From the NCBI GenBank assembly GCA_003724185.1, contig RHGM01000001.1, positions 1,262,001 through 1,326,000 on the forward strand: a stretch of 64,000 bases of DNA. Direction: 5' to 3'. Of this stretch, positions 1-64,000 are shown piece after piece; within the stretch, counting starts at the first letter, position 1, and each line of letters opens with the position of its first letter. Position numbers and translations under genes: made by a program. The stretch comes from Porphyrobacter sp. IPPAS B-1204 (GTDB lineage: Bacteria; Pseudomonadota; Alphaproteobacteria; Sphingomonadales; Sphingomonadaceae). The notes beneath the pieces are model-generated. The model made no database searches. It saw only the letters and a list, made by a program, of their open reading frames with translations, and had not been told where the DNA came from.

Positions 1-1035
1 CGCACCGGGAATCCCCGCCGCACCCACCGCGCCGAGCGTGCCCAGCAAGGCAATCATGCCGTAATCGCCCCAGCTCAGATCGACACCGAAGATCTGCGCG
101 CCGAACAATGTGGCAAGGCCGAGATACATCGCCGTGCCGTTCATGTTCACCGTCGCGCCAAGGCTGATGATAAAGCTCGCGACCGAGTTAGACACGCCAA
201 GGTTGCGTTCCGCACAGCGCAGCGTGACAGGCAGCGTCGCGTTGGAACTGGCGGTGGAATAGCTGACCGCAATCGCGTCGATCATGCCGCGGAAGAAGCC
301 GATCACCGGCACCTTGGCGATGAACTTGATCATCCCGCCATAGATCAGGCCGATGATCAGGAAGCAGCCAAGGTAATTGAGGAACACCAGTTTCCCCAGC
401 GCCGCCAGTGCATCAAACCCCAGCGTGCCCGCCACCCACGCCATAAGCGCAAACACGCCGAACGGGGTCAGCTCCATCACGATCATCGTGACCTTCTGCA
501 TCACCACGCTGCCGCTTTCGAAGATCTTGAGCGCAGGCTCGCCTTCTTCCTGGGCCATCAGGATGCCGATGCCGATCAGCAGCGAGAACACGATCAGTGG
601 CAGCACGTTGACGTCCGCCATCACCTGCACCGGGCTTTGCGGGATCATGCCGAGCAGCATCTCGCGCCAGCTGGTTTCGGTTGGTTCGGGCGCGACGCCA
701 AGGGTCAGCGCCGAGGTGTCCACGCCAAGGCCGGGGGCCACCAGCGTGCCGAGCGCGAGGCCCAGCCACACCGCCATCTGCCCCGTCACCACAAACAGCA
801 GCATCGCCCGCCAACCGACGCTCCCCAGCTTGCGCAGATCGCCGATGCTGGCGACCCCTGCGACAAGGCTGAAGAAGATCAGCGGCACCACCAGCATCTT
901 GATGAAGGCGACGAAGACATCGCCGATGATCTTGATGCTCTCCGCCTCAGGCCCCCACAGGCGGCCGACGATGATACCGAGGATCAGCGCGGCAATGACG
1001 CGCTGCCAGAGGGGGATACGCAGCCAGAAGCCCAA
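1..1035 (-). CDS. Dicarboxylate/amino acid:cation symporter (DAACS family), C-terminus beyond window
   Basis: Secondary transporter that couples uptake of dicarboxylates or acidic amino acids to Na+ or H+. The translated minus strand gives a highly hydrophobic protein of at least 345 residues. It contains the serine-rich hairpin TASSNATLPVTL and the family signature NMNGTAMY, both part of the substrate and cation site in DAACS proteins. The 3' end runs off position 1. There is no in-frame ATG; I chose TTG at 1035 because AAGGA lies 7 bases upstream. The start is 14 bases after the dapE stop, so the two are probably co-transcribed. Family is secure, substrate is not known. Confidence 0.88.
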   Translation of the reverse strand, partial: MGFWLRIPLWQRVIAALILGIIVGRLWGPEAESIKIIGDVFVAFIKMLVVPLIFFSLVAGVASIGDLRKLGSVGWRAMLLFVVTGQMAVWLGLALGTLVAPGLGVDTSALTLGVAPEPTETSWREMLLGMIPQSPVQVMADVNVLPLIVFSLLIGIGILMAQEEGEPALKIFESGSVVMQKVTMIVMELTPFGVFALMAWVAGTLGFDALAALGKLVFLNYLGCFLIIGLIYGGMIKFIAKVPVIGFFRGMIDAIAVSYSTASSNATLPVTLRCAERNLGVSNSVASFIISLGATVNMNGTAMYLGLATLFGAQIFGVDLSWGDYGMIALLGTLGAVGAAGIPGA

Positions 1036-1049
1036 TTTACTGTCCTTCG

Positions 1050-2213
1050 TTATGCGCCAAGAAGGCGCGGGCCTTCTTCCAACGCCAGCGCCGATGAGGC
1101 GATGCGGGTGTATATCCGGGCGAGCGCCGCCAGATCGGGGATCGCCACCGCTTCGTCACGCTTGTGCATCGTCGCGTTGCACAGGCCGAATTCGATCACC
1201 GGGCACACCGCGCGCAGGAACCGCGCGTCGGATGTGCCGCCGGTGGTGCTGAGTTCGGGCGCGATGCCGGTTTCGGCTTCCACTGCCGCGCTGACCAGCT
1301 TGGAGAACGCCCCTGGCTCGGTCAGGAACGGCTCGCCCGAGATCACGGGGCGCGCCTTGCCGCCGTGCTTTTCGGCGATGGCGCAGACGCGGTCGGACAG
1401 GCTTTTACCGGTGTGCAGATCGTTGAACCGGATCGAGATGCGCGCTGCGCCTGCAGCCGGGATCACGTTATGCGCGCGGTTTGGGGCGGTGATTTCGGTG
1501 ATTTCGAGGTTTGACGGCTGGAACCACCGGGTGCCGGTATCCAGCTGGAGCGCGTCCAGTTCACTCAGGATCGCAACCAGCTTGGGCAGCGGATTGTCGG
1601 CCAGATGGGGATAGGCGACGTGGCCCTGCGTGCCCTCCACATCGATGAAGATATTGACCGATCCGCGCCGCCCGATCTTCACCATGTCGCCAAGTCGGTT
1701 GACGCTGGTCGGCTCACCCACAAGGCACAGATCGGGCTGGATGCCCTGCGCCTCCATATGGTCGATCAAGGCGCGGGTGCCGTGGAGCGCGGGGCCTTCT
1801 TCATCGCCGGTGATGATGAAGCTGATGGTGCCCGAATCCTGCGGAACATCGGCCACGGCGGCAACCATCGCGGCAATTGCGCCCTTCATGTCGACAGCGC
1901 CGCGCCCGTGGAGCAGCTCGCCATGTTCCTGCGGGGTGAAGGGATCAGAGGCCCAGCCATCGCCCGGCGGCACGACATCAAGGTGTCCGGCAAAGGCGAA
2001 GTGGCGGCTGCCCGCAGGCCCGGCCCGCAGCGCGAACAGGTTTTCGACCGGCGCCTCGTCGCTCCCCTCGGGCCCGTCACCGCGGGTGAAGCGATGCACG
2101 GCAAAGCCGAGCGGCGTCAGCATCGCTTCGAGTTCATCGAAGACGGCGCCAGTGGCCGGTGTCACGGATGGCGCGGCAATCAGGCGCTTGGCAAGGTCGA
2201 GCGGATCGAGCAT
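1050..2213 (-). CDS. dapE: Succinyl-diaminopimelate desuccinylase
   Basis: Zinc aminoacylase-type hydrolase of the M20 family. It removes succinate from N-succinyl-LL-diaminopimelate in lysine and peptidoglycan precursor synthesis. Visible family motifs are AGHLDVVPPGD (metal-binding His and Asp), GRGAVDMKG, TGDEEGPA (catalytic Glu pair), LVGEPTS, STTGGTSDARF and the C-terminal metal ligand in NATMHKRDE. Predicted length is 387 residues, normal for DapE. The frame stays open upstream to 2615, but that part is antisense to the LysE gene and has no family similarity, so I start at ATG 2213. A purine-rich GCAGGA lies directly before this ATG, closer than ideal. Confidence 0.93.
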   Translation of the reverse strand: MLDPLDLAKRLIAAPSVTPATGAVFDELEAMLTPLGFAVHRFTRGDGPEGSDEAPVENLFALRAGPAGSRHFAFAGHLDVVPPGDGWASDPFTPQEHGELLHGRGAVDMKGAIAAMVAAVADVPQDSGTISFIITGDEEGPALHGTRALIDHMEAQGIQPDLCLVGEPTSVNRLGDMVKIGRRGSVNIFIDVEGTQGHVAYPHLADNPLPKLVAILSELDALQLDTGTRWFQPSNLEITEITAPNRAHNVIPAAGAARISIRFNDLHTGKSLSDRVCAIAEKHGGKARPVISGEPFLTEPGAFSKLVSAAVEAETGIAPELSTTGGTSDARFLRAVCPVIEFGLCNATMHKRDEAVAIPDLAALARIYTRIASSALALEEGPRLLGA

Positions 2214-2301
2214 TCCTGCTTGCCTAGCAGGAGTTCCCGGCAATGCCCAAGTGCGATTATGACGCCATCCACGGCGCCCGTTACCCCGCGCAGCAATTGC
2301 C

Positions 2302-2913
2302 GTGATCGACCTTGCGGGATTCGCGCTGGCGGTGCTGCTGATCGAATTGACGCCCGGCCCCAACATGGGCTGGCTTGTCACACTGACCCTTGCCGAAGGG
2401 CGGCGCGCAGGGTTGGGGGCGATTACCGGGATCGCGCTGGGGCTTGCCGCCAATGCCGCGCTCAGTGTGCTCGCGGCCAGTTTCATCCTCGGGCAGGGCC
2501 CGGCGTTGGCGCAAGGTGTGTCGTTACTGGCGGCCGCGATGATGGCGTGGCTGGCGTGGGAGGCATGGAACGGCGCGGGCGAAAGTTCGCCCACCGCGAC
2601 CCCGCGCAAGGTCACTCAGCGCCATGCATTAGCCGGGTTCGTGATCAACCTGCTTAACCCCAAGGCGGCGCTGTTTTTCATCACGGTGATGCCGCAATTC
2701 ATCCCCGGCGGGCAGCCGAGCTTTGCCCAAGGCCTGACGATGGCGGCGATCAGTGTCACCATCGCCACCGCCATCCACCTCGCGCTGGTTCTGGGCGCCG
2801 GGCGGGCGCGGGGAGTGTTGATGGCGGAATCCCGCGCGCAGGCCGTGCGGCGAGTGCTGGCGGTCGCCATGCTGGCGGTCGCTGTGTGGTTCGCGGCCAA
2901 GGCCCTTGCCTAG
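2302..2913 (+). CDS. LysE family translocator
   Basis: Inner-membrane exporter of the LysE/RhtB superfamily, which typically exports amino acids or homoserine lactones. The 203-residue product has about six hydrophobic segments. It carries the N-terminal family motif TPGPNM (residues 15-20) and the conserved FVINLLNPKAALFF block in the middle. The start is a GTG with only a weak ribosome-binding site, so the exact start is uncertain. The gene ends in a four-base convergent overlap with the S1/P1 nuclease gene. Substrate cannot be read from sequence. Confidence 0.88.
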   Translation: MIDLAGFALAVLLIELTPGPNMGWLVTLTLAEGRRAGLGAITGIALGLAANAALSVLAASFILGQGPALAQGVSLLAAAMMAWLAWEAWNGAGESSPTATPRKVTQRHALAGFVINLLNPKAALFFITVMPQFIPGGQPSFAQGLTMAAISVTIATAIHLALVLGAGRARGVLMAESRAQAVRRVLAVAMLAVAVWFAAKALA

Positions 2914-3788
2914 CGGCGCGGCTCTTCCACCACCAGCGGTCCCGGCGCAAAGGCGCTTTCCAAGAGATCGGCGATGCGCACCCCGGCCTGCTGCACCCGC
3001 CGCTTGGCAATCGGCACGCCGCGGATGATGTCGTCCTGGCTCAGCGCCGCCTTGTCCGGCAGCGGTGCGGCGCACACGTCGTCAGTGTCGAAGGCGGTGG
3101 GATAGACAAAGCTGCGCGCAATCTCCCAGCTTTCGCGGCCCCAGTCGTCAGGCGTGCCGCCACCCAGATCGGCGCGTTCGGCGGGCGAGTAGCGCCGCAC
3201 CACCGGATCGGCGGGGTCGCTGATCGCCCGTTCGGCGAGCGGGCCGTCCCAGATGGAGTGCAGGTTGTAGCCCGGCCTGATCCCGTAATCGGCCTCGCGG
3301 TCATTGCCGCCGCGATCCTCGTTATCGCCCGAATGCAGCGGCATATGCACATCGCCCGCGAAATGCACCATGAAGGCCAGCGCTTCGAGCCGGATCGGCG
3401 CGGGCAGGTTTTCATCGGCGAGGATGCGGTGTGCGCGGGTGATCTGCGCGGTGACGCAGTTGCCGCCCGAACAATTGGCCCGCGGATTGAACGCCTGACA
3501 GATCGGCGCGGTGCGGTAATGCCACGCGGCGGTGTAGCCCCAGCGCCAGCCTTCCCCGCGCACGCAATCGGCCCAGACGGCGGCATCCTGCAAGGTTTTG
3601 AGCGGGCAATCGGGCGTGCCCAGATCCTTTTCGCGGGCCAGTAAGGCGCGGATCTTGGCGCGCACCTCGGGCGAGACATTGGCCTCGGCGATGCTGGCGG
3701 TCTGGCGGTGGGCGTAAAAGCCCCAGGCCTGCGCCGGGGCAGGCACCAGTGCCAGCAGCGCCAACAGGCCTGCGAGCAGTCCTCTCAT
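2910..3788 (-). CDS. S1/P1 family secreted nuclease
   Basis: Zinc-dependent single-strand nuclease, probably periplasmic or secreted. Residues 1-21 form a signal peptide ending AQA, which leaves a mature N-terminal Trp (WGFYAH). In this family the N-terminal Trp itself coordinates zinc. Other ligands are visible in AVWADCVR, AAWHYRTAP, HFAGDVHMPLH and NLHSIWDG, so the trinuclear site looks complete. I chose ATG 3788 rather than the longer frame because it begins the signal peptide. It also overlaps the GST stop codon as ATGA, which implies translational coupling. Predicted 292 residues. It may serve phosphate or nucleotide scavenging. Confidence 0.9.
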   Translation of the reverse strand: MRGLLAGLLALLALVPAPAQAWGFYAHRQTASIAEANVSPEVRAKIRALLAREKDLGTPDCPLKTLQDAAVWADCVRGEGWRWGYTAAWHYRTAPICQAFNPRANCSGGNCVTAQITRAHRILADENLPAPIRLEALAFMVHFAGDVHMPLHSGDNEDRGGNDREADYGIRPGYNLHSIWDGPLAERAISDPADPVVRRYSPAERADLGGGTPDDWGRESWEIARSFVYPTAFDTDDVCAAPLPDKAALSQDDIIRGVPIAKRRVQQAGVRIADLLESAFAPGPLVVEEPRR

Positions 3789-4447
3789 ACCGCCGCTTCC
3801 CACTGCTCGATCACCCATTCCTCCTGCTCGGCCGCGCCGATCCATTCGCGCATCCAGTCATGTTCAAGGATCGCCTGCATATAGGCCTGCGCAAAGCCGG
3901 GCACGCCGATGCCATAGGTGACAAAACGGGTGACGACCGGCGCGTAGAAGATGTCCGCCGCGCCGAAGGTGCCGAACAGATACGGCCCGCTGCCACCATG
4001 GCGCGCGCGCGCTTCGGCCCACAGGGTCAGGATGCGCACGATATCGTGCTTCGCCGCGTCCGATACGCCGGGCAGTTCCACCCGGCGACGGATGTTCATC
4101 GGCAGTTCGCGCCGCAGCCCCAGATAGCCCGAGTGCATCTCCGCCACCATGGCCCGCGCCATCGCCCGGGCCGCATCGTCCTTGGGCCAGAACCGTTCGC
4201 GCCCGACCTTGTCAGCAAGGTATTCCATGATCGCGAGGCTGTCCCACACCACCGCATCATCATCCCACAGGATCGGCACCTTGCCGCTGGAGGGCTGCAC
4301 TTCGCCCATGTCCTGCTTCATCCGGTCCCATTCCTCGCCGAGCAGCGGCACGGTGAGTTCTTCAAAGTGCAGGCCCGATTGCTTGACCGCCAGCCAGCCG
4401 CGCAGGGACCAGCTGGAATAATTCTTGTTGCCGATGATGAGTTTCAT
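3785..4447 (-). CDS. Glutathione S-transferase family protein
   Basis: Cytosolic GST-fold protein of 220 residues with an N-terminal thioredoxin-like half and an all-helical C-terminal half. The N-terminus MKLIIGNKNYSSWSLRGW holds a Tyr/Ser-Ser cluster at the usual position of the glutathione-activating residue. PILWDDDAVVWDSLAIMEYL contains the conserved Glu/Asp-Ser element that contacts the glutathione gamma-glutamyl group. ATG 4447 is preferred over ATG 4462 because GGAG lies nine bases upstream of it. It is the first gene of a two-gene operon with the S1/P1 nuclease. Electrophilic substrate unknown. Confidence 0.87.
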   Translation of the reverse strand: MKLIIGNKNYSSWSLRGWLAVKQSGLHFEELTVPLLGEEWDRMKQDMGEVQPSSGKVPILWDDDAVVWDSLAIMEYLADKVGRERFWPKDDAARAMARAMVAEMHSGYLGLRRELPMNIRRRVELPGVSDAAKHDIVRILTLWAEARARHGGSGPYLFGTFGAADIFYAPVVTRFVTYGIGVPGFAQAYMQAILEHDWMREWIGAAEQEEWVIEQWEAAV

Positions 4448-4556
4448 GGGTCTGCGCTCCACCTTGCGAGACGGGTTGAGCGGTTCCCGTAGATATTCAG
4501 GGTAGCGCTGTCGAGGCTGAACGGATTAGGAGAGCGGGCAACAAGGAGCCGCCGCC

Positions 4557-4976
4557 ATGACCATGCCCCCGTTCCACCTCGCCTTCCCGGTCGACGATCT
4601 TGCCGCTGCGCGCGCCTTCTATGGCGAGGTGATGGGCTGCGCCGAAGGGCGTTCATCCGACGAGTGGGTCGATTTCGATTTCCACGGCCACCAGATCGTC
4701 GCCCACCTAGCGCCGGGGCAGGCCGGTGACCGCGCATCCAACCATGTGGACGGCCACGGCGTGCCGGTGCCGCATTTCGGGCTGGTGCTGGGGATGGACG
4801 CATGGGAAGCGCTGGCCGATCGCCTGCGCGCCGGCGGGGCCGACTTCGTGATCGAACCCACCATCCGCTTCAAGGGCCTGCCGGGGGAGCAGGCGACGAT
4901 GTTCCTGCGCGATCCATCGGGCAATGCGCTCGAGTTCAAGGCGTTTGCGGACGTGGGTCAGCTGTTTGCGACATAA
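4557..4976 (+). CDS. VOC family (glyoxalase/bleomycin resistance-like) protein
   Basis: A 139-residue single-module vicinal-oxygen-chelate protein. The N-terminus [19 protein letters not shown] is the typical first beta-alpha-beta unit. The later HFGLVLGMD and [15 protein letters not shown] supply the metal-ligand His and Glu positions. These proteins act as dimeric metal-dependent lyases, dioxygenases or drug-binding proteins, and the sequence does not tell which. A good AAGGAG site precedes ATG 4557. It is divergent from the GST gene, with about 110 bases between. Confidence 0.85.
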
Positions 4977-5200
4977 ACGCAAAGCCATCAGCCTTTCTCG
5001 CGCAACTCCTGGGCGTCTGGGCAATCCGGCCTGTTGATTGCCGCCGCAATCCTCTACAGCCGGGGCTCGGATACCGGGGCAGTCCTTTTGATGGCCCCAG
5101 TTCATTTCCCCGTTCCGTGAAAGCCCCGCCGGGGCAGGACTTGCGGGCATCACCCGATTACACCGTGCTGCCATTGGCACCACGGCAGGAGTAAATACGC
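4977..5200 (+). promoter_or_regulatory. 224-bp leader of the DUF6481 gene with a hairpin next to the ribosome-binding site
   Basis: No gene is seen here. A GCCCC/GGGGC stem with a 3-nt loop lies at 5123-5135. A nearly perfect hairpin, CCGTGcTGCC-att-GGCAcCACGG with one mismatch, spans 5163-5185. It directly abuts the CAGGAG ribosome-binding site of the gene starting at 5201. A long, structured untranslated leader suggests post-transcriptional control, but no known riboswitch class is recognised. Confidence 0.35.
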
Positions 5201-5530
5201 ATGAAAGGCTACAAGGCGCCAAGCTTCCAGGACAGGGCTGCGGCCTCATCCAGCGCGAAGGAGAGTGCTCTGGCAAAGCTGAAGGCTGCGCCAAAACCCG
5301 ATGCAGCGGCCTTGGCCGAGGGCGCGGCGCGGCGCGCAGCGCGCGAGGCAGCGGCTGAAGCCAAGTCCCTCAAGGCCCGCGAAGCCCGCGAGGAAAAGCA
5401 GCGTCTGGCCGAGGAAAAGAAGGCCGAGGCCAAGCGCGCCACTGAAAAGGCCAACCCGCCCAAGGCCACCGAAGCGGAGCTGAAGGCGGCCCGCGACGCG
5501 CGTTATGCCGCTCGCAAAAGCCGCAAGTGA
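5201..5530 (+). CDS. DUF6481 family protein
   Basis: A small, highly charged protein of 109 residues. Its N-terminus MKGYKAPSFQDRAA is typical of the alphaproteobacterial DUF6481 family. The rest is Ala/Lys/Glu/Arg-rich and predicted to be one long helix or coiled coil (about residues 40-109), with no signal peptide or membrane segment. A strong CAGGAG site precedes the ATG. The stop overlaps the GTG start of the following JmjC gene (GTGA), so the two are probably translated together. Function is unknown; the basic helix could bind nucleic acid or ribosomes, which is inference from composition only. Confidence 0.8.
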   Translation: MKGYKAPSFQDRAAASSSAKESALAKLKAAPKPDAAALAEGAARRAAREAAAEAKSLKAREAREEKQRLAEEKKAEAKRATEKANPPKATEAELKAARDARYAARKSRK

Positions 5531-6687
5531 CAGCGCCGCGGATGAAGCTGCACGATTTCGATGTTGCGGGTTTCCTCAAGGACCACTGGCAGCGCAAGCC
5601 CCTGCTGATCCGGTCCCCGTGGGATAGCTGGGTGAACCCGGTCGAACCGGACGATATCGCGGGCCTTGCCTGCGAACCGCTGGTCGAATCCCGCATCATC
5701 ACCCGCCGCGACCATGCCTGGGAACTGGAGCATGGCCCGGTGGCCGAAAGCCGCTTTGCCGCAGCCGGGCGCGATCCGTGGACATTGCTGGTGCAATCGG
5801 TGGATCACTATTTCGCCAGCGTTGCCGGCCTGCTCGACCAGTTTCGTTTCGTGCCCAATTGGCGGGTCGATGATGTGATGGTCAGCTATGCTGTCGATGG
5901 CGGCGGGGTGGGCGCGCATTTCGATCACTATGACGTGTTTCTGGTGCAGGGTCTGGGGCGGAGGCGCTGGGAAATCGGGCCGCTGTGCGATGACGATACG
6001 CCCCTGCTCCCGCATGACGGCCTGCGCCTGCTGGCGGATTTTCAGGCCACCGAGGAATGGATCCTCGAACCCGGCGATATCCTCTACGTCCCCCCACGCT
6101 TTGCCCATCGCGGCACGGCGGTCGGCGATGATTGCATGACCTATTCGATCGGTTTTCGTGCGCCATCACGCGGTGAACTGATCGAGGCCTGGGCCGATGA
6201 CATGGTGCCCGATCTGGCGGACAGCGACCGTTACACCGATGCAGGGCTCGCCCAGCAGGACAATCCCGGTGAAATCGGTGCAGCGGCGATTGCCCGGCTG
6301 CAAGCCATGATTGCCGAAACGCTGCACGATCAGGACCGCTTTGCCCGCTGGTTCGGGCAATACAGCACCGCGCCCAAAAACCCCGAGATCGACTGGCAGC
6401 CCGAACATCCGGCTGACATCGACGATGTCCGGCAGCATATCGCGGCAGGCCAGCGGATCATCCGCAACCCCGCCAGCCGCTTTGCCTTTGTTCGCCAGAC
6501 ATCATCATCGGTCATGCTGTTTGCAGATGGGCATGGCTTTGCCTGCGCCGATGATGCAGCCGCCTTCGCGCAAGCGATCTGCGCCACCGCCGAACTGGCC
6601 GTATCACCCGACATCGCAGCCCCGGTGCTGGAACTGATCGTCTGGCTTTACAATGTCGGATGCATCGCCTTCGACGGGGATGAATAA
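5527..6687 (+). CDS. JmjC-domain cupin, ribosomal oxygenase (RoxA/YcfD-like)
   Basis: Probable Fe(II)/2-oxoglutarate-dependent protein hydroxylase; the E. coli relative YcfD hydroxylates an arginine of ribosomal protein L16. The 386-residue product begins with the family-typical FLKDHWQRKPLLIR. It has the iron facial triad HFD (H131, D133) and AHRG (H194). The C-terminal third is the winged-helix part seen in YcfD/NO66. The GTG start at 5527 overlaps the previous stop codon. ATG 5542 is the alternative start and would only remove five residues. Co-expression with DUF6481 is implied by the four-base overlap. Confidence 0.87.
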   Translation: MTAPRMKLHDFDVAGFLKDHWQRKPLLIRSPWDSWVNPVEPDDIAGLACEPLVESRIITRRDHAWELEHGPVAESRFAAAGRDPWTLLVQSVDHYFASVAGLLDQFRFVPNWRVDDVMVSYAVDGGGVGAHFDHYDVFLVQGLGRRRWEIGPLCDDDTPLLPHDGLRLLADFQATEEWILEPGDILYVPPRFAHRGTAVGDDCMTYSIGFRAPSRGELIEAWADDMVPDLADSDRYTDAGLAQQDNPGEIGAAAIARLQAMIAETLHDQDRFARWFGQYSTAPKNPEIDWQPEHPADIDDVRQHIAAGQRIIRNPASRFAFVRQTSSSVMLFADGHGFACADDAAAFAQAICATAELAVSPDIAAPVLELIVWLYNVGCIAFDGDE

Positions 6688-6702
6688 GGCCCGCCCGGCG
6701 GG

Positions 6703-7251
6703 TTAGACCTCCATCTCCCGAAACGCGCCCGGCGCGATTCCCGCCACGGTCCAGTCACCGACCCGCCAGCGCACCAGCCGCAAGGTTGGCAGGCCGATGG
6801 CGGCGGTCATGCGCCGGACCTGCCGGTTGCGCCCTTCGCGGATGGTGATGGCGAGCCAGCAGTCCGGCACCGACTTGCGCACGCGGATCGGGGGATCACG
6901 CAGCCAAAGATCGGGCGAATCGATGCGGGCGGCTTCGGCCGGAAGGGTCATCCCGTCATTCAGCCGGACACCCTTGCGCAGGGGTTCCAGATCATCGTCC
7001 TGCGGGTCGCCCTCGACCTGCACGAGGTAAGTTTTGGACAGCTTGAACCGCGGATCGGCAATCCGCGCCTGCAACCGCCCGTCATCGGTCAGCAGCAACA
7101 GGCCTTCGCTGTCCCGGTCCAGCCGACCGGCTGGATAGACGCCCTTGATCGCGATGTAATCCGACAGTGTCGCGCGCGCTGTGGGCGATCCGCGGTCGGT
7201 GAACTGCGACAGCACGCCGTAAGGCTTGTTGAACAGGATCAGCCGGGCCAT
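6703..7251 (-). CDS. rluE: 23S rRNA pseudouridine synthase, RsuA/RluE type
   Basis: Isomerises a uridine in 23S rRNA (U2457 for E. coli RluE). The 182-residue protein lacks the N-terminal S4 domain, as RluE does. The catalytic motif [16 protein letters not shown] holds the active-site Asp, and [11 protein letters not shown] near the C-terminus is the second family signature. It starts seven bases downstream of engB on the same strand and probably belongs to that operon. RluE is preferred over RluB/RluF from length and domain content. Confidence 0.88.
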
Positions 7252-7257
7252 GCGGCC

Positions 7258-7938
7258 CTAACCCTCCCAGCCTTCGCCCAGAGCATCGGAGACGACAGCG
7301 GCGCGCAGGGCGGCAATCCCCATGCCCTTTTCACTGCTGGTGAGGTGGAGTTCGGGATAGGCGGCGACATGCTTGCGGATTTCGGCGGCGGTCGCTTCGG
7401 CTACCTTGTCGAGCTCGCTCGCCTTGATCTTGTCGGTCTTGGTGAGGACCACACGATACCCGACGGCGGCCTCGTCGAGCATCTTCATCATCACCCGGTC
7501 GACCTCCTTGATCCCGTGGCGGCTATCGACCAGCACCAGCGTGCGGGCCAGCACCTGCCGCCCGCGCAGGTAGCTGTTCACCAGCGCCTTCCACTTGTCG
7601 ACCACCTTCACCGGCGCCTTGGCAAAGCCGTAGCCGGGCATGTCAACCAGCCGGAACAGCGGCAGCGCGCCCTCTTCCTCGGGCCTGCCGACATCGAAGA
7701 AATTGAGCTCCTGCGTGCGCCCCGGCGTCACCGAAGCGCGGGCAATAGACCGGCGGCCCGTCAGCGCATTGAGCAGCGAGGACTTGCCCACGTTCGACCG
7801 ACCGCAGAACGCGATTTCCGGCACCTCCGGATCGGGCAGGAATTGCAGCTGCGGCGCGGAACGCAGGAAATCGACCGGCCCCGAAAAGAGCTTCGATGCA
7901 GCATCCTCGCGGGCCTGCCAGTCGTCTGGATCGATCAC
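7258..7938 (-). CDS. engB: Ribosome biogenesis GTP-binding protein EngB (YihA/YsxC)
   Basis: Essential GTPase of large ribosomal subunit assembly, 226 residues. The GTPase motifs are in order: G1 GRSNVGKSS (46-54), G2 in VTPGRT, G3 DMPGYGFAK and G4 TKTDK. The N-terminal extension of about 20 residues is normal for alphaproteobacteria. It lies four bases downstream of yidC, in the usual yidC-engB order of this group. High confidence in family and role. Confidence 0.95.
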   Translation of the reverse strand: MIDPDDWQAREDAASKLFSGPVDFLRSAPQLQFLPDPEVPEIAFCGRSNVGKSSLLNALTGRRSIARASVTPGRTQELNFFDVGRPEEEGALPLFRLVDMPGYGFAKAPVKVVDKWKALVNSYLRGRQVLARTLVLVDSRHGIKEVDRVMMKMLDEAAVGYRVVLTKTDKIKASELDKVAEATAAEIRKHVAAYPELHLTSSEKGMGIAALRAAVVSDALGEGWEG

Positions 7939-7942
7939 GGGG

Positions 7943-9697
7943 CTATCCCTTCCCCGCCTGCTTCTCCGCCGCCACGCTCGCCGCTTTCAGCTGCGGGTGC
8001 TTGGAATAGAGATAGCTCTGCTGCGCCAGCGTCAGCACGTTGGACGTGACCCAGTACAGCAACAGGCCAGCTGCAAACGGCGCCATCACGAACATCAGGA
8101 TCCACGGCATGATCGCGAACATCTGCTGCTGGATCGGGTCCATCGCCGCCGGATTGAGCTTGAAGGTCAGCCACATGGTGATCCCCAGCAAGACCGCCAG
8201 CGGGCCGATGGCGAGGAAGCCAACCACTTCGTACGGCAGCAAGCCGAACAGGTTGAGGATGTGCGCAGGATCGGGCGCGCTGAGATCGGTGATCCACAGG
8301 AAGAACGGCTCGTGCCGCATCTCGATGGCGAGGACGAGCACCTTGTAGAGCGCGAAGAAAATCGGGATCTGGATCAGGAGCGGCAGGCACCCGGCGAGCG
8401 GGTTTACCTTTTCGTCCTTGTAAAGCTTCATGATTTCCTGCTGCTGACGCTGCTTGTCATCCTTGAAGCGTTCCTGGATCTCCTTCATCCGGGGCTGCAC
8501 GGCCTTCATCTGCGCCATCGAGGCAAACTGCTTCTGCGCCACCGGGAACATCAGCCCCCGGATAACGACGGTAAGCAGGATGATCGCGATGCCAAAATTG
8601 CCGACCAGCCCGTTGAGGGTGCGCAGCAGCCACAGGATCGGCTTTTCGACGATTTCGAACCAGCCCCAGCTGATCGCCTTGCCGAAATAGGTGATGCCGC
8701 CATCTTCGTAGGCGTCAAGAATCTGGCTGTCCTTGGCGCCCGCATAAAGCCGCGTCGCCTGCGTCACGCTGCCGCCTGCCGGAACCGTGGTCGCCCCATA
8801 GAGCAGATCGGCGCGGAACAGCGTGTTGCCGAGCGAACGGAAACCCGCATTGTCGGTCGTCACAGTGCCCTTGCCGTCACCCGGAACCAGCGCGCCCAGC
8901 CAGTACTGATCGGTAAAGCCCAGCCAGCTTGCCGCCCCTTCGGGGGTTTCTCCGCCCAGTTCGGCCAGCTCGTCATAGGAGTGCGGATCCCACAGCGTTC
9001 CGCCGAACACGCCGACAGGGCCGGCATGGGCCACGAACTGATCGATGGTGGCGTTGGTGCTGGTGCGCTTGATCAGCGCAAACGGCTGCACCACCGCCGG
9101 TGCCGTGCCTGCGTTGGTCACGGTCTGGGTGGCGGTGATCATGTAATTGGCATCGACCGCGAAGCGGATCGCATAGGTCACGCCGTTCGCGTCAGTGCGG
9201 GTGAGAGTGACTGGCGTGGTCGGCGTCAGCCTGGCGCCATCGGCCTGCCACAGCAGGTTCGACGGCTGACGCGCCCCGCCGCTGACAAAGCCGAACTCCG
9301 CGAAATACTGGCCCGTGGTGCCTTCGGGCGCAAAAAGGCGCACAGGGCCGGAGTCCTTGTCGATCGTCTCGCGGTAATCCTTGAGCACGATGTCATCGAT
9401 CCGCGCGCCGACGAGGTTGATTGACCCTGCCACGCGCGGGGTGTCGATCACCACGCGGTTGGGGCTGGCCAGCGCAGCCTTCAGATCGACCTTGCGCGCC
9501 GCGGCCGCATCCGCGCCAAGGCTGCCCGCGCCCGCCACAGGCTTCGCGCCGGGGATGGTGCCATCGGCAGCGGGCTCGGTCGGGATGGCCTGCGATGAAA
9601 TCGCGGCCTCAGGGTAGAAATAGCGCATCCCCACGTCCCACCCCAGAATGAGCAGGCCCGAAAGCACGACAGCGAGCAGAAGATTGCGATTGTCCAA
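7943..9697 (-). CDS. yidC: Membrane protein insertase YidC
   Basis: Inner-membrane insertase of 584 residues, working alone or with SecYEG. One N-terminal transmembrane segment (about residues 5-22) is followed by the large periplasmic beta domain (about 55-330). The conserved five-helix core comes next, including the groove Arg in LTVVIRGLMFPVAQKQ and the cytoplasmic hairpin rich in Lys/Gln. The C-terminal helices end in a short basic tail. It lies downstream of rpmH-rnpA-yidD, the classical gene order of this block in proteobacteria. Confidence 0.96.
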   Translation of the reverse strand: MDNRNLLLAVVLSGLLILGWDVGMRYFYPEAAISSQAIPTEPAADGTIPGAKPVAGAGSLGADAAAARKVDLKAALASPNRVVIDTPRVAGSINLVGARIDDIVLKDYRETIDKDSGPVRLFAPEGTTGQYFAEFGFVSGGARQPSNLLWQADGARLTPTTPVTLTRTDANGVTYAIRFAVDANYMITATQTVTNAGTAPAVVQPFALIKRTSTNATIDQFVAHAGPVGVFGGTLWDPHSYDELAELGGETPEGAASWLGFTDQYWLGALVPGDGKGTVTTDNAGFRSLGNTLFRADLLYGATTVPAGGSVTQATRLYAGAKDSQILDAYEDGGITYFGKAISWGWFEIVEKPILWLLRTLNGLVGNFGIAIILLTVVIRGLMFPVAQKQFASMAQMKAVQPRMKEIQERFKDDKQRQQQEIMKLYKDEKVNPLAGCLPLLIQIPIFFALYKVLVLAIEMRHEPFFLWITDLSAPDPAHILNLFGLLPYEVVGFLAIGPLAVLLGITMWLTFKLNPAAMDPIQQQMFAIMPWILMFVMAPFAAGLLLYWVTSNVLTLAQQSYLYSKHPQLKAASVAAEKQAGKG

Positions 9698-9760
9698 GAT
9701 GAAGCCCTGAGTATGCGTGACGTGGTGTATTATGGGGTTAAGGCAGTGCGATTTCCAGCC

Positions 9761-9970
9761 CTAAGGAACCGGATCATGCCCATGCCCGCCCCACGGATGG
9801 CAGCGCATTAGCCGCTTCGCCGCCATCCATCCACCCTTCAGCGCACCATATTTGCCGATCGCTTCAATCGCATATTGGCTGCACGAGGGGGAATAGCGGC
9901 AGGATGGCGGCAGAATGCGTGAAGGGCCGATCTGCCAGCCGCGCGCGATGAGGATGAGGAGCTGCTTCAT
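9761..9970 (-). CDS. yidD: Membrane protein insertion efficiency factor YidD
   Basis: Small membrane-associated protein of 69 residues that assists YidC-dependent insertion. The Cys-rich signature PPSCRYSPSCSQYA, the following KYGALKGGW and the C-terminal MRCHPWGGHG are all present. An N-terminal amphipathic stretch can bind the membrane. It overlaps the end of rnpA by four bases, so it is translationally coupled to it. Confidence 0.95.
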   Translation of the reverse strand: MKQLLILIARGWQIGPSRILPPSCRYSPSCSQYAIEAIGKYGALKGGWMAAKRLMRCHPWGGHGHDPVP

Positions 9971-10344
9971 TTGCGGCGATTCCCCTTTCGCGGACGCCGC
10001 CCGCCCGAAGGATCGCCCCGGCCTTCCCGCGCCCGTTCAAGCGCTTTGGCCAGTTCTTCCGCCATCAGGTGGAAGTCCCGCTCCACCCCGCCCGAACGGC
10101 CGATCAGCACGTGATCGTGATCGGGCAGGCCCTGCGTGGGCAGTGCAGCGCGCAGCAATTCGCGGAAGCGCCGCTTCATGCGGTTGCGCACCACGGCGTT
10201 GCCGATCTTCTTGGTGACGGTGATCCCGAAACGGATGCCCTGCCCTTCGTTCGGGCGGGTCAGCAGCACGAATCCGGCACGGGCATTGCGCGTGCCGCTG
10301 TTGGCGCGGAGAAAATCGGCGCGTTTGGTGAGGACGGCAATCAT
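9967..10344 (-). CDS. rnpA: Ribonuclease P protein component
   Basis: Protein subunit that supports the catalytic RNase P RNA in tRNA 5' maturation. The 125-residue product has the signature VVRNRMKRRFRE, with the RNR core that contacts the RNA, and GITVTKKIGNAV before it. The C-terminal tail is strongly basic. It follows rpmH on the same strand after a 127-bp spacer holding three perfect hairpins. I see no convincing ribosome-binding site before its ATG, so folding of the spacer may affect its translation. Confidence 0.94.
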   Translation of the reverse strand: MIAVLTKRADFLRANSGTRNARAGFVLLTRPNEGQGIRFGITVTKKIGNAVVRNRMKRRFRELLRAALPTQGLPDHDHVLIGRSGGVERDFHLMAEELAKALERAREGRGDPSGGRRPRKGNRRK

Positions 10345-10364
10345 GTTCGGTTTGGTAACGAAAA

Positions 10365-10385
10365 CGGGCTCCCGGAGGGAGCCCG
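10365..10385 (-). terminator. Terminator-like hairpin just upstream of rnpA
   Basis: A perfect 9-bp stem (CGGGCTCCC paired with GGGAGCCCG) with a 3-nt loop. In the minus-strand transcript it is followed by GTTTTCGTT. It sits between rpmH and rnpA and may attenuate or set a processing end before rnpA. Confidence 0.5.
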
Positions 10386-10410
10386 CAAGCGCGACCGCGC
10401 GCCCGCAGCG

Positions 10411-10430
10411 ACGGGGCCTTCAGGCCCCGT
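10411..10430. repeat. Perfect 8-bp hairpin in the rpmH-rnpA spacer
   Basis: ACGGGGCC and GGCCCCGT flank a 4-nt loop. This is the middle one of three hairpins in the 127-bp spacer. Confidence 0.5.
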
Positions 10431-10442
10431 GAGCGAGGATGC

Positions 10443-10462
10443 CGCAGCCCGGAGGGGCTGCG
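10443..10462. repeat. Perfect 8-bp hairpin directly after rpmH
   Basis: CGCAGCCC and GGGCTGCG flank a 4-nt loop, starting nine bases beyond the rpmH stop codon. There is no U-run after it on the minus strand, so it may protect or process the rpmH 3' end rather than terminate. Confidence 0.45.
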
Positions 10463-10471
10463 AAAAACAAG

Positions 10472-10606
10472 TTACGCGCAGAGCTTCTTGCGGCCGCGGT
10501 TGCGGCGGGCGCGAAGCACCTTGCGGCCACCCGGGGTCGCCTTGCGCGCGAAGAAACCGTGGCGACGGGCGCGCACGAGATTGCTGGGTTGGAAGGTCCG
10601 CTTCAT
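10472..10606 (-). CDS. rpmH: 50S ribosomal protein L34
   Basis: A 44-residue, very basic ribosomal protein. It starts with [18 protein letters not shown], contains the conserved Arg/Lys-rich [20 protein letters not shown], and ends in a Cys-Ala pair. The length is exactly that of bacterial L34. It heads the rpmH-rnpA-yidD-yidC-engB block; its promoter must lie within the 94-bp gap up to 10700. Confidence 0.97.
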
Positions 10607-10700
10607 AAAATCCTCGAAAAAGTGACCGGCCGGATCGTATCGGGTTCACCAACACACCTGCCGGGGCCGCAAAGCTGCGACCGCGATCAGACCGGCGCCG

Positions 10701-11690
10701 TTATGGGAAAGCCGGGGTTGAGTCAAGCAAACCCGCGCCAAGTTCCGCATATGCAAGGCGCGGTGCAGGCGAAATCGCGGTGCGCAGGCCAGCGGGCGCA
10801 CGCAGCGCTTCCAGCAACGCCCCGCCCGAACGGGCCAGCGCCAGCCGCAATCCGCTTTCCAGACCTTCATCCAGCACGCGGGTCGCAGGGGTGCGGGCCG
10901 CGGGGGCGATCCAGCGGGCCATATCCTCGCCCTGCAACCACAGCGCGCCTGCATGCGGCACCGAATTGGTCATGGCGTAAAAGGCGCGGGCGTCATCGGC
11001 GGTCATGCCCATTTCGGCATAGTAATCGAGGTAAAGCCGGTTTTCGGGCGCATCGGGAGCAAAGTCGGCAGGCTCGCGACCACGTTCGTCGCGCCAGGAA
11101 TGCACCGCGAACAGCGCGCCGGGATCAAGCGTGCGGCGGGTTCCCGCCAGAAACAGCTCCACCGCGCCCGACCGCGCCGATCCGCCAGCAGGGACATGGG
11201 TGGCAAGGCCAGCAGCGCGAATCGCCCGGCCCAGCGCAAGGTTGGCCAGATCGTGGCTGGTGCCCGGCGCATCGGCGAATTCGATCACCTCCAGCCCCGG
11301 AAAGGCGGCCAACATCGCGGCAAAGGCCTGCGGGCTGGCGGCATCGGTGGAGGCGACCAGTGCAGCGCGCTTGCCATCGATCACGCGGAACGGACCAAAC
11401 CGCGCAATCCCGGCTACCTGAGCGGCGGCGGGGGCGGACTGGCGCGGCGCCTGCGCGATAAAGCGCACCGGCTGTTCGATGATGGTTTCGGTGATGATCA
11501 CGCCGCCCGTGCGGGCCACGGTGGTTGTCGCAGGGCTATCCTCGACCCGCACCCAACGCTGGCTGGCGGGATCCCATTCCTCGACCCAGCTGATCCGCTC
11601 GACCACGCGTGCGCCCTGCTGCGCATGGAGCGCCGCGCCGGGCAGCAGCAGCGCAAAAGCAGCAAGCAGAAGGGCAAGGGCGCGGTTCAT
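10701..11690 (-). CDS. Secreted ClpP/crotonase-fold protein (COG3904-like)
   Basis: Predicted periplasmic protein of 329 residues. ATG 11690 starts a clear signal peptide (hydrophobic core LLLAAFALLLPGAALHAQ). The C-terminal half has a ClpP-like layout: SHDLANLALGRAIRAAGL, a helix-plus-Gly element VPAGGSARSGAVELFLAG, then GALFAVHSWRDE. This resembles COG3904, where Ser in the first element and His in the second are the candidate catalytic residues. The first 100 residues match nothing I recognise. No operon partner is obvious. Enzyme activity is inference. Confidence 0.6.
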   Translation of the reverse strand: MNRALALLLAAFALLLPGAALHAQQGARVVERISWVEEWDPASQRWVRVEDSPATTTVARTGGVIITETIIEQPVRFIAQAPRQSAPAAAQVAGIARFGPFRVIDGKRAALVASTDAASPQAFAAMLAAFPGLEVIEFADAPGTSHDLANLALGRAIRAAGLATHVPAGGSARSGAVELFLAGTRRTLDPGALFAVHSWRDERGREPADFAPDAPENRLYLDYYAEMGMTADDARAFYAMTNSVPHAGALWLQGEDMARWIAPAARTPATRVLDEGLESGLRLALARSGGALLEALRAPAGLRTAISPAPRLAYAELGAGLLDSTPAFP

Positions 11691-11877
11691 GACCGCCTTG
11701 TCGCCCCGCACCGCCTGCCAATTCGCCAAGATTTATGCTTTAAAAAAGCCTTAGTATTGGTGCGGAGGGGGCGGCGGAATGGCTTGCTCAGGCTGAACTG
11801 CCCGGCAATGGAACCGCTCGACAACCCTCTCACAAATCTGCACAATCACGCTCTTGGGGCGGTTGAGGGTCAAGCAG

Positions 11878-13368
11878 ATGGTCGCGCTGGTGAAGACGGT
11901 TGCCTACCTCGGGCTGGAGGCGCGCGCCGTGGAGGTGCAGTGCCAGGTCGGGCCGGGGATGCCGCGCTTCACCGTGGTCGGCCTGCCCGACAAGGCGGTG
12001 AGCGAAAGCCGCGAACGGGTGCAATCGGCGCTGGCCGCGATGGGTCTGGCGCTTCCGCCCAAGCGGATCACGGTGAACCTTTCACCCGCCGATCTGCCCA
12101 AAGACGGATCGCATTATGACCTGCCGATCGCGCTTGCCCTGCTGGCCGCAATGGGCGTGACCGATGCCGAACAATTGGGGGACTGGATCGCGGTGGGAGA
12201 ACTCGCGCTGGATGGCCGCGTGGTTGCCAGCCCCGGCGTGCTGATCGCCGCGCTCCATGCTAGCGAGGCCGGGACGGGCCTGATCTGCCCCGCCGAACAA
12301 GGCCCCGAAGCGCGCTGGGCCAGCGGGGTGCCGGTGCTCGCCCCGCGTGATCTGATGAGCCTGCTGGGACATCTCAAAGGCAGCCTTGTCCTCGACGAAC
12401 CGGCGCGGGGCGAGGTCGCCGAAATGACCGGCGGCAATGATCTTCGCCAAGTGAAGGGACAGGAAACCGCCAAACGCGCCTTGGAAATCGCGGCCGCCGG
12501 GGGGCACAACCTGATGATGGTCGGCCCGCCCGGATCGGGCAAAAGCCTGCTGGCGAGCTGCCTGCCCGGCATCCTTCCCGACCTGACACCGGGGGAGGCG
12601 CTGGAAGTGTCGATGGTACAATCGGTCGCCGGAACGCTGGAGGCGGGCCGCATCAGCCGCGCCCGCCCGTTCCGCGCGCCGCATCATTCAGCCAGCATGG
12701 CGGCGCTGACAGGCGGGGGGCTGAAGGTGCGCCCCGGAGAGGTCAGCCTCGCGCATCTGGGCGTGCTGTTCCTCGATGAACTGCCCGAATTCCAGCGCCC
12801 GGTGCTCGATTCGCTGCGCCAGCCGCTGGAAACAGGCAAGGTCGATGTTGCCCGCGCCAATGCCCATGTGACCTTCCCTGCCCGCGTCCAGCTGGTGGCA
12901 GCGATGAACCCGTGCCGCTGCGGATACGCGGGCGATCCGGCGAGGAACTGCAACAAGTATCCCCGCTGCGTCGGCGATTATCAGGCGCGGCTCTCCGGCC
13001 CCTTGCTCGACCGGATCGACCTGCATGTGCATGTCGGCGCGGTCAGCGCGATCGACATGGCCCTGCCCCCGCCCGCCGAAGGCAGCGCCGAAGTCGCCCG
13101 CCGGGTGGCCGCCGCCCGCGCCGTGCAGGTGGCGCGGGGGGTGCGATCGAACGCCGAGCTTGAGGGCGAACGGCTCGATCAATATGCCACGCCTGACGAG
13201 GCCGGGCGCAAGCTGCTGCTGCAGGCCGCCGAAAAGCTGCGCCTGTCCGCACGCGGGTATACAAGGATGCTGCGGGTGGCGCGCACGATTGCCGATCTTG
13301 CCGGAGCCGACACGGTTGGCCGCACCCACATCGCCGAGGCGCTATCCTATCGGCTGATGACGGGTTAA
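11878..13368 (+). CDS. comM: YifB/ComM family Mg chelatase-like AAA ATPase
   Basis: AAA+ ATPase of 496 residues; ComM relatives promote branch migration during natural transformation. An N-terminal Lon-protease-like fold (residues 1-180, GMPRFTVVGLPDKAV) precedes the Mg-chelatase AAA module. The module has Walker A GPPGSGKS (216-223) and Walker B LFLDELPEF. A zinc-binding NPCRCGYAGDP loop and the C-terminal lid follow. ATG 11878 is chosen over the upstream in-frame TTG 11854 because GAGG lies nine bases before it and homologues begin at this point. Confidence 0.93.
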   Translation: MVALVKTVAYLGLEARAVEVQCQVGPGMPRFTVVGLPDKAVSESRERVQSALAAMGLALPPKRITVNLSPADLPKDGSHYDLPIALALLAAMGVTDAEQLGDWIAVGELALDGRVVASPGVLIAALHASEAGTGLICPAEQGPEARWASGVPVLAPRDLMSLLGHLKGSLVLDEPARGEVAEMTGGNDLRQVKGQETAKRALEIAAAGGHNLMMVGPPGSGKSLLASCLPGILPDLTPGEALEVSMVQSVAGTLEAGRISRARPFRAPHHSASMAALTGGGLKVRPGEVSLAHLGVLFLDELPEFQRPVLDSLRQPLETGKVDVARANAHVTFPARVQLVAAMNPCRCGYAGDPARNCNKYPRCVGDYQARLSGPLLDRIDLHVHVGAVSAIDMALPPPAEGSAEVARRVAAARAVQVARGVRSNAELEGERLDQYATPDEAGRKLLLQAAEKLRLSARGYTRMLRVARTIADLAGADTVGRTHIAEALSYRLMTG

Positions 13369-13415
13369 GAGGCCCGCCGAGGCCGGTTCCCCCTCCCGGC
13401 CCGATCAAGGGCGCA

Positions 13416-14255
13416 TTGGCGATTTCGGACGATTCTTCAGCAATGGCGGCGTCAGAGCCGCGCGGGCTTGCGAGCCTGTGGCAAGCGGTGCGCGACACGC
13501 CGCAGCGGCGCAAGGCAGCCAGCCTTGCGATCGCGCTGACGCTGGAGGCGCTGATCCTGCTGCTGCTGCTGACCCTCGGCACGCAAATTGCGGGGGACGG
13601 CAAGCGCGAGGTGGTGACCTCCATGACCGCCATCGAATTCGCCGCACCGCCCGAGCCGGAACAGGCCGAAGAGCCCGCGAGCGACAGCGCCGCCGCGCCC
13701 GACACGCCGACGCCGCCCGTGACCGATCAGCCGCTTGATCCCGAACCGCTGCGCCCCTCACCGCTGGCATTGAAACCCAGCCCCGCGCCGGAACCCGAAC
13801 AGCCCCGGCAACAACCCCCGCAGGAGCCCAAGCCACAGGCCAGCCCTTCGCCCAAGATCGGCGCACGCATCCGGCCTGGAGGCACGATGGGGCCTGCCGA
13901 CACCGGCAATCCGCGCACCGCGGGCGACAGCGAAAGGGTCGGCACCGCCCCCAATGGCGAGCCGCTCTATGCAGCTCGCTGGTACCGCGAACCCACCGAT
14001 CAGGAGCTTTCCGGCTACCTCTCCACCGCCAATGGCCCGGGCTATGCGCTGATCGCGTGCAGAACCGTTCGCGATTACTATGTCGAGGATTGCGTGCTCG
14101 AAAGCGAAGGGCCGCAAGGTTCCATGATGGGCCGCGCGGTGCTGGCTGCCGCCTGGCAGTTCCGGGTGCGCCCCGCGCGGATCGGCGGGCGCGAACAGTT
14201 CGGCACATGGGTTCGCATCCGCATCACCTATTCGGTGCGCAAGGGCCAGCGTTAG
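13416..14255 (+). CDS. TonB-like envelope protein with proline-rich linker
   Basis: The layout is a short cytoplasmic N-terminus, one transmembrane helix (LEALILLLLLTLG), a Pro/Glu/Gln-rich linker of about 100 residues, and a compact C-terminal domain ending in VRIRITYSVRKGQR. This matches TonB-type energy transducers in outline. The C-terminal domain is only weakly TonB-like, and no ExbB/ExbD genes are adjacent. The start is unclear. TTG 13416 has AAGGG five bases before it, while ATG 13443 has no ribosome-binding site. It converges on recQ with a three-base overlap. Confidence 0.6.
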   Translation: MAISDDSSAMAASEPRGLASLWQAVRDTPQRRKAASLAIALTLEALILLLLLTLGTQIAGDGKREVVTSMTAIEFAAPPEPEQAEEPASDSAAAPDTPTPPVTDQPLDPEPLRPSPLALKPSPAPEPEQPRQQPPQEPKPQASPSPKIGARIRPGGTMGPADTGNPRTAGDSERVGTAPNGEPLYAARWYREPTDQELSGYLSTANGPGYALIACRTVRDYYVEDCVLESEGPQGSMMGRAVLAAAWQFRVRPARIGGREQFGTWVRIRITYSVRKGQR

Positions 14256-16045
14256 GCCCGCAGGTGATCGCGGACCACCGCGATGAAATCCGCCCCCCAC
14301 GTCTCCAGCTTCTTCGCGCCGACGCCGGGAATCGTGCCGAGTTCGGCGAGCGTTTCCGGGCATTGGTGCGCCATGTCGCGCAGCACTGAATCGTGGAAGA
14401 TGACATAGGCCGGAACGCCGTGTTCGCTCGCCAGCGCCTTGCGGCGGTTGCGGAGCGCCTCGAACAGCGGGTTGCCGACAGGATTGGGCGCGTTGCCTTC
14501 GCCGCGTGCACGCCGATTGCGGCGTTGGCGCACGGGGGGTTCTGCAATGGCAACCCCTGCCTCACCCTTCAGCACCGGGCGCGCTTCGGGGCCGAGCATC
14601 AACCCGCCATGCTCGGTCGCCGCCAGCATCCCCTGCGCCACCAGCGTCCGGGCCAAGGGGCGCAGCAGCCGCGCTTCGTGGGCGTCCACGATCCCGAACA
14701 CCGACAGGGCTTCATGCCCGCGTGCGGTGATGCGGTCATCGCTCGTGCCGGTCAGCACCTTTTCGATGTGGCCGATCCCGAAGCTCTGCCCGGTGCGATA
14801 GACAGCCGACAACAGCTTGCGCGCGAGTTCACTGGCGTCGATGACTTCGGGCGGGTTTTCGCAATTGTCGCACTTGCCGCATTGCGCAGGCGGGTGCTCG
14901 CCAAAGTGCTTCAGCAACACGGCCCGCCGGCATTCATGGGTGTAGACCAGCCCGGACAGCGTCTGCAGCTTGGCCTTTTCAACCCCCAACCGCTCCGGCT
15001 CCACTTCGTTCAGCCATTGCTGGGCGCGGGCGAAATCGCTGACACCCCACAGCATATGCGCCTCGGCCGGATCACCATCGCGGCCCGCACGGCCGGTTTC
15101 CTGGTAATAGGCCTCGATCGATTTGGGCAGCCCGGCATGGATGACGAAGCGCACGTCGGGCTTGTCGATCCCCATGCCAAAGGCGATGGTGGCGACCATT
15201 ACCATGCTTTCCGACGCCACAAACTGCGCCTGCACCGCAGCGCGGCGTTCGGGCTCCAGCCCGGCGTGATAGAACGCTGCTTCGCGGCCGGACCGGACGA
15301 TCTGGGCGGCGATGTCCTCGGTGGCCTTGCGGCTCGGCGCGTAGACGATGCCGGCGCCTTCCATCCGCTGGAGCAGGTCGATGATCTGGCGCGGGCCGTT
15401 ATCGCGGGGCGTGATGGCGTAGCGGATGTTGGGCCGGTCAAACCCGGCAACGATCATGCCCTCTTCGGGGATTCCCAGTTGGCGCAGGATGTCGACGCGG
15501 GTCGCTGGGTCCGCCGTGGCGGTCAGCGCGAGGCGCGGCACATGTGGAAAGCGATCGAGCACCGGGCGCAGCATCCGGTAATCGGGGCGGAAATCATGGC
15601 CCCATTCGGACACACAATGCGCCTCGTCGATGGCGAACAGCGACACCGGCGCGCGCTCGATCAGGTTCTGGAAACCGGCAGTCGCAGCGCGTTCGGGGGC
15701 GACATAGAGCAGATCGAGATCGCCGTTACGAAATGCCTCGGCGGTGGCGGCGTTGTCGGTGTCGGCAGATGTCATCGAAGCGGCGCGGATGCCCGCCGCG
15801 CTGGCGGAACGGATCTGGTCGTGCATCAGCGCGATCAGCGGCGATATGACGATGGCAGTGCCGTGCCGGGCGAGAGCGGGCACCTGATAGCACAGGCTCT
15901 TGCCGGCCCCCGTCGGCATCAGCGCCAGGGTGTGCGCGCCTGCCATGACCCTGCCGATGACAGCTTCCTGCTGCCCGCGGAAGGCGGGAAAGCCGAAGGT
16001 GCGGCGCAGGATATCATGGCATTCTGGAGGGGCGACCGGATTCAT
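14252..16045 (-). CDS. recQ: ATP-dependent DNA helicase RecQ
   Basis: A 3'-5' DNA helicase for recombination and replication-fork repair, 597 residues. Walker A is MPTGAGKS, the DEAH box with aromatic-rich loop is IDEAHCVSEWGHDF, and motif VI is QETGRAGRDG. The RecQ zinc-binding cysteines are in CRRAVLL and CGKCDNC. A C-terminal HRDC domain covers about residues 515-597. The upstream HxlR gene is 62 bp away on the same strand, so read-through from it is possible. Confidence 0.95.
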   Translation of the reverse strand: MNPVAPPECHDILRRTFGFPAFRGQQEAVIGRVMAGAHTLALMPTGAGKSLCYQVPALARHGTAIVISPLIALMHDQIRSASAAGIRAASMTSADTDNAATAEAFRNGDLDLLYVAPERAATAGFQNLIERAPVSLFAIDEAHCVSEWGHDFRPDYRMLRPVLDRFPHVPRLALTATADPATRVDILRQLGIPEEGMIVAGFDRPNIRYAITPRDNGPRQIIDLLQRMEGAGIVYAPSRKATEDIAAQIVRSGREAAFYHAGLEPERRAAVQAQFVASESMVMVATIAFGMGIDKPDVRFVIHAGLPKSIEAYYQETGRAGRDGDPAEAHMLWGVSDFARAQQWLNEVEPERLGVEKAKLQTLSGLVYTHECRRAVLLKHFGEHPPAQCGKCDNCENPPEVIDASELARKLLSAVYRTGQSFGIGHIEKVLTGTSDDRITARGHEALSVFGIVDAHEARLLRPLARTLVAQGMLAATEHGGLMLGPEARPVLKGEAGVAIAEPPVRQRRNRRARGEGNAPNPVGNPLFEALRNRRKALASEHGVPAYVIFHDSVLRDMAHQCPETLAELGTIPGVGAKKLETWGADFIAVVRDHLRA

Positions 16046-16107
16046 GGCCGCAGCCCTAACCGATTGCGCCAGCGCAGGGCACCCGCCCCCGCGCCGCTAT
16101 CGACCGA

Positions 16108-16662
16108 TTATCGCGCCGCTGCTGCCTTGGCCGCGGCGATATCGACCACATCGCCCTTACCCAGCGAAGCGCCGGGCGTGGCGATGGTGCCATCGGCGCG
16201 CTTGCCGAGGTCAGCGGGGCGGGTCAGCCACAAGTCCTGATGGCCGAGAATCCGCCCGTCATGGGCAAGGATCGAGACCGGACCGATCGGCAAACGGTCC
16301 CGCTCGTCAACCAGCACCGGGTCTTCGACCACGGTTTCGCTACCGTATTTCTGCCCCCACTGGCGCAGCGCCAGCATCGCGGGCAGCAGGTCGAAGCCCT
16401 TTTCGGTCAGGCGGTATTCGATCTTGCGGCGGTCATCGGCGCAGGGTTCCCGCTTGAGAATGCCGTGTTCGACCAGCTTGGCGAGGCGGTTGGAGAGGAT
16501 GTTGCGGGCGATCCCGAGCTCGCTCAGGAATTCCTCGAAGTGTTTGAGTCCATTGAAACTGGCGCGCAGGATCATGAACGACCAGCGTTCCCCCATCACC
16601 TCCAACGCCTGCGGCAGCCCGCATTCGATGAGTTCGCGCAGCGGTTCTCTCAAATCACCCAT
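16108..16662 (-). CDS. HxlR family winged-helix transcriptional regulator
   Basis: DNA-binding regulator of 184 residues. An HxlR-type winged helix (about residues 10-105) includes GERWSFMILRASFNG, ISSRL-like NILSNRLAKLVEHG and DDRRKIEYRLTEKGFDLLP. A C-terminal extension of about 80 residues may hold a ligand or oligomerisation function. It is transcribed divergently from the small secreted protein gene at 16870. The 207-bp AT-rich region between them holds several palindromes, so autoregulation and control of the neighbour are likely. Confidence 0.88.
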   Translation of the reverse strand: MGDLREPLRELIECGLPQALEVMGERWSFMILRASFNGLKHFEEFLSELGIARNILSNRLAKLVEHGILKREPCADDRRKIEYRLTEKGFDLLPAMLALRQWGQKYGSETVVEDPVLVDERDRLPIGPVSILAHDGRILGHQDLWLTRPADLGKRADGTIATPGASLGKGDVVDIAAAKAAAAR

Positions 16663-16735
16663 ATTGCGTGTCCCTTCCCCTTCCGGGGTGATGTGTAGCC
16701 GATTTTCCGGCCGTCACAAAAAAATTTCAGTTTTC

Positions 16736-16807
16736 AGTTGCAACTCACAACCTAGTTAGATAGGTAGTGAATAGCAACTGGTTTCGAATCGAAATGTTGC
16801 ATTGCAA
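16736..16807. promoter_or_regulatory. AT-rich divergent promoter region with three palindromes
   Basis: AGTTGCAACT (16736-16745), TTTCGAATCGAAA (16782-16794) and TTGCATTGCAA (16797-16807) are perfect inverted repeats in an otherwise high-GC window. They lie between the HxlR regulator and the gene at 16870. They are candidate HxlR operators, but the sequence cannot show which one is bound. Confidence 0.45.
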
Positions 16808-16869
16808 AATACGGTGAGTGAGACCACAGGGGCACCCGCCCCCTAAGGCAACAGGTAAAGGATACCCCG

Positions 16870-17214
16870 ATGATCAACACCCTCTCGATTCCCCGCACCG
16901 GCAAGCTGGCCATCCTCGCATCGGCGCTGGTCTACACCGGCCTCAGCTTCGGCGTCGCCACCGGCGCTGCCCCGGCCCATGCGGCTGGCGCGCCCTATTA
17001 CACCGCGACCCTTTCGGCCCCGGCGAGCGACACCAGGGCTGTCGCCGATGGCGTGGCCTGGGCCTGCAAGGATGCGACCTGCGTCGCCAACAAGACCACC
17101 GCCCGCCCGCTGCGCGTGTGCCGCGCCCTGAACCGCAAGTTCGGTGAAGTCGCGAGCTTCAAGGTTGCCGGCGAAGACATCACCGCTGAAGAACTGGCCA
17201 AGTGCAACGGCTGA
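16870..17214 (+). CDS. Small secreted protein, CC_3452 family
   Basis: Predicted periplasmic protein of 114 residues. Residues 1-38 look like a signal peptide ending AHA. The mature part starts AGAPYYTATLSAPA and contains WACKDATCVA, with four cysteines in all (two in that motif, one in VCRAL, one in KCNG), suggesting two disulphides. The pattern matches the CC_3452 family of uncharacterised alphaproteobacterial proteins. It has its own promoter region divergent from the HxlR gene and a rho-independent terminator after it. Function unknown. Confidence 0.75.
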   Translation: MINTLSIPRTGKLAILASALVYTGLSFGVATGAAPAHAAGAPYYTATLSAPASDTRAVADGVAWACKDATCVANKTTARPLRVCRALNRKFGEVASFKVAGEDITAEELAKCNG

Positions 17215-17281
17215 TCGCAGCCTGACACGAAGTCCCGGTCCGCAACTGGGCGCCTCTCCACTGCCCGCGCGGACCATCTCG

Positions 17282-17325
17282 CCCCCGGCACGCTTTCCCC
17301 AGAGCGTGACCGGGGGTTTGTTTTG
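17282..17325 (+). terminator. Rho-independent terminator after the CC_3452 gene
   Basis: An imperfect GC-rich stem (CCCCGGcACGCT opposite AGCGTgaCCGGGG) is followed by TTTGTTTT, about 70 bases after the stop codon. Confidence 0.7.
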
Positions 17326-17377
17326 GAATGGTGTTTATTTTTCGCACCCGCCTGTGCGGGTCCGGGGTCAGCGCAAC

Positions 17378-17992
17378 TTATCGACCTGCCCGAAGAAGTC
17401 CTGCTTCGAACAGCGCCGCCTCAAGGCTCGCTGCGTCGGTGAACAGGTGCGCGTCCCACCCGCGCGCGCGGGCCGCTTCGATGTTGGCAGGGTTGTCATC
17501 GGTGAAGAACAGCGCGTCGCCCTGCCGCCCGCTGCGCTGCTCGACGATTTCGTAGATTCGCGGCTCGGGCTTGGCGACCTTCTCGACGCCTGACACGATG
17601 ATGTCTTCGAAGTGATCGAAGATCGGCTGGGTCGGGCGGAATATTTGCCAGAACTCGTCACCGAAATTGGTCAGGCAGAACAGAGGCACACCAGCCGCCG
17701 CCAAACGCTCGACAATGGCGTGCGCCCCCTCAACCGGCCCGGGCACGGTTTCGTTGAAGCGCGTGGCATAGGCGCGGATGTGCGATTCATATTGCGGGTA
17801 GAGCGCGATTCGTTCTGGCACCATGTCAGCCAGCGCCCGGCCGCGGTCATGTTCGTAATGCCATTCCTCGGTCACGACATTGCTGAGAAACCAGTCCAGT
17901 TCCTCGGCATCTTCGATCAGCTTTTCGAACAACGCGCCCAGCTGCCACTGGAACAGCACCCGCCCGACATCGAACACCACAGCCTTTTGCAC
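17378..17992 (-). CDS. HAD-superfamily hydrolase, YihX-like subfamily IA
   Basis: Cytosolic phosphatase-type protein of 204 residues. Motif I is FDVGRVLF, so the nucleophile Asp is present but the usual second Asp is Gly, as in several YihX-like members. Motif II is CLTNFGDE, motif III has Lys in KVAKPEPRIY, and motif IV is FTDDNPANIEAA. The alpha-helical cap lies between residues 18 and 90. It is downstream of rpmJ behind a strong hairpin. Substrate unknown; sugar phosphates are typical for relatives. Confidence 0.85.
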   Translation of the reverse strand: MQKAVVFDVGRVLFQWQLGALFEKLIEDAEELDWFLSNVVTEEWHYEHDRGRALADMVPERIALYPQYESHIRAYATRFNETVPGPVEGAHAIVERLAAAGVPLFCLTNFGDEFWQIFRPTQPIFDHFEDIIVSGVEKVAKPEPRIYEIVEQRSGRQGDALFFTDDNPANIEAARARGWDAHLFTDAASLEAALFEAGLLRAGR

Positions 17993-18013
17993 GCTTCAAG
18001 CTCCCCAAACGCC

Positions 18014-18047
18014 TGCGGCCCGCGCTCCGGTCAGGAGGCGGGCCGCA
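18014..18047 (-). terminator. Long GC hairpin after rpmJ
   Basis: TGCGGCCCGC pairs with GCGGGCCGCA, and the loop itself contains CTCC/GGAG, giving a stem of about 14 bp. On the minus strand it lies 38 bases after the rpmJ stop and ahead of the HAD gene. It lacks a clear U-run, so it could be a processing or stability element instead of a terminator. Confidence 0.5.
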
Positions 18048-18084
18048 AATTCTGTTGGCCGCCCATGCCGGGCAGCCGCGCCGA

Positions 18085-18210
18085 TCAGCCCTGGCGGGCC
18101 TTGAAGCGGCGGTCGGTCTTGTTGATCACATAGGTGCGGCCGCGACGACGGATCACGCGGTTGTCGCGGTGACGGCCCTTGAGCGACTTCAGGCTGTTGA
18201 CGATCTTCAT
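18085..18210 (-). CDS. rpmJ: 50S ribosomal protein L36
   Basis: A 41-residue basic protein, [18 protein letters not shown] at the N-terminus and [12 protein letters not shown] at the C-terminus. It lacks the four zinc-binding cysteines of the C+ form. It is therefore the zinc-independent (C-) L36 type, usually found alone and away from the ribosomal protein operon, as here. ATG 18210 gives the standard length. Confidence 0.95.
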
Positions 18211-18316
18211 GACGCTTTTTCCAAAAGAGAAGCGCGCCAGACAGGGCCGACGCGCGTTAAATCGAAGGCTGCCGTTAGCGACACCGGCCTGCGGCGTCAA
18301 TGCGAGTCTACCCCGG

Positions 18317-19324
18317 TCAGGGCCGCAAATCGCCCAATTTGCGCTCCCACGCCAGCGCATGGGCGATGATCGTGTCGAGATCGGCGTGCAGCGGCTCCCA
18401 TCCGAGCGTCTGCTTCAGCCGCGCCGGGTTGGAAATCAGCGAATCGGGGTCCCCTGCCCGGCGCCCTTCGATGCGGCGATCAAGCTTGCGATTCGTCACC
18501 CGGTCGACCGCGTCGAGCACCTCGTTGACCGAGAATCCCCGGCCATAGCCGCAGTTCATCGTCAGCGAGCGCGCCGGATCGGCGATCAGCGCCTCCAGCG
18601 TCAGCACGTGCGCTGCGGCCAGATCGCTGACATGGATATAGTCGCGCACGCCGGTGCCATCGGGCGTGTCGTAATCGGTGCCGAACACCGCCACTGATTC
18701 GCGCTTGCCCAGGGCCGCCTCGATCGCGACCTTGATCAGGTGCGTCGCGCCTGCGGTCGATTGCCCGCTGCGCGCCTGCGGATCGGCGCCCGCGACATTG
18801 AAGTAACGCAGCACGCCGTAATTCAGCGGATGGGCGGCAGCGACATCGGCGAGCATCTGCTCGGTCATCAGCTTGGACCAGCCATAGGGATTGATCGGGC
18901 GCTGCGGCGTATCCTCATCCACCGCAGCAACATCGGGGATGCCATAGGTCGCCGCGGTCGAGGAGAAGATCACGTGCGGCACACCCGCCGCCACCGCCGC
19001 TGCGATCAGCGCGCGGCTTTTGGCGGTGTTGTTGTGGTAATACTTCAGCGGATCGGCGACGCTTTCAGGCACCACGATAGAGCCTGCAAAATGCATGATC
19101 GCAGCCGTGTTCTGCTCGGCGAAGATCCGTGCCAGCAGCGCGGCGTCCTCGATATCGCCTTCATACAGGGGCACGTCAGCGGGGATTGCGAAACGGAACC
19201 CCGTCGTCAGGTTGTCGATCACCGCCACCGGCCAGCCCGCATCGCGCAACGCGAGCACCGCATGGCTGCCGATATAGCCCGCGCCGCCGGTGACGAGCAC
19301 GGAAGGTTTGCTCTGCAATGTCAT
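18317..19324 (-). CDS. galE: UDP-glucose 4-epimerase
   Basis: NAD-dependent epimerase interconverting UDP-glucose and UDP-galactose for surface polysaccharide synthesis, 335 residues. The Rossmann motif [15 protein letters not shown] is near the N-terminus. The catalytic serine region is FSSTAATYG and the active-site pair is [17 protein letters not shown] and YFNVAGADP are typical GalE blocks. It is divergent from the DUF4136 gene. It could use UDP-GlcNAc as well. Confidence 0.93.
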
Positions 19325-19441
19325 GGCGATGCCCTATCACACAATCCGTTTGGAAATTCTCAACCTGAAGCAGACACATCGAGGTCTGTGCACGTTCATG
19401 TGCGCGCTCTATAAGCGGCAGGCTACGAAAGGAACCCCGCC

Positions 19442-20068
19442 ATGCTTCGAGTGTCCCTGCTTCTGCCTGTCGCCGCCGCACTGGCGCTGTCGGCCTGTGC
19501 AACCACGCCCTTCACCGGCCCGGTCGAAGTCACGCGCTTTGTCGCGCCCGATCCGGCGGGCCTCGGAAAGGGGACCATCGCGCTCACCTTCCCCGACGAG
19601 GTCAGCAATGAAAGCGCCCGCGGGGCTTTTGCCTCCGCCGTCGCAAGCGAATTGACGCGGCTCGGCTACACCGTCGTGGCCGAAGGTGCGCCTGCGGCAC
19701 AGACCGCCGCGATCCGCACCAGCCGCACGCCGATTGCCGCCGCCCCGGCACAACGGCGCGGGCCGGTAAATGTCGGCATTGGCGGAGGCACGGGCGGTTT
19801 TGGTTCCGGGATTGGCGTGGGCGCCGGCATCAACCTTGGCGGTGGACGCGAAGGACCGGCAGCGAACACCCTGCTCGAAGTCCGGATCGGCACGGCCGAC
19901 GGCACCACCCTGTGGGAAGGCCGTGCGCAGATGGCGACGGGCGTGAAGTCACCCTTCTCGCAGGTCGATACCAGCGCCCGGACGCTGGCTGCAGGGTTGT
20001 TCCGCAACTTCCCCGGTGGCAATGGCGAAAGCGTGACCATCGACGCCAAGAAGCTTCAAGGACAGTAA
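19442..20068 (+). CDS. DUF4136-like lipoprotein
   Basis: Predicted lipoprotein of 208 residues with lipobox LSAC at Cys19. The N-terminal [11 protein letters not shown] and the C-terminal [20 protein letters not shown] resemble DUF4136 domains. A glycine-rich insert ([19 protein letters not shown]) of about 30 residues sits in the middle, predicted flexible. The stop codon overlaps the start of the carboxypeptidase gene as TAATG, so the two are coupled. Function unknown. Confidence 0.75.
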
Positions 20069-21204
20069 TGACACTTTTCATCGACGCCGGGTTCGACAGC
20101 GGCAACATCGACGTCCTCGGGATCGAGGGCGCCACCGCGCGTCTGGCGATCCGGCGCGACAATGCCTCGGAATTCTTCCAGTGGTTCCACTTCCGCGTCT
20201 CTGCCCGCGCAGGCGAGGAAGTGGTGCTGAAGCTGACCGGCCTTAACGCCAGCGCCTATCCGGGCGGCTGGCCGGATTACAACGCCTGCGTCAGCGAAGA
20301 CCGCGCCTACTGGACGCGCGCCACCTCAAGCTTCGACAAGGACGAGGATGGCGGCACGCTGACGGTCCGCTACCTGCCCGCAACCGATGTGTTCTGGTGC
20401 GCCTATTTCGCGCCCTTCTCGATGGAGCGGCACCACGATCTGGTTGCAGAAACGGCGGCGTGTGAAGGCGTGGATTATGTCCGGCTGGGCACCACATTGG
20501 ATGGCCAGCCGATTGACTGCCTGGAAATGGGCGAAGGCGACACACAAGTGTGGCTCTACGCCCGCCAGCATCCGGGCGAAACGCAGGCGGAATGGTGGAT
20601 CGAGGGCGCCTTGGAATGCCTGACCGACCCTGCTGATCCGGTGGCGCGGGCGCTGCGCAAGCAATGCCGCATCCACGTCGTGCCGAATTGCAATCCTGAT
20701 GGCTCACGCCGCGGGCACCTCCGCACCAATGCGGTGGGCACCAACCTCAACCGCGAATGGGCCGAACCGACGCCCGAACGTTCTCCCGAAGTGCTGGCGA
20801 TCCGTAACCGGATGGACCAGACCGGCGTCGACTTCGCGATGGATGTCCACGCGGACGAGGCGATCCCGGCCGTGTTCCTCGCCGGGTTTGAGGGCATTCC
20901 TTCGTGGCAGGACGAACAGGGCGAAGGCTACTACCGATACGAGCGGATCCTCGACCGGCGCACGCCCGATTTCCAGACCAAGCTGGGCTATCCCAAGGCC
21001 CCTGCGGGCCGTGCCAACCTCTCCATGAGCACCAACCAGCTAGCCGAGCGCTTCGGCGCAGTCGCGATGACGCTGGAGATGCCCTACAAGGATCTGGCCG
21101 ACTTCCCCGAGCCGGAACAGGGCTGGTCACCGGAACGCTGCAAGCTTTTGGGCCGCGAATGCATGGCCGCGCTGGTGGAATGGCTTGAGGGGCGGGACGC
21201 CTAG
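20068..21204 (+). CDS. M14-family zinc carboxypeptidase (cytosolic carboxypeptidase-like)
   Basis: Predicted cytoplasmic metallocarboxypeptidase of 378 residues, similar in layout to cytosolic carboxypeptidases (CCP/AGBL, deglutamylases in eukaryotes). An N-terminal beta domain of about 120 residues precedes the M14 domain. Zinc ligands are in QHPGET (H168, E171) and DVHADE (H261). Substrate-binding [13 protein letters not shown] and TNLNREW are intact, and catalytic Glu337 is in TLEMPYKD. There is no signal peptide. ATG 20068 overlaps the previous stop; longer frames run inside the lipoprotein gene. Bacterial substrate unknown. Confidence 0.88.
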
Positions 21205-21665
21205 GCCTGCACTTCGCGCGCCAGCCGGGCGAGCATGTTGCGCACGATCACCCGGTGCGCGATTCCGACTGGCACCATATAGGCGCGGCCGAACAGGTTA
21301 TGCGTGATCACTGACGAGGTGATCGTCAGCACCTGGCCCTCGCACGATACGCAGGTCATCACATCGAGGTGTCGGTCACGTTCGGTCAGCACCAGATGTT
21401 CGGGCGTCGCTTCCTCGACCAGAAAGAAATCGAGATACTCCCCCGCCGCCGCCTGCGTCACGCGTGCGCCGCTAAATCCGCCGATGCGCTTCACCCCGAA
21501 CCGCGCCGAGATCGCATCGCGAACCGCAAAGGCAGCGCGCAGCAGTGGCTGCGGACTGGCCATGATGATGTTCCACGCTTCCAGCGGGGAAACCGGGCGG
21601 GCCAGCGAAACTGACTGGCTGTCGTGGTAATCGAGCGATTCCGGGGGCCCAAGGGTGACGATCAT
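21201..21665 (-). CDS. DUF2867 family protein
   Basis: A 154-residue protein with no signal peptide or membrane segment. The mid-part [13 protein letters not shown] and the C-terminal [22 protein letters not shown] match the DUF2867 family of uncharacterised proteins, thought to have a lipid-binding-like fold. ATG 21665, ten bases after cdd, is preferred; a GTG at 21698 would overlap cdd. It converges with the carboxypeptidase gene with a four-base overlap. Confidence 0.75.
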
Positions 21666-21675
21666 CGCGCGCGTC

Positions 21676-22101
21676 TCAGGCCAGATGCCCCGGCCCAAAC
21701 GCGTACGGCAGCAGCGCTGACAGCGTCACCCGCCGCACGTCATCCTTGCTGACGCATAGCACCAGCGGATCGGTCCCGCCCAGCGCGGCGACCTCGTTCA
21801 AGACCTGACGGCAGCGCCCGCACGGGGTGATCGGCTCGGCATCGGCCTTCAGCCCCACCACCGCCACGGCCACCAAACCGCCGCGCCGCCCCTCGCCCAT
21901 CGCCTTGGCGACGGCGACCGTCTCGGCGCACAGGGCCAGGCCGTAGCTCGCGTTTTCGATATTGCAGCCGGTGATCACCGCGCCATCGTCAAACAGCAGC
22001 GCCGCGCCGACGGGGTAATCGGAATAGGGGGCATAGGCGTTCTCGGCCGCGGCAAAGGCGGCGGTGATGAGGGCCTGTTCCTGTGCGCTATCGACGATCA
22101 T
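21676..22101 (-). CDS. cdd: Cytidine deaminase
   Basis: Zinc enzyme of pyrimidine salvage that converts (deoxy)cytidine to (deoxy)uridine. The 141-residue product matches the small homotetrameric type. The catalytic CAETVAV motif holds one zinc Cys and the proton-shuttle Glu, and PCGRCRQ supplies the other two Cys. NIENASYGLALCAET is the substrate site. ATG 22101 overlaps the stop of the upstream GH25-like gene (ATGA). Confidence 0.94.
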   Translation of the reverse strand: MIVDSAQEQALITAAFAAAENAYAPYSDYPVGAALLFDDGAVITGCNIENASYGLALCAETVAVAKAMGEGRRGGLVAVAVVGLKADAEPITPCGRCRQVLNEVAALGGTDPLVLCVSKDDVRRVTLSALLPYAFGPGHLA

Positions 22102-22820
22102 TTCTGCACCACCACCCATTCGACCGGCTCCTCGCTCGCTTCCGTCACAAGCGCGCTGTTCGCGCTCCATAGCAGCCAGGGGCGGCCCGCATAGTCCGGC
22201 CGCGCCCGGTCACGCGCCAGCCACAGATCGCGGGTCAGCGTGGTGGCGGTGTTGTGGCGGTCCTGAAAGTCGGGGCTGAGTTTGAGGATCACCCGCTTGC
22301 CCGCGTGGGTTTCGATCTGGTTGATCAGGGTCATCAGCTCGCTTTCTACCGCGGCATCGCTGACCGCAGGCGAGCAGCCATCGGCCAGCCGGCCAAGCCC
22401 GATCGCCGGCGGCAGCAGATCGCCATCGCGGGGTACCATCTGCGCGAAGGCCCCGCTTTGCGCGTCGGCCCGCGTGCAGGGGTCGAAATCGAGCATCACC
22501 CCCACCTGCAAGCCCGCTTCGCGCGCACGGGCGAAACGGTCGGCAAATCCTCCGGGCGCCCCTGCCGCAGGGCCGGCCACCAGTGGCAGATAGACAAACT
22601 GCGCGCCCACCGCCTTCAGCGTGGCAAAGCGAACCTCGCCCCCGCTTGCGGGAACCAGCGCGCCCTGTTCGGGATAGAGCCCTTCGTCAGGCCGCCATTC
22701 GCGCATGTCCCACCACAGCCAACCGGCAAAGGCGACGCCGAACAGCGCCGCCAGCGCCGCCAAGCGCCACAACCAGCGCCGGGGCGCCTTTCGCGCCCGG
22801 GTTTTGCCCCCTTTGCCCAT
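22098..22820 (-). CDS. GH25 (lysozyme)-fold protein, catalytic motif lost
   Basis: Membrane-anchored protein of 240 residues. A basic N-terminus precedes one transmembrane helix (about 17-36), then a domain that follows the GH25 lysozyme pattern: an AGLQVGV strand, a proline-marked strand LLPPAIGLGRL, and LLWSANSA near the end. In active GH25 enzymes the proline-marked strand reads like PVLDVE, with the catalytic Asp and Glu. Here both are absent, and the early KATEG-type motif is also replaced. It is probably not a muramidase but a binding or structural relative. It is coupled to cdd by overlap. Confidence 0.65.
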   Translation of the reverse strand: MGKGGKTRARKAPRRWLWRLAALAALFGVAFAGWLWWDMREWRPDEGLYPEQGALVPASGGEVRFATLKAVGAQFVYLPLVAGPAAGAPGGFADRFARAREAGLQVGVMLDFDPCTRADAQSGAFAQMVPRDGDLLPPAIGLGRLADGCSPAVSDAAVESELMTLINQIETHAGKRVILKLSPDFQDRHNTATTLTRDLWLARDRARPDYAGRPWLLWSANSALVTEASEEPVEWVVVQK

Positions 22821-22837
22821 ACCTTTTGTCTGGCCCC

Positions 22838-23371
22838 TCAGCCCTTGATATGCAGCACGCAGATCAGCGTGAACAACCGCCTTGCGGTGGCGAAATCGGT
22901 CTCGACCTTGCCTTCGAGCCGTTCGAGCAGCAGCTCGGCGGCGTTGTTGTGGATGCCGCGCCGGGCCATGTCGATCGTCTCGATTTCAGCGGGCGTGGCC
23001 TTGCGGATCGCCTGATAATAGCTGTCGCAGATCGCGAAATATTCGCGGATCGGGCGGCGGAACCGAGCCATGCCGATCAGCAGGGTTTCGAGAAGCTGGT
23101 CTGCGGTGTCGCGGATATCCATCGCCAGCCGCCCGTCGGTGACTGAAAGGTGGAGATGATACGGCCCCGAAGCCCCGCGTTCGACCGAACGGACGGGCTT
23201 GAAGCTGTTCTCTTCGATCAGGTCATAGATCGCCACGCGGCGTTCCTGCTCGACATCGGCGTTGCGCCACAAGATCGTCGCTTCGTCCAGCGTCACCTGC
23301 GCAATGCGCTGCGCCCCCGCGGCGCCGGGCGCGGGAGACAGGGGCAGGGAATCGGACGGCGAGCCAGCCAT
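22838..23371 (-). CDS. UPF0262 family protein
   Basis: Uncharacterised protein of 177 residues found almost only in alphaproteobacteria. The recognisable core runs from IAQVTLDEATILWRNAD through YHLHLSVTDGRLAMDI to the helical C-terminus DMARRGIHNNAAELL. ATG 23371 is chosen because GAAGG precedes it and the upstream extension is not conserved in character. It is divergent from dnaB with 147 bp between. Function unknown. Confidence 0.85.
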   Translation of the reverse strand: MAGSPSDSLPLSPAPGAAGAQRIAQVTLDEATILWRNADVEQERRVAIYDLIEENSFKPVRSVERGASGPYHLHLSVTDGRLAMDIRDTADQLLETLLIGMARFRRPIREYFAICDSYYQAIRKATPAEIETIDMARRGIHNNAAELLLERLEGKVETDFATARRLFTLICVLHIKG

Positions 23372-23518
23372 AATGCTGCCTTCGCAGATGCAGGGCACGC
23401 ACTTCAAGCACTTCGGGAGGCGCGGGCCCAAACTCTCCCCGCTATCCACAGCGTACGAAATAAATATTGGCGCGTTTCGCCCTTGCGCGAGAGGGGCGCT
23501 GCGGCGCATCAGGCCCGC

Positions 23519-25039
23519 ATGGCCGAACCCGAAAAAGTCACCCCGATCAAGCCACCAGCCGGCGATGCCGACGCGGTATCACGCAAGCTGCCCTATAATC
23601 TTGAGGCGGAAGCGGCGTTTCTGGGTGCGGTATTGATCGACAACCGAGTGCTGGAAGAATTGCAGGTGCCGATTCGCGCCGATCACTTCTTCGAAGGCCT
23701 GCACCAGCGCATCTACACCCGCGTACTGGCGCTGCTGGAACGCAACGCCACCGCCTCGCCCGTCACGCTGCGCCCCTATTTCGAAGCGGACGAGGCGCTG
23801 AAGGAACTGGGCGGCACCAGCTACCTCGCGCAGTTGACCGCCAGCGGCGCAGGCCTGCTCGCCCCGCGTGAACTCGCCCAGCAGATTTACGATCTGGCGC
23901 TGCTGCGCGAGCTTGTCAGCGTCGGGCGCGGGCTGGTCGAAGGCGCGCTGGATACCTCGGAAGACACGTCCCCGCTGGACCGCATCGCCCAGGCCGAGGC
24001 CGATCTGTTCCGCGTGGCCGAAGGCGCGGCGACGGGGCGTGAGGCATCGACCTTCCGCGAAGCCGCGATGCACGCGATCAAGCTGGCCGAAGCCGCGATG
24101 AATTCGGGCGGCGGCCTGTCCGGCAAGACCACCGGGCTTTCCAGCATCGACCAGAAGACGTCAGGCCTGCACAGCTCCGACCTTATCATCCTTGCCGGGC
24201 GTCCCGGCATGGGCAAAACCTCGCTCGCCACCAACATCGCTTTCAATTGCGCGGAAAAGCATCTGGAATGGCAGCGCGACGGGGGCGAATTCAATTACGG
24301 CGCGCCGGTCGCCTTCTTCAGCCTTGAAATGAGCGCGGACCAGCTCGCCACGCGTATTCTGGCCGAACAGGCCGAGATTTCATCCGAAGCCCTGCGCAGC
24401 GGTAAGCTGAGCCGCGAGGATTTCCAGAAGCTGTCCTATGCCAGCCAGCGGCTTGCCGAATTGCCGCTCTATATCGACGATACGCCCGCGCTCACCATCG
24501 GCTCCTTGCGCACCCGCGCGCGGCGGATGAAGCGGCGGCATGACATCGGCCTCATCATCGTCGACTACCTGCAACTGCTGCAAGGATCGGGCCGCGCCAA
24601 TGACAACCGGGTGAACGAAATCTCGGAAATCAGCCGCGGGCTGAAGACGCTGGCCAAGGAATTGCAGGTGCCGGTGATCGCGCTGTCACAGCTCAGCCGC
24701 GCGGTCGAAAGCCGCGAGGACAAGCGCCCGATGCTGTCCGACCTCAGAGAATCCGGCTCGATCGAGCAGGACGCCGACATGGTGTGGTTCATCTTCCGCG
24801 GAGATTACTACCACCTGCTGGTCAAGCCCGACACGCCCGACGCCAGCAGCGCGCCCGACGTGCAGGAAAAATACCGCCAGTGGGAGGAAAAGTTCGAAGC
24901 AATGGTCGGCCGCGCCACCCTGATCGTGGCGAAACAGCGCCACGGTTCAACCGGTAACGTCCCCCTCCACTTCCAGAGCGACATCACCAAGTTCACCTCG
25001 CCCAATTACAAGGACTATTCGGACTACGGTTACGAATAG
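23519..25039 (+). CDS. dnaB: Replicative DNA helicase DnaB
   Basis: Hexameric 5'-3' helicase of the replication fork, 506 residues. The N-terminal DnaB domain (about 23-125, starting LPYNLEAEAAFLGA) binds primase. The RecA-like domain has Walker A AGRPGMGKTS and Walker B LIIVDYLQLL. It also has the arginine-finger region SREDKRPMLSDLRESGSIEQDAD. ATG 23519 gives the expected length. No intein is present. It ends three bases before the convergent GGDEF gene. Confidence 0.96.
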   Translation: MAEPEKVTPIKPPAGDADAVSRKLPYNLEAEAAFLGAVLIDNRVLEELQVPIRADHFFEGLHQRIYTRVLALLERNATASPVTLRPYFEADEALKELGGTSYLAQLTASGAGLLAPRELAQQIYDLALLRELVSVGRGLVEGALDTSEDTSPLDRIAQAEADLFRVAEGAATGREASTFREAAMHAIKLAEAAMNSGGGLSGKTTGLSSIDQKTSGLHSSDLIILAGRPGMGKTSLATNIAFNCAEKHLEWQRDGGEFNYGAPVAFFSLEMSADQLATRILAEQAEISSEALRSGKLSREDFQKLSYASQRLAELPLYIDDTPALTIGSLRTRARRMKRRHDIGLIIVDYLQLLQGSGRANDNRVNEISEISRGLKTLAKELQVPVIALSQLSRAVESREDKRPMLSDLRESGSIEQDADMVWFIFRGDYYHLLVKPDTPDASSAPDVQEKYRQWEEKFEAMVGRATLIVAKQRHGSTGNVPLHFQSDITKFTSPNYKDYSDYGYE

Positions 25040-25042
25040 GGC

Positions 25043-26194
25043 TCAGGCATTGGCCGCGAGGCTGCGCGTTTGCTGCGCGTCGTCGCGGCGCAGTTCGGCC
25101 TTGACCTGATAGAGCGCACGGTCGGCATGTTCGAACAGGGCGTCGGCATCGGCGCCGTCATCAGGCCAATGCGCCACGCCGATACTTGCGCCGACCTGCA
25201 GGGGCACGCCGTCGATGTCATGCGGACGGGCCAGCGTGATCAGGATGCGTTCTGCCAGCGGGGCATCGTGCAGCGCCGAGTGCGGCGGGATCAGCACCGC
25301 GAATTCATCGCCCCCCTGCCGCGCCACCAGCCCGCCATCGCCGATGGCCTCGCGCAGCCGATCGGCAATCGCGCACAGCAGCTTGTCGCCAATGGCATGG
25401 CCGTGGGCATCATTGACCGGCTTGAACCCGTCGAGATCGAGCAGTGCCAGCTTGAAGCCGGGCGCGTCGCCCGCCTTGGCGAGTAGCGCCGCGATCCGTG
25501 CGTCGAGCGTGCGGCGGTTGGCAAGCCCGGTCAGCGGATCGGTATGCGCCAGATCGCGGGTCTGGTGCTGAAGCTGCAGCAAATCGACCAGCATCGCATG
25601 GCCCTGAAGGATAAAGCGCACGAGGATTGCGGTGGCCAGCAGCAGCGACATCGCCGCGCCTATCTCCGCCGGGCGGCCGGATGAAAGCATCAGCGCCGAA
25701 ATCGGCACCACCCCAATCACCAGATTAAGGATCGCGGCAAAGCGGATCGCCGAGAGGCAATAGGCCGTCGCCAGCGAGCCCATGGCAATGATCATGGCAA
25801 AGCTGGAATGGTTTTCGACCGGCGAAGCAAACCAGTTGAGCACCGCCCAGCTGCTGCACATCACCCCGACCCAGCCCGACACGCTGGCGGTCTTCTTCAC
25901 GATCAACTGCGCCCGGCGCAGGCTCAAATGGCGGCTGCGAGAGACCTTGTTTTCAATCAGGCCGAGCACGCACAGCACCGCCAGCAGCGCGGGCATGCCG
26001 TATTTGATCCCCCAGTGCAGATCGGCCGCACCCGCCCAGGCCGCCGTCGGCGTGGTGGCGAGCAGCATCAGATACATCATCGGGGTCTGGGTCTCGACCC
26101 GGCGCGCACGCAGCAGGGTAAAGTCATCGCGGATCGCCGCCGGAATCGGCGGCACGACACGCCTGCGTAAAGTTTGAAAGCCCCACCCCATCAC
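25043..26194 (-). CDS. Membrane-bound diguanylate cyclase (GGDEF)
   Basis: Makes cyclic di-GMP, the second messenger for biofilm and motility choices. The 383-residue protein has about five to six transmembrane helices (residues 45-205), then a GGDEF domain. The domain carries HTDPLTGLANRRTL, DLDGFKPVNDAHGH (metal and base binding) and the intact GGDEF core at 294-298. The RxxD inhibitory site that normally precedes the core is not present, so product feedback is probably absent. The membrane part matches no named sensor I can assign. It follows the PLD gene by 53 bp. Confidence 0.9.
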   Translation of the reverse strand: MMGWGFQTLRRRVVPPIPAAIRDDFTLLRARRVETQTPMMYLMLLATTPTAAWAGAADLHWGIKYGMPALLAVLCVLGLIENKVSRSRHLSLRRAQLIVKKTASVSGWVGVMCSSWAVLNWFASPVENHSSFAMIIAMGSLATAYCLSAIRFAAILNLVIGVVPISALMLSSGRPAEIGAAMSLLLATAILVRFILQGHAMLVDLLQLQHQTRDLAHTDPLTGLANRRTLDARIAALLAKAGDAPGFKLALLDLDGFKPVNDAHGHAIGDKLLCAIADRLREAIGDGGLVARQGGDEFAVLIPPHSALHDAPLAERILITLARPHDIDGVPLQVGASIGVAHWPDDGADADALFEHADRALYQVKAELRRDDAQQTRSLAANA

Positions 26195-26247
26195 GGGGCT
26201 TCTACGGGCAGAGAATGAAATGCGCGTTAATCACGTAAACCGGCGGA

Positions 26248-27456
26248 TCAGCGCGCGCTGATCTTGCTCACCCGGTAATCGGCAAGGCTCATCCAGTAGG
26301 CCAACTGCCAGCGCATCCGGTTGAACCACGTCGCCTCACGCGCATAGCGTTCGCGCGTCATCGGCGTGCTGGAGGCTTCCATGTGGTCAATCAGCTCGCG
26401 CAGCTTGGCCGCAAGCCCGGCGTCCTCCACCCGCACCATCAGTTCGACATTGATGCGGAAGCTGCGCTTGTCGAGGTTAGCGCTGCCGATATAGCTCGCA
26501 TCGTCGACCACCAGCAGCTTCATGTGCAGCTTGCACGGCTCGAATTCGAAGATCTTCACGCCCGACGCCAGCAGCTTCTTGTAGAGCAGCCGCGCCATGT
26601 CGATCGCGGCGCCGATGTCGGACTTGCCCGCCATGATCATCCGCGCCTCCCCGCGGCGCGCAATCCGCGCCATCAGCCGGCGATAGCTGCGTGGCGGAGA
26701 GAAATAGGCAGACACCGTATCCAGCCGCTTGGCCCCCACCAGATCCTGCCGCAGCACCCAGGCCCAATGCCCGCGCCTGACCAGCGGGCCGCCGACCAGC
26801 AGCCGCACCGGGCCATCGCCGCCTTCCCATTCCTTCACGATGTCCCGAAGGCGCCGCAGCTGCTGCCTGCGCCCTTGCGCTTCGTTGGCGATCCATTTCT
26901 GCAGCAGATCGAACCAGCGCAGGAATTGCTCCACCACCGCGCCCTCGATCGTCACGGACAGATCGCACCAGCCATTGTCTGCCGGGGTCGCGAAGTAGTG
27001 GTCGGAAACGTTGGCCCCGCCGGTCATCACCCGCGTTTCATCGACAATGACGAACTTCTGGTGGTTGCGCACCAGATAGCGTGTCCCGAGCCGCGGCGAG
27101 AAGATCGCAAAGCTGCCGCCCGCCTCCTCCAGCGGCGCAAAGAACTCCTCGCCCGCGTCATTACCGAAATCATCGACGATCAGCGCCACATCGACCCCGC
27201 GCTGCGCTGCCGCCACCAGCGCATCGCGCACCATCGTGCCTGAAGTGTCGCTGTCGAACAGGTAGTAGAACACCTTGAGCGAGGCCTGCGCCCCATTGAT
27301 CAGGTCGATCAGCGCTGTCAGCCGGTCCTGTCCGTGGGGATAGAAGGTGAAGGCGTGGCCCGCTGCATCCACGCTGAAAGGGTCAAGATCGCGGTAGTCG
27401 GCTGCGCCGTCGCCGGAAGCGGGTTCGGTGCCGGCGGGATCTGGGGCAGAGGACAT
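26248..27456 (-). CDS. Phospholipase D-like cardiolipin synthase family protein
   Basis: Membrane phospholipid enzyme, probably condensing two phosphatidylglycerols to cardiolipin. The 402-residue product has two HKD motifs, HQKFVIVDETRVMTGG and HMKLLVVDDASYIGSANLD, as expected for a catalytic pair. There are no transmembrane helices before the first PLD domain, unlike ClsA, so it resembles ClsB/YbhO-type members. ATG 27456 is chosen because upstream sequence overlaps the glycosyltransferase gene and is not family-like. Confidence 0.87.
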   Translation of the reverse strand: MSSAPDPAGTEPASGDGAADYRDLDPFSVDAAGHAFTFYPHGQDRLTALIDLINGAQASLKVFYYLFDSDTSGTMVRDALVAAAQRGVDVALIVDDFGNDAGEEFFAPLEEAGGSFAIFSPRLGTRYLVRNHQKFVIVDETRVMTGGANVSDHYFATPADNGWCDLSVTIEGAVVEQFLRWFDLLQKWIANEAQGRRQQLRRLRDIVKEWEGGDGPVRLLVGGPLVRRGHWAWVLRQDLVGAKRLDTVSAYFSPPRSYRRLMARIARRGEARMIMAGKSDIGAAIDMARLLYKKLLASGVKIFEFEPCKLHMKLLVVDDASYIGSANLDKRSFRINVELMVRVEDAGLAAKLRELIDHMEASSTPMTRERYAREATWFNRMRWQLAYWMSLADYRVSKISAR

Positions 27457-27544
27457 GTGACACCATAGCGCGAAGACGCGGCTGCGCGATAGGTCCGAGC
27501 GACGAACCGCGCACGAAGCGCGGCTTGCGCCTTGGCGGGCAGCA

Positions 27545-29854
27545 TCACCGTGCGATCTTGTAGAGGGTGACGGGGCAGCCGGGGACTTCGACCACGGCAA
27601 GGTTTGCCCTTGCCCACTGAGCGCGTGCCGGGTCTCTGGGAAGCACGTAATCGACCTGCCACTCGGCCACAAAGGCGCGGCTGCCGTCAGGGCCAAGCCG
27701 CCCTCGCGCCATGTTGCGCGGCTCCATCATGGTCGCAAACCCGCCGAGCGCGCCGGCACGGGCGGCAAAATTGTCATCCCCCAGAACCAGAATGCGTGGC
27801 CGGGGGGTGCCCTTCACGCAGGCGTGCAGCGCGGCCAGATCATCGGGAGCATCGAACCGGGCCCATTCGGCGCGGCTGATCCGGTCGGCTCTTATGGCCT
27901 CGCTGGCCTGCCCGATCGTCAGGACTGCCATTGACGCCGCTACCGCTGCAAATGCCAGCTTCGCGGCAAGCGCGCGCTGATGAAGGGTGTGTGCCCGGGC
28001 AAGGCCCCAGCACGCCGCCGCCAGCAGCCCGGCCCAGATGAAGGCTGCGAAATAGCGGTGCTCAAGATAGCCCGTCAGCACCTGCGGCGACAGCAGCAGC
28101 GCGGTGATCGCTGCAAAACCGGCCAGCACCTTCGGGCCTGCACCCCGCCCCGTCCGCGCACCTGACAGGGCAGCACACGCCATCGGCGGCAGGAGAAACG
28201 CGGCCGCCACCAGTGCCATGCCCGTCGGCAACAATGAAAGACCGGTGACGACGTAGCCCAGCCCATTGCCCAGCACCCGCGCAGCCCATGCCCCCGGATC
28301 GTCGGCCAGCCCCGGCTGCGGCACAGGCCACCAATCGGTAACGTAGGCCGCCGGATCAAGCGTGGTGGCAGTCCCGCTGTTGTCGGTCGCAAACACGGTC
28401 CCGAATGTGGTGAGGGAATAGATCACCCATGGCGCTATCGCGACAGCCGCCGCTGTCAGGGCCGCAAGGGCGTGCGTGGGCTTGCGCGTCAACCAACCAA
28501 TCATCGCAGCGGCCAGCACCGGCAGCAGCACCGCATCAAAGCGGTTAAGCACCGCCAGACCTGCGAGGAACCCGATCCCCGCAGCGTGCGCCAGACCGAT
28601 TCCCGCTCCCCGCAGCAGGCCGTTCAGGATCAGCGCAAACAGCAGCAATTGCAGCGGTATCGTGCGGCCCGCACCCAGTTCTGCGAGCAGCATATTGGGG
28701 CCGAGCAGCCCGATCAGCGCCGCACCCAGCCCGATCCACGCCGCGCCGGTGACCTTTCGCCCGATCTGTTCCGACACCATCGCAAATCCGGCGAAACAGG
28801 CGAAGGCCAGATACAGCCCGGTGCGCGGGCCGGTGCCCAGCAGCCCATCAATCAGGGCCAGCAGGGTGGGATATAACAGGGGGAAGCTGGCGGAATACTC
28901 CGACGCGCTGGCATAGCTGCGCCAGTGGTTGAAACGGTAGAAATCGCCGAACACCGTCTGCGATAATTCGTACAGCGCCCAGGAATCGGGCGAAAATGGC
29001 GGGAAAGCGATCACGCTCGCCAGCAGCGGGGGCAGCACCAGCAACAGCGCCAACAGCGGCCACGCCATCGACGTCTGCCCACGCGCCGCATCATCGGGCG
29101 TGTAGCCACCGGTCGCGGCGATCACGGTTTCCTTCAGCAGCGCCAGCTTGGACGCCAAGCCGCCGATCTTGGTCGGCACCTTGCCATCATCCGGGTAGCG
29201 CCGCACCACCGGCACATGCGCCACCTTCAGCCCCAGTTGGCCGGCCCGCACGGTGAGGTAGAACAGCAGGTTATAGACCTGAAATTCGTCCCGGAACGGG
29301 CGGACATCGGGGTGGGTGAGGTAGGCCGCGGAATAGGCACGAAACCCGTTTGTGGTGTCGGTGAACCAGTGCCGACCGGAAAGGCTCAGCAGCGGGGCGT
29401 GGATCAGCCGGTTGGCGATGGTGCGTTCGAGCGGCGTGTTCTCCGCCGCGCCGCCGGGCAGATAGCGCGATCCCTGCACATAATCGCAGCCATCCTCCAG
29501 CTTGGCGACCATGGCGGCGACCGCCTCGACCCCGTCCTTGCCATTGCCGTCGATGGTGACGATCCCGGCGTAACCTTGGCGCAGGCACCAGGCATAGGCC
29601 ATGCGCAGCTGCGCGGAGAGCTTGCCCGGCCCGGTCTTGGTCAGCACCGCGCGCACGCCTGCTTCAGCCACGAAACCGGCATCGAGCGAACCATCGGTCG
29701 ATCCGCCATCGGCAATAATCACATCGACCGGCAGGCCCGCCGCCTGAATGCGCAGCAATTGCCCGCGAATGCGTGCCCCTTCGTTGATCACCGGAATCAC
29801 CAGCGCATGGCGGTGGCGCCGCTCGGCATAAAGCGCGGTTTCGTGGGCGGGCAC
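27545..29854 (-). CDS. Glycosyltransferase fusion: GT2 domain plus GT-C-like membrane domain
   Basis: A 769-residue two-part enzyme. Residues 1-250 form a cytoplasmic GT2 domain of the polyprenyl-phosphate glycosyltransferase kind (ALVIPVINEGARI, VIIADGGSTDGS, TIDGNGKDGVEA, FTDTTNGFR). From about 265 a multi-pass membrane region of roughly ten helices with GT-C character follows, with a short C-terminal soluble tail. The logic is a lipid-linked sugar made in the cytoplasm by one half and used on the outer face by the other. The start is GTG, since no in-frame ATG exists before an upstream stop. It is the last gene of the seven-gene operon; a 42-bp gap separates it from gtrA. Confidence 0.75.
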   Translation of the reverse strand: MPAHETALYAERRHRHALVIPVINEGARIRGQLLRIQAAGLPVDVIIADGGSTDGSLDAGFVAEAGVRAVLTKTGPGKLSAQLRMAYAWCLRQGYAGIVTIDGNGKDGVEAVAAMVAKLEDGCDYVQGSRYLPGGAAENTPLERTIANRLIHAPLLSLSGRHWFTDTTNGFRAYSAAYLTHPDVRPFRDEFQVYNLLFYLTVRAGQLGLKVAHVPVVRRYPDDGKVPTKIGGLASKLALLKETVIAATGGYTPDDAARGQTSMAWPLLALLLVLPPLLASVIAFPPFSPDSWALYELSQTVFGDFYRFNHWRSYASASEYSASFPLLYPTLLALIDGLLGTGPRTGLYLAFACFAGFAMVSEQIGRKVTGAAWIGLGAALIGLLGPNMLLAELGAGRTIPLQLLLFALILNGLLRGAGIGLAHAAGIGFLAGLAVLNRFDAVLLPVLAAAMIGWLTRKPTHALAALTAAAVAIAPWVIYSLTTFGTVFATDNSGTATTLDPAAYVTDWWPVPQPGLADDPGAWAARVLGNGLGYVVTGLSLLPTGMALVAAAFLLPPMACAALSGARTGRGAGPKVLAGFAAITALLLSPQVLTGYLEHRYFAAFIWAGLLAAACWGLARAHTLHQRALAAKLAFAAVAASMAVLTIGQASEAIRADRISRAEWARFDAPDDLAALHACVKGTPRPRILVLGDDNFAARAGALGGFATMMEPRNMARGRLGPDGSRAFVAEWQVDYVLPRDPARAQWARANLAVVEVPGCPVTLYKIAR

Positions 29855-29896
29855 GTCCCAATCGCTATCGTCGAGGATCGGCGGGGGGATGCATGG

Positions 29897-30289
29897 TCAT
29901 GGTCTATCCGGTTCGGCAGCAAAGACGACGAATTTGCTCAAGGCGAAGTTCACGAAAAAGGATCCACCCGCCCCGGCAATCAGGATTGGCAGCGGGTATG
30001 TTCCGGCCAAGGCGCGGTCGAGCAGGGCGACAATCGCCACCCGCACCGCCAGCGTGGCAAGCGCGACAGCTGCGTAAAGCCCCGCGCGCCGGGCCGAAAG
30101 GCTGCGCGGGCCGCTCTGGAAGCTCCAGGTCTGGTGGATGACGTAATTCACGCTCGCCGCCAGCGTGAAGCCGATCGCGGCGGCCAGCCACAGCGGCACG
30201 CCAAGGCCGGTGTGCAAGGCAAAAGCGATGGCGAGATCGATGATCACCCCCAGCACCGTCACCACGAAGAATCGGATGAGTTCGCTCAC
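29897..30289 (-). CDS. GtrA family flippase-like membrane protein
   Basis: Small protein of 130 residues with four transmembrane helices. The conserved SVNYVIHQTWSF between helices two and three and NFALSKFVVF in helix four are GtrA signatures. GtrA proteins are thought to flip polyprenyl-phosphate-linked sugars across the inner membrane. GTG 30289 is preferred: AGGAGG lies seven bases upstream and the codon overlaps the previous stop as GTGA. Its place between the large membrane protein and the GT2 fusion fits a flip-and-transfer pathway. Confidence 0.87.
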   Translation of the reverse strand: MSELIRFFVVTVLGVIIDLAIAFALHTGLGVPLWLAAAIGFTLAASVNYVIHQTWSFQSGPRSLSARRAGLYAAVALATLAVRVAIVALLDRALAGTYPLPILIAGAGGSFFVNFALSKFVVFAAEPDRP

Positions 30290-32364
30290 AACCGATCCTC
30301 CTGCGCCAACCAATTGTCGACGCCTTCAGGCAGGGGCGGAAGCCCGTCGATGGAGTGCGTCGCCAAGATCACCGCCCAGCAATCCGCCGTGCCAATTGCC
30401 GATCCGTCCAGCACCTCCAAGTTCAGCACCGTGTCGCTTCCCGGTTCTACCGGCGCCGGCAACAGGACCAGACGTTCATTGGCGATGCCGTAGCGCGGAA
30501 AATCGCTCCACGGCGGGCTGGTGGCGGCGCGGGTGAAGGGGGAATCTTCCGTTACGGTCAGCATCGCCCCTCGCCTGGTCGCAAACGGCCCGCTCCGGCG
30601 AAGCTGGACCGAGACCAAGCCTTCTTGCGCCGCCGTAATCGTCACACGCAGGCTGCTGGCGGAGGTCTGCTCGACCTCGCAGCGCACCTCTTCCCCCGGC
30701 CCTTGCCCGCGCGAGCGCACCCACAGGATGTTCTGCCCGGTTCGCGCAATCGGGCGGTAATAGGTCTGCAGGCTTTCAAAGAACGGCCATTGCGCGCGTG
30801 TCAGCCACCCCTCCCACCCGCTGTAATCGGGGGCGATGGTGGTAACTGCGGCGACCGAGCGATTGGCGACTTTCGCCGCGACCATCGTGCGGTAACGCGG
30901 CCCCAGCGCGTGGATCAGCGATCCCACCGGGGTCGGGCTTTGCACCCCCGCGGCGATATCGAGCGGTGAGGTATAGGCCGAGAACAGGCGGCGCTCCGAC
31001 GGCACCCCACGCGCGTCCCAGTCAGCAGCGAGACGGCGCATGGCAGCAAGGTCCGCAGCATATTCAGGCATGACGTAAAAGCCGAGGGCTGCGTCATAAA
31101 CGCTACGGTCAGTGTTCGCCCGGACAGTGGCAAAGCGCCAGCCCTCGATCCCCACCATAGCCAACGCAGCCACTCCAACCGCCGCGACCACTGTAGCAGG
31201 AGCGGCGCTGCGCAGCACCGGCTTGGCCAGTCGCAGCAACACCCGCTGGCCGACGATCAAGGGCGCGCAAAGACCCAGCACAAAGGTGATCGCGTTGTAT
31301 TCCGCCCCCACATGCCCGCCGATCTGCGGGATCAACGCGGTGCCGATCACGCTTGCGCCGACGACAATGAAGGCGCTGGATCGCACTGGCGCACCCCGCC
31401 CGCGCAGGCGCTGGAGCGCCGCGATAGCCACACACACGGTCAGCAGGATCAGGCTGGCAGTGGAAAGCGGCTCGCCGTGGCGCAGGATGTTGGGCAGGTC
31501 TCCCACGCCAAGGATGCGGGTGCTGCGTTCCCACGGGGCAAAGAACCAGAACTGGTCGCCGGCGACATCGCGGAAATTGTACTGGAGCCACGGCCCCGGC
31601 GTGCCATGCGTCACCGCCAGCAGGATTGCGCCCGCCGACGCCGCGACGCCAAGCCCGAAAGCCGCCAGCGTCCGCGCCAGCAGGCCGATGCGGCGATGCA
31701 GCGCGAACCCCAGCCCCAGCACCAGCGCGATGACAAGCGGAATCCCCGCGTCATTCGACCACAGCAGCCCCGCCCCCGCGACCAGCCCCAGCGCCAAACC
31801 GCCCGTCAGCGCGCGGCCTTGCAGCAGCACCCGGCGCACCAGCACCACGAAGAACGGCAGCACGATGAACGGCAGAAACCCGCGCAAGGGCCGCAGCGAA
31901 ACGCCGGGATCGAAGGTCGCAGGCCAGCGCAGGCCAATGCCCTCGGCCACCAGCGGCGCGGCGTAGTAAAGCCCGAAAACCAGCACCATCGCCGCCTGCC
32001 ACCGCACCCGCGGCGGCACCGCCCGGATCAGCCATGCGGTCGCATAAGCGGCGCCAAAGGCTCCCACCACCACCGCGACATTCGCCGCCACAGTCGAGGC
32101 AAACAGCGTCTGCCCGAAGGCGACAAACACCGGCACCAAGGCCAGCACCATGGTGATCCCGAGATAGGACTGGAACGCCGTCCCAAGCTGATCGCCATCA
32201 GCGAAGTGATCGAGCGCGAACCACGTCTGCAGCGCCCCGTCGATCGAATTGAGGCTGTGGTCATACAACAGCACACCGCCGCGCAAGGCACAGATCAGCG
32301 CCGCCAGCCCCGCCAGCGCCCACCATCCGCGTCCATCCGCCCTTGCCCGCACCCGATCAGGCAT
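30286..32364 (-). CDS. Large polytopic membrane protein, GT-C-like, function unknown
   Basis: A 692-residue protein with about eleven predicted transmembrane helices in residues 15-420. A soluble C-terminal domain of about 270 residues with beta-rich character follows (for example LRVTITAAQEGLVSVQLRRSG). Between helices one and two, NSIDGALQTWFALDHFADGDQLG contains acidic residues where GT-C enzymes carry their catalytic Asp or Glu. I do not recognise a named family. The start overlaps the FAD oxidoreductase stop by eight bases and its end overlaps gtrA by four, so it is firmly part of this operon. Confidence 0.6.
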   Translation of the reverse strand: MPDRVRARADGRGWWALAGLAALICALRGGVLLYDHSLNSIDGALQTWFALDHFADGDQLGTAFQSYLGITMVLALVPVFVAFGQTLFASTVAANVAVVVGAFGAAYATAWLIRAVPPRVRWQAAMVLVFGLYYAAPLVAEGIGLRWPATFDPGVSLRPLRGFLPFIVLPFFVVLVRRVLLQGRALTGGLALGLVAGAGLLWSNDAGIPLVIALVLGLGFALHRRIGLLARTLAAFGLGVAASAGAILLAVTHGTPGPWLQYNFRDVAGDQFWFFAPWERSTRILGVGDLPNILRHGEPLSTASLILLTVCVAIAALQRLRGRGAPVRSSAFIVVGASVIGTALIPQIGGHVGAEYNAITFVLGLCAPLIVGQRVLLRLAKPVLRSAAPATVVAAVGVAALAMVGIEGWRFATVRANTDRSVYDAALGFYVMPEYAADLAAMRRLAADWDARGVPSERRLFSAYTSPLDIAAGVQSPTPVGSLIHALGPRYRTMVAAKVANRSVAAVTTIAPDYSGWEGWLTRAQWPFFESLQTYYRPIARTGQNILWVRSRGQGPGEEVRCEVEQTSASSLRVTITAAQEGLVSVQLRRSGPFATRRGAMLTVTEDSPFTRAATSPPWSDFPRYGIANERLVLLPAPVEPGSDTVLNLEVLDGSAIGTADCWAVILATHSIDGLPPLPEGVDNWLAQEDRL

Positions 32365-33514
32365 AGGCGTGCCCGAAAACGAAACCCGAATTGAGGGGTG
32401 CGAATTCGGGCGCTGTATCCTTCACCGCTTCAAACAGGTCGTAGATATTGTCGATCTTGCCGCCGAGGATCGATATCACCCGGCTATCCTCCGGCTTCTG
32501 GTGATATAGGATCGGGCGGCCATCATCGGCCTCGTTCTTGATCAGGATGGTCTTCACATCATAGATCGACCGGCGATAGGTCGCCCCGGCAAGGCACGGC
32601 AGATAACGCTGGGCATCGCGCTGCATGAAGGCAAAGCACGTTTCGGGTTCAAGGTTGGCAAGATGGCGATAGGGATCGCGCGCCTGCGGATTGTCGGCCC
32701 AGCTTTCGTGCGGGGTGTAACGCACATGGGTCAGCGAATAGAGACCTTCCGACGGGTAAGGCATGGTCGAGAAAAACGGCCCGTCCATCACCGTCACGCC
32801 AATCCTGTCCAGCTCGCGCGGGGGTTCGATCAGCGCCAGTTCGGCGACTTCATGCTTCAGCCGTGCGCCCGGCAGGCCAGCCTTGGCCAGCACCGCATTG
32901 ATCTGGGCATAGGTGATGTTGAAGGCATAGCGTGCGGTGACTTCGCTGCCGTCCGACAGGCTGGCCACAACGCCGCTGCGGTGGTCAGCCAGACCGACCA
33001 GCGCGGTATCCAGCCGCACTTCGATTCCGGCATCGGCCATGCGCGCGGCGACCTGCCTGCCGAGGATCTTGTGATCGAAGGCGACTTCGAAACAGGCGAA
33101 AACGTCCTCCACCATGTCCGGGTCGAACAGCGCCCGGTGGCTCGGGGTGGCCAGTTCGATCGGCGCGCCCATGTCGCGGAACATGCGGTGGAATTTCTTG
33201 GCCGTGACCTTCGACCGGCGCGCGGCGATGGCGTAGAGCATCTGGAAATCGCCCACCACGGCATCCGGGAAATCGGCGAGGAACCGCCGGTGCAGCAGCA
33301 TGGATTTGACTGCTGTGGCGGCGGATCGGGGATAGTGAAACCCGGTGTGCACCCGCGCCTGATTGACCCGCGATGCGCGGTCCATCAGCCGCGGCCCCGC
33401 CTCCACCACCAGCACCCGCGCCGAGATCGAGCGCAGATACAGCGCAAGGCAGCAGCCGTAAAAGCCGCCGCCGATCACGACGTAATCATACTCGGTCGCA
33501 GCGGCGCGCGGCAT
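32357..33514 (-). CDS. FAD-dependent oxidoreductase (DAO superfamily)
   Basis: Soluble flavoenzyme of 385 residues. The dinucleotide-binding motif YVVIGGGFYGCCLALYL is near the N-terminus, followed by the FAD ribose Glu in LVVEAGPRLMDRAS. VNQARVHTGFHYPRS resembles the flavin-contacting segment in DAO oxidases. The C-terminus ISILGGKIDNIYD replaces the usual GHG motif. No signal peptide. Start and stop overlap both neighbours. Within a glycosylation operon it may oxidise a sugar or amino-sugar intermediate, but the substrate is inference. Confidence 0.8.
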   Translation of the reverse strand: MPRAAATEYDYVVIGGGFYGCCLALYLRSISARVLVVEAGPRLMDRASRVNQARVHTGFHYPRSAATAVKSMLLHRRFLADFPDAVVGDFQMLYAIAARRSKVTAKKFHRMFRDMGAPIELATPSHRALFDPDMVEDVFACFEVAFDHKILGRQVAARMADAGIEVRLDTALVGLADHRSGVVASLSDGSEVTARYAFNITYAQINAVLAKAGLPGARLKHEVAELALIEPPRELDRIGVTVMDGPFFSTMPYPSEGLYSLTHVRYTPHESWADNPQARDPYRHLANLEPETCFAFMQRDAQRYLPCLAGATYRRSIYDVKTILIKNEADDGRPILYHQKPEDSRVISILGGKIDNIYDLFEAVKDTAPEFAPLNSGFVFGHAYA

Positions 33515-34536
33515 CAGTCCGGTCCTGCGGGGCCGGTGCGGACATCGCTTTCCAGCTCGACATTGAGATCGAAGGCGACCTGCTGGAACAGATCGATGCG
33601 GTTGACTTCCTCGGGCACGATCCCGCCCTTCAGCCGCCGCTGCTGTTTCAGCAGGTGTTGCAGGCCAAGGCTGAGGCCCAGCGTCGACAGCCCCATGAAC
33701 ACCGCGCTGACCGCCAGCATCGCATTGGTGGTCAGCCAGCCCGGCGCCAGTGTGTCGACCAGCACGACCGCGCCGACGATCCAGGCGGCGTAGGCCATGC
33801 CGAGCAGCGTCAGAATGGTCGAGGAAATCGCCACCACCGACAGGATCGTGGGTGTCAGATAGACCAGCAGCGTCTGGAGCAGCTGGGCGCGGCGCGCCAG
33901 CCCCATGAAGGCGGTGCGCGCCGCCACATTGCGGTCAGTGCGGAACCAGTCCAGCGGCAGGCGCGGATCACGCGGGGGAAAGCGCAGGGCAAGGCGCGGC
34001 TCGTCATGCGCGAGCAGCTGGTTGAGCATCGTGCGCGGCACGGCGATGGATTGGAAGTCGCTCGGATCGACATTGAACCCGGCCAGCTTGCCCAGCGCGA
34101 TGAAGGGCCAGGCCAGCAGCCGCTTCACCGGCCGGCGGACTGCGCGGAAGGCCATCGTCACGGTGTTCTCGCGCTCGGCATGGGCAAGGAACGCGATCAG
34201 ATCGATCTGCGCGATTTCATCGAGATTGCCGATCACCACCAGGTCGCCGATCGCTTCCTCGGCGGCGATCACCCGGCGGTCGTAATATTCGGTCCCGCGC
34301 CGCACCACGAACAGCCGGCAGTTGGGCACCTCGGCAATCAGGGGGAGGAACGCCTCGCGCTGGGTATCATCGACCACGAGAATGATCTCGCGGAACCGGA
34401 ATGCGCGGTCGAGCGTCGCGGCGACATCGCGCAAGGCGGCGAAGGTGGAAGGGTTAGCAGCAAGGTCGGAAAAGCACACCGACACGACAATATCTTCGCG
34501 CGGCTTCCTGAACTGGCTGGCGTCAGGTTCACGCAA
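33514..34536 (-). CDS. GT2-like glycosyltransferase with C-terminal membrane helices
   Basis: A 340-residue protein with a GT-A-like N-terminal half (VSVCFSDLAANPSTF, REIILVVDDTQ, DLVVIGNLDEIAQID). Two or three transmembrane helices follow at about residues 230-300. The NLDE block stands where a DxD metal motif is usual, so activity is likely but the fold assignment is moderate. There is no in-frame ATG. TTG 34536 is chosen because GAGGGGG sits six bases upstream and the codon overlaps the preceding gene's stop by eight bases. It ends TGATG with the FAD gene. Confidence 0.7.
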   Translation of the reverse strand: MREPDASQFRKPREDIVVSVCFSDLAANPSTFAALRDVAATLDRAFRFREIILVVDDTQREAFLPLIAEVPNCRLFVVRRGTEYYDRRVIAAEEAIGDLVVIGNLDEIAQIDLIAFLAHAERENTVTMAFRAVRRPVKRLLAWPFIALGKLAGFNVDPSDFQSIAVPRTMLNQLLAHDEPRLALRFPPRDPRLPLDWFRTDRNVAARTAFMGLARRAQLLQTLLVYLTPTILSVVAISSTILTLLGMAYAAWIVGAVVLVDTLAPGWLTTNAMLAVSAVFMGLSTLGLSLGLQHLLKQQRRLKGGIVPEEVNRIDLFQQVAFDLNVELESDVRTGPAGPD

Positions 34537-35386
34537 GGATCGCCCCCTCAGTCTGATACGTTGCCTGATGGACTGCCACAAGCCGGGCGACGGCCTGCCT
34601 CACATCGGCGAGGCCCTGCGCAGGGCGCTTCATCTCGATCGATACGGCCTTGGCATAGCCTGCCGCACGCAGGCCCCTCATCACCGGGACCAACGCCGCA
34701 GCATCCGCCGGGGCCGGGGCCAGATCAGGCTCGCTGACGTGGACATGATTGAGGCGCGGGGCAAGGTCGGGCAGGCGGGCAGGCACGCTGGCAAAGCTGG
34801 CGTTCATGTGCATCGCGCCCAGATCAAGGATCAGGGCAATCGCGGGGTGATCGACAAGGGCGACAAACGCCTCTGCCTCATCCAGCGTGTTGAGGAAATT
34901 GGTGCCATAGGCAGCCGGATTGGCTTCAATGGTGATGCGCGTTCCTGCGGCAGATGCAGCGTCGCCAAGGCGGCGGAACACTGCGGCGGCCTCTGCCAGC
35001 GCGGCTTCCATCGCAAGCCCCTCAGGCGCGCGGCGCTGCGCGGGCGAGCCGAACACCAGATTGGGAATGCCGAACCGTCCGGCCAGCGTGATCGCACGGT
35101 GCATCCCGCGTTCGAACACAGTGCGCGCCTCTGGCCCTTCGAACAGGGCCGCGCCGCTCACGCCGAACAATAGCGATTGCATCGAAACCAGCGAAAGCCC
35201 CGCATCCGTCGCTTCGCGCAAGGCCTCATGGGCGCTTGCCTCGTCAGGCACAAAGGGATCGGCAGCCGCGTGGAAGAAAATGCCCGGCGCGATTTCGAGC
35301 CCCGTGATGCCCGCTTCGGCGAGGATCGCATAGGCCTCCAGCCGTTCGTCAGCCGACCAGGCGATGTTGGACATGGCGAGCCTCAT
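34529..35386 (-). CDS. Sugar phosphate isomerase/epimerase-like TIM-barrel protein
   Basis: Xylose-isomerase-like/AP endonuclease 2 family barrel of 285 residues. Metal ligands are visible at the strand ends: Glu in ITIEANPAAYG, Asp and His in LILDLGAMHMN, His in LNHVHVSEPDL and Glu in VSIEMKRP. No signal peptide. Start and stop overlap the flanking genes. It probably isomerises or epimerises a sugar feeding the operon's glycosyltransferases; the substrate is not determinable. Confidence 0.83.
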   Translation of the reverse strand: MRLAMSNIAWSADERLEAYAILAEAGITGLEIAPGIFFHAAADPFVPDEASAHEALREATDAGLSLVSMQSLLFGVSGAALFEGPEARTVFERGMHRAITLAGRFGIPNLVFGSPAQRRAPEGLAMEAALAEAAAVFRRLGDAASAAGTRITIEANPAAYGTNFLNTLDEAEAFVALVDHPAIALILDLGAMHMNASFASVPARLPDLAPRLNHVHVSEPDLAPAPADAAALVPVMRGLRAAGYAKAVSIEMKRPAQGLADVRQAVARLVAVHQATYQTEGAILA

Positions 35387-36363
35387 GCCGCGGCCCTTTC
35401 GCTGGCGTAGAACGCGGCGAGCTGGTCGAGCGTGGCGGCGGCGCTGAATTGATACGGCCCCTCAGCCCCCCACAAACCGGCATGGCGGGTGCGCATATCC
35501 TCGCGGTGCAGGCGCGCCGGCGTTTCGGGCATGGCGCGCCCGATCAGCCGCGCATGGATCGCGGCGGCGGTCAGCGGCTCTGCTGCGAGATGCAGGTGCG
35601 ACAGCCCGGCATCCAGCGCGATGCCGATATCCTGCCACAGCCGGTCGATGGGGTAATACTGGTAAGTCGTATCCGGATGATGGAACTGGGTGGCCGAAGC
35701 GACCAGCGCCGTCACCGCATCCTCCAGCGCCGCACGCCGCCTGTCAGCATTGAGCGCCGCCCGGTCAAGCTTCAGCAACCCGGTAACCTCATCGGGCGCG
35801 TACAGCGCCGCTACCCACGCAGCGAGCGCGGAATCGAGCGCCCCCGTCAGCGTATCCCGCTTGGCCTCGTTCAGCAGCGATGGCACGGGGTTCATCAGAT
35901 CGAACAGGAAATTCTTGCGCAAGCCGTGCCCGAACAAGGCGGGCAGGCGGATGATCAGGCTGTTGGCGAAATGGCTTTCGACAAAGGCCTCAAGCGCGCG
36001 GCGATGGCGGCCATAGGCGAGCTCCTGCTGGAACGCGCCGGAGCCCTCGTCATCGCCGCCGGCAAAATCCGCCAGCACCGCGATGGACGAAATCAGCACG
36101 AAGCGTTCGGCCCGGGCCGTGGCCAGCCGCGCAATCAGGGCATCGATCTGGGCTGCGTCACGGTCTGGCGCGCGGTTGGCTTCGAGCATTGAGCCGGGCG
36201 CGGCGGCGCAGACCAGGGTTCCGAACGCCTGCCCTTCGATGGAGGCGATGTTCGCGCTGTTGTAGCAGGCATCAAAGCGCGTTTGCCGCAGCAGCGCGCC
36301 ACCGACAAAGCCGGTGTGGCCGATCAGGCCAGTCTCGTGGTGGGCACTTCCGAAACTTTCCAT
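35383..36363 (-). CDS. NAD-dependent epimerase/dehydratase-like protein
   Basis: First gene of the seven-gene operon, 326 residues. The N-terminal GLIGHTGFVGGALL is a Gly-rich Rossmann motif of the extended SDR type, and FVLISSIAVL corresponds to the catalytic Ser strand. The usual YxxxK appears as YGRHRRALE, with no Lys at the expected place, so catalysis may be altered or absent. ATG 36363 is preferred over TTG 36372. Its promoter must lie within the 298-bp region upstream that it shares with rpoZ. Confidence 0.72.
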   Translation of the reverse strand: MESFGSAHHETGLIGHTGFVGGALLRQTRFDACYNSANIASIEGQAFGTLVCAAAPGSMLEANRAPDRDAAQIDALIARLATARAERFVLISSIAVLADFAGGDDEGSGAFQQELAYGRHRRALEAFVESHFANSLIIRLPALFGHGLRKNFLFDLMNPVPSLLNEAKRDTLTGALDSALAAWVAALYAPDEVTGLLKLDRAALNADRRRAALEDAVTALVASATQFHHPDTTYQYYPIDRLWQDIGIALDAGLSHLHLAAEPLTAAAIHARLIGRAMPETPARLHREDMRTRHAGLWGAEGPYQFSAAATLDQLAAFYASERAAA

Positions 36364-36661
36364 CGCGTCCAAGACCCGTCGCTGCTTGCGTGCTGGGGAG
36401 TTTGTTCTTTTAGGTCACACAGAGGCAGGGCGGCTGCGATCCGCATGACAGGGTGAGCTTGCTGATAATTCAGAATGATATCTATTAGGTTAACCACACT
36501 CTCTTGCGGTCCGGGTGCAGTATTCGGGACGGTGTGCCCGGTTGTCGCAGGGCTGGCCGCCCGCAACGAACGGGGCGCCGCCGCCCCTTTTCCTTGACTT
36601 CGCGGCCCCGCCTGCCTAGCTCCCGCGCTTCCCCTTTCCTGCGAATCCGAAAAGGCCATCT
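36364..36661. promoter_or_regulatory. 298-bp divergent intergenic region, operon and rpoZ promoters
   Basis: The largest gene-free stretch in the window. An AT-rich segment (about 36460-36500) faces the glycosylation operon. A GGGGCG/CGCCCC hairpin followed by TTTT lies at 36572-36591. TTGACT at 36594-36599 with TAGCTC 17 bases later is a plausible rpoZ promoter. The terminator ahead of that promoter suggests that a short transcript may end there. No tRNA or known RNA family is recognised. Confidence 0.4.
36572..36591 (+). terminator. Terminator-like hairpin upstream of rpoZ
   Basis: A six-bp all-GC stem (GGGGCG/CGCCCC) with a 4-nt loop is followed by TTTT, pointing in the plus direction. 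No plus-strand gene ends before it, so it either insulates rpoZ or ends a small RNA. Confidence 0.5.
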
Positions 36662-37006
36662 ATGGCACGCGTTACCGTTGAAGATTGCGTCGACAAGGTT
36701 CCGAACCGCTTCGACCTCGTTTTGCTCGCCGCCCAGCGCGCGCGCGAAATTTCGGGCGGCAGCGAACTGACCATTGACCGCGACCGTGACAAGAACCCGG
36801 TCGTCGCCCTGCGCGAAATCGCCGAAGAAACTGTCGGCCCGCGCGCGCTGCATGAATCGCTGGTCACCAGCCTGCAGAAGATCCTCCCCGATGACGAGGA
36901 CGAAGCGGACGAGATCGGCTCGCTCAGCCAGTCGGCCGAAGCGCTGCGGATCACCGCATCCGCGCCGGCCCGTACGTCTTCGCTGGGTGGCGATTACGAC
37001 GGGTAA
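36662..37006 (+). CDS. rpoZ: DNA-directed RNA polymerase omega subunit
   Basis: Small subunit that assists assembly of the beta' subunit and is part of the ppGpp site in proteobacteria. The product has 114 residues. [30 protein letters not shown] is the conserved omega N-terminal domain, here given in part: [32 protein letters not shown] is the second conserved helix. The acidic C-terminal tail is typical of alphaproteobacteria. The usual partner relA/spoT is not adjacent here. Confidence 0.95.
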
Positions 37007-37031
37007 GCGTTTCGCTTCAATCTGTTAGCCT

Positions 37032-37085
37032 GATCCAAGGGGCAGTCCAGACCGGCGTTTGCCAGGTCCAGACCGCCCCTTGATC
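37032..37085. repeat. Large hairpin downstream of rpoZ
   Basis: GATC-AAGGGGC at 37032-37043 pairs with GCCCCTT-GATC at 37075-37085, and GTC/GAC extends the stem inward around a 23-nt loop. It starts about 25 bases after the rpoZ stop. No U-run follows, so it is a possible rho-dependent or stability element. The rest of this 198-bp gap holds two direct TTGACC repeats just before the ParA gene. Confidence 0.5.
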
Positions 37086-37204
37086 GTTCCAGCCGAGCCT
37101 TGACCGGTTCTTGACCCCGCCCTGCCCATGCTTGCCAAGAGCCGGTGCGGCGCTATCCCTGCTGCCTGTCACAAAGACGTAACATCGAGGGAATGGTCAG
37201 GCGG

Positions 37205-37936
37205 ATGGCATCGATTGCGGTCTACAGCGTCAAGGGCGGGGTCGGGAAGACAACGCTGGCGGTCAACCTCGCATGGTGTTCGGCGAGCATATCGCGCCGC
37301 AAGACGTTGTTGTGGGATCTGGACGCAGCCAATGGTTCGGGCTTTCTGCTGGGGGTCGATCCCAAGAAGAAACACAGCGCAAACAGTATGTTCGCTGATG
37401 GGGGAGACCCGTCCAAGCTGATCCGGCCGACGGCCTATCCCGGCCTCGATCTGCTGCCCGCCGATGAAAGCATCCGCGCGATCGACCGCACGCTTGACCG
37501 ATTGGGCAAAAAGAAGCGGCTGGCCAAGCTGTCTGCGGCGATGGCGAAGGATTATGACCGGATCATCTTTGATTGTCCGCCCGTTCTCAATGAGTTGAGC
37601 GCGCAGATCATGCGCGCCGCCGACCTCGTGATCGTCCCGCTGCCGCCCTCCCCCCTGTCCGCCCGCGCCTTCGAGGTGGTGGTTGAGGAAGTGCGCGGAA
37701 CAGGCAAGGGGCATCCGCCGATTTTGCCCGTCTTATCAATGCTCGACCTGCGCCGGACGCTCCACAAGGAGGCCCGTGAGGCGAACCCTGCATGGCCTGC
37801 CATCCCGCTCGCCAGCGCGGTCGAACAATGCGCGGTGGAGCGAAAGCCCGTAGGCGCCTTTGCCCCGCGATCCCCTGCGGCGCGGGCCATTGCCCAACTC
37901 TGGACCGCGATCGAACGCAAACTCGCGGAAAAATAG
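37205..37936 (+). CDS. ParA-like ATPase, copy 1
   Basis: Deviant Walker-type ATPase of 243 residues. The motif YSVKGGVGKTTLAVNLAW carries both signature Lys residues of ParA/MinD proteins; Walker A' is DRIIFDCPP and VPLPPSPLSARAF follows. There is no N-terminal DNA-binding domain and no ParB gene nearby, so chromosome partitioning is unlikely. It is closely similar to the protein at 39090, and the pair flank a DUF3667 gene on the same strand. ATG 37205 is preferred by comparison with the paralogue; ATG 37193 is possible. Cargo or partner unknown. Confidence 0.83.
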   Translation: MASIAVYSVKGGVGKTTLAVNLAWCSASISRRKTLLWDLDAANGSGFLLGVDPKKKHSANSMFADGGDPSKLIRPTAYPGLDLLPADESIRAIDRTLDRLGKKKRLAKLSAAMAKDYDRIIFDCPPVLNELSAQIMRAADLVIVPLPPSPLSARAFEVVVEEVRGTGKGHPPILPVLSMLDLRRTLHKEAREANPAWPAIPLASAVEQCAVERKPVGAFAPRSPAARAIAQLWTAIERKLAEK

Positions 37937-38001
37937 CGCCTTTCGCAGTTGCGGCAAAAGCGCTTATACCAGAGCCGTTTGAAAACAACGGGGCGCGCGG
38001 C

Positions 38002-39045
38002 ATGAGCGGATTGGGCGAAGGGATCGGCGCAGCCATCGAAGGCGGATTGCTGGCCCGTGCGGTGGAGCCGAACACGGGCGAGGCTGCCGGTCAATCTCAC
38101 GCAGATTCGGTGACTTGCGCCAATTGCGGCACGATCTACCACGGCCACTATTGCCCCGAATGCGGCCAGAAAGCGCACATCCACCGCAGTCTTGCCGCGA
38201 TCGGCCATGACATCATGCACGGGGTTCTCCACCTCGATGGCAAGCTGTGGGAGACGCTGCCGCTGCTGGCGTTCAAACCGGGCCAGCTTACCCGCCGCTA
38301 TGTCGAGGGGGAACGCGCCAAATTCGTCAGCCCGATGGCAATGTTCCTGTTCACTGTCTTTGCAATGTTCGCGGTGTTCCAGATGGTTGGCATCTCCGCA
38401 CCGACCGATTTGCCGGCAGAACTGAGCGGCAGCGGAGCAACCGATACCTTCCAGTCCAATATCCAGCAGCAGATCACCACACTGGAAAAGGAACGCGACG
38501 ATTTGCCGAAAGCAGATCCGCGCCGCGAGTCCATTGACGCGGAACTGGCGATCATCCGCAAGATGATTGGCGAAAGTGCCAGCACCGGAAGGTCCGGCAT
38601 CACGCTGACGGGTATCGGTTTCCTGGACGACGGGATCATCGCCAAGTGGAAGAAAAATCCCAGCTTGATGCTCTACAAGCTGCAGGCAAACGGTTACAAA
38701 TTCAGCTGGTTGCTGATCCCGCTGTCGGTGCCGTTCCTGTGGCTGATGTTTGCATGGCGGCGGCAGTACAAGGCCTATGACCACGCGGTGTTCGTCACCT
38801 ATTCGCTCAGCTTTATGTCGTTGCTGTTCATTATCATGTCGATCCTCAGCACGATCCCGTCAGGCGGAGGATGGGCGGCGCTGCTGTTCTTTGTCGCCGC
38901 GCCGCTGCACCTCTACAAGCAGCTGCGCCATGCCTATGGCCTCACCCGCTTCTCCGCCTTCTGGCGGTTCTGCGTGTTGCTGTTCGCGATGCAGTTCGTG
39001 CTGACGGCCTTCCTGCTGATCCTTGGCGTGCTGGGCGCTTTCTGA
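38002..39045 (+). CDS. DUF3667 family membrane protein with zinc ribbon
   Basis: A 347-residue protein. A four-cysteine zinc ribbon, CANCGTIYHGHYCPECGQ, lies at about residues 39-56. The conserved DUF3667 segment LLAFKPGQLTRRYVEGER follows. There are about five transmembrane helices: one near residue 115, then a group from 235 to the end. A hydrophilic loop with coiled-coil tendency (about 150-185) separates them. ATG 38002 begins a stretch with normal composition; the upstream open frame overlaps the ParA gene. Its position between two ParA-like ATPases suggests a shared process. Function unknown. Confidence 0.83.
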   Translation: MSGLGEGIGAAIEGGLLARAVEPNTGEAAGQSHADSVTCANCGTIYHGHYCPECGQKAHIHRSLAAIGHDIMHGVLHLDGKLWETLPLLAFKPGQLTRRYVEGERAKFVSPMAMFLFTVFAMFAVFQMVGISAPTDLPAELSGSGATDTFQSNIQQQITTLEKERDDLPKADPRRESIDAELAIIRKMIGESASTGRSGITLTGIGFLDDGIIAKWKKNPSLMLYKLQANGYKFSWLLIPLSVPFLWLMFAWRRQYKAYDHAVFVTYSLSFMSLLFIIMSILSTIPSGGGWAALLFFVAAPLHLYKQLRHAYGLTRFSAFWRFCVLLFAMQFVLTAFLLILGVLGAF

Positions 39046-39089
39046 CCGCGCAGGAATAAGCGGGGCAGCCCAAACGTTAGTTCAACGTT

Positions 39090-39842
39090 ATGGCAGTCGT
39101 TGCAATCTACAGTTCAAAGGGCGGGGTCGGGAAGACCACCATCGCCGCCAATCTCGGCTGGTGTTCGGCGCAGCTGTCATCGCGCCGCACCCTGCTGTGG
39201 GATCTCGATCAGACCGACGGTGCAGGGTTCATGTTCGCCCTCGAGGCGCAGCGCAAACGTCAGGCCCGCAGCCTGTTCGCGGGCGATGTTGCGGCCCAGA
39301 CCCTGATCCAGCCAAGCACCTATGCCGGGCTCGACATGCTGCCTGCAGATGGCAGTCTGCGCGAGCTCGATTCCATGCTGTTGCGGATGGGACAGCGGCA
39401 CCGGATTGCCGTGTTGGCGAGGCAGTTGGGGCGCAGCTACGAGCGGATCATCATCGATTGCCCGCCGATGCTCAACGAGTTGAGCGCGCAAGTCATGCGT
39501 GCGGCCACGTTGGTGATCGTGCCACTGCCACCCTCGCCGCTGTCGGTGCGTGCACTGGATCACGTGGTCGAGGAAATCCGCCGCCATACCCGGCGACCCC
39601 CGCCGATCCTGCCGGTCTATTCGATGATCGACCGGCGGCGCTCGCTGCATCTTGAAGCGCTGGCGGCAAACCCGGCCTGGCCGACGATACCGATGGTCAG
39701 CAGCCTTGAACAATGCGCGGTGCAGCGCCGTCCGATCGGTACCTTTGCGCCCCGCACGCCAGCGGCGCTTGCCTTGATGCGATTGTGGGACGGGATCGAG
39801 CGCAAGCTTGCCCAGATCGCAGCCGCGCCGGTGCAGGCGTGA
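39090..39842 (+). CDS. ParA-like ATPase, copy 2
   Basis: Paralogue of the ATPase at 37205, 250 residues. SSKGGVGKTTIAANLGW is the deviant Walker A, and DCPPMLNELSAQVMRAA and LPPSPLSVRALDHVVEEI are nearly the same as in copy 1, so the two arose by duplication. TLLWDLDQTDGAGF gives the second acidic motif. There is no ParB and no DNA-binding extension. It begins 44 bp after the DUF3667 gene, probably in one transcript. Possible heterodimer with copy 1, by inference. Confidence 0.84.
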   Translation: MAVVAIYSSKGGVGKTTIAANLGWCSAQLSSRRTLLWDLDQTDGAGFMFALEAQRKRQARSLFAGDVAAQTLIQPSTYAGLDMLPADGSLRELDSMLLRMGQRHRIAVLARQLGRSYERIIIDCPPMLNELSAQVMRAATLVIVPLPPSPLSVRALDHVVEEIRRHTRRPPPILPVYSMIDRRRSLHLEALAANPAWPTIPMVSSLEQCAVQRRPIGTFAPRTPAALALMRLWDGIERKLAQIAAAPVQA

Positions 39843-40256
39843 TCAGGGACAGGGGTAAGTTCTCGCCATCAGGTCGGCAAAGGCTTCGGCAAGGGTCATG
39901 TTCTGGCGCTGATCGGGCGCGTAGCTGCGCAGATGCGGGATCACAACGTCGCTCTCGAGGTTGACCTCGCTTTCGGGCAGACAACTATGCGGCGTGATCC
40001 CGGCGGCTCGTTCAGCCTTGATCCGCTCGCGATAGGCCTGGCCCGTTGATCGGGTCAGTCCAATGGCGCGTGCAAATGCGGGGTGTTTTGCCGGGTCGAA
40101 GGTGCCAGTCTCCTCGATCTCCTTATTGATCGCCAGCCCGTCGATGCTGTTCCAAATTTCCAGAAATTCGGCGACGCTGATGTCCTTGTCTGCAGCGTTT
40201 GATGGCACGGCGGCAGTCAACGAGAGCGCAACAAGCAAGGCAAGGTACCGGATCAC
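39843..40256 (-). CDS. Small secreted protein, weakly Rap1a/Tai-like
   Basis: A 137-residue protein with signal peptide (LLVALSLTAAVPSNA) and two cysteines in the mature part (HSCLPE and YPCP), probably disulphide-bonded. The C-terminal VVIPHLRSY..AFADLMARTYPC resembles the end of Rap1a/Tai immunity-type domains, at low certainty. It starts with GTG. Its GGGAGG ribosome-binding site lies inside the 3' arm of the ftsH terminator hairpin. It abuts the ParA copy 2 stop tail to tail. Confidence 0.6.
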   Translation of the reverse strand: MIRYLALLVALSLTAAVPSNAADKDISVAEFLEIWNSIDGLAINKEIEETGTFDPAKHPAFARAIGLTRSTGQAYRERIKAERAAGITPHSCLPESEVNLESDVVIPHLRSYAPDQRQNMTLAEAFADLMARTYPCP

Positions 40257-40257
40257 G

Positions 40258-40302
40258 AAAAAGCCTCCCGATGATGTCCTCGCAAGGAGCCATCGGGAGG
40301 CT
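40258..40302 (-). terminator. ftsH terminator that also contains the next gene's ribosome-binding site
   Basis: A perfect 12-bp inverted repeat AGCCTCCCGATG (40262-40273) / CATCGGGAGGCT (40291-40302) with a 17-nt loop. On the minus strand it is followed by five T's. It ends five bases before the GTG start at 40256, so GGGAGG in the stem is both terminator arm and ribosome-binding site. Confidence 0.8.
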
Positions 40303-40336
40303 GAATTCGGCCTGAATATACGGCGTTACCGAAAGA

Positions 40337-42295
<1,959 letters not shown>

Positions 42296-42402
42296 TGCAG
42301 GATGTTCCTTTCGTCAGCCCACAATGTAGGACACTGCGGCTGAATGACAAGATAATGCGCAAGCCCGGCGATGGTGCTAATTTTCGAACAGCGTGATGCG
42401 AA

Positions 42403-43065
42403 TTATCGATGGCCGGGAGCGGCATAGGCGGCAAGGAACACCTCAACCGCACCATGGATGCGGCGACGGCTTGCCTCGGGATCGCAATTTGCGCCGAACC
42501 GGCGCTCGAGATCACCCATGCCCTTGCACATGGAAACGAACTGTTCGGCGGCGAGTTCGGCGTCATCGATCACCAGATCGCCGGTTGCCACGGCGTAGCG
42601 CAGCCAGGCGGCAAAACCGGCTTTCATGCGCCGCGGCCCCGCTTCAAGGAACGCTGCGCCGATCGCGGGATCATGCTCTGTTTCGGCGGCGATACGGCGT
42701 TCGAACTGGATCATCTCGGGGCGGAACAGGAAGGCGAAAATCGCCTCTCCCAGCGCGGTCAGCCGTTCGCGGATGGTGCCCTGCGGCATCGCCTCCATGC
42801 TGAAGCTGCCACGCATCTTTTCGCACTCGCATTCGACCGCAGCGGCAAACAGCGCGCGCTTGTCGCCGAACTGGTTGTAGATCGTGACCTTGGAGACACC
42901 CGCATCCGCCGCGACCTGTTCGATTGCGGTCGCTGCATAGCCGTGGTGGAAGAAATGGTGAGCCGCCGTTTCCACGATCACAGCCCGCTTGGCCGCGTCG
43001 AGCGGGCGGCCAGCCTTGCGCCGACCGGAATTTTTTTCAGGTTCGGATGAACCGCAGATTGACAA
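42403..43065 (-). CDS. TetR family transcriptional regulator
   Basis: A 220-residue repressor-type protein. The helix-turn-helix is at about residues 27-70 (AAHHFFHHGYAATAIEQVAADAG, cited in part, and VSKVTIYNQFGDKRALF). The C-terminal helical domain resembles TetR_C groups with EMIQFERRIAAE. There is no ATG; TTG 43065 is the only reasonable start. It is divergent from an exporter operon, and two palindromes between the genes are likely operators, so it should repress both itself and the exporter until an inducer binds. Confidence 0.88.
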   Translation of the reverse strand: MSICGSSEPEKNSGRRKAGRPLDAAKRAVIVETAAHHFFHHGYAATAIEQVAADAGVSKVTIYNQFGDKRALFAAAVECECEKMRGSFSMEAMPQGTIRERLTALGEAIFAFLFRPEMIQFERRIAAETEHDPAIGAAFLEAGPRRMKAGFAAWLRYAVATGDLVIDDAELAAEQFVSMCKGMGDLERRFGANCDPEASRRRIHGAVEVFLAAYAAPGHR

Positions 43066-43067
43066 AA

Positions 43068-43083
43068 TGAACGGCTCCGTTCA
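43068..43083. promoter_or_regulatory. Palindromic operator 1 for the TetR regulator
   Basis: TGAACGGCTCCGTTCA is a perfect 16-bp palindrome three bases upstream of the tetR start. Confidence 0.65.
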
Positions 43084-43084
43084 A

Positions 43085-43101
43085 TTAAACGCTGGCGTTC
43101 A
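43085..43101. promoter_or_regulatory. Palindromic operator 2 for the TetR regulator
   Basis: AACGCTGGCGTT (43088-43099) is a perfect palindrome that, with its flanks, repeats the TGAACG/CGTTCA half-sites of operator 1. Confidence 0.6.
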
Positions 43102-43161
43102 CTAATCATGAACCGGATCGCCACCCCGCGCAACCCTCTCTGCTCGTAAAGGTGCCCGCCG

Positions 43162-44298
43162 TTGCTCTGGATCGCCATCAGGATGCTCACCGGAGACGCC
43201 CAGAAGTTTTACGGGCTGCTGTTCGGAATCGGCTTCTCCACCCTGCTCATCACCCAGCAGATGACGATCTTCGTCAATCTGGTCGAACGCGGGGCGAGCG
43301 GCGTCTACAACGCGCCCGAGGCCGAGGTCTGGGTGATGGACCCTGTCAGCCGCACCACCGATGTCAGCTACGCAATGCCCGGCACGGCGCTTGACCGGGT
43401 GCGTTCGGTCAAGGGCGTCGAATGGGCGGTGCCCCATCTGCGCGCCCAGGCCAATGTCCGCACCAAGGACGGCGATCTTGAAGGCGTCGGGATTGTGGGG
43501 GTCGACGATGCCACCCTGATCGGCCTGCCCGAACGTATGGCGTCCGGCGACAAATCGGTGCTGTTCGCGCCCGATACCGTGGTGATCGACGATGTCGGCA
43601 CCACACGCCTGTTCCCCGATGGCGAAAGCGCGCTCGGCTCCAGGCTCGAACTCAACGACCAGCGCGCGGTGATTCGCGGCATCGCGGATGCGATCCCGAG
43701 CTTCACCAGCACTGTGGTGCTCTACACCCGCTATTCCAGTGCACTGAATTTCGTCCCCGGCACCCGCAACCGCCTGTCCTTTGTGCTCGTCGGGGTGAGC
43801 GAGGGCGAAACGCCCGAAAGCGTCGCCGCACGGATCGAGGCCGAGACAGGTCTGAAGGCCGAGACCCGCAAGGAATTCGCCCGCGCCGGGATCAACTTCA
43901 TTATCGAGAACACCGGCATCCCGACCAATTTCGGGATCACCGTGTTCCTCGGCTTCGTGGTCGGGATCGCAATTGTCGGCCTGACCTTCAGCCTGTTCCT
44001 GCGCGACAACATCAAGCAGTTCGGCGCCTTGAAGGCGATCGGCGTCACCAACGCCAAGATCGTGCAGATGGTCGGCGTTCAGGCCGGGATGGTGGGCGCG
44101 ATCGGCTATGCATTGGGCGTGATCGGAACGGTCGCCTTCATCAAAGCCTTCGGCTCCAACCCCTTCTTCAAGGGCTTCTACATCCCCTGGCAGATTCCGC
44201 TGATCAGTCTTGTCGCGGTCGTCATCATCCTTGCCATCACAGGCCTGATCGCGATCCGCAGCGTGCTCAACACAGAACCGGCTTCGGTGTTCAGGTGA
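43162..44298 (+). CDS. ABC transporter permease, DevC/MacB-like
   Basis: Inner-membrane subunit of a tripartite exporter, 378 residues. Four transmembrane helices (one N-terminal at about 18-38, three in the C-terminal FtsX domain from 260) surround a periplasmic domain, the type VII ABC layout. The protein resembles DevC of heterocyst glycolipid exporters. TTG 43162 is supported by AAAGGTG seven bases before it; ATG 43183 is the alternative. First gene of the operon under the divergent TetR. Confidence 0.86.
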   Translation: MLWIAIRMLTGDAQKFYGLLFGIGFSTLLITQQMTIFVNLVERGASGVYNAPEAEVWVMDPVSRTTDVSYAMPGTALDRVRSVKGVEWAVPHLRAQANVRTKDGDLEGVGIVGVDDATLIGLPERMASGDKSVLFAPDTVVIDDVGTTRLFPDGESALGSRLELNDQRAVIRGIADAIPSFTSTVVLYTRYSSALNFVPGTRNRLSFVLVGVSEGETPESVAARIEAETGLKAETRKEFARAGINFIIENTGIPTNFGITVFLGFVVGIAIVGLTFSLFLRDNIKQFGALKAIGVTNAKIVQMVGVQAGMVGAIGYALGVIGTVAFIKAFGSNPFFKGFYIPWQIPLISLVAVVIILAITGLIAIRSVLNTEPASVFR

Positions 44299-44312
44299 GC
44301 GGGGAAGCGATC

Positions 44313-45044
44313 ATGGACACCAAAGCCATAGGCGGCTGCGCGCCCGAAGCGGCGATCTGCGCACGCGGAATCTCGCGCGATTTCGAGGCCGGCCAGACCA
44401 CCATCCGCGTGTTGCACGGCATCGATACCGACATCCGTTCGGGCGAGATGACCTATGTCGTGGGCGAAAGCGGATCGGGCAAGACGACGCTGATCTCCAT
44501 CATGTGCGGCATCCTGTGGCCGACCGAGGGCGAGGTGAAGGTGTTCGGCACCGACATCTACAAACTGTCGGACACGGAGCTGGTCAAGTTCCGCCTCAAC
44601 AATATCGGTTTCATCTTCCAGCAGTATAACCTGATCCCCTCGATCGATGTCGCCAGCAACGCCGCCGTGCCGCTGATTGCGCAGGGCGTGCCCCGCGAAG
44701 AAGCGCGCGAGCGGGCCAAGGTGCTGCTCGAAAAGCTCAATATCGGCAATCAGGCGGACAAGCTGCCGCGTCAGCTTTCCGGCGGGCAGCAGCAGCGCGT
44801 CGCCATCGCCCGCGCTCTGGTGCACGAGCCCCGCCTGGTGGTGTGTGACGAGCCGACCGCAGCGCTTGATGCGTCATCGGGTCGCCGCGTTATGGATCTG
44901 CTGCGCGAAGTCGCGGTTGCGCCGGACCGCGCCTGCATCATCGTGACCCACGATAACCGCATCTTCGATCTGGCTGACCGCATTATCGTCCTGGAAGACG
45001 GGCGCGTGACCCATGACGGCAAGGAAATGCCCGATGATCACTGA
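44313..45044 (+). CDS. ABC transporter ATP-binding protein, DevA/MacB-like
   Basis: ATPase subunit of the exporter, 243 residues. Walker A GESGSGKTT, Q-loop FQQYNLIPS, signature LSGGQQQRVAIARAL, Walker B LVVCDEPTAALD and switch His in VTHDNRIF are all intact. ATG 44313 has GGGGA seven bases upstream; a GTG at 44295 overlapping the permease stop is the alternative. It is of the LolD/DevA type and pairs with the permease before it and the HlyD adaptor after it. Confidence 0.92.
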   Translation: MDTKAIGGCAPEAAICARGISRDFEAGQTTIRVLHGIDTDIRSGEMTYVVGESGSGKTTLISIMCGILWPTEGEVKVFGTDIYKLSDTELVKFRLNNIGFIFQQYNLIPSIDVASNAAVPLIAQGVPREEARERAKVLLEKLNIGNQADKLPRQLSGGQQQRVAIARALVHEPRLVVCDEPTAALDASSGRRVMDLLREVAVAPDRACIIVTHDNRIFDLADRIIVLEDGRVTHDGKEMPDDH

Positions 45045-45101
45045 TGCCGCCGCCCACACCCTCTCTGCATCCCCCTCCCCCTCGAACAGCCTGAGGCCAT
45101 C

Positions 45102-46082
45102 ATGCTTCGCAATGTAAGCTTTGCCCGCCAGATCCTACCCCTTATCGCGCTGATCGGCGTGGCCATTGCCGTCTGGATGATTGTCTTCGGCCTGCCGGAC
45201 CGGTCGGTTGCAGAACCCGGCGAACAGCCGCCCAAGGCGGTGGGCGATCTGGCCAATGCGCCGCGCGTTGCGGGGGCCGGGATCGTCGAACCGGCGAGCG
45301 AGATTATCGACATCGGTTCGGCCTTGTCCGGTCTTGTCACCGATGTCCGGGTGCGTCCGGGCGACCGTGTGGCCAAGGGTGATGTGCTGTTCACGGTTGA
45401 TGCCCGCGCTGCCCGTGCGCAGCTGGATCAATCCGCCGCCGCTATTGCCGAGGCACGCGCTTCCATCGCCGAAGCCAGCGCCGCGCAGAAGACAGCGCGC
45501 CAGCAGCTCGACCTGTACCGCAGCCTTGCCGATCCCGCCGCCGTCAGCCGCGCCGAAGTGATCCGTGCCGAGGGCGAGGATGCCGCCGCGACGAGCCGCC
45601 TTGGCTTGGCCCGTGCGCGCCTTGCCTCGGCCCAGGCCGCCGCAGCGGCTGCGCGCACAGAGATCGAACGCCTCGTGATCCGCGCCCCGATTGCGGGCGA
45701 GATCCTTGCGGTCAACATCCGTTCGGGCGAATTCGTCGCCACGCAGGGCGGCGGCAACACCGCCTTCATCCAGATGGGCGAGACCAACCCGCTGCACGTG
45801 CGCGTCGACATCGACGAGAACGAGGTGGCACGGGTCAAGCTGGGCGCTCCGGCGGTGATTTCCCCGCGCGGCGCGGCCGAACTCCACGTCAACGCCACTT
45901 TCGTCCGCGCCGAACCGCAGGTGGTGCCTAAGCGATCACTCACCAACAGCGCCGCCGAACGGGTTGATGTGCGGGTGCTGCAGCTGATCTACGCCTTGCC
46001 GCCTTCCGATGCCTTCCGCGTCGGCCAGCAGATTGACGCATTTATTCCGGCCAAGGCGGCCGCCGCGAAGAAGGGGGGCTGA
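45102..46082 (+). CDS. HlyD/DevB-like periplasmic adaptor
   Basis: Membrane fusion protein of 326 residues linking the ABC pump to an outer-membrane channel. One N-terminal transmembrane anchor (about 10-30) is followed by half a lipoyl motif (SALSGLVTDVRVRPGDRVAKG, cited in part as VTDVRVRPGDRVAKGD). A long Ala-rich coiled-coil hairpin (about 100-190) leads to the second lipoyl half IRAPIAGEILAVNIRSGEFV. Short beta domains complete the protein. Third gene of the operon. Confidence 0.9.
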   Translation: MLRNVSFARQILPLIALIGVAIAVWMIVFGLPDRSVAEPGEQPPKAVGDLANAPRVAGAGIVEPASEIIDIGSALSGLVTDVRVRPGDRVAKGDVLFTVDARAARAQLDQSAAAIAEARASIAEASAAQKTARQQLDLYRSLADPAAVSRAEVIRAEGEDAAATSRLGLARARLASAQAAAAAARTEIERLVIRAPIAGEILAVNIRSGEFVATQGGGNTAFIQMGETNPLHVRVDIDENEVARVKLGAPAVISPRGAAELHVNATFVRAEPQVVPKRSLTNSAAERVDVRVLQLIYALPPSDAFRVGQQIDAFIPAKAAAAKKGG

Positions 46083-46086
46083 GGCG

Positions 46087-47517
46087 ATGCGCCGCCCTTC
46101 GGTTCTGGTCGCAGCCCTGCTGCCGCTGACACTGGCCGCTTGCATGGCCAATCCCGCCCCCGAGATCGCCACTCCGACCCCGGAGCTGCCACAAGCGTTC
46201 TTCTTCCAGCCCGAAGCCGGAACTGGGGCGGCGCTGGCCGCTCTGTTGCCGCAGGGCGACCCGGCATGGCGCACGCTGTCCGAAGCAGCCATCACCGACG
46301 GGCCGAGCCTTGCCGAAGCCCTCGCCCGGATCGAGACCGCGCGCGCAGGGGCCCGCCGTGCCGGGGCCGAGCAGTTGCCCAACGTCACCGCCGATGGGGG
46401 CGTAACCCGCAACCGCATCAACCCCGCGCAGTTCGGCCAGGCCGGCCAGCAGGGTTTCATCCCGCGTGAACAGACCTCCTATGGCAGCAACATCAACGCC
46501 AGCTGGGATCTGGACATTTTCGGGCGCCTGAAGGCGGAGGAGCGTGCCGCGCTGGCCCGGATCGACGCTGCGACTGCGCAGGCGCAAGGCGTGCGCCTTG
46601 CGCTGCTGGCTGAAATCGCCGCCAGCATCACCGACTGGCGCGTACTTGACGCGCGCGCCGCTGCAATCGAGGCCGATGCCGCCGCCGCGCGCCAGCTCGC
46701 GGGCCTTGCTAAAGTGCGCGAGGATGCGGGCATCGCTCCCGGTTTTGACCGCGTGCGCGCCGATGCGACCGCAAGCTCGTCCGCCGTGCGGCTGGCCGCG
46801 CTGGATAGCGAGCGGGCGCGGCTGATCGGGCGGCTGGTGACGCTGAGCGGGCAGGATGGGGCAAGCGTGCGCGCCGCGCTGGCAGCGCCTGCCCCGGCGC
46901 TGGCCCCCGCGCCTGCGCCTGCCGCGCTGCCGTCAGACCTGCTCGCCAACCGGCCCGATGTCGCCGCCGCCGCAGCCAATCTTGCCGCCAGCGACGCAGA
47001 CCTTGCCGCCGCCGCCCGTGCCCGCTTTCCGCGCATCACGCTGTCGGGAGTGATCGGGTTGCTCGCCTTCGATCCGGAGGATTTCTTCAATGATTCCATC
47101 GTCGGCACGCTGACCGCGGGGATCGCCGGCCCGCTGCTCGATTTCGGGCGAGTGGGTGCCGGGATCGATGCCGCCGCGGGTGACAAGCGCGCCGCCTTTG
47201 CCGCCTATCGCGGGGCGGTGTTCACGGCGCTGGGCGATGCCGAGGCGGCTTATGGCGTGGTCGCCGCTGCCGATACCGAAGCACGCCTGTCGGTCGAGGA
47301 GCGCGATCAGCTCTCCCGCGCCGCCAGCTTGGCCGAAAGCCGCTACCGTGCAGGGCTGGCCAGCTTCCTCGAAGTGCTCGAAGCGCGCCGCGCTGCCGAT
47401 GCCAGCGGGGAACGCGCCGCCGCCGCGCTGGGCCGCGCCGCCAGGGCGCGGATCGTGCTGTGGCAGGCCTTGGGCGGCGACGCGATGGCCTCAGCCGCGC
47501 CGCTGAATCAAGGCTGA
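46087..47517 (+). CDS. Outer membrane factor lipoprotein (TolC/NodT family)
   Basis: Outer-membrane exit channel of 476 residues with lipobox LAAC (Cys19), as in NodT-type proteins. The family repeat is visible twice: [25 protein letters not shown] (cited in part, [12 protein letters not shown]) and the C-terminal [30 protein letters not shown] is the conserved NRPDV motif between the two halves. It begins four bases after the adaptor gene, so all four exporter genes form one unit. Its 3' end overlaps the MaoC gene by 27 bases on the opposite strand. Confidence 0.93.
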
Positions 47518-47940
47518 ACGCTCACACCGGCACACCACTTCGCCGCGCTGGTTGCGCATTTCGTGGGTGAAGGTGACGATTCCGGCATCAGGACGCGACT
47601 TGCTCTCGCGCAAGCCAGTGACTTCGGTGACGGCATGGAGCGTGTCGCCGATGAACACCGGATTGGGGGTCACCACCGTGTCGAACCCGAGATTGGCGAC
47701 CAGCGTGCCCAGCGTCGTCTCGCCCACCGACAGCCCGACCAGCAGGCTGAAGGTGAAGGTGGAATTCACCAGAATCTGCCCGAACCCGCTGGCCTTGGCC
47801 GCCTCGACATCAATGTGCAGCGGCTGCGGGTTGTGCGTCATGGTCGAAAACAGCAGATTGTCGGTCTCGGTCACGGTGCGGCGGATCGGGTGTTCGATCC
47901 GCTCGCCCAGCACCCACTCGTCAAAGAACTTCCCCGCCAT
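47491..47940 (-). CDS. MaoC family dehydratase
   Basis: Hot-dog-fold hydratase of 149 residues. The hydratase-2 motif region is [18 protein letters not shown], with the Asn/His pair used to hydrate enoyl-CoA, and [14 protein letters not shown] corresponds to the following helix. It is the downstream partner of a CaiB-family gene; stop and start share one base (TGATG). This pair is common in mesaconyl- or branched-acyl-CoA metabolism, but the substrate is unknown. Confidence 0.87.
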
Positions 47941-49022
47941 CAGCCTTGCTCCGCCCAGCAAGCAACCACGTCCGCGCCATCATCCGCGCTGGAACGAACC
48001 GCACCCGGCGTGCGGCTGAAACGCGGGGCGGGGGCGGTGTGCCAGATGCCGTCGTGTTCCACATAGGCGCCGCGCGCTTTCATATGCGGATGTTCACGCG
48101 CTTCCTCGATGCCCAGCACCGGAGCAAAGCAGGCATCGGTGCCTTCGAGAAGCGCGCACCATTCGGCCTGTGTCCTGGTGAGAAACAGCGCCGCAAGCTT
48201 TTCGGCGTAATCGTCCCAGTTCGACGGGATCATCTGTCCTTGCCCCAGTTCAGCCGGTGCGCCCGTGCGGGCCAGCAGCTCGGCATAGAACTGCGGCTCG
48301 ATCGACCCCAGCGAGATTTCCTTGCCGTCGGCGCACATGAAGCAGCGGTAGAAATGCGCTGCCCCGCCCAGCATCCCTTTGCCACGTTCGGTCGAAAGGT
48401 GCGGCATGTGGCGCACCCCGAAAAAGAAGCTCATCAGGCTGGTCGCCCCGTCGACGATGGCAGCATCGACCACCTGGCCCTTGCCCGATTTTTCGCGCTC
48501 ATAGAGCGCGGCCATGATCCCGAAAGCGCAATACATCGACCCGCCGCCGAAATCGCCGACCAGGTTCTGCGGCGGGGTCGCCGGCTCTCCCGCCTTGCCG
48601 ACCGCCGCCAGCGCACCGGTGATGGCGATATAGTTGATGTCATGCCCGGCGGCCTGCGCCAGCGGCCCATCCTGCCCCCAGCCGGTCATCCGCGCGTAGA
48701 CAAGGCGCGGGTTGGCTTCGAGCAGCACGTCGGGCCCCAGCCCCAGCCGCTCCATCACGCCGGGACGGAAGCCTTCGATCAGAACATCGGCGCTGGCAGC
48801 GGCGGCGAGCACCTGCGCGCGGCCATCGTCGCTTTTCAGATCCGCCGCCAGCCGGTGACGGGCGCGTTCGACCACCGGGTTGCTGACGCCGCCGCCCGGC
48901 CGGTCAATCCGCACCACCTCTGCGCCCAGATCGGCGAGCAGCATCGCAACGTGCGGCCCCGGCCCGATGCCGGCAAATTCGATGACCTTGAGGCCGGCAA
49001 GCGGCCCGGATGGCTGGTTCAT
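47940..49022 (-). CDS. CaiB/BaiF (type III) CoA-transferase family, alpha-methylacyl-CoA racemase-like
   Basis: Dimeric interlocked CoA enzyme of 360 residues. [31 protein letters not shown] (cited in part, [17 protein letters not shown]) is the CaiB N-terminus. [19 protein letters not shown] and [14 protein letters not shown] carry the conserved acidic residue and CoA-binding loop of racemase-type members. ATG 49022 is used; the upstream extension is non-homologous. Racemase is favoured over transferase because the racemase-type GPGP and HDINYI blocks are kept, but both remain possible. Confidence 0.87.
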
Positions 49023-49235
49023 TATGTTCTCTCCCGCACGGTACGGCCCCCAGGGCCCTATGCGCTGCGGGTCATTGCAAAGCCGCCGCTCTCTGGCAAG
49101 CCAGCGGGCGCGTGTCATCCGGAGGGAATATTGCGGGAAGATTGTGCGTTAATGGATGAGATTCGCAACCTTCTGCGTGGCGCAAGGTCCGAAGGTCATG
49201 TAGCGATTTGAGCATTGTCGAAAGCGAGAGACGTG
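49023..49235. promoter_or_regulatory. 213-bp divergent region between CaiB and manC genes
   Basis: Promoters for both directions should lie here. A 19-codon open frame (ATG 49152 to stop 49209-49211, peptide MDEIRNLLRGARSEGHVAI) lies 24 bases before manC. It could be a leader peptide, but nothing confirms translation. Confidence 0.3.
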
Positions 49236-50276
49236 ATGCACATCCATCCGGTAATTTTGTGCGGCGGCAGCGGCACGCGACTGTGGCCGGTCAGCCGGAA
49301 GGCCAAACCCAAGCCGTTTCTGCCCCTTGTGAGTGACGAGACTCTGTTCGAACAGGCTGTGCGCCGCGTGGCAGGGGATGATCGCTTTGCCCCGCCGATG
49401 GTGGTGGCAGGCAAGGCCCATGCCGATCTGATCATGGCGCAGCTTGGCGATACGCCGGGTGCGCGGCTGGTGATCGAACCGGCGGCAAAGAACACGGCGC
49501 CTGCCATAGCCCTTGCCGCAGCACTGCTGCCCGAAGATGCAGTGATGCTCGTCTGCCCGAGCGACCATCACATCGCTGACAGCGCGGCCTTTCGCGCGGC
49601 CGCGCTCGCCGCAGCGGCACTGGCGCGCGAGGATTACCTCGTCAGCTTCGGCATCGCGGCCGACCGGCCCGAAACCGGCTATGGCTATCTTCAGCGCGGC
49701 GAGCCGCTGGCCGGTGGCTTCGCGATCCGGCGCTTTGTTGAAAAGCCCGATCTGGCCCGTGCGCAGGACTATCTCGCCAGCGGGGATTACAGTTGGAACG
49801 GCGGAATCTTCGCCTTCCGCGCCGGGCACCTGCTGGCCGAACTGGCCGCCTATCGCCCCGACATGGCGCGGCTTGTGGCCGAGGCGGTTGCAGGCGGCTC
49901 GGCAGAGGGCGCGCGCTTCCACCCGGCGGCCGAACCCTTCGCTGCCATTGATGGCGATTCCATCGATTATGCCGTGATGGAAAACACCGCCCGCGCCGCA
50001 ATGGTCCCGGCCCACATGGGCTGGTCCGACATCGGCAACTGGGCAGCGCTTGCCGATGCGCTGGCCCACGACGCGGATGCAAGCGGCAATGTCGCGCGCG
50101 GCGGGCCGGTCGATTTCGCGCAATGCAGCGGCGTCTTTGCCATGTCCGATGGCCCGCGCATCTCGGCGGTGGGCCTCAATGACGTGTGCATCATCGTCTC
50201 CGGCGGAGAGGTGCTTGTCACCACCCGTGACGGGGCGCAAATCGTGGGCAAGCTGCCCGGCGCGGTGAACCAGTGA
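49236..50276 (+). CDS. manC: Mannose-1-phosphate guanylyltransferase
   Basis: Makes GDP-mannose from mannose-1-phosphate and GTP for exopolysaccharide and LPS. The nucleotidyltransferase signature is CGGSGTRLWPVSRKAKPKPF. FVEKPDLARAQ and YSWNGGIFAFRA complete the active site. The product has 346 residues and lacks the C-terminal isomerase domain of bifunctional AlgA/ManC; that function is encoded by the next gene. ATG 49236 has GAGAG before it. The stop overlaps manA as TGATG... sharing one base. Confidence 0.92.
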   Translation: MHIHPVILCGGSGTRLWPVSRKAKPKPFLPLVSDETLFEQAVRRVAGDDRFAPPMVVAGKAHADLIMAQLGDTPGARLVIEPAAKNTAPAIALAAALLPEDAVMLVCPSDHHIADSAAFRAAALAAAALAREDYLVSFGIAADRPETGYGYLQRGEPLAGGFAIRRFVEKPDLARAQDYLASGDYSWNGGIFAFRAGHLLAELAAYRPDMARLVAEAVAGGSAEGARFHPAAEPFAAIDGDSIDYAVMENTARAAMVPAHMGWSDIGNWAALADALAHDADASGNVARGGPVDFAQCSGVFAMSDGPRISAVGLNDVCIIVSGGEVLVTTRDGAQIVGKLPGAVNQ

Positions 50277-51073
50277 TGGCCCGCCAGCTCCCCACCCGCA
50301 TGGTCGCAAAGGTCTGGGGTCGCGACGTGTTGCCCGCCCCCTTTGCCGCGCCCGCTGGCGAGCGCATCGGCGAAATCTGGTTCGAGCCCCCGCCCGAAGT
50401 GCCGCAGGTGCTGGTCAAATACCTGTTCACTTCGGAAAAGCTGTCGGTGCAGGTCCACCCGTCGGATGACACTGCGATTGCGGGAGAGGCGGGCAAGGAG
50501 GAGTGCTGGCTGGTGCTCGACGCCGAGCCTGATGCGCGGCTTGCGATCGGTTTCGAACGTGAGGTGACCTCGGAAGAGATTGCCGCCGCCGCGCAGGACG
50601 GCACGATCGAGGCATTGCTGACCTGGCATCCGGCACGCCCCGGTGACCTGTTCTATCTCCCCGCGGGCACGGTCCACGCCATCGGCCCCGGCCTGTCGCT
50701 GGTCGAGGTGCAGCAGACCAGTGAGACCACCTTTCGCCTCTATGATTATGGCCGGCCGCGCGAGCTGCATCTTGAACGGGCACTGGCGGTGGCGGAAGGC
50801 GCGCCCTACGCCGCGACGCATCGCCGCTCGATTGCCAACGGGCAGGTGCTTGTCGATGGGCCGCACTTCCGGCTCGACCGGATCGAGGGCGCGCCCGATG
50901 CCGCCACGCTGGCCGCCTATCCGGAGGCGTTGCTGGTGCTGCCGCTGGCGGGCGAGGTTACCGCGCGCGATGGTTCCGCGCAGGCGGGCGCGGGGGAATG
51001 TCTCGTGGCGCACGGGCTCTCCAGCCTCGATTTCAGCGCCGCAGGCGTAACCTTGCTGACCCGTGCGGCCTGA
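50276..51073 (+). CDS. manA: Class I mannose-6-phosphate isomerase
   Basis: Zinc enzyme that interconverts fructose-6-phosphate and mannose-6-phosphate, 265 residues, short for the family. Metal-binding elements are SVQVHPSD (Gln and His), EECWLVLDAE and FYLPAGTVHAIGPG (His). ETTFRLYDYGR is a further class I block. It is translationally coupled to manC, giving a two-gene supply of GDP-mannose precursors; phosphomannomutase must be elsewhere. Confidence 0.9.
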   Translation: MARQLPTRMVAKVWGRDVLPAPFAAPAGERIGEIWFEPPPEVPQVLVKYLFTSEKLSVQVHPSDDTAIAGEAGKEECWLVLDAEPDARLAIGFEREVTSEEIAAAAQDGTIEALLTWHPARPGDLFYLPAGTVHAIGPGLSLVEVQQTSETTFRLYDYGRPRELHLERALAVAEGAPYAATHRRSIANGQVLVDGPHFRLDRIEGAPDAATLAAYPEALLVLPLAGEVTARDGSAQAGAGECLVAHGLSSLDFSAAGVTLLTRAA

Positions 51074-51177
51074 GGCGCCCTCTGCGCGCCCTCTGCTTGG
51101 GACGCTGAAATCCTGCCATCCCCGCGCAAAGGCAAACTTGCTTGTCTTGCGCCGCTTCAGGTGTAGCACCCGGCACC

Positions 51178-52080
51178 ATGCGCAGTCTGACCCATCTCGA
51201 ACGGCTTGAGGCCGAGAGCATCCACATCTTCCGCGAAGTCGTGGCCGAGGCGGAAAACCCGGTGATGCTCTATTCGGTGGGCAAGGATTCGTCCGTGATG
51301 CTGCACCTGGCGCGCAAGGCCTTCTATCCTGCCCCGCCGCCCTTCCCGATGCTGCATGTCGCCAGCGGATGGGATTTCGCCGACCTGCTCGCCCACCGCG
51401 ACAAGACCGTGCGCGAATACGGACTGAAGCTGATTGTTGCCCAGAATGACGAGGCCGAGGCGCAGGGCATCAACCCTTTCGACACCGGCAGCGCGCTCTA
51501 TAGCCAGGCCCAGCTGACTGATCCGCTGAAGCGTGCCTTGACCGCGCACGGGTTTGACGCAGCCTTCGGCGGCGGACGGCGAGACGAGGAAAAGGCGCGC
51601 GCGAAAGAACGCATCTTCAGCTTCCGCACCGCAGCGCACCGCTGGGACCCGAAGAACCAGCGCCCCGAACTCTGGAACCTCTACAACGCCAAGAAGGCCA
51701 AGGGCGAAAGCATCCGCGTCTTCCCGATCTCGAACTGGACCGAGCTCGACATCTGGCAGTACATCGCGGTGGAACAGATCGACATCGTCCCGCTCTATTT
51801 CAGCAAGCCTCGCCCGACTGTGGAGCGCGACGGGATGCTGCTGGTCGTCGATGATGACCGCTTCCGGCTCGAACCGGGCGAAGAGCCGGTCACCCGCCCG
51901 GTCCGCTTCCGCACGCTGGGCTGTTACCCCTTGACCGGTGCGACAGTGAGCGACGCGACCGAAATGAACGACATCATCCAGGAAATGCTGCTCGCCACGG
52001 GATCGGAACGGCAAGGCCGCGCCATCGACAAGGGGCAGTCCGCAAGCATGGAAGACAAGAAGGCGGAGGGGTACTTCTGA
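51178..52080 (+). CDS. cysD: Sulfate adenylyltransferase subunit 2
   Basis: Catalytic PP-loop subunit of ATP sulfurylase, which makes adenosine 5'-phosphosulfate in sulfate assimilation. The 300-residue product holds PP-loop SVGKDSS (33-39), [16 protein letters not shown] and PLYFSKPRP, and ends with the family-typical [10 protein letters not shown]. The GTPase subunit CysN is needed for efficient activity. The usual coupling TGATG to cysN is present, but cysN breaks off after 28 codons, so CysD would be without its partner unless another cysN exists elsewhere. Confidence 0.95.
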
Positions 52081-52163
52081 TGGACACCCCCTCCAGCTTC
52101 CAGACCGACGCTCTCATCGCCGAGGATATCGACGCCTATCTGGAACAGCACCAGCACAAGAGC
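52080..52163 (+). pseudogene. cysN: cysN 5' fragment (28 codons)
   Basis: The start overlaps cysD exactly as in intact cysDN operons. FQTDALIAEDIDAYLEQHQH followed by Lys-Ser matches the CysN/CysNC N-terminus. The next expected element, LLRFITCGSVDDGKST with the GTPase P-loop, is missing; unrelated sequence begins at about 52163. The reading frame happens to continue in frame to 53006, so a hybrid protein of 308 residues could be made. Deletion, rearrangement or an assembly chimera are all possible. Confidence 0.85.
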
Positions 52164-52275
52164 CCAGTCAATCACGGATTATCCATTGCGCAACCAGACC
52201 ATGCTGGCCTTCGCCGCATTCGCGCTCCTGCTGCTGGTCCGCAATGCCGCAGACCGGACGAGGGGGAACCGATGA
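52162..52275 (+). pseudogene. Probable 3' end of an O-antigen ligase/polymerase-like gene
   Basis: In the frame beginning at 52162 the sequence reads AQSITDYPLRNQTMLAFAAF, then a Leu-rich helix and a short basic tail ending at a TGA. A His/Gln-Ser-x-x-Asp-Tyr-Pro-Leu-Arg motif followed by a last transmembrane helix is typical of the C-terminus of Wzy/O-antigen-ligase-like proteins. The stop overlaps the start of the next gene as ATGA, the coupling expected of an intact operon. The rest of the gene is missing because it is joined to cysN. Confidence 0.55.
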
Positions 52276-53006
52276 TCGGCCGGATTGTCTGGTTTACCGC
52301 CCTGATCGGCATCGCATTGGTGACCGCCGCATTGCAGTTCGACATGCAATCGCGGCGAAGCCCGCAGCTTGCGGCAATGGTGCCTGCACCGTTGCGCGGC
52401 CATTCCCAGGTTCAGGTCGTGCGCAGCGCGCTGGCCGGGAAGGATGCCGCACTGGCCCTTGGCGAGGCGGAGCGTCTGTTGCAGCGCCGTCCCTTGCCCG
52501 CCGAAAATCTCGTGTTGCTTGCCACCGGACAGGCCAAGGCGGGCAAGCCCGATGACGCCATGCTGACCATCCAGATCGCCGGCCAGCGCGGCTGGCGTGA
52601 CCCGGTGGCGCAGCAAGCGGTGCTGCGCCTTGCGCTGGCCGCCGGAGACAAGCCTGAAGCCGCGCGCCGCTATGCCGCCCTGTTTCTGCAACGCCAGACC
52701 CCGGACGCTCTGCTGGAAGAGCTGGGGCAGGCCGTGCTCGACGAAGCACGCGGCCCCGGACAGCAGACGATGCTGGCGATCATCATCGGCGGTGAACGCT
52801 GGCATTCGATTTTCCTGCGGCGCGGGGCGCGGGTGATGCCGCCTGCCGCCTTCAGCGCGATCGTGGCCGATAGCATTGCGCGCGGCGTCCGTTTCGATTG
52901 CAACCTGCTGGGGCAGAGTGCCGGTATGCTGGCACAGCGCGATGCGGCCGCGGCCGCAGAGCTGCGTCAGGCCATCGCAGGTGATTGCCCGGCGACTGCC
53001 AGCTGA
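52272..53006 (+). CDS. Hypothetical membrane-anchored helical-repeat protein
   Basis: A 244-residue protein with one N-terminal transmembrane helix (about 5-24) and a mostly helical remainder. Repeating patterns such as GEAERLLQRRPLPAENLVLL and LALAAGDKPEAARRYAALF look TPR-like. ATG 52272 has AGGGGG four bases before it and overlaps the preceding ligase-like stop, so it probably belonged to a polysaccharide operon. The frame is also continuous with the cysN fragment from 52080. Function unknown. Confidence 0.6.
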   Translation: MIGRIVWFTALIGIALVTAALQFDMQSRRSPQLAAMVPAPLRGHSQVQVVRSALAGKDAALALGEAERLLQRRPLPAENLVLLATGQAKAGKPDDAMLTIQIAGQRGWRDPVAQQAVLRLALAAGDKPEAARRYAALFLQRQTPDALLEELGQAVLDEARGPGQQTMLAIIIGGERWHSIFLRRGARVMPPAAFSAIVADSIARGVRFDCNLLGQSAGMLAQRDAAAAAELRQAIAGDCPATAS

Positions 53007-53024
53007 ACGGCGGGCCGCCCGCGA

Positions 53025-53891
53025 TCAGAGCGTGCGAATGATCCCCGAGAAATCCGTCCCGGCGTTGTCTTTGGCAAAGGCCTGATAAATCGCGCGCGCG
53101 TGTTCGCCGAGTTCGATCTTCGCCCCCGCTGAGCCTGCCGCCTCCATCGCCAGATTGAGGTCTTTCAGCATCAGCCCGGCGGCGAAACCGCCCTGATATC
53201 CGTTGTCCGCAGGCGTGACCGGGCCGACCCCGGGGACCGGGCAATAGGACGTCATCGACCAGTTTTGCCCCGATGAGACGCTGGAGATGTCATAGAAGGT
53301 CTGTGCGTCCAGCCCGAGCTTTTCGGCCATGGCAAAGGCTTCGCACGTGCCGATCATGTGGATCGCCAGCAGCATGTTGTTGCAGATCTTGGCTGCCTGC
53401 CCGTTGCCCGCAGCGCCCGCATGGATCACCGCCTTGCCCATCGCGGCGAGGATCGGCTGGGCACGGGCGAAGGCTTCGTCGGTCCCGCCGACCATGAAGG
53501 TCAGCGTGCCGCCATTGGCGGCGGCGATTCCGCCCGACACCGGCGCATCGACCATCTGGTAGCCGTGCGCCTTGGTCACTTCGATCACCTCGCGCGCAGT
53601 GGCGACATCGATGGTCGAACAATCGAGCAGGATCGCGCCTTCAGGGGCGTGGCCGATCACATCGTCCCAATAGACCTGTTTGACGATCTGGCCGTTGGGC
53701 AGCATCGAGACGACCGCCTCGGCGGTGGCGCAGGCTTCCTTGGCGGTGGCGAAGGTGGCGCACCCCGCCTCCCGTGCAGCGGCCAGCGCGGGTTCGGAAA
53801 GGTCGAAGGCGCGGACTTCGTGGCCAGCTTTCACAAGGTTCGCGGCCATCCCGCCGCCCATGTTGCCAAGGCCGATAAAGGCGATTTTCAT
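53025..53891 (-). CDS. mmsB: 3-hydroxyisobutyrate dehydrogenase
   Basis: NAD-dependent enzyme of valine breakdown, oxidising 3-hydroxyisobutyrate to methylmalonate semialdehyde; 288 residues. Rossmann motif GLGNMGGGMAANL, substrate loop DAPVSGGIAAANGGTL, catalytic Lys in GNGQAAKICNN, and C-terminal GGFAAGLMLKDL are intact. ATG 53891 follows GAGGGG. It is the last gene of the valine operon, 26 bases after the enoyl-CoA hydratase. mmsA is not in the window. Confidence 0.93.
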   Translation of the reverse strand: MKIAFIGLGNMGGGMAANLVKAGHEVRAFDLSEPALAAAREAGCATFATAKEACATAEAVVSMLPNGQIVKQVYWDDVIGHAPEGAILLDCSTIDVATAREVIEVTKAHGYQMVDAPVSGGIAAANGGTLTFMVGGTDEAFARAQPILAAMGKAVIHAGAAGNGQAAKICNNMLLAIHMIGTCEAFAMAEKLGLDAQTFYDISSVSSGQNWSMTSYCPVPGVGPVTPADNGYQGGFAAGLMLKDLNLAMEAAGSAGAKIELGEHARAIYQAFAKDNAGTDFSGIIRTL

Positions 53892-53917
53892 AATGTTCCC
53901 CTCCCCTTGTGGCAGGC

Positions 53918-54712
53918 TTATCGCCCCTTCCACTGACCCTCACGCTTCTCGATAAACGCCGCCATGCCCTCGGCCTTGTCCTCGGAGGCGGTGAGGATCT
54001 GGAAGATCCGGCGCTCGACAATCAGGCCCTGGTCGAGCGTCATTTCGAAGGCCGAGTTCACCATTTCCTTGTTGGCGATCACCGCCATCGGCGGCATCCC
54101 GGCGATGGTCGCTGCGGTTTTCAGCGTCTCGGCGATCAGTTCCTCATGCGGCACCACGCGGGCTACCAGATTGCTGCGTTCGGCTTCTTCGGCGTTCATC
54201 ATGCGGCCGGTGAGGCACATTTCCATCGACTTCGACTTGCCAATGGCCCGGGTCAGCCGCTGGCTGCCTCCCATGCCCGGCGCAACGCCCAGCTTGATTT
54301 CGGGCTGACCGAACTTCGCCTTGTCGGAGCAGATGATGAAATCCGCCATCATCGCAAGCTCGCACCCGCCGCCCAGCGCAAAGCCGTTGACTGCGGCGAT
54401 CCACGGCTTGCGGGTCTTCTTGACGATTTCGGCCGTCCAAGGGCTGAAGAAATCGTCGAGGAAGAAATCGGCGGCCGCTTTCTCGCTCATTTCCTTGATG
54501 TCAGCGCCGGCCGCAAAGGCCTTGTCGCCGCTGCCGGTGAGGATCGCGCAAAGCTGGGTCGCGTCCGCCTGATAGGCGGCGAAGGCATGGATCAACTCTT
54601 CCAGCACCTTGGAATTCAGCGCATTCAGCGCCTGCGGACGGTTGATCGTCAGCAGCGTGACGCCTTTGTGCCCCTGCGCATTGGCTTCAGCGGTGATGGT
54701 TTCATAAGTCAT
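53918..54712 (-). CDS. Enoyl-CoA hydratase
   Basis: Crotonase-fold hydratase of 264 residues, here probably hydrating methacrylyl-CoA. AAGADIKEM forms the first oxyanion segment and NGFALGGGCELAMM holds the first catalytic Glu. FGQPEIKLGVAPGMGG supplies the second Glu. It overlaps the preceding hydrolase gene by ATGA. The upstream in-frame ATG 54724 lies inside that gene and is rejected. Confidence 0.92.
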   Translation of the reverse strand: MTYETITAEANAQGHKGVTLLTINRPQALNALNSKVLEELIHAFAAYQADATQLCAILTGSGDKAFAAGADIKEMSEKAAADFFLDDFFSPWTAEIVKKTRKPWIAAVNGFALGGGCELAMMADFIICSDKAKFGQPEIKLGVAPGMGGSQRLTRAIGKSKSMEMCLTGRMMNAEEAERSNLVARVVPHEELIAETLKTAATIAGMPPMAVIANKEMVNSAFEMTLDQGLIVERRIFQILTASEDKAEGMAAFIEKREGQWKGR

Positions 54713-55764
54713 AGGGGCTTCCATTCCTCATCGGCGGGCAGGGGCGCGAAGATCGCGTCGAGCAGATCGTCGGTCACCTCCTCCGGGGTTGGCGGGTTCC
54801 ATTTGGGATCATTGGTCTTGTCGACGATCACCGCACGCACCCCTTCGGCAAAATCCGGACGGGTCAGCACGCGGCTGGCGATGCGGTATTCCATGCGCAT
54901 GTTGTCGGCGAAATCGGTGAGCGCGGCGCTTTCCGACAGCTGCCGCAATGCAACCTTGCAGGTCTGCGGGCTCTTGGTGCCGAGCGTGTCGCGCTCCTTC
55001 ATCGCCCAGTCGTCACCGCTGTCTGCCGCAGCTTCGAGGCTAGCGAGGATATCCTCGTATCGGTCCGACTGGAAGTGCTTGATGATCTTGTCCGCGTTCG
55101 CCTCAATCCGCGCCTTGGGCGGCGTGCCGACGGGTTCGCTGAGGATGCCCGCGATCCGGTCCGGATGATCGTGGATCCGGGCCTTGATGTCCGCCAGCAT
55201 GTCGTGCGGCACGTAATGGGTGGCAAGGCCGGTCCACAGGCATTCCGACCCATCGAGCCGCGCACCGGTCAGCGCCAGAAACTGCCCGAGCCGCCCGCCA
55301 AGCCGCGACAGATACCAGCCGCCGCCCACGTCCGGGAACAGGCCGATCCCGGTTTCGGGCATGGCGAAACGGGTATTCTCGGTCGCCACCCGGAACCTGG
55401 CGGGCTGGCTGATACCGACACCGCCACCCATCGTGATGCCGTCCATGAAGGCGACAATCGGCTTTGGGTAACTGAACATCTGGTGGTTGAGCTGGTATTC
55501 GTCATGGAAGAACCGGCGCCCGCTCGCGCCGCCATCGTTCAGCGCCGAGTTGCGCAGGAAGGCGATATCACCCCCCGCGCAGAAGCCCCGGCCCTCGTCA
55601 TGGTCAAGGATCACCGCCTTGATGCTGTCGTCAGCCGCCCACTCGGTCAGCGCCGCGCTCATCGCGTGGCACATGTCCAGGGTCAGCGCGTGCAGCGCCT
55701 TGGGCCGGTTGAGGCTGATATGGCCGATAGGGCCATTGCTGCGGATAAGAACGTCGTCGGTCAT
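54709..55764 (-). CDS. 3-hydroxyisobutyryl-CoA hydrolase
   Basis: Crotonase-superfamily thioesterase of valine catabolism, 351 residues as usual for HIBCH. GRGFCAGGDIAFL forms the oxyanion hole; MDGITMGGGVGIS and MPETGIGLFPDVGGGWYLSR carry the conserved Glu and Asp of HIBCH enzymes. The C-terminal extension (about 260-351) is diagnostic against plain hydratases. ATGA overlaps link it to the genes on both sides. Confidence 0.92.
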   Translation of the reverse strand: MTDDVLIRSNGPIGHISLNRPKALHALTLDMCHAMSAALTEWAADDSIKAVILDHDEGRGFCAGGDIAFLRNSALNDGGASGRRFFHDEYQLNHQMFSYPKPIVAFMDGITMGGGVGISQPARFRVATENTRFAMPETGIGLFPDVGGGWYLSRLGGRLGQFLALTGARLDGSECLWTGLATHYVPHDMLADIKARIHDHPDRIAGILSEPVGTPPKARIEANADKIIKHFQSDRYEDILASLEAAADSGDDWAMKERDTLGTKSPQTCKVALRQLSESAALTDFADNMRMEYRIASRVLTRPDFAEGVRAVIVDKTNDPKWNPPTPEEVTDDLLDAIFAPLPADEEWKPL

Positions 55765-56159
55765 TGCCCCGTATCTTTCGGTTCGATCAGATCCCAGCGA
55801 TTGCCGAAGGGGTCGCTGAAGACGGCCACTGTGCCATATGTTTCGTGGCGCGGTTCTTCTTCAAATTTCGCCCCTGCATCGACAAGCCGTGCATGGGCGC
55901 CTGTGAAATCGTCAGTATGGGCAAAAAAACCGACGCGCCCGCCGGTCTGGTTGCCGATGGCGGCGGTCTGCGCATCGTTGGCGGCGCGGGCCAGCAGCAA
56001 TCGCCCCCCGTCCCCGCCGCCGACCACGACCCAGCGCTTGCCCCCGCCCATGTCGCTGTCCTCGATAAGATCGAAGCCGAGGCCGCGCACGCAGAAGGCG
56101 ATCCCGGCATCGTAATCGGGGACCACCAGCGTTGTCAGGGCAAGCCGCGTACCGGTCAT
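55761..56159 (-). CDS. VOC family protein inserted in the valine operon
   Basis: A 132-residue glyoxalase-fold protein. LALTTLVVPDYDAGIAFCVRGLGF (cited in part, VVPDYDAGIAFCVRGLGF) is the first module, and GTVAVFSDPFGNRWDLIEP holds the last metal-ligand Glu. Related short VOC proteins often have no known substrate. It overlaps by four bases with the gene on either side, so it is a true operon member; a link to valine breakdown is only by position. ATG 56159 is used. Confidence 0.85.
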   Translation of the reverse strand: MTGTRLALTTLVVPDYDAGIAFCVRGLGFDLIEDSDMGGGKRWVVVGGGDGGRLLLARAANDAQTAAIGNQTGGRVGFFAHTDDFTGAHARLVDAGAKFEEEPRHETYGTVAVFSDPFGNRWDLIEPKDTGQ

Positions 56160-56575
56160 GTCACGGGTTCGGCGCGGCGCGAGGGTGGCAACAATTTCCA
56201 CGCCACAAGCCAGTAGGTCATCACGCAGGCGACCACCATCAGGGGCACGACAAAAACAATGTCACGGTCAATACTGTCCCACGAAAAGGGGGAGGGCAGA
56301 AAGAGGGTGGCGATAAAGCCCCCCAGCACCACGCCGGACACTGCGAAGATCCGCCAGTCGCCGATACCGTACCACTCGGTGGCGGCGATCACCGGCACGG
56401 CGACCGGCAACGCATAGATCGCTGCCATCGACGCGAAAAGACCCAGGACCGTCACGGTGACGCCAACGGCAAAATCGCCTGAGAAGCCTTCCCGCACCGC
56501 GCCATGGGCGATGAGCAGCAGCGGCGCTATCAGCGCAGCGCAGGCATAGGCCAGCAGGACGACCAAAATCCTCAC
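56156..56575 (-). CDS. Hypothetical four-helix membrane protein
   Basis: A 139-residue protein of unknown family with four predicted transmembrane helices (about 5-25, 35-67, 75-97, 107-125). The short sequence ends in a basic tail. GTG 56575 overlaps the acyl-CoA dehydrogenase stop as GTGA and its stop overlaps the VOC gene as ATGA. It therefore sits inside the valine operon with no known role there. Confidence 0.7.
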   Translation of the reverse strand: MRILVVLLAYACAALIAPLLLIAHGAVREGFSGDFAVGVTVTVLGLFASMAAIYALPVAVPVIAATEWYGIGDWRIFAVSGVVLGGFIATLFLPSPFSWDSIDRDIVFVVPLMVVACVMTYWLVAWKLLPPSRRAEPVT

Positions 56576-57717
56576 TGGCGCAGCAAGTCCCGGCCCACGA
56601 CCATGCGCATGATCTGGTTGGTGCCCTCAAGGATCGAATGCACCCTGAGGTCGCGCCAGAAGCGTTCGATCGGGTAATCCTGAAGGTAGCCATATCCGCC
56701 GAACAATTGCAGCGCGCGGTCGACCACGGACGATCCATTGTCGGTCGCCAACCGCTTCGCCATTGCGGAAAAGCGCGTCTTGTCGGGGGCGTTGTCGGTC
56801 ACCTTGGCCGCCGCCAGATAAAGCAGCGCACGCGCCGCCTCCAGATCGGTGGCCATGTCGGCGAGCATGAACTGGGTGTTCTGGAACTCGGCGACCGGCT
56901 GGCCGAACTGGGTGCGCTCCTTGGTGTATTTGATCGCTTCGTCGAGGCAGCGCTGCGCCCCGCCCAATGAACAGGCGCCGATATTGAGCCGCCCGCCATC
57001 CAGCCCCATCATCGCGATGCGGAAACCTTCGCCTTCGCCGCCAACGAGATTCTCCACCGGCACGCGCACATCCTCCAGGATCAGCTGCGCGGTCGGCTGC
57101 GAATGCCAGCCGAGCTTCTTCTCGTTCGCGCCGAAGCTGACGCCGGGCATGTCCTTTTCGATCACCACACAGGAAATGCCCTTGGGCCCGTCCTCACCGG
57201 TGCGGACCATCACCGTGTAAATCTCGTTCGCGCCCGCGCCGGAGATGAACTGCTTGGTGCCGTTGAGGACGTAATGATCCCCGTCCCTTCGCGCCGTGGT
57301 GCGCAGCGCCGAGGCGTCCGACCCGCTGGAAGGTTCCGTCAGGCAGTAGCTGGCGATTTTGTCCATCGTGATGAGGTCAGGCAGATACTTGGCTTTGACC
57401 GCCTCCCCGCCAAAGCGGTCGATCATCCACGCCGCCATGTTGTGGATCGAAATGAAAGCGCTGGTCGAAGGGCAGCCATAGGCCATCGCCTCCATGATCA
57501 GCGCCGCCTCCAGCCGGCCCAGCCCGATGCCGCCCGATTGTTCCGAGACATAGATCGCGCCAAAGCCCAATTCGGCGCTGCGCTGGATCGTGTCCTTCGG
57601 GAAGATGTGTTTTTCGTCCCATTCGGCGGCGTGGGGCGTGATCTGGTCGGCGGTGAAGCGCTGGGCGACCTCGCGGATCGCAAGCTGGTCTTCGGTGAGT
57701 TGAAACTGTCCGTGCAT
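56572..57717 (-). CDS. Acyl-CoA dehydrogenase, probably isobutyryl-CoA dehydrogenase
   Basis: FAD enzyme of 381 residues that makes the enoyl-CoA feeding the next steps. FAD and substrate motifs are YCLTEPSSGSDASAL, FISGAGANEIYTV and GGYGYLQDYPIERFWRD. The catalytic Glu is in ILEGTNQIMR. First gene of the operon. The downstream hydratase, hydrolase and dehydrogenase point to the branched substrate isobutyryl-CoA (ACAD8-like). ATG 57717 is used; the upstream extension is Arg/Ala-rich and not conserved in character. Confidence 0.92.
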   Translation of the reverse strand: MHGQFQLTEDQLAIREVAQRFTADQITPHAAEWDEKHIFPKDTIQRSAELGFGAIYVSEQSGGIGLGRLEAALIMEAMAYGCPSTSAFISIHNMAAWMIDRFGGEAVKAKYLPDLITMDKIASYCLTEPSSGSDASALRTTARRDGDHYVLNGTKQFISGAGANEIYTVMVRTGEDGPKGISCVVIEKDMPGVSFGANEKKLGWHSQPTAQLILEDVRVPVENLVGGEGEGFRIAMMGLDGGRLNIGACSLGGAQRCLDEAIKYTKERTQFGQPVAEFQNTQFMLADMATDLEAARALLYLAAAKVTDNAPDKTRFSAMAKRLATDNGSSVVDRALQLFGGYGYLQDYPIERFWRDLRVHSILEGTNQIMRMVVGRDLLRQ

Positions 57718-57842
57718 GGCGGGTGCTCTAGCCGCCTTGCGGGGCTTGGAAAAGAGCGCGGCGCGGATCACGCTGGCGGAAATTTGCTAGGCGGGCCGTT
57801 TTGCGCCAAATCCGGCGGTGAAAATCATCCGTATTCCTTACA

Positions 57843-58223
57843 ATGAGCGCCGCCATGCCGACCCTGATTTGCGTCTACAACGCCAAGGGCGGCCTGATAT
57901 CCGCGCTGGGCGACATGGTGCACAAGATCGTCTCGCCTGCGACCTATCCGTGTTCGCTGTGCGCGCTGACCTATGGCGCGGTGTCGATGCGGGGCGAATG
58001 GAGGCGCTTTCTGGGTGGCACGGGCCTGCCGACCCTGTTCCTTTACCGCGATGAATTCCGCAGCGATCTGGACAAGCGCGATCTGCCCCTACCCGCGATC
58101 CTGCTGGGCGGCGAGGCTGGCCCGCCGCAGGTGCTGGTGAGCGCGGCGGAACTGGATGCCCTGCCCGATCTGCCCGCGCTGATCGCGCTGGTGCAGGCGC
58201 GGTTGGCGGGCGTCAGCCGCTGA
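57843..58223 (+). CDS. Conserved hypothetical protein with CxxC motif
   Basis: A 126-residue soluble protein. The N-terminal LICVYNAKGGLISALGDMVH is followed by KIVSPATYPCSLCALTYG with a CxxC pair. I recognise this arrangement as recurrent in uncharacterised bacterial proteins but know no function. It could be thioredoxin-like or metal-binding. ATG 57843 and ATG 57855 are both possible. The 3' end overlaps the DUF1254 gene by 11 bases tail to tail. Confidence 0.65.
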   Translation: MSAAMPTLICVYNAKGGLISALGDMVHKIVSPATYPCSLCALTYGAVSMRGEWRRFLGGTGLPTLFLYRDEFRSDLDKRDLPLPAILLGGEAGPPQVLVSAAELDALPDLPALIALVQARLAGVSR

Positions 58224-58734
58224 CCGGGGACAGGCGGCAGGCATCGCCCTTCCCCGCCTCCGCAGCAGCCGCAAAGCGCGCAGCGTCGGGGGCGAGGCGG
58301 CGGATCAGGATCACGCCTTTGGTTGTCGGACTGACAATGGCGCCGTCCTGCGGTGCGCTGCCCGGCGGCAGCAGACGGATGCTGGTTGTCTCCCCGGTGC
58401 CGCGCAGAGTTGCAAAGTTATCGGTCTGCGCGTCGAAGAATGACAGCGACTGGTAATCGGGCCAGGCACCCATCGTCAGGTCAAGCCGCATCGCCGGATC
58501 GCCGAGGTCGTATCGGCACAGCGCATAATAGAGATCGGGCGAGGAACGCACCACGGTCTGCGCCTGCGGGGTGACGCGCTGGGGCGAGGTGAAGGCGTGT
58601 AGTTCCACTCCCCGCTGCGCCAAAGCCGCCATCGCCCGATCCATGATGACAGCAGGGGCAAAATGCAGCGTGGCCGCGTGGGTGCCAGCCGCACAGGCCA
58701 GCATCGCGGCAAATGGTCCGAGCCAGCGCCTCAT
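58213..58734 (-). CDS. DUF1254 domain protein
   Basis: Predicted secreted protein of 173 residues with signal peptide (MRRWLGPFAAMLACAAGTHA). SSPDLYYALCRYDLGDPAM and DYQSLSFFDAQTDNF match DUF1254. The gene pairs with a DUF1214 gene directly upstream, and the two domains are often fused in longer bacterial proteins. ATG 58734 overlaps the DUF1214 stop (ATGA) and is preferred to ATG 58749. Role unknown. Confidence 0.78.
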   Translation of the reverse strand: MRRWLGPFAAMLACAAGTHAATLHFAPAVIMDRAMAALAQRGVELHAFTSPQRVTPQAQTVVRSSPDLYYALCRYDLGDPAMRLDLTMGAWPDYQSLSFFDAQTDNFATLRGTGETTSIRLLPPGSAPQDGAIVSPTTKGVILIRRLAPDAARFAAAAEAGKGDACRLSPVSG

Positions 58735-59330
58735 AGACTGTCCTTGCATGTGACCAGCTCGACCTTGGGGGGGCTTAGAGCGGTCTTGGGGGTGGCCAGC
58801 AACGCCGGATCGGGCGTGTAGAGCCGCAAGGTGAGGTCAAAGGTTCCGGCACCCCGGCTCGAAATCCAGCGCGCCGCGCCGTCAGGCCTTGTCGGCGCAA
58901 TGACCGCCTCCCAGGCTCCCTCGCCCGCGCCGCTGGCATCGATGCTGAGAGCATTGTCGGTGTTGGCAGGCAACATGCTTGCCCCATCATATAGGGTCAC
59001 CGACCACCAGCCCGCAGGCATCGCCCCGCCGGTCAGGCGATAGGTGCAGGCCTCTCGCAGGGGCGCTCCGGTGTCGTCCACGAGGCGGGTGAAATACACC
59101 GCCTCGCTTTTCGCCAGCGCCAGCAAGCCGTGGCGCGCGACGCGGGCGCGGGTGTAGGGGTCAGCGGCCTGCGATCCGATCGCGAAATCGCTGCGCCATC
59201 CGCCGACATCGACATCGCCAAAGGCGAGGCTGCGCCCTTCAGGCCACAGCCCCGCCAGCCACAGCGCGCTGCCCAAACCGAGCGCGCAGCCAGCGACCAT
59301 CGCGGCAAGATAGGCAAAAATGCGCCGCAT
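58731..59330 (-). CDS. DUF1214 domain protein
   Basis: Predicted membrane-anchored or secreted protein of 199 residues with an N-terminal hydrophobic helix (about 5-27). SEAVYFTRLVDDTGAPL and GWWSVTLYDGASMLPAN are typical of DUF1214, as is WISSRGAGTFDLTLRLY. It is coupled on both sides, to ridA (TGATG) and the DUF1254 gene (ATGA). Separate genes here replace the usual DUF1254-DUF1214 fusion. Confidence 0.8.
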   Translation of the reverse strand: MRRIFAYLAAMVAGCALGLGSALWLAGLWPEGRSLAFGDVDVGGWRSDFAIGSQAADPYTRARVARHGLLALAKSEAVYFTRLVDDTGAPLREACTYRLTGGAMPAGWWSVTLYDGASMLPANTDNALSIDASGAGEGAWEAVIAPTRPDGAARWISSRGAGTFDLTLRLYTPDPALLATPKTALSPPKVELVTCKDSL

Positions 59331-59719
59331 CAGCCGGAAATGACCGCTTCAGCCTCGATCTCGATCCGCCATTCCGGGCGGCACAACCATGCCACCCCGG
59401 CCATCGTTGCCGCTGGCCGCGCCGCGCCAAAGAACCGCGCATGCACCGCGCCGACAGCGTCCTGATCGGCGGGATCGGTCAGCAGCATCCGGGTGCGCAC
59501 CACATCGCCTGCGCTGCCGCCCAATTGCTCGATGGCGGCAAGAATAATCGTGCAGCAGCGCTCCGCCTGCTCGGCCGCGCCACCGGGCGTGGTGGAGCCA
59601 TCGGGCTCGACCGGCCCCGTGCCTGCGACGATGATCCGATTGCCCTCCCGCACCGCACGGGCAAAACCAAAGGTCGCTTCATAGGGAGAGCCCGACGTCA
59701 CCCGGGGCCGCGGGCTCAT
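59330..59719 (-). CDS. RidA family protein (YjgF/YER057c/UK114)
   Basis: Trimeric enamine/imine deaminase fold, 129 residues. AGTGPVEPDGSTTPGG, DVVRTRMLLTDPADQDAV with the catalytic Arg, and RIEIEAEAV at the C-terminus are present. RidA proteins hydrolyse reactive enamines from PLP enzymes; this one belongs to a side subgroup, so activity is likely but not certain. It overlaps genes on both sides. Confidence 0.87.
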   Translation of the reverse strand: MSPRPRVTSGSPYEATFGFARAVREGNRIIVAGTGPVEPDGSTTPGGAAEQAERCCTIILAAIEQLGGSAGDVVRTRMLLTDPADQDAVGAVHARFFGAARPAATMAGVAWLCRPEWRIEIEAEAVISG

Positions 59720-60051
59720 CCGCAGGTGATCTCGACGATTTTCATCTGCGAATCGTAACGCACATTCACCCGGTCCTCGCGGTAATCCATCGTCCAGGCG
59801 GCGTTCGGCGGGCCCCAGCGCAGGCTGCGCGCACCGCTGTCCTTGACGATCGCCTCACCCATCGATTGGGTCGCATCATGGCCGATGTGATACTGCGCCG
59901 GCGCGGCGTTGCACACCATCGGCACGGGCGGCGGCGGCACGGCTTCGGCACGGTCCGAGCCACTATCATTGATGCTCACGATACAGCCCGATAGGCCGAC
60001 CATCGCCGCTCCGGCCATCACCATACGCTGCGCTGTCTGGATCATCCGCAT
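59716..60051 (-). CDS. Peptidase inhibitor I78 family lipoprotein
   Basis: A small lipoprotein of 111 residues with lipobox LSGC at Cys23. A short Pro-rich linker (VPPPPVPMVC) leads to an I78 domain: IGHDATQSMGEAIV, GARSLRWGPPNAAWTMDYREDR (cited in part) and VRYDSQMKIVEITCG. I78 members inhibit serine proteases. Two cysteines (47 and 110) may form a disulphide. It is the first gene of the I78-ridA-DUF1214-DUF1254 run. Confidence 0.85.
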   Translation of the reverse strand: MRMIQTAQRMVMAGAAMVGLSGCIVSINDSGSDRAEAVPPPPVPMVCNAAPAQYHIGHDATQSMGEAIVKDSGARSLRWGPPNAAWTMDYREDRVNVRYDSQMKIVEITCG

Positions 60052-60145
60052 GACATCTCCCTCTCCGCGGACCGGCCAAAAACCGGCCCGTCAGGGGCAA
60101 GCTATCAGGCCTGCGCGGCGATGCAAAGCGGGTGCGAAAAGCGGA

Positions 60146-62476
60146 TCAGGCTGCGCGCGCGGTCATCGCCGTGGCCACCGAAGCGGCGGCCTTCTCTGCC
60201 AGATCATCTGCCTTGAGCGGACGCCCGACAAAGTAGCCTTGGGCATAATCGCAGCCGATCTGCCGGAGGAAGGCAAGGCAGGCGGCCTCCTCGATCCCCT
60301 CGGCCACGACCTTCAGACCCAGCTCATGCGCCAGCTGCACGGTCGATCGCACCAGCATGGCATCACCGCGGTCGACATGGGCGTTTGCCACGAACATGCG
60401 ATCAATCTTGAGTTCCGACAGCGGCAGCAGCTTCAGATAGTTGAGCGCCGATTGCCCGGTGCCGTAATCGTCCATCGAAATGCGGATGCCGGTCGCGCGG
60501 AAGCGTTCAAGCGTGGCGATGGCGCGGTCGGTGTCTTCGAACTGCGCGCTCTCGGTCACTTCGAAGGTGACGTATCGCGCCGGAATCCCGGACTGTTCGA
60601 TCAGCGCCAGCGCGCGCTCGGCAAAGCTTTCCGATGTCAGCAGCGCTGCCGAGATATTGACCGCGGCGCCGATCTCCAGCCCGCGGCTGCGCCAGATGCG
60701 CATATCGGCAAGCGTCTGTGACAGCACCGCAAGCGTCAGATCGTCGATCCGCCCGGCTTCCTCGAACAGCGGGATGAAGCAATCGGGCGGAAGCAGCCCG
60801 CGCTCGGGGTGGTTCCAGCGCACCAAAGCTTCAACCGCATCGATCACCTGCGACCTGAGGTTGAGCTTTGGCTGATAGAGCACTGTGATGTTGCCGCTGC
60901 GGATCGCTTCCTCAAGCTCGCCAAGGAGCGAGAATTGCTGCGATGCTGTCTCGCCCGCGTCGGCTTCGTGCAGGCGCCAGAATTTGCCGGCGCGCTTGGC
61001 AAGGCTGGCGGCGTGGGCAGCGTGGACCGCCGGATCGAGCCCGCCGCGATCTGCCACCCCGAAGGTCAACGACACGCCGAGCCGGCGCCCGGCAATGTCG
61101 AACGGGCTGCGCATCAGCGCGCGGATACCGGATAGCTGCGCCTCGATCTCGTCGATAGGCAGCGGCGCGACCCAGACCAGTGTGCGGTCTTCGGTGCGGT
61201 AGACTGCATTGCCTCCGCTGGCGACCTTCAGCCGCTCGGCAATACGGTTCAGCAGAACGCCCAGATTGCCGCCTTCGACCGCCAGTTTGAGCCCATCGAA
61301 ATCATCGATCTGCGCCGCAACGAAGTAGCGGTCAGCCGGATCGGAAGGACGCACATCGAGCGCGAAGCGGTTGGGCAGGCCACTTTCGGCGTCAATCCGG
61401 CGGCCCAGCGCCGCGAGCCGCTGGGTGAGGACGATATAGCGCACTGTGCCCGCTGCGGCGACCAGCGCCAGCGCGGGGGTAATCTCGAACCAGTGATTGG
61501 TCGCCAACCGCAGCGCGATCCACGCCGTGAGCAACCCAAGCGCCGCCGCGCCAGTCCGCAGCAGCAGCGTGCGCCGCCGGGGCGCGGCAAGCAGTGCGAG
61601 CGCCGCAATGGCTGTCGCCAGCAGCGGTACGAACCACGAGACAACGACGGGCACGCCGCCTTTGAGCGTTTCAGCCGCGAGCGCCTGTACGGTCACACCG
61701 GGGGTCACGCCATAACGCGGCACTGCATAGCGATCGAACAGTTCAATGGCCGACGCGCCAATGATCACGTCCTTGCCCTTGAGGCTACCGGGCGGGATGC
61801 GGCCCTGTTCGATTGCGATGAAGCTGTGGCGGGGGATGCTGGCCGCATCGATTGCGAAATCGATCGGGAATTCCTCGCCCACTGTTCCCGCACTGCCGGC
61901 GACGAAGGTCGAAAGCGAAGGCCTCGGGGTGTCATCGGTCACAGTGCCGATTGGCAATTGCCGCAACAGGCCGTCAGCATCGGGCCTGACCGAGACCGAA
62001 ACGAGGTGGGCGTGTTCACGCAGCACCGGGATCGGCAGCGAATCGAGCTTGCGTCCGTCATTGGCGCCGGCGGCCTGATCGAAGGTCGCCAATGCCACTG
62101 GAGCACGCGCCTCGGCAATGGCTGCGGCGAAGGCAAGGTCGCCCGCGGCATCGCCGTTACTGGAGAAATCGACGTCAAAGCTGATCGAGCGCACCCCTGC
62201 CGCATCGAGCTGCTGCACGACCCGCGCATAATGGTCCCGGGACCAGGGCCAGCGACGAACCGCCGCCATGCTGGCTGCATCCATCTCGACCAGGTGCACC
62301 TGTCCGCTGGCGGGACGGCTGAAGAAGGAAAAGGTGAGCGCTTCGAGCTGGTGTTCGGCCGCACGGAACACGCCTGACACCGCCGCAAACGCCACCACAA
62401 GCGTCAGCGCAGCTGCCATCATCGCGATCTTGAAACGCGTGTCGGGCCGTGAGGAAAAAGCGCGTTTGCGGATCAT
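60146..62476 (-). CDS. CHASE2-EAL cyclic di-GMP signalling protein with degenerate GGDEF
   Basis: A 776-residue inner-membrane protein. An N-terminal transmembrane helix, a periplasmic CHASE2 sensor domain (about 45-275) and three transmembrane helices (280-350) lead into a GGDEF-like domain. Its core is replaced by YRTEDRTLVW, so cyclase activity is not expected. The EAL domain is intact: EAL at 549-551, VNISA, FEVTES, MDDYGTG, LKIDR, AEGIE and QGYFVGRP. It should therefore be a phosphodiesterase that degrades c-di-GMP. It starts 19 bases after a FecR gene, a frequent partner of CHASE2 proteins. Confidence 0.9.
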   Translation of the reverse strand: MIRKRAFSSRPDTRFKIAMMAAALTLVVAFAAVSGVFRAAEHQLEALTFSFFSRPASGQVHLVEMDAASMAAVRRWPWSRDHYARVVQQLDAAGVRSISFDVDFSSNGDAAGDLAFAAAIAEARAPVALATFDQAAGANDGRKLDSLPIPVLREHAHLVSVSVRPDADGLLRQLPIGTVTDDTPRPSLSTFVAGSAGTVGEEFPIDFAIDAASIPRHSFIAIEQGRIPPGSLKGKDVIIGASAIELFDRYAVPRYGVTPGVTVQALAAETLKGGVPVVVSWFVPLLATAIAALALLAAPRRRTLLLRTGAAALGLLTAWIALRLATNHWFEITPALALVAAAGTVRYIVLTQRLAALGRRIDAESGLPNRFALDVRPSDPADRYFVAAQIDDFDGLKLAVEGGNLGVLLNRIAERLKVASGGNAVYRTEDRTLVWVAPLPIDEIEAQLSGIRALMRSPFDIAGRRLGVSLTFGVADRGGLDPAVHAAHAASLAKRAGKFWRLHEADAGETASQQFSLLGELEEAIRSGNITVLYQPKLNLRSQVIDAVEALVRWNHPERGLLPPDCFIPLFEEAGRIDDLTLAVLSQTLADMRIWRSRGLEIGAAVNISAALLTSESFAERALALIEQSGIPARYVTFEVTESAQFEDTDRAIATLERFRATGIRISMDDYGTGQSALNYLKLLPLSELKIDRMFVANAHVDRGDAMLVRSTVQLAHELGLKVVAEGIEEAACLAFLRQIGCDYAQGYFVGRPLKADDLAEKAAASVATAMTARAA

Positions 62477-62495
62477 GCGGGCGGTCGGCCGAAGC

Positions 62496-63959
62496 TCAAA
62501 GACGGTTGCTGGCCGCGTCGATGATCAGACGCAGATTCAAGCTGTCTCGGCCGCCATTGCTTGGGTTGCCGCCACCCTTGCCGCCACCGCCATTACCGTT
62601 GCCGCCGCCACCGTTACCACCACCGCCGCCGTTGCCGTCGCCGCCGTCGTCGTCACGGCCGTTGCCGTTGCCGTTGCCATTGCCGGGGCCGCCATCGTCA
62701 TCATCATCGTCATCGCGGCCATTGCCGTTGCCGGGGCCGCCATCATCGTCATCATCGTCATCGCGGCCATTGCCGTTGCCGGGGCCGCCATCATCGTCAT
62801 CATCGTCGTCGCGGCCATTGCCGTTGCCGGGGCCGCCATCATCGTCATCATCGTCGTCGCGGCCATTGCCGTTGCCGGGGCCGCCATCATCGTCATCATC
62901 GTCGTCGCGGCCATTGCCGTTGCCGGGGCCGCCGTCGTCATCATCGTCGCGGCCATTGCCGCCACCGTTGCCGTTGCCATTCCCGTTGCCGGGGCCGTCA
63001 TCGTCATCGTCGCCGTTGCCGCCACCGTTTCCGTTGCCGCCGCCGTTGCCGTTGCCGTTGCCATTCGAGCCACAGGTGCCGTTGGCGCAGACCACGCCAT
63101 CATCGCTCCGGCCGCCGGCATTGCTGAAAGCGGGCGCATTGCCGCGGGCGGAGTTGTCCGCCACCACCACGGCCGCCTGAACTGCAACCTCACCCGAGAC
63201 AAAGCCGCTCGAATAGTCACCGAGATCCCGCGGCGTGCTGACGATCGCTCTTTCGATCCGTGCCTGCCCGCGCTCTGCCTGAGCCGAAGATTGCGCTGCC
63301 GGCTGGAGCGCGGCGGGTGCCGGGCTCGTGGCGGCAGGGCTCGTGGCCGCAGGGCTGCTGGCAGGACGCGCAGGCGAATCGAGGACGCGCCGGCCCTCAC
63401 CTTCGATCACCATCCGCAGCGGATCGCCAGCCGCGATCATCGCCACGGCGCCGGGCCGGATCAGTTCGCGCACACCGCCATCATTGGTCGCCGCCTCGAC
63501 CGCGCCTTCGGTCACTTGCAGGCTGGCGCCCTCGCCATTGACGGTGATGACAAAGGTCGTGCCCTTGACCACCGCCGCGAGATAAGGCGTCTCTACGCCA
63601 AAATGCGGATTGGGCTGCTTGCCGATGTTAAACAGCGCGCTGCCATAGTCCTGAATGATCTGGATGATCCCGCGCTCTTTCTGCTGGGCGGGGACAGGGA
63701 TGCGCAGCTGGGCGTTCTGGCGCATGGTCACAAACTCGCGCCCCCGCACCAGTACAGCCGTGGACCGCGCCTCTGTCCGAAGGATCGCGCCGGGGACAAG
63801 ATCGGCTCCGACCTTGGCTGCCCGCTGTCCGCGGTCATCGATCACGAGGACCGTTCCCTTGGCTTCGCTGATGATCCAGCCGCTCTTCTGGGCGAACGCG
63901 GGCGCCCCGCTGAACAGCGTTAGAAGGACCGGCAGTACAAGGCGTAATAGCAGGCGCAT
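62496..63959 (-). CDS. FecR-domain protein with Asp/Gly/Asn tandem repeats
   Basis: A 487-residue secreted protein. Signal peptide 1-23, a FecR domain at about 40-150 (VGADLVPGAILRTEARSTAVL, cited in part; VETPYLAAVVKGTTFVI), then an Ala/Pro linker. A long repeat region at about 295-470 consists of GGPGNGNGRDDDDDDD units, followed by a conserved-looking end SLNLRLIIDAASNRL. The Asp runs suggest calcium binding by inference. It heads an operon with the CHASE2-EAL gene and likely works with it in surface or envelope sensing. Confidence 0.85.
   Translation of the reverse strand: MRLLLRLVLPVLLTLFSGAPAFAQKSGWIISEAKGTVLVIDDRGQRAAKVGADLVPGAILRTEARSTAVLVRGREFVTMRQNAQLRIPVPAQQKERGIIQIIQDYGSALFNIGKQPNPHFGVETPYLAAVVKGTTFVITVNGEGASLQVTEGAVEAATNDGGVRELIRPGAVAMIAAGDPLRMVIEGEGRRVLDSPARPASSPAATSPAATSPAPAALQPAAQSSAQAERGQARIERAIVSTPRDLGDYSSGFVSGEVAVQAAVVVADNSARGNAPAFSNAGGRSDDGVVCANGTCGSNGNGNGNGGGNGNGGGNGDDDDDGPGNGNGNGNGGGNGRDDDDDGGPGNGNGRDDDDDDDGGPGNGNGRDDDDDDDGGPGNGNGRDDDDDDDGGPGNGNGRDDDDDDDGGPGNGNGRDDDDDDDGGPGNGNGNGNGRDDDGGDGNGGGGGNGGGGNGNGGGGKGGGNPSNGGRDSLNLRLIIDAASNRL
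62684..62965. repeat. 48-bp tandem repeat inside the FecR gene
   Basis: At least five nearly identical units of 48 bp, plus shorter partial units, code for a Gly/Asn block and seven Asp. Differences are mostly synonymous TCA/TCG swaps in the Asp codons. Copy number could vary by slippage without changing the frame. Confidence 0.85.
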
Positions 63960-64000
63960 AACTTTCTCCGTACCTGCCTAATAGCGATGAACTGAGGACA

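Follow-up and report, generated by a model that had tools for sequence, protein, structure and literature searches.

The junction behind cysD

The window analysed here is the whole stretch of 64,000 nucleotides, positions 1262001-1326000 of a 1.77-Mb contig (C6) in the 3.55-Mb, 9-contig assembly of Porphyrobacter sp. IPPAS B-1204 (G000). The following features surround cysD.

49215 to 50276, plus strand: gene of the mannose-1-phosphate guanylyltransferase type, on the left side of the polysaccharide locus (NCBIfam TIGR01479, 321 bits, short of the 372.95 cut-off)
50273 to 51073, plus strand: mannose-6-phosphate isomerase-type gene (weak NCBIfam TIGR00218 match, 54.9 bits, below the cut-off of 116.2)
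51128 to 51145, plus strand: conserved element AAAGGCAAACTTGCTTGT upstream of cysD (core motif in related upstream regions)
51178 to 52080, plus strand: cysD, intact (Pfam PAPS_reduct, 5.2e-50; TIGR02039, 466.1 bits, cut-off 396.6)
52080 to 52164, plus strand: cysN stump of 28 codons and one base (alignment with intact cysN)
52164 to 52165, no strand: deletion junction AAGAGCC/CAGTC, the slash marking the join (also in G062; same ligase base, within 0-3 nt, in 21 further loci)
52165 to 52275, plus strand: final 36 codons, with the stop, of an O-antigen-ligase (Wzy_C) gene (homology to the full-length ligase C-terminus)
52080 to 53006, plus strand: open hybrid frame, 308 codons, running from the cysN stump through the out-of-frame tail into the 244-aa gene
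52272 to 53006, plus strand: 244-aa gene, intact, with a predicted N-terminal helix and an all-helical, TPR-like body (AlphaFold2 mean pLDDT 85.5)

The TGA of cysD and the ATG of cysN overlap as TGATG (52078-52082), which together with the family matches bears out an earlier note on this DNA that had described an intact cysD overlapping a cysN start. Homology to cysN ends at 52164, in keeping with the break after 28 codons that the note reported; the change of frame it placed near 52163 is real, but the junction lies at 52164/52165. From 52165 the +1 frame reads QSITDYPLRNQTMLAFAAFALLLLVRNAADRTRGNR, the first residues past the junction being QSITDYPLRNQT, and runs to a stop at 52273-52275 that forms an ATGA with the next gene. 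This tail aligns with residues 411-446 of a 450-residue ligase frame in G083 (locus L048) at 67% identity, so that the ATGA-coupled 3' part is indeed the end of a Wzy/ligase gene, as had been proposed. The full-length orthologue in G084 (P0001) carries the Wzy_C domain (Pfam, 2e-16), and this domain, combined with the C-terminal homology, places the gene that the tail belonged to in the Wzy_C family. No ligase body was found elsewhere in G000, the search returning only the tail (E 1e-5). The 244-aa gene has no Pfam or NCBIfam match. A Foldseek search with its model gave TPR proteins as top matches (best E 0.01, none at or below 0.001), and on this weak fold match we refer to the gene as TPR-like.

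A junction of this kind could be an assembly chimera whose two sides are separate in the cell, as the earlier note had allowed, and the odd gene content fits such an error. Nothing further does. When positions 51178-53010 were compared with 100 genomes from the genus, G000 included, and matches were listed best first, only Porphyrobacter sp. TH134 (G062) besides G000 matched query positions 1-1804 unbroken among the matches listed, at 78%. It has the same cysN-ligase junction, with a gapless alignment across AAGAGCC/CARTCRATCACGG. Because another species has the same join, aligned free of gaps, the junction is beyond chance. Analogous junctions occur in the one- or two-contig assemblies G083, G030 and G108, and 21 further loci have deletions ending at the same ligase base. 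We therefore reject the chimera, whose probability we consider negligible. The note's further reservation, that relatives might have this junction with a different gene there, is likewise unfounded, the junction being present in relatives with no other gene explaining it.

The missing segment and the second replicon

An intact counterpart of the locus is found in E. donghaensis DSM 16220 (G084), where the two ends of the junction lie approximately 40 kb apart in a polysaccharide cluster. The gene order there is CaiB - cysD - cysNC - cysQ - UDP-sugar dehydrogenase - glycosyltransferase - wecC - wecB, followed by Y (a 187-aa membrane protein on the minus strand), export and glycosyltransferase genes, rml genes, the ligase, the TPR-like gene and mmsB. 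Several of these names were assigned by eye, with family support for the dehydrogenases, epimerase, glycosyltransferase and ligase; across the loci, other names given without a family match, such as ManC, CaiB, mmsB, TolC, Wzc, Wza and that of the sugar transferase, are likewise readings by eye. The window keeps the left and right ends of this order and lacks the approximately 40 kb between them. As its two ends are this far apart in intact G084, we interpret the junction as a deletion, and the comparison of gene order upholds the earlier suggestion that part of a polysaccharide cluster is missing. Comparison of G083 with G084 likewise reveals a deletion of this type, exact and 35 kb long. The size of approximately 40 kb is that of the orthologous G084 cluster, and the deletion in G000 may have occurred in several steps.

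Such a deletion would remove cysN from codon 29 onwards, cysQ, the UDP-sugar dehydrogenase, the glycosyltransferase, wecC and wecB, together with the export and polymerisation genes up to ligase codon 410 (G083/L048 numbering). The last 36 ligase codons and the retained TPR-like gene would then be joined to the cysN stump. Genes of the wza type (PF02563) are present elsewhere in 25 of 25 genomes tested (in G000 on both C6 and C7), so the strains have not lost export of polysaccharides altogether and, judging by gene content, truncated strains may still export other polysaccharides. Loss or movement of a 30-40 kb surface-polysaccharide locus between relatives is also seen for Wzx/Wzy-type exopolysaccharide and O-antigen clusters; unlike that variation, the loss described here ends at one ligase base in 23 loci with nine left sites (see below).

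Contig C7 of G000 (217 kb) encodes its own replication and partition proteins (RPA (RepA), 5.8e-66; SopB-type (ParB-type) HTH, 3.9e-33), as plasmids and chromids do, and has a GC content of 59.9% over 213 kb, compared with 65.3% for the window. From repA/parB and composition it appears to be plasmid-like. A second cysN or cysNC in the genome, which the earlier note had considered, is indeed present: the only CysN above cut-off in G000 is a CysNC fusion on C7 (PRK05506, 1076 bits, cut-off 715; P-loop GSVDDGKST). The only CysD above cut-off is the window gene on C6, and no Sat-type ATP sulfurylase (PF01747) was found in G000. On C7, cysD is reduced to an in-frame remnant of 47 codons (27 of the start and 20 of the end), which is still preceded by the upstream element and still overlaps cysN through TGATG. 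C7 also carries wecC-wecB and cysQ, with rml genes elsewhere on the contig. G000 thus encodes the full-length CysD and CysNC, P-loop included, of a predicted CysDN(C) ATP sulfurylase, but no operon holds both, C6 having a cysN stump and C7 a cysD remnant. With full-length CysN only on C7 and full-length CysD on C6, the two subunits come from two replicons.

Simple excision of the missing segment onto C7 is ruled out, since the cysD end and cysN start are present on both C6 and C7 (158 nt shared, 81% identity); the second copy must therefore predate the losses. Because C7 also has cysNC, cysQ, wecC and wecB, G000 could tolerate the deletion. The cysD gene on C7 would have become redundant and shrunk to its 47-codon remnant, after which ATP sulfurylase would need the CysD of one replicon and the CysNC of the other. 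Such dependence would make C7 indispensable for sulfate assimilation. There is good support for the broken cysN as a genuine deletion for which a plasmid-like copy compensates, and we are confident, if short of certain, of the complete account, in which a chromosomal deletion of approximately 40 kb was tolerated through the C7 gene copies and left CysD and CysNC on two replicons. We infer the order of events, and likewise expression and phenotype of the divided enzyme.

The division is repeated in G062, with chromosomal cysD and the cysN stump on C24 and intact cysNC on C40, where the element upstream of cysNC is kept and cysD has decayed. In G041, intact cysD lies on C31, a cysN cut near codon 395 is joined to a ligase tail on C219, and an intact cysNC without cysD is found on C322. 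This fragmented assembly (350 contigs, approximately 90% complete, 5% contamination) probably represents the same division, with the link between C31 and C219 presumed. The start-stop overlap of cysD and cysN, the fusion of cysN to cysC and the position of cysQ after them agree with known cysDNC ATP sulfurylase/APS kinase operons, whereas here the full-length subunits are on two contigs, each beside a stump of the partner gene. Plasmids and chromids with essential host genes (e.g. PMC8297927, as far as the part consulted goes) similarly tie a core function to a secondary replicon; here, in contrast, only one subunit of a heteromeric enzyme is involved, after complementary losses, and indispensability is putative. 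A plasmid-like replicon may thus become indispensable through loss of one subunit gene from each side, the same subunit division occurring in two species and probably a third.

The element upstream of cysD (GCAAANTTGCTTG) is partly palindromic; of 36 distinct upstream regions, 23 have its core at a distance of 44-46 nt from the cysD start. It is also found at the second copies of G041 (C322) and G062 (C40), and as AAAATTGCTTG in C7; it persists in second copies that lack cysD, and is perhaps a cys regulatory site. In G054, taken as E. sanguineus DSM 11032, an in-frame internal cysD deletion at a contig edge joins codon 30 to approximately codon 237 (L057/L264, 1-212), and at the thresholds applied the assembly showed neither a complete CysD nor a complete CysN.

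The ligase breakpoint in related genomes

Of 114 genomes in the genus, 82 have the TPR-like gene (E 1e-15), at 84 places in total; 78 of these places were read, in sets of 42, 35 and one (G075). Only a ligase tail precedes the gene at 21 of these 78 Erythrobacter/Porphyrobacter loci (15, 5 and 1 by set). Outside the genus, 20 loci among the matches listed were read; 12 have the ligase motif and two, in G276 and G444 (both of genus g15), are tail-only. At all 23 tail-only loci the tail begins at the same ligase codon within 0-3 nt, the junction being ambiguous by up to 3 nt in wecB-type loci and by 2 nt in G444. The breakpoint is the Leu-Gln boundary of the ligase motif LQSITDYPLR, before QSITDYPLR. 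The 23 loci fall into nine different left sites, and several left ends recur to the exact base.

cysN, codon 28 (G000, G062): base-exact, twice
cysN, near codon 395 (G041)
glycosyltransferase, near codon 374 (G083, G059, G030, G065): base-exact, four times
wecB, near codon 304 (G074, G011): base-exact, twice
Y, Tyr/Phe-Gly boundary (G034, G028, G010, G054, G091, G051, G108, G018, G036): base-exact, nine times
UDP-sugar-dehydrogenase-type gene (G077)
cut integrase (G093)
chain-length/kinase-type gene, an assignment by eye (G075)
sugar transferase, named by eye (G276, G444)

Homology to intact relatives reaches the junction in seven of the nine left sites, the integrase and the kinase-type gene being the other two. 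Comparison of the relatives' sequences revealed no repeat, shared core or microhomology at the junctions except a CAG in one wecB-type locus, and no motif is common to the left sites. The pattern is broken by G039, where the deletion ends near ligase codon 98, beside the end of cysNC. A breakpoint common to 23 deletions and nine left sites, without a repeat, is not what random deletion gives. As side observations, seven left sites have intact orthologues, and in six of these (wecB being the exception) the deleted DNA starts with T in most orthologues, a number too small to judge; open fusion frames were noted in G083 (glycosyltransferase-TPR, 621 codons; L047, 14716 upstream) and G041 (cysN-TPR, 415 codons, cut by the contig end; L071).

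Age and possible origin of the deletions

On a tree of 77 downstream proteins, 20 rows of which are truncated, truncation needs 14 changes, at least 11 of them forced by strong branches. The truncated rows show some clustering (a value as low arose in 7 of 500 shuffles), and many branches are weak and parts of the tree unresolved. A single origin of all truncations finds no support in this tree, though many of its branches are weak. Counted by codon position of the ligase frame, the tails of G000 and G062 differ at 3, 2 and 11 sites (16 in 25 codons), and those of the same-junction pair L047-L069 at 4, 1 and 14. Means are 5.0, 3.2 and 13.7 for the glycosyltransferase type and 4.9, 1.6 and 13.1 for the Y type, compared with 6.6, 3.0 and 13.9 for intact ligase pairs; between species, divergence among tails of one junction type is similar to that among the tails of intact genes. 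The third-position excess, with P values of 0.004 and 0.0004 under equal rates (four pairs range to 0.010; the pairs were hand-chosen and non-independent, and the values are uncorrected), is unexpected if the tail has been non-coding since a shared deletion. A stop codon lies one codon before the tail in four of four glycosyltransferase-type loci, so in these the tail is not translated in frame from upstream. Remnants of Y show a weaker third-position trend (7.9, 5.8 and 15.4). These substitution patterns suggest that the deletions are recent and largely separate; it is conceivable that the tail keeps a function.

The alternative is that deletions were old and few and have spread by recombination in the conserved flanks, with a tail that is functional, for instance in expressing the TPR-like gene. 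Since both flanks are conserved genes, homologous recombination is a plausible route of import, and the many unresolved branches and the partial clustering of truncated rows leave room for it. We nevertheless consider it unlikely: glycosyltransferase-type tails are untranslatable from upstream yet keep the coding-type pattern, same-type tails differ between species about as much as intact genes, and spread would leave one right end for nine left sites unexplained. Retention of the deletion for the sake of its 308-codon hybrid, as a new functional protein, appears more improbable still. The hybrid frame raised in the earlier note does exist and is open in both G000 and G062, and open frames also enter the TPR-like gene from the glycosyltransferase (G083, G065) and from cysN (G041). 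However, the differences between the G000 and G062 tails fit the codon positions of the ligase frame (3, 2, 11) while the hybrid-frame residues differ widely, giving no sign of selection on a hybrid protein, and the upstream frame closes within 32 codons of the TPR-like start in 9 of 20 loci tested. What remained of the note's proposal is thus the frame, the case for a new fusion being weak.

Recent and largely separate deletions would be accounted for if a site-specific nuclease, recombinase or transposase recurrently cut the Leu-Gln boundary of the ligase and joined it to a few left sites, an explanation that we put forward tentatively and that adds to the deletion without excluding it. It agrees with a right end fixed to within 0-3 nt across 23 loci and nine left sites, with base-exact left ends in Y (nine times), the glycosyltransferase (four), cysN codon 28 (twice) and wecB (twice), with the 14 changes on the tree, at least 11 forced, with the coding-type pattern kept in the tails, and with paired transposases in five truncated genomes. 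On the other hand, the left sites lack a common motif and the junctions a shared core or element, third positions of the ligase motif vary freely, and the G039 deletion ends elsewhere, near ligase codon 98. The transposase pairs were found mainly where they were sought, in truncated genomes, and the enzyme is hypothetical. A wider scenario, possible but to our mind doubtful, is that a DNA-breaking or transposition system repeatedly deletes the cluster, often with transfer of its genes for sugar nucleotides and PAPS supply to replicons of conjugative or plasmid type, and that reciprocal decay then ties a core enzyme to these replicons.

Known mechanisms leave characteristic traces, and these were sought. 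The shared core expected for excision by a tyrosine or serine recombinase is absent from the left and ligase sites of relatives, homology passing straight from one side to the other at the junction, and no complete integrase with a duplicated core accompanies the ligase 3' end. Among the loci read, an integrase adjoins the tail only in G093, where the Phage_int_M match starts at 57 of 96 and the N-terminal part is missing; an integrase attachment site, suggested by this locus, was dropped because the integrase is cut. Neither an insertion sequence nor the end of one lies at the junction, seven of nine types being homologous up to it. Adjacent deletion by insertion sequences and excision of integrative elements resemble our case in having one fixed and one variable end and mobile genes near some copies, and differ from it in that the junctions examined show no element, duplicated core or terminal repeat. 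The titles and abstract openings of the literature matches listed mention neither a cysN-ligase junction nor a recurrent ligase breakpoint, which could reveal an unrecognised DNA-cutting activity on surface-polysaccharide loci.

The putative cutting enzyme is perhaps to be sought among paired IS1595-like transposases beside relocated cluster genes. Besides the exact deletion at the old locus, G083 has a second, nearly complete cluster elsewhere (UDP-sugar dehydrogenase unmatched), at C1 1168-1221 kb (L048, L223, L224) with its own cysDNC. It consists of two convergent halves separated by such a transposase pair, and conjugation-type genes flank it on either side. Comparable pairs are found beside wecB (G041, G059), beside cysN (G041, G062) and approximately 6 kb from the tail in G093. 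In these five genomes (regions L048 13129-14984, L046, L056, L124 and L243) the first transposase of the pair has a weak DDE match. As regions were fetched mainly for truncated genomes, the link between transposases and truncation is only suggestive. No terminal repeats surround the pairs, only chance-like inverted matches of 6-9 bp, and no pair was found on C7 (213 kb). In a plasmid collection, transposase 1 had no relative closer than 29.6% identity, and the ligase and the TPR-like gene likewise had distant relatives only, in 3 records and 1 record, respectively. The wecC-wecB block starts within 18 nt of the same place in G000, G041, G059, G093 and G083. In G084, an inverted repeat, TAAAATCGCG...CGCGATTTTA, is present before wecC (L061, 15605-15640), where the relocated wecC-wecB block begins.
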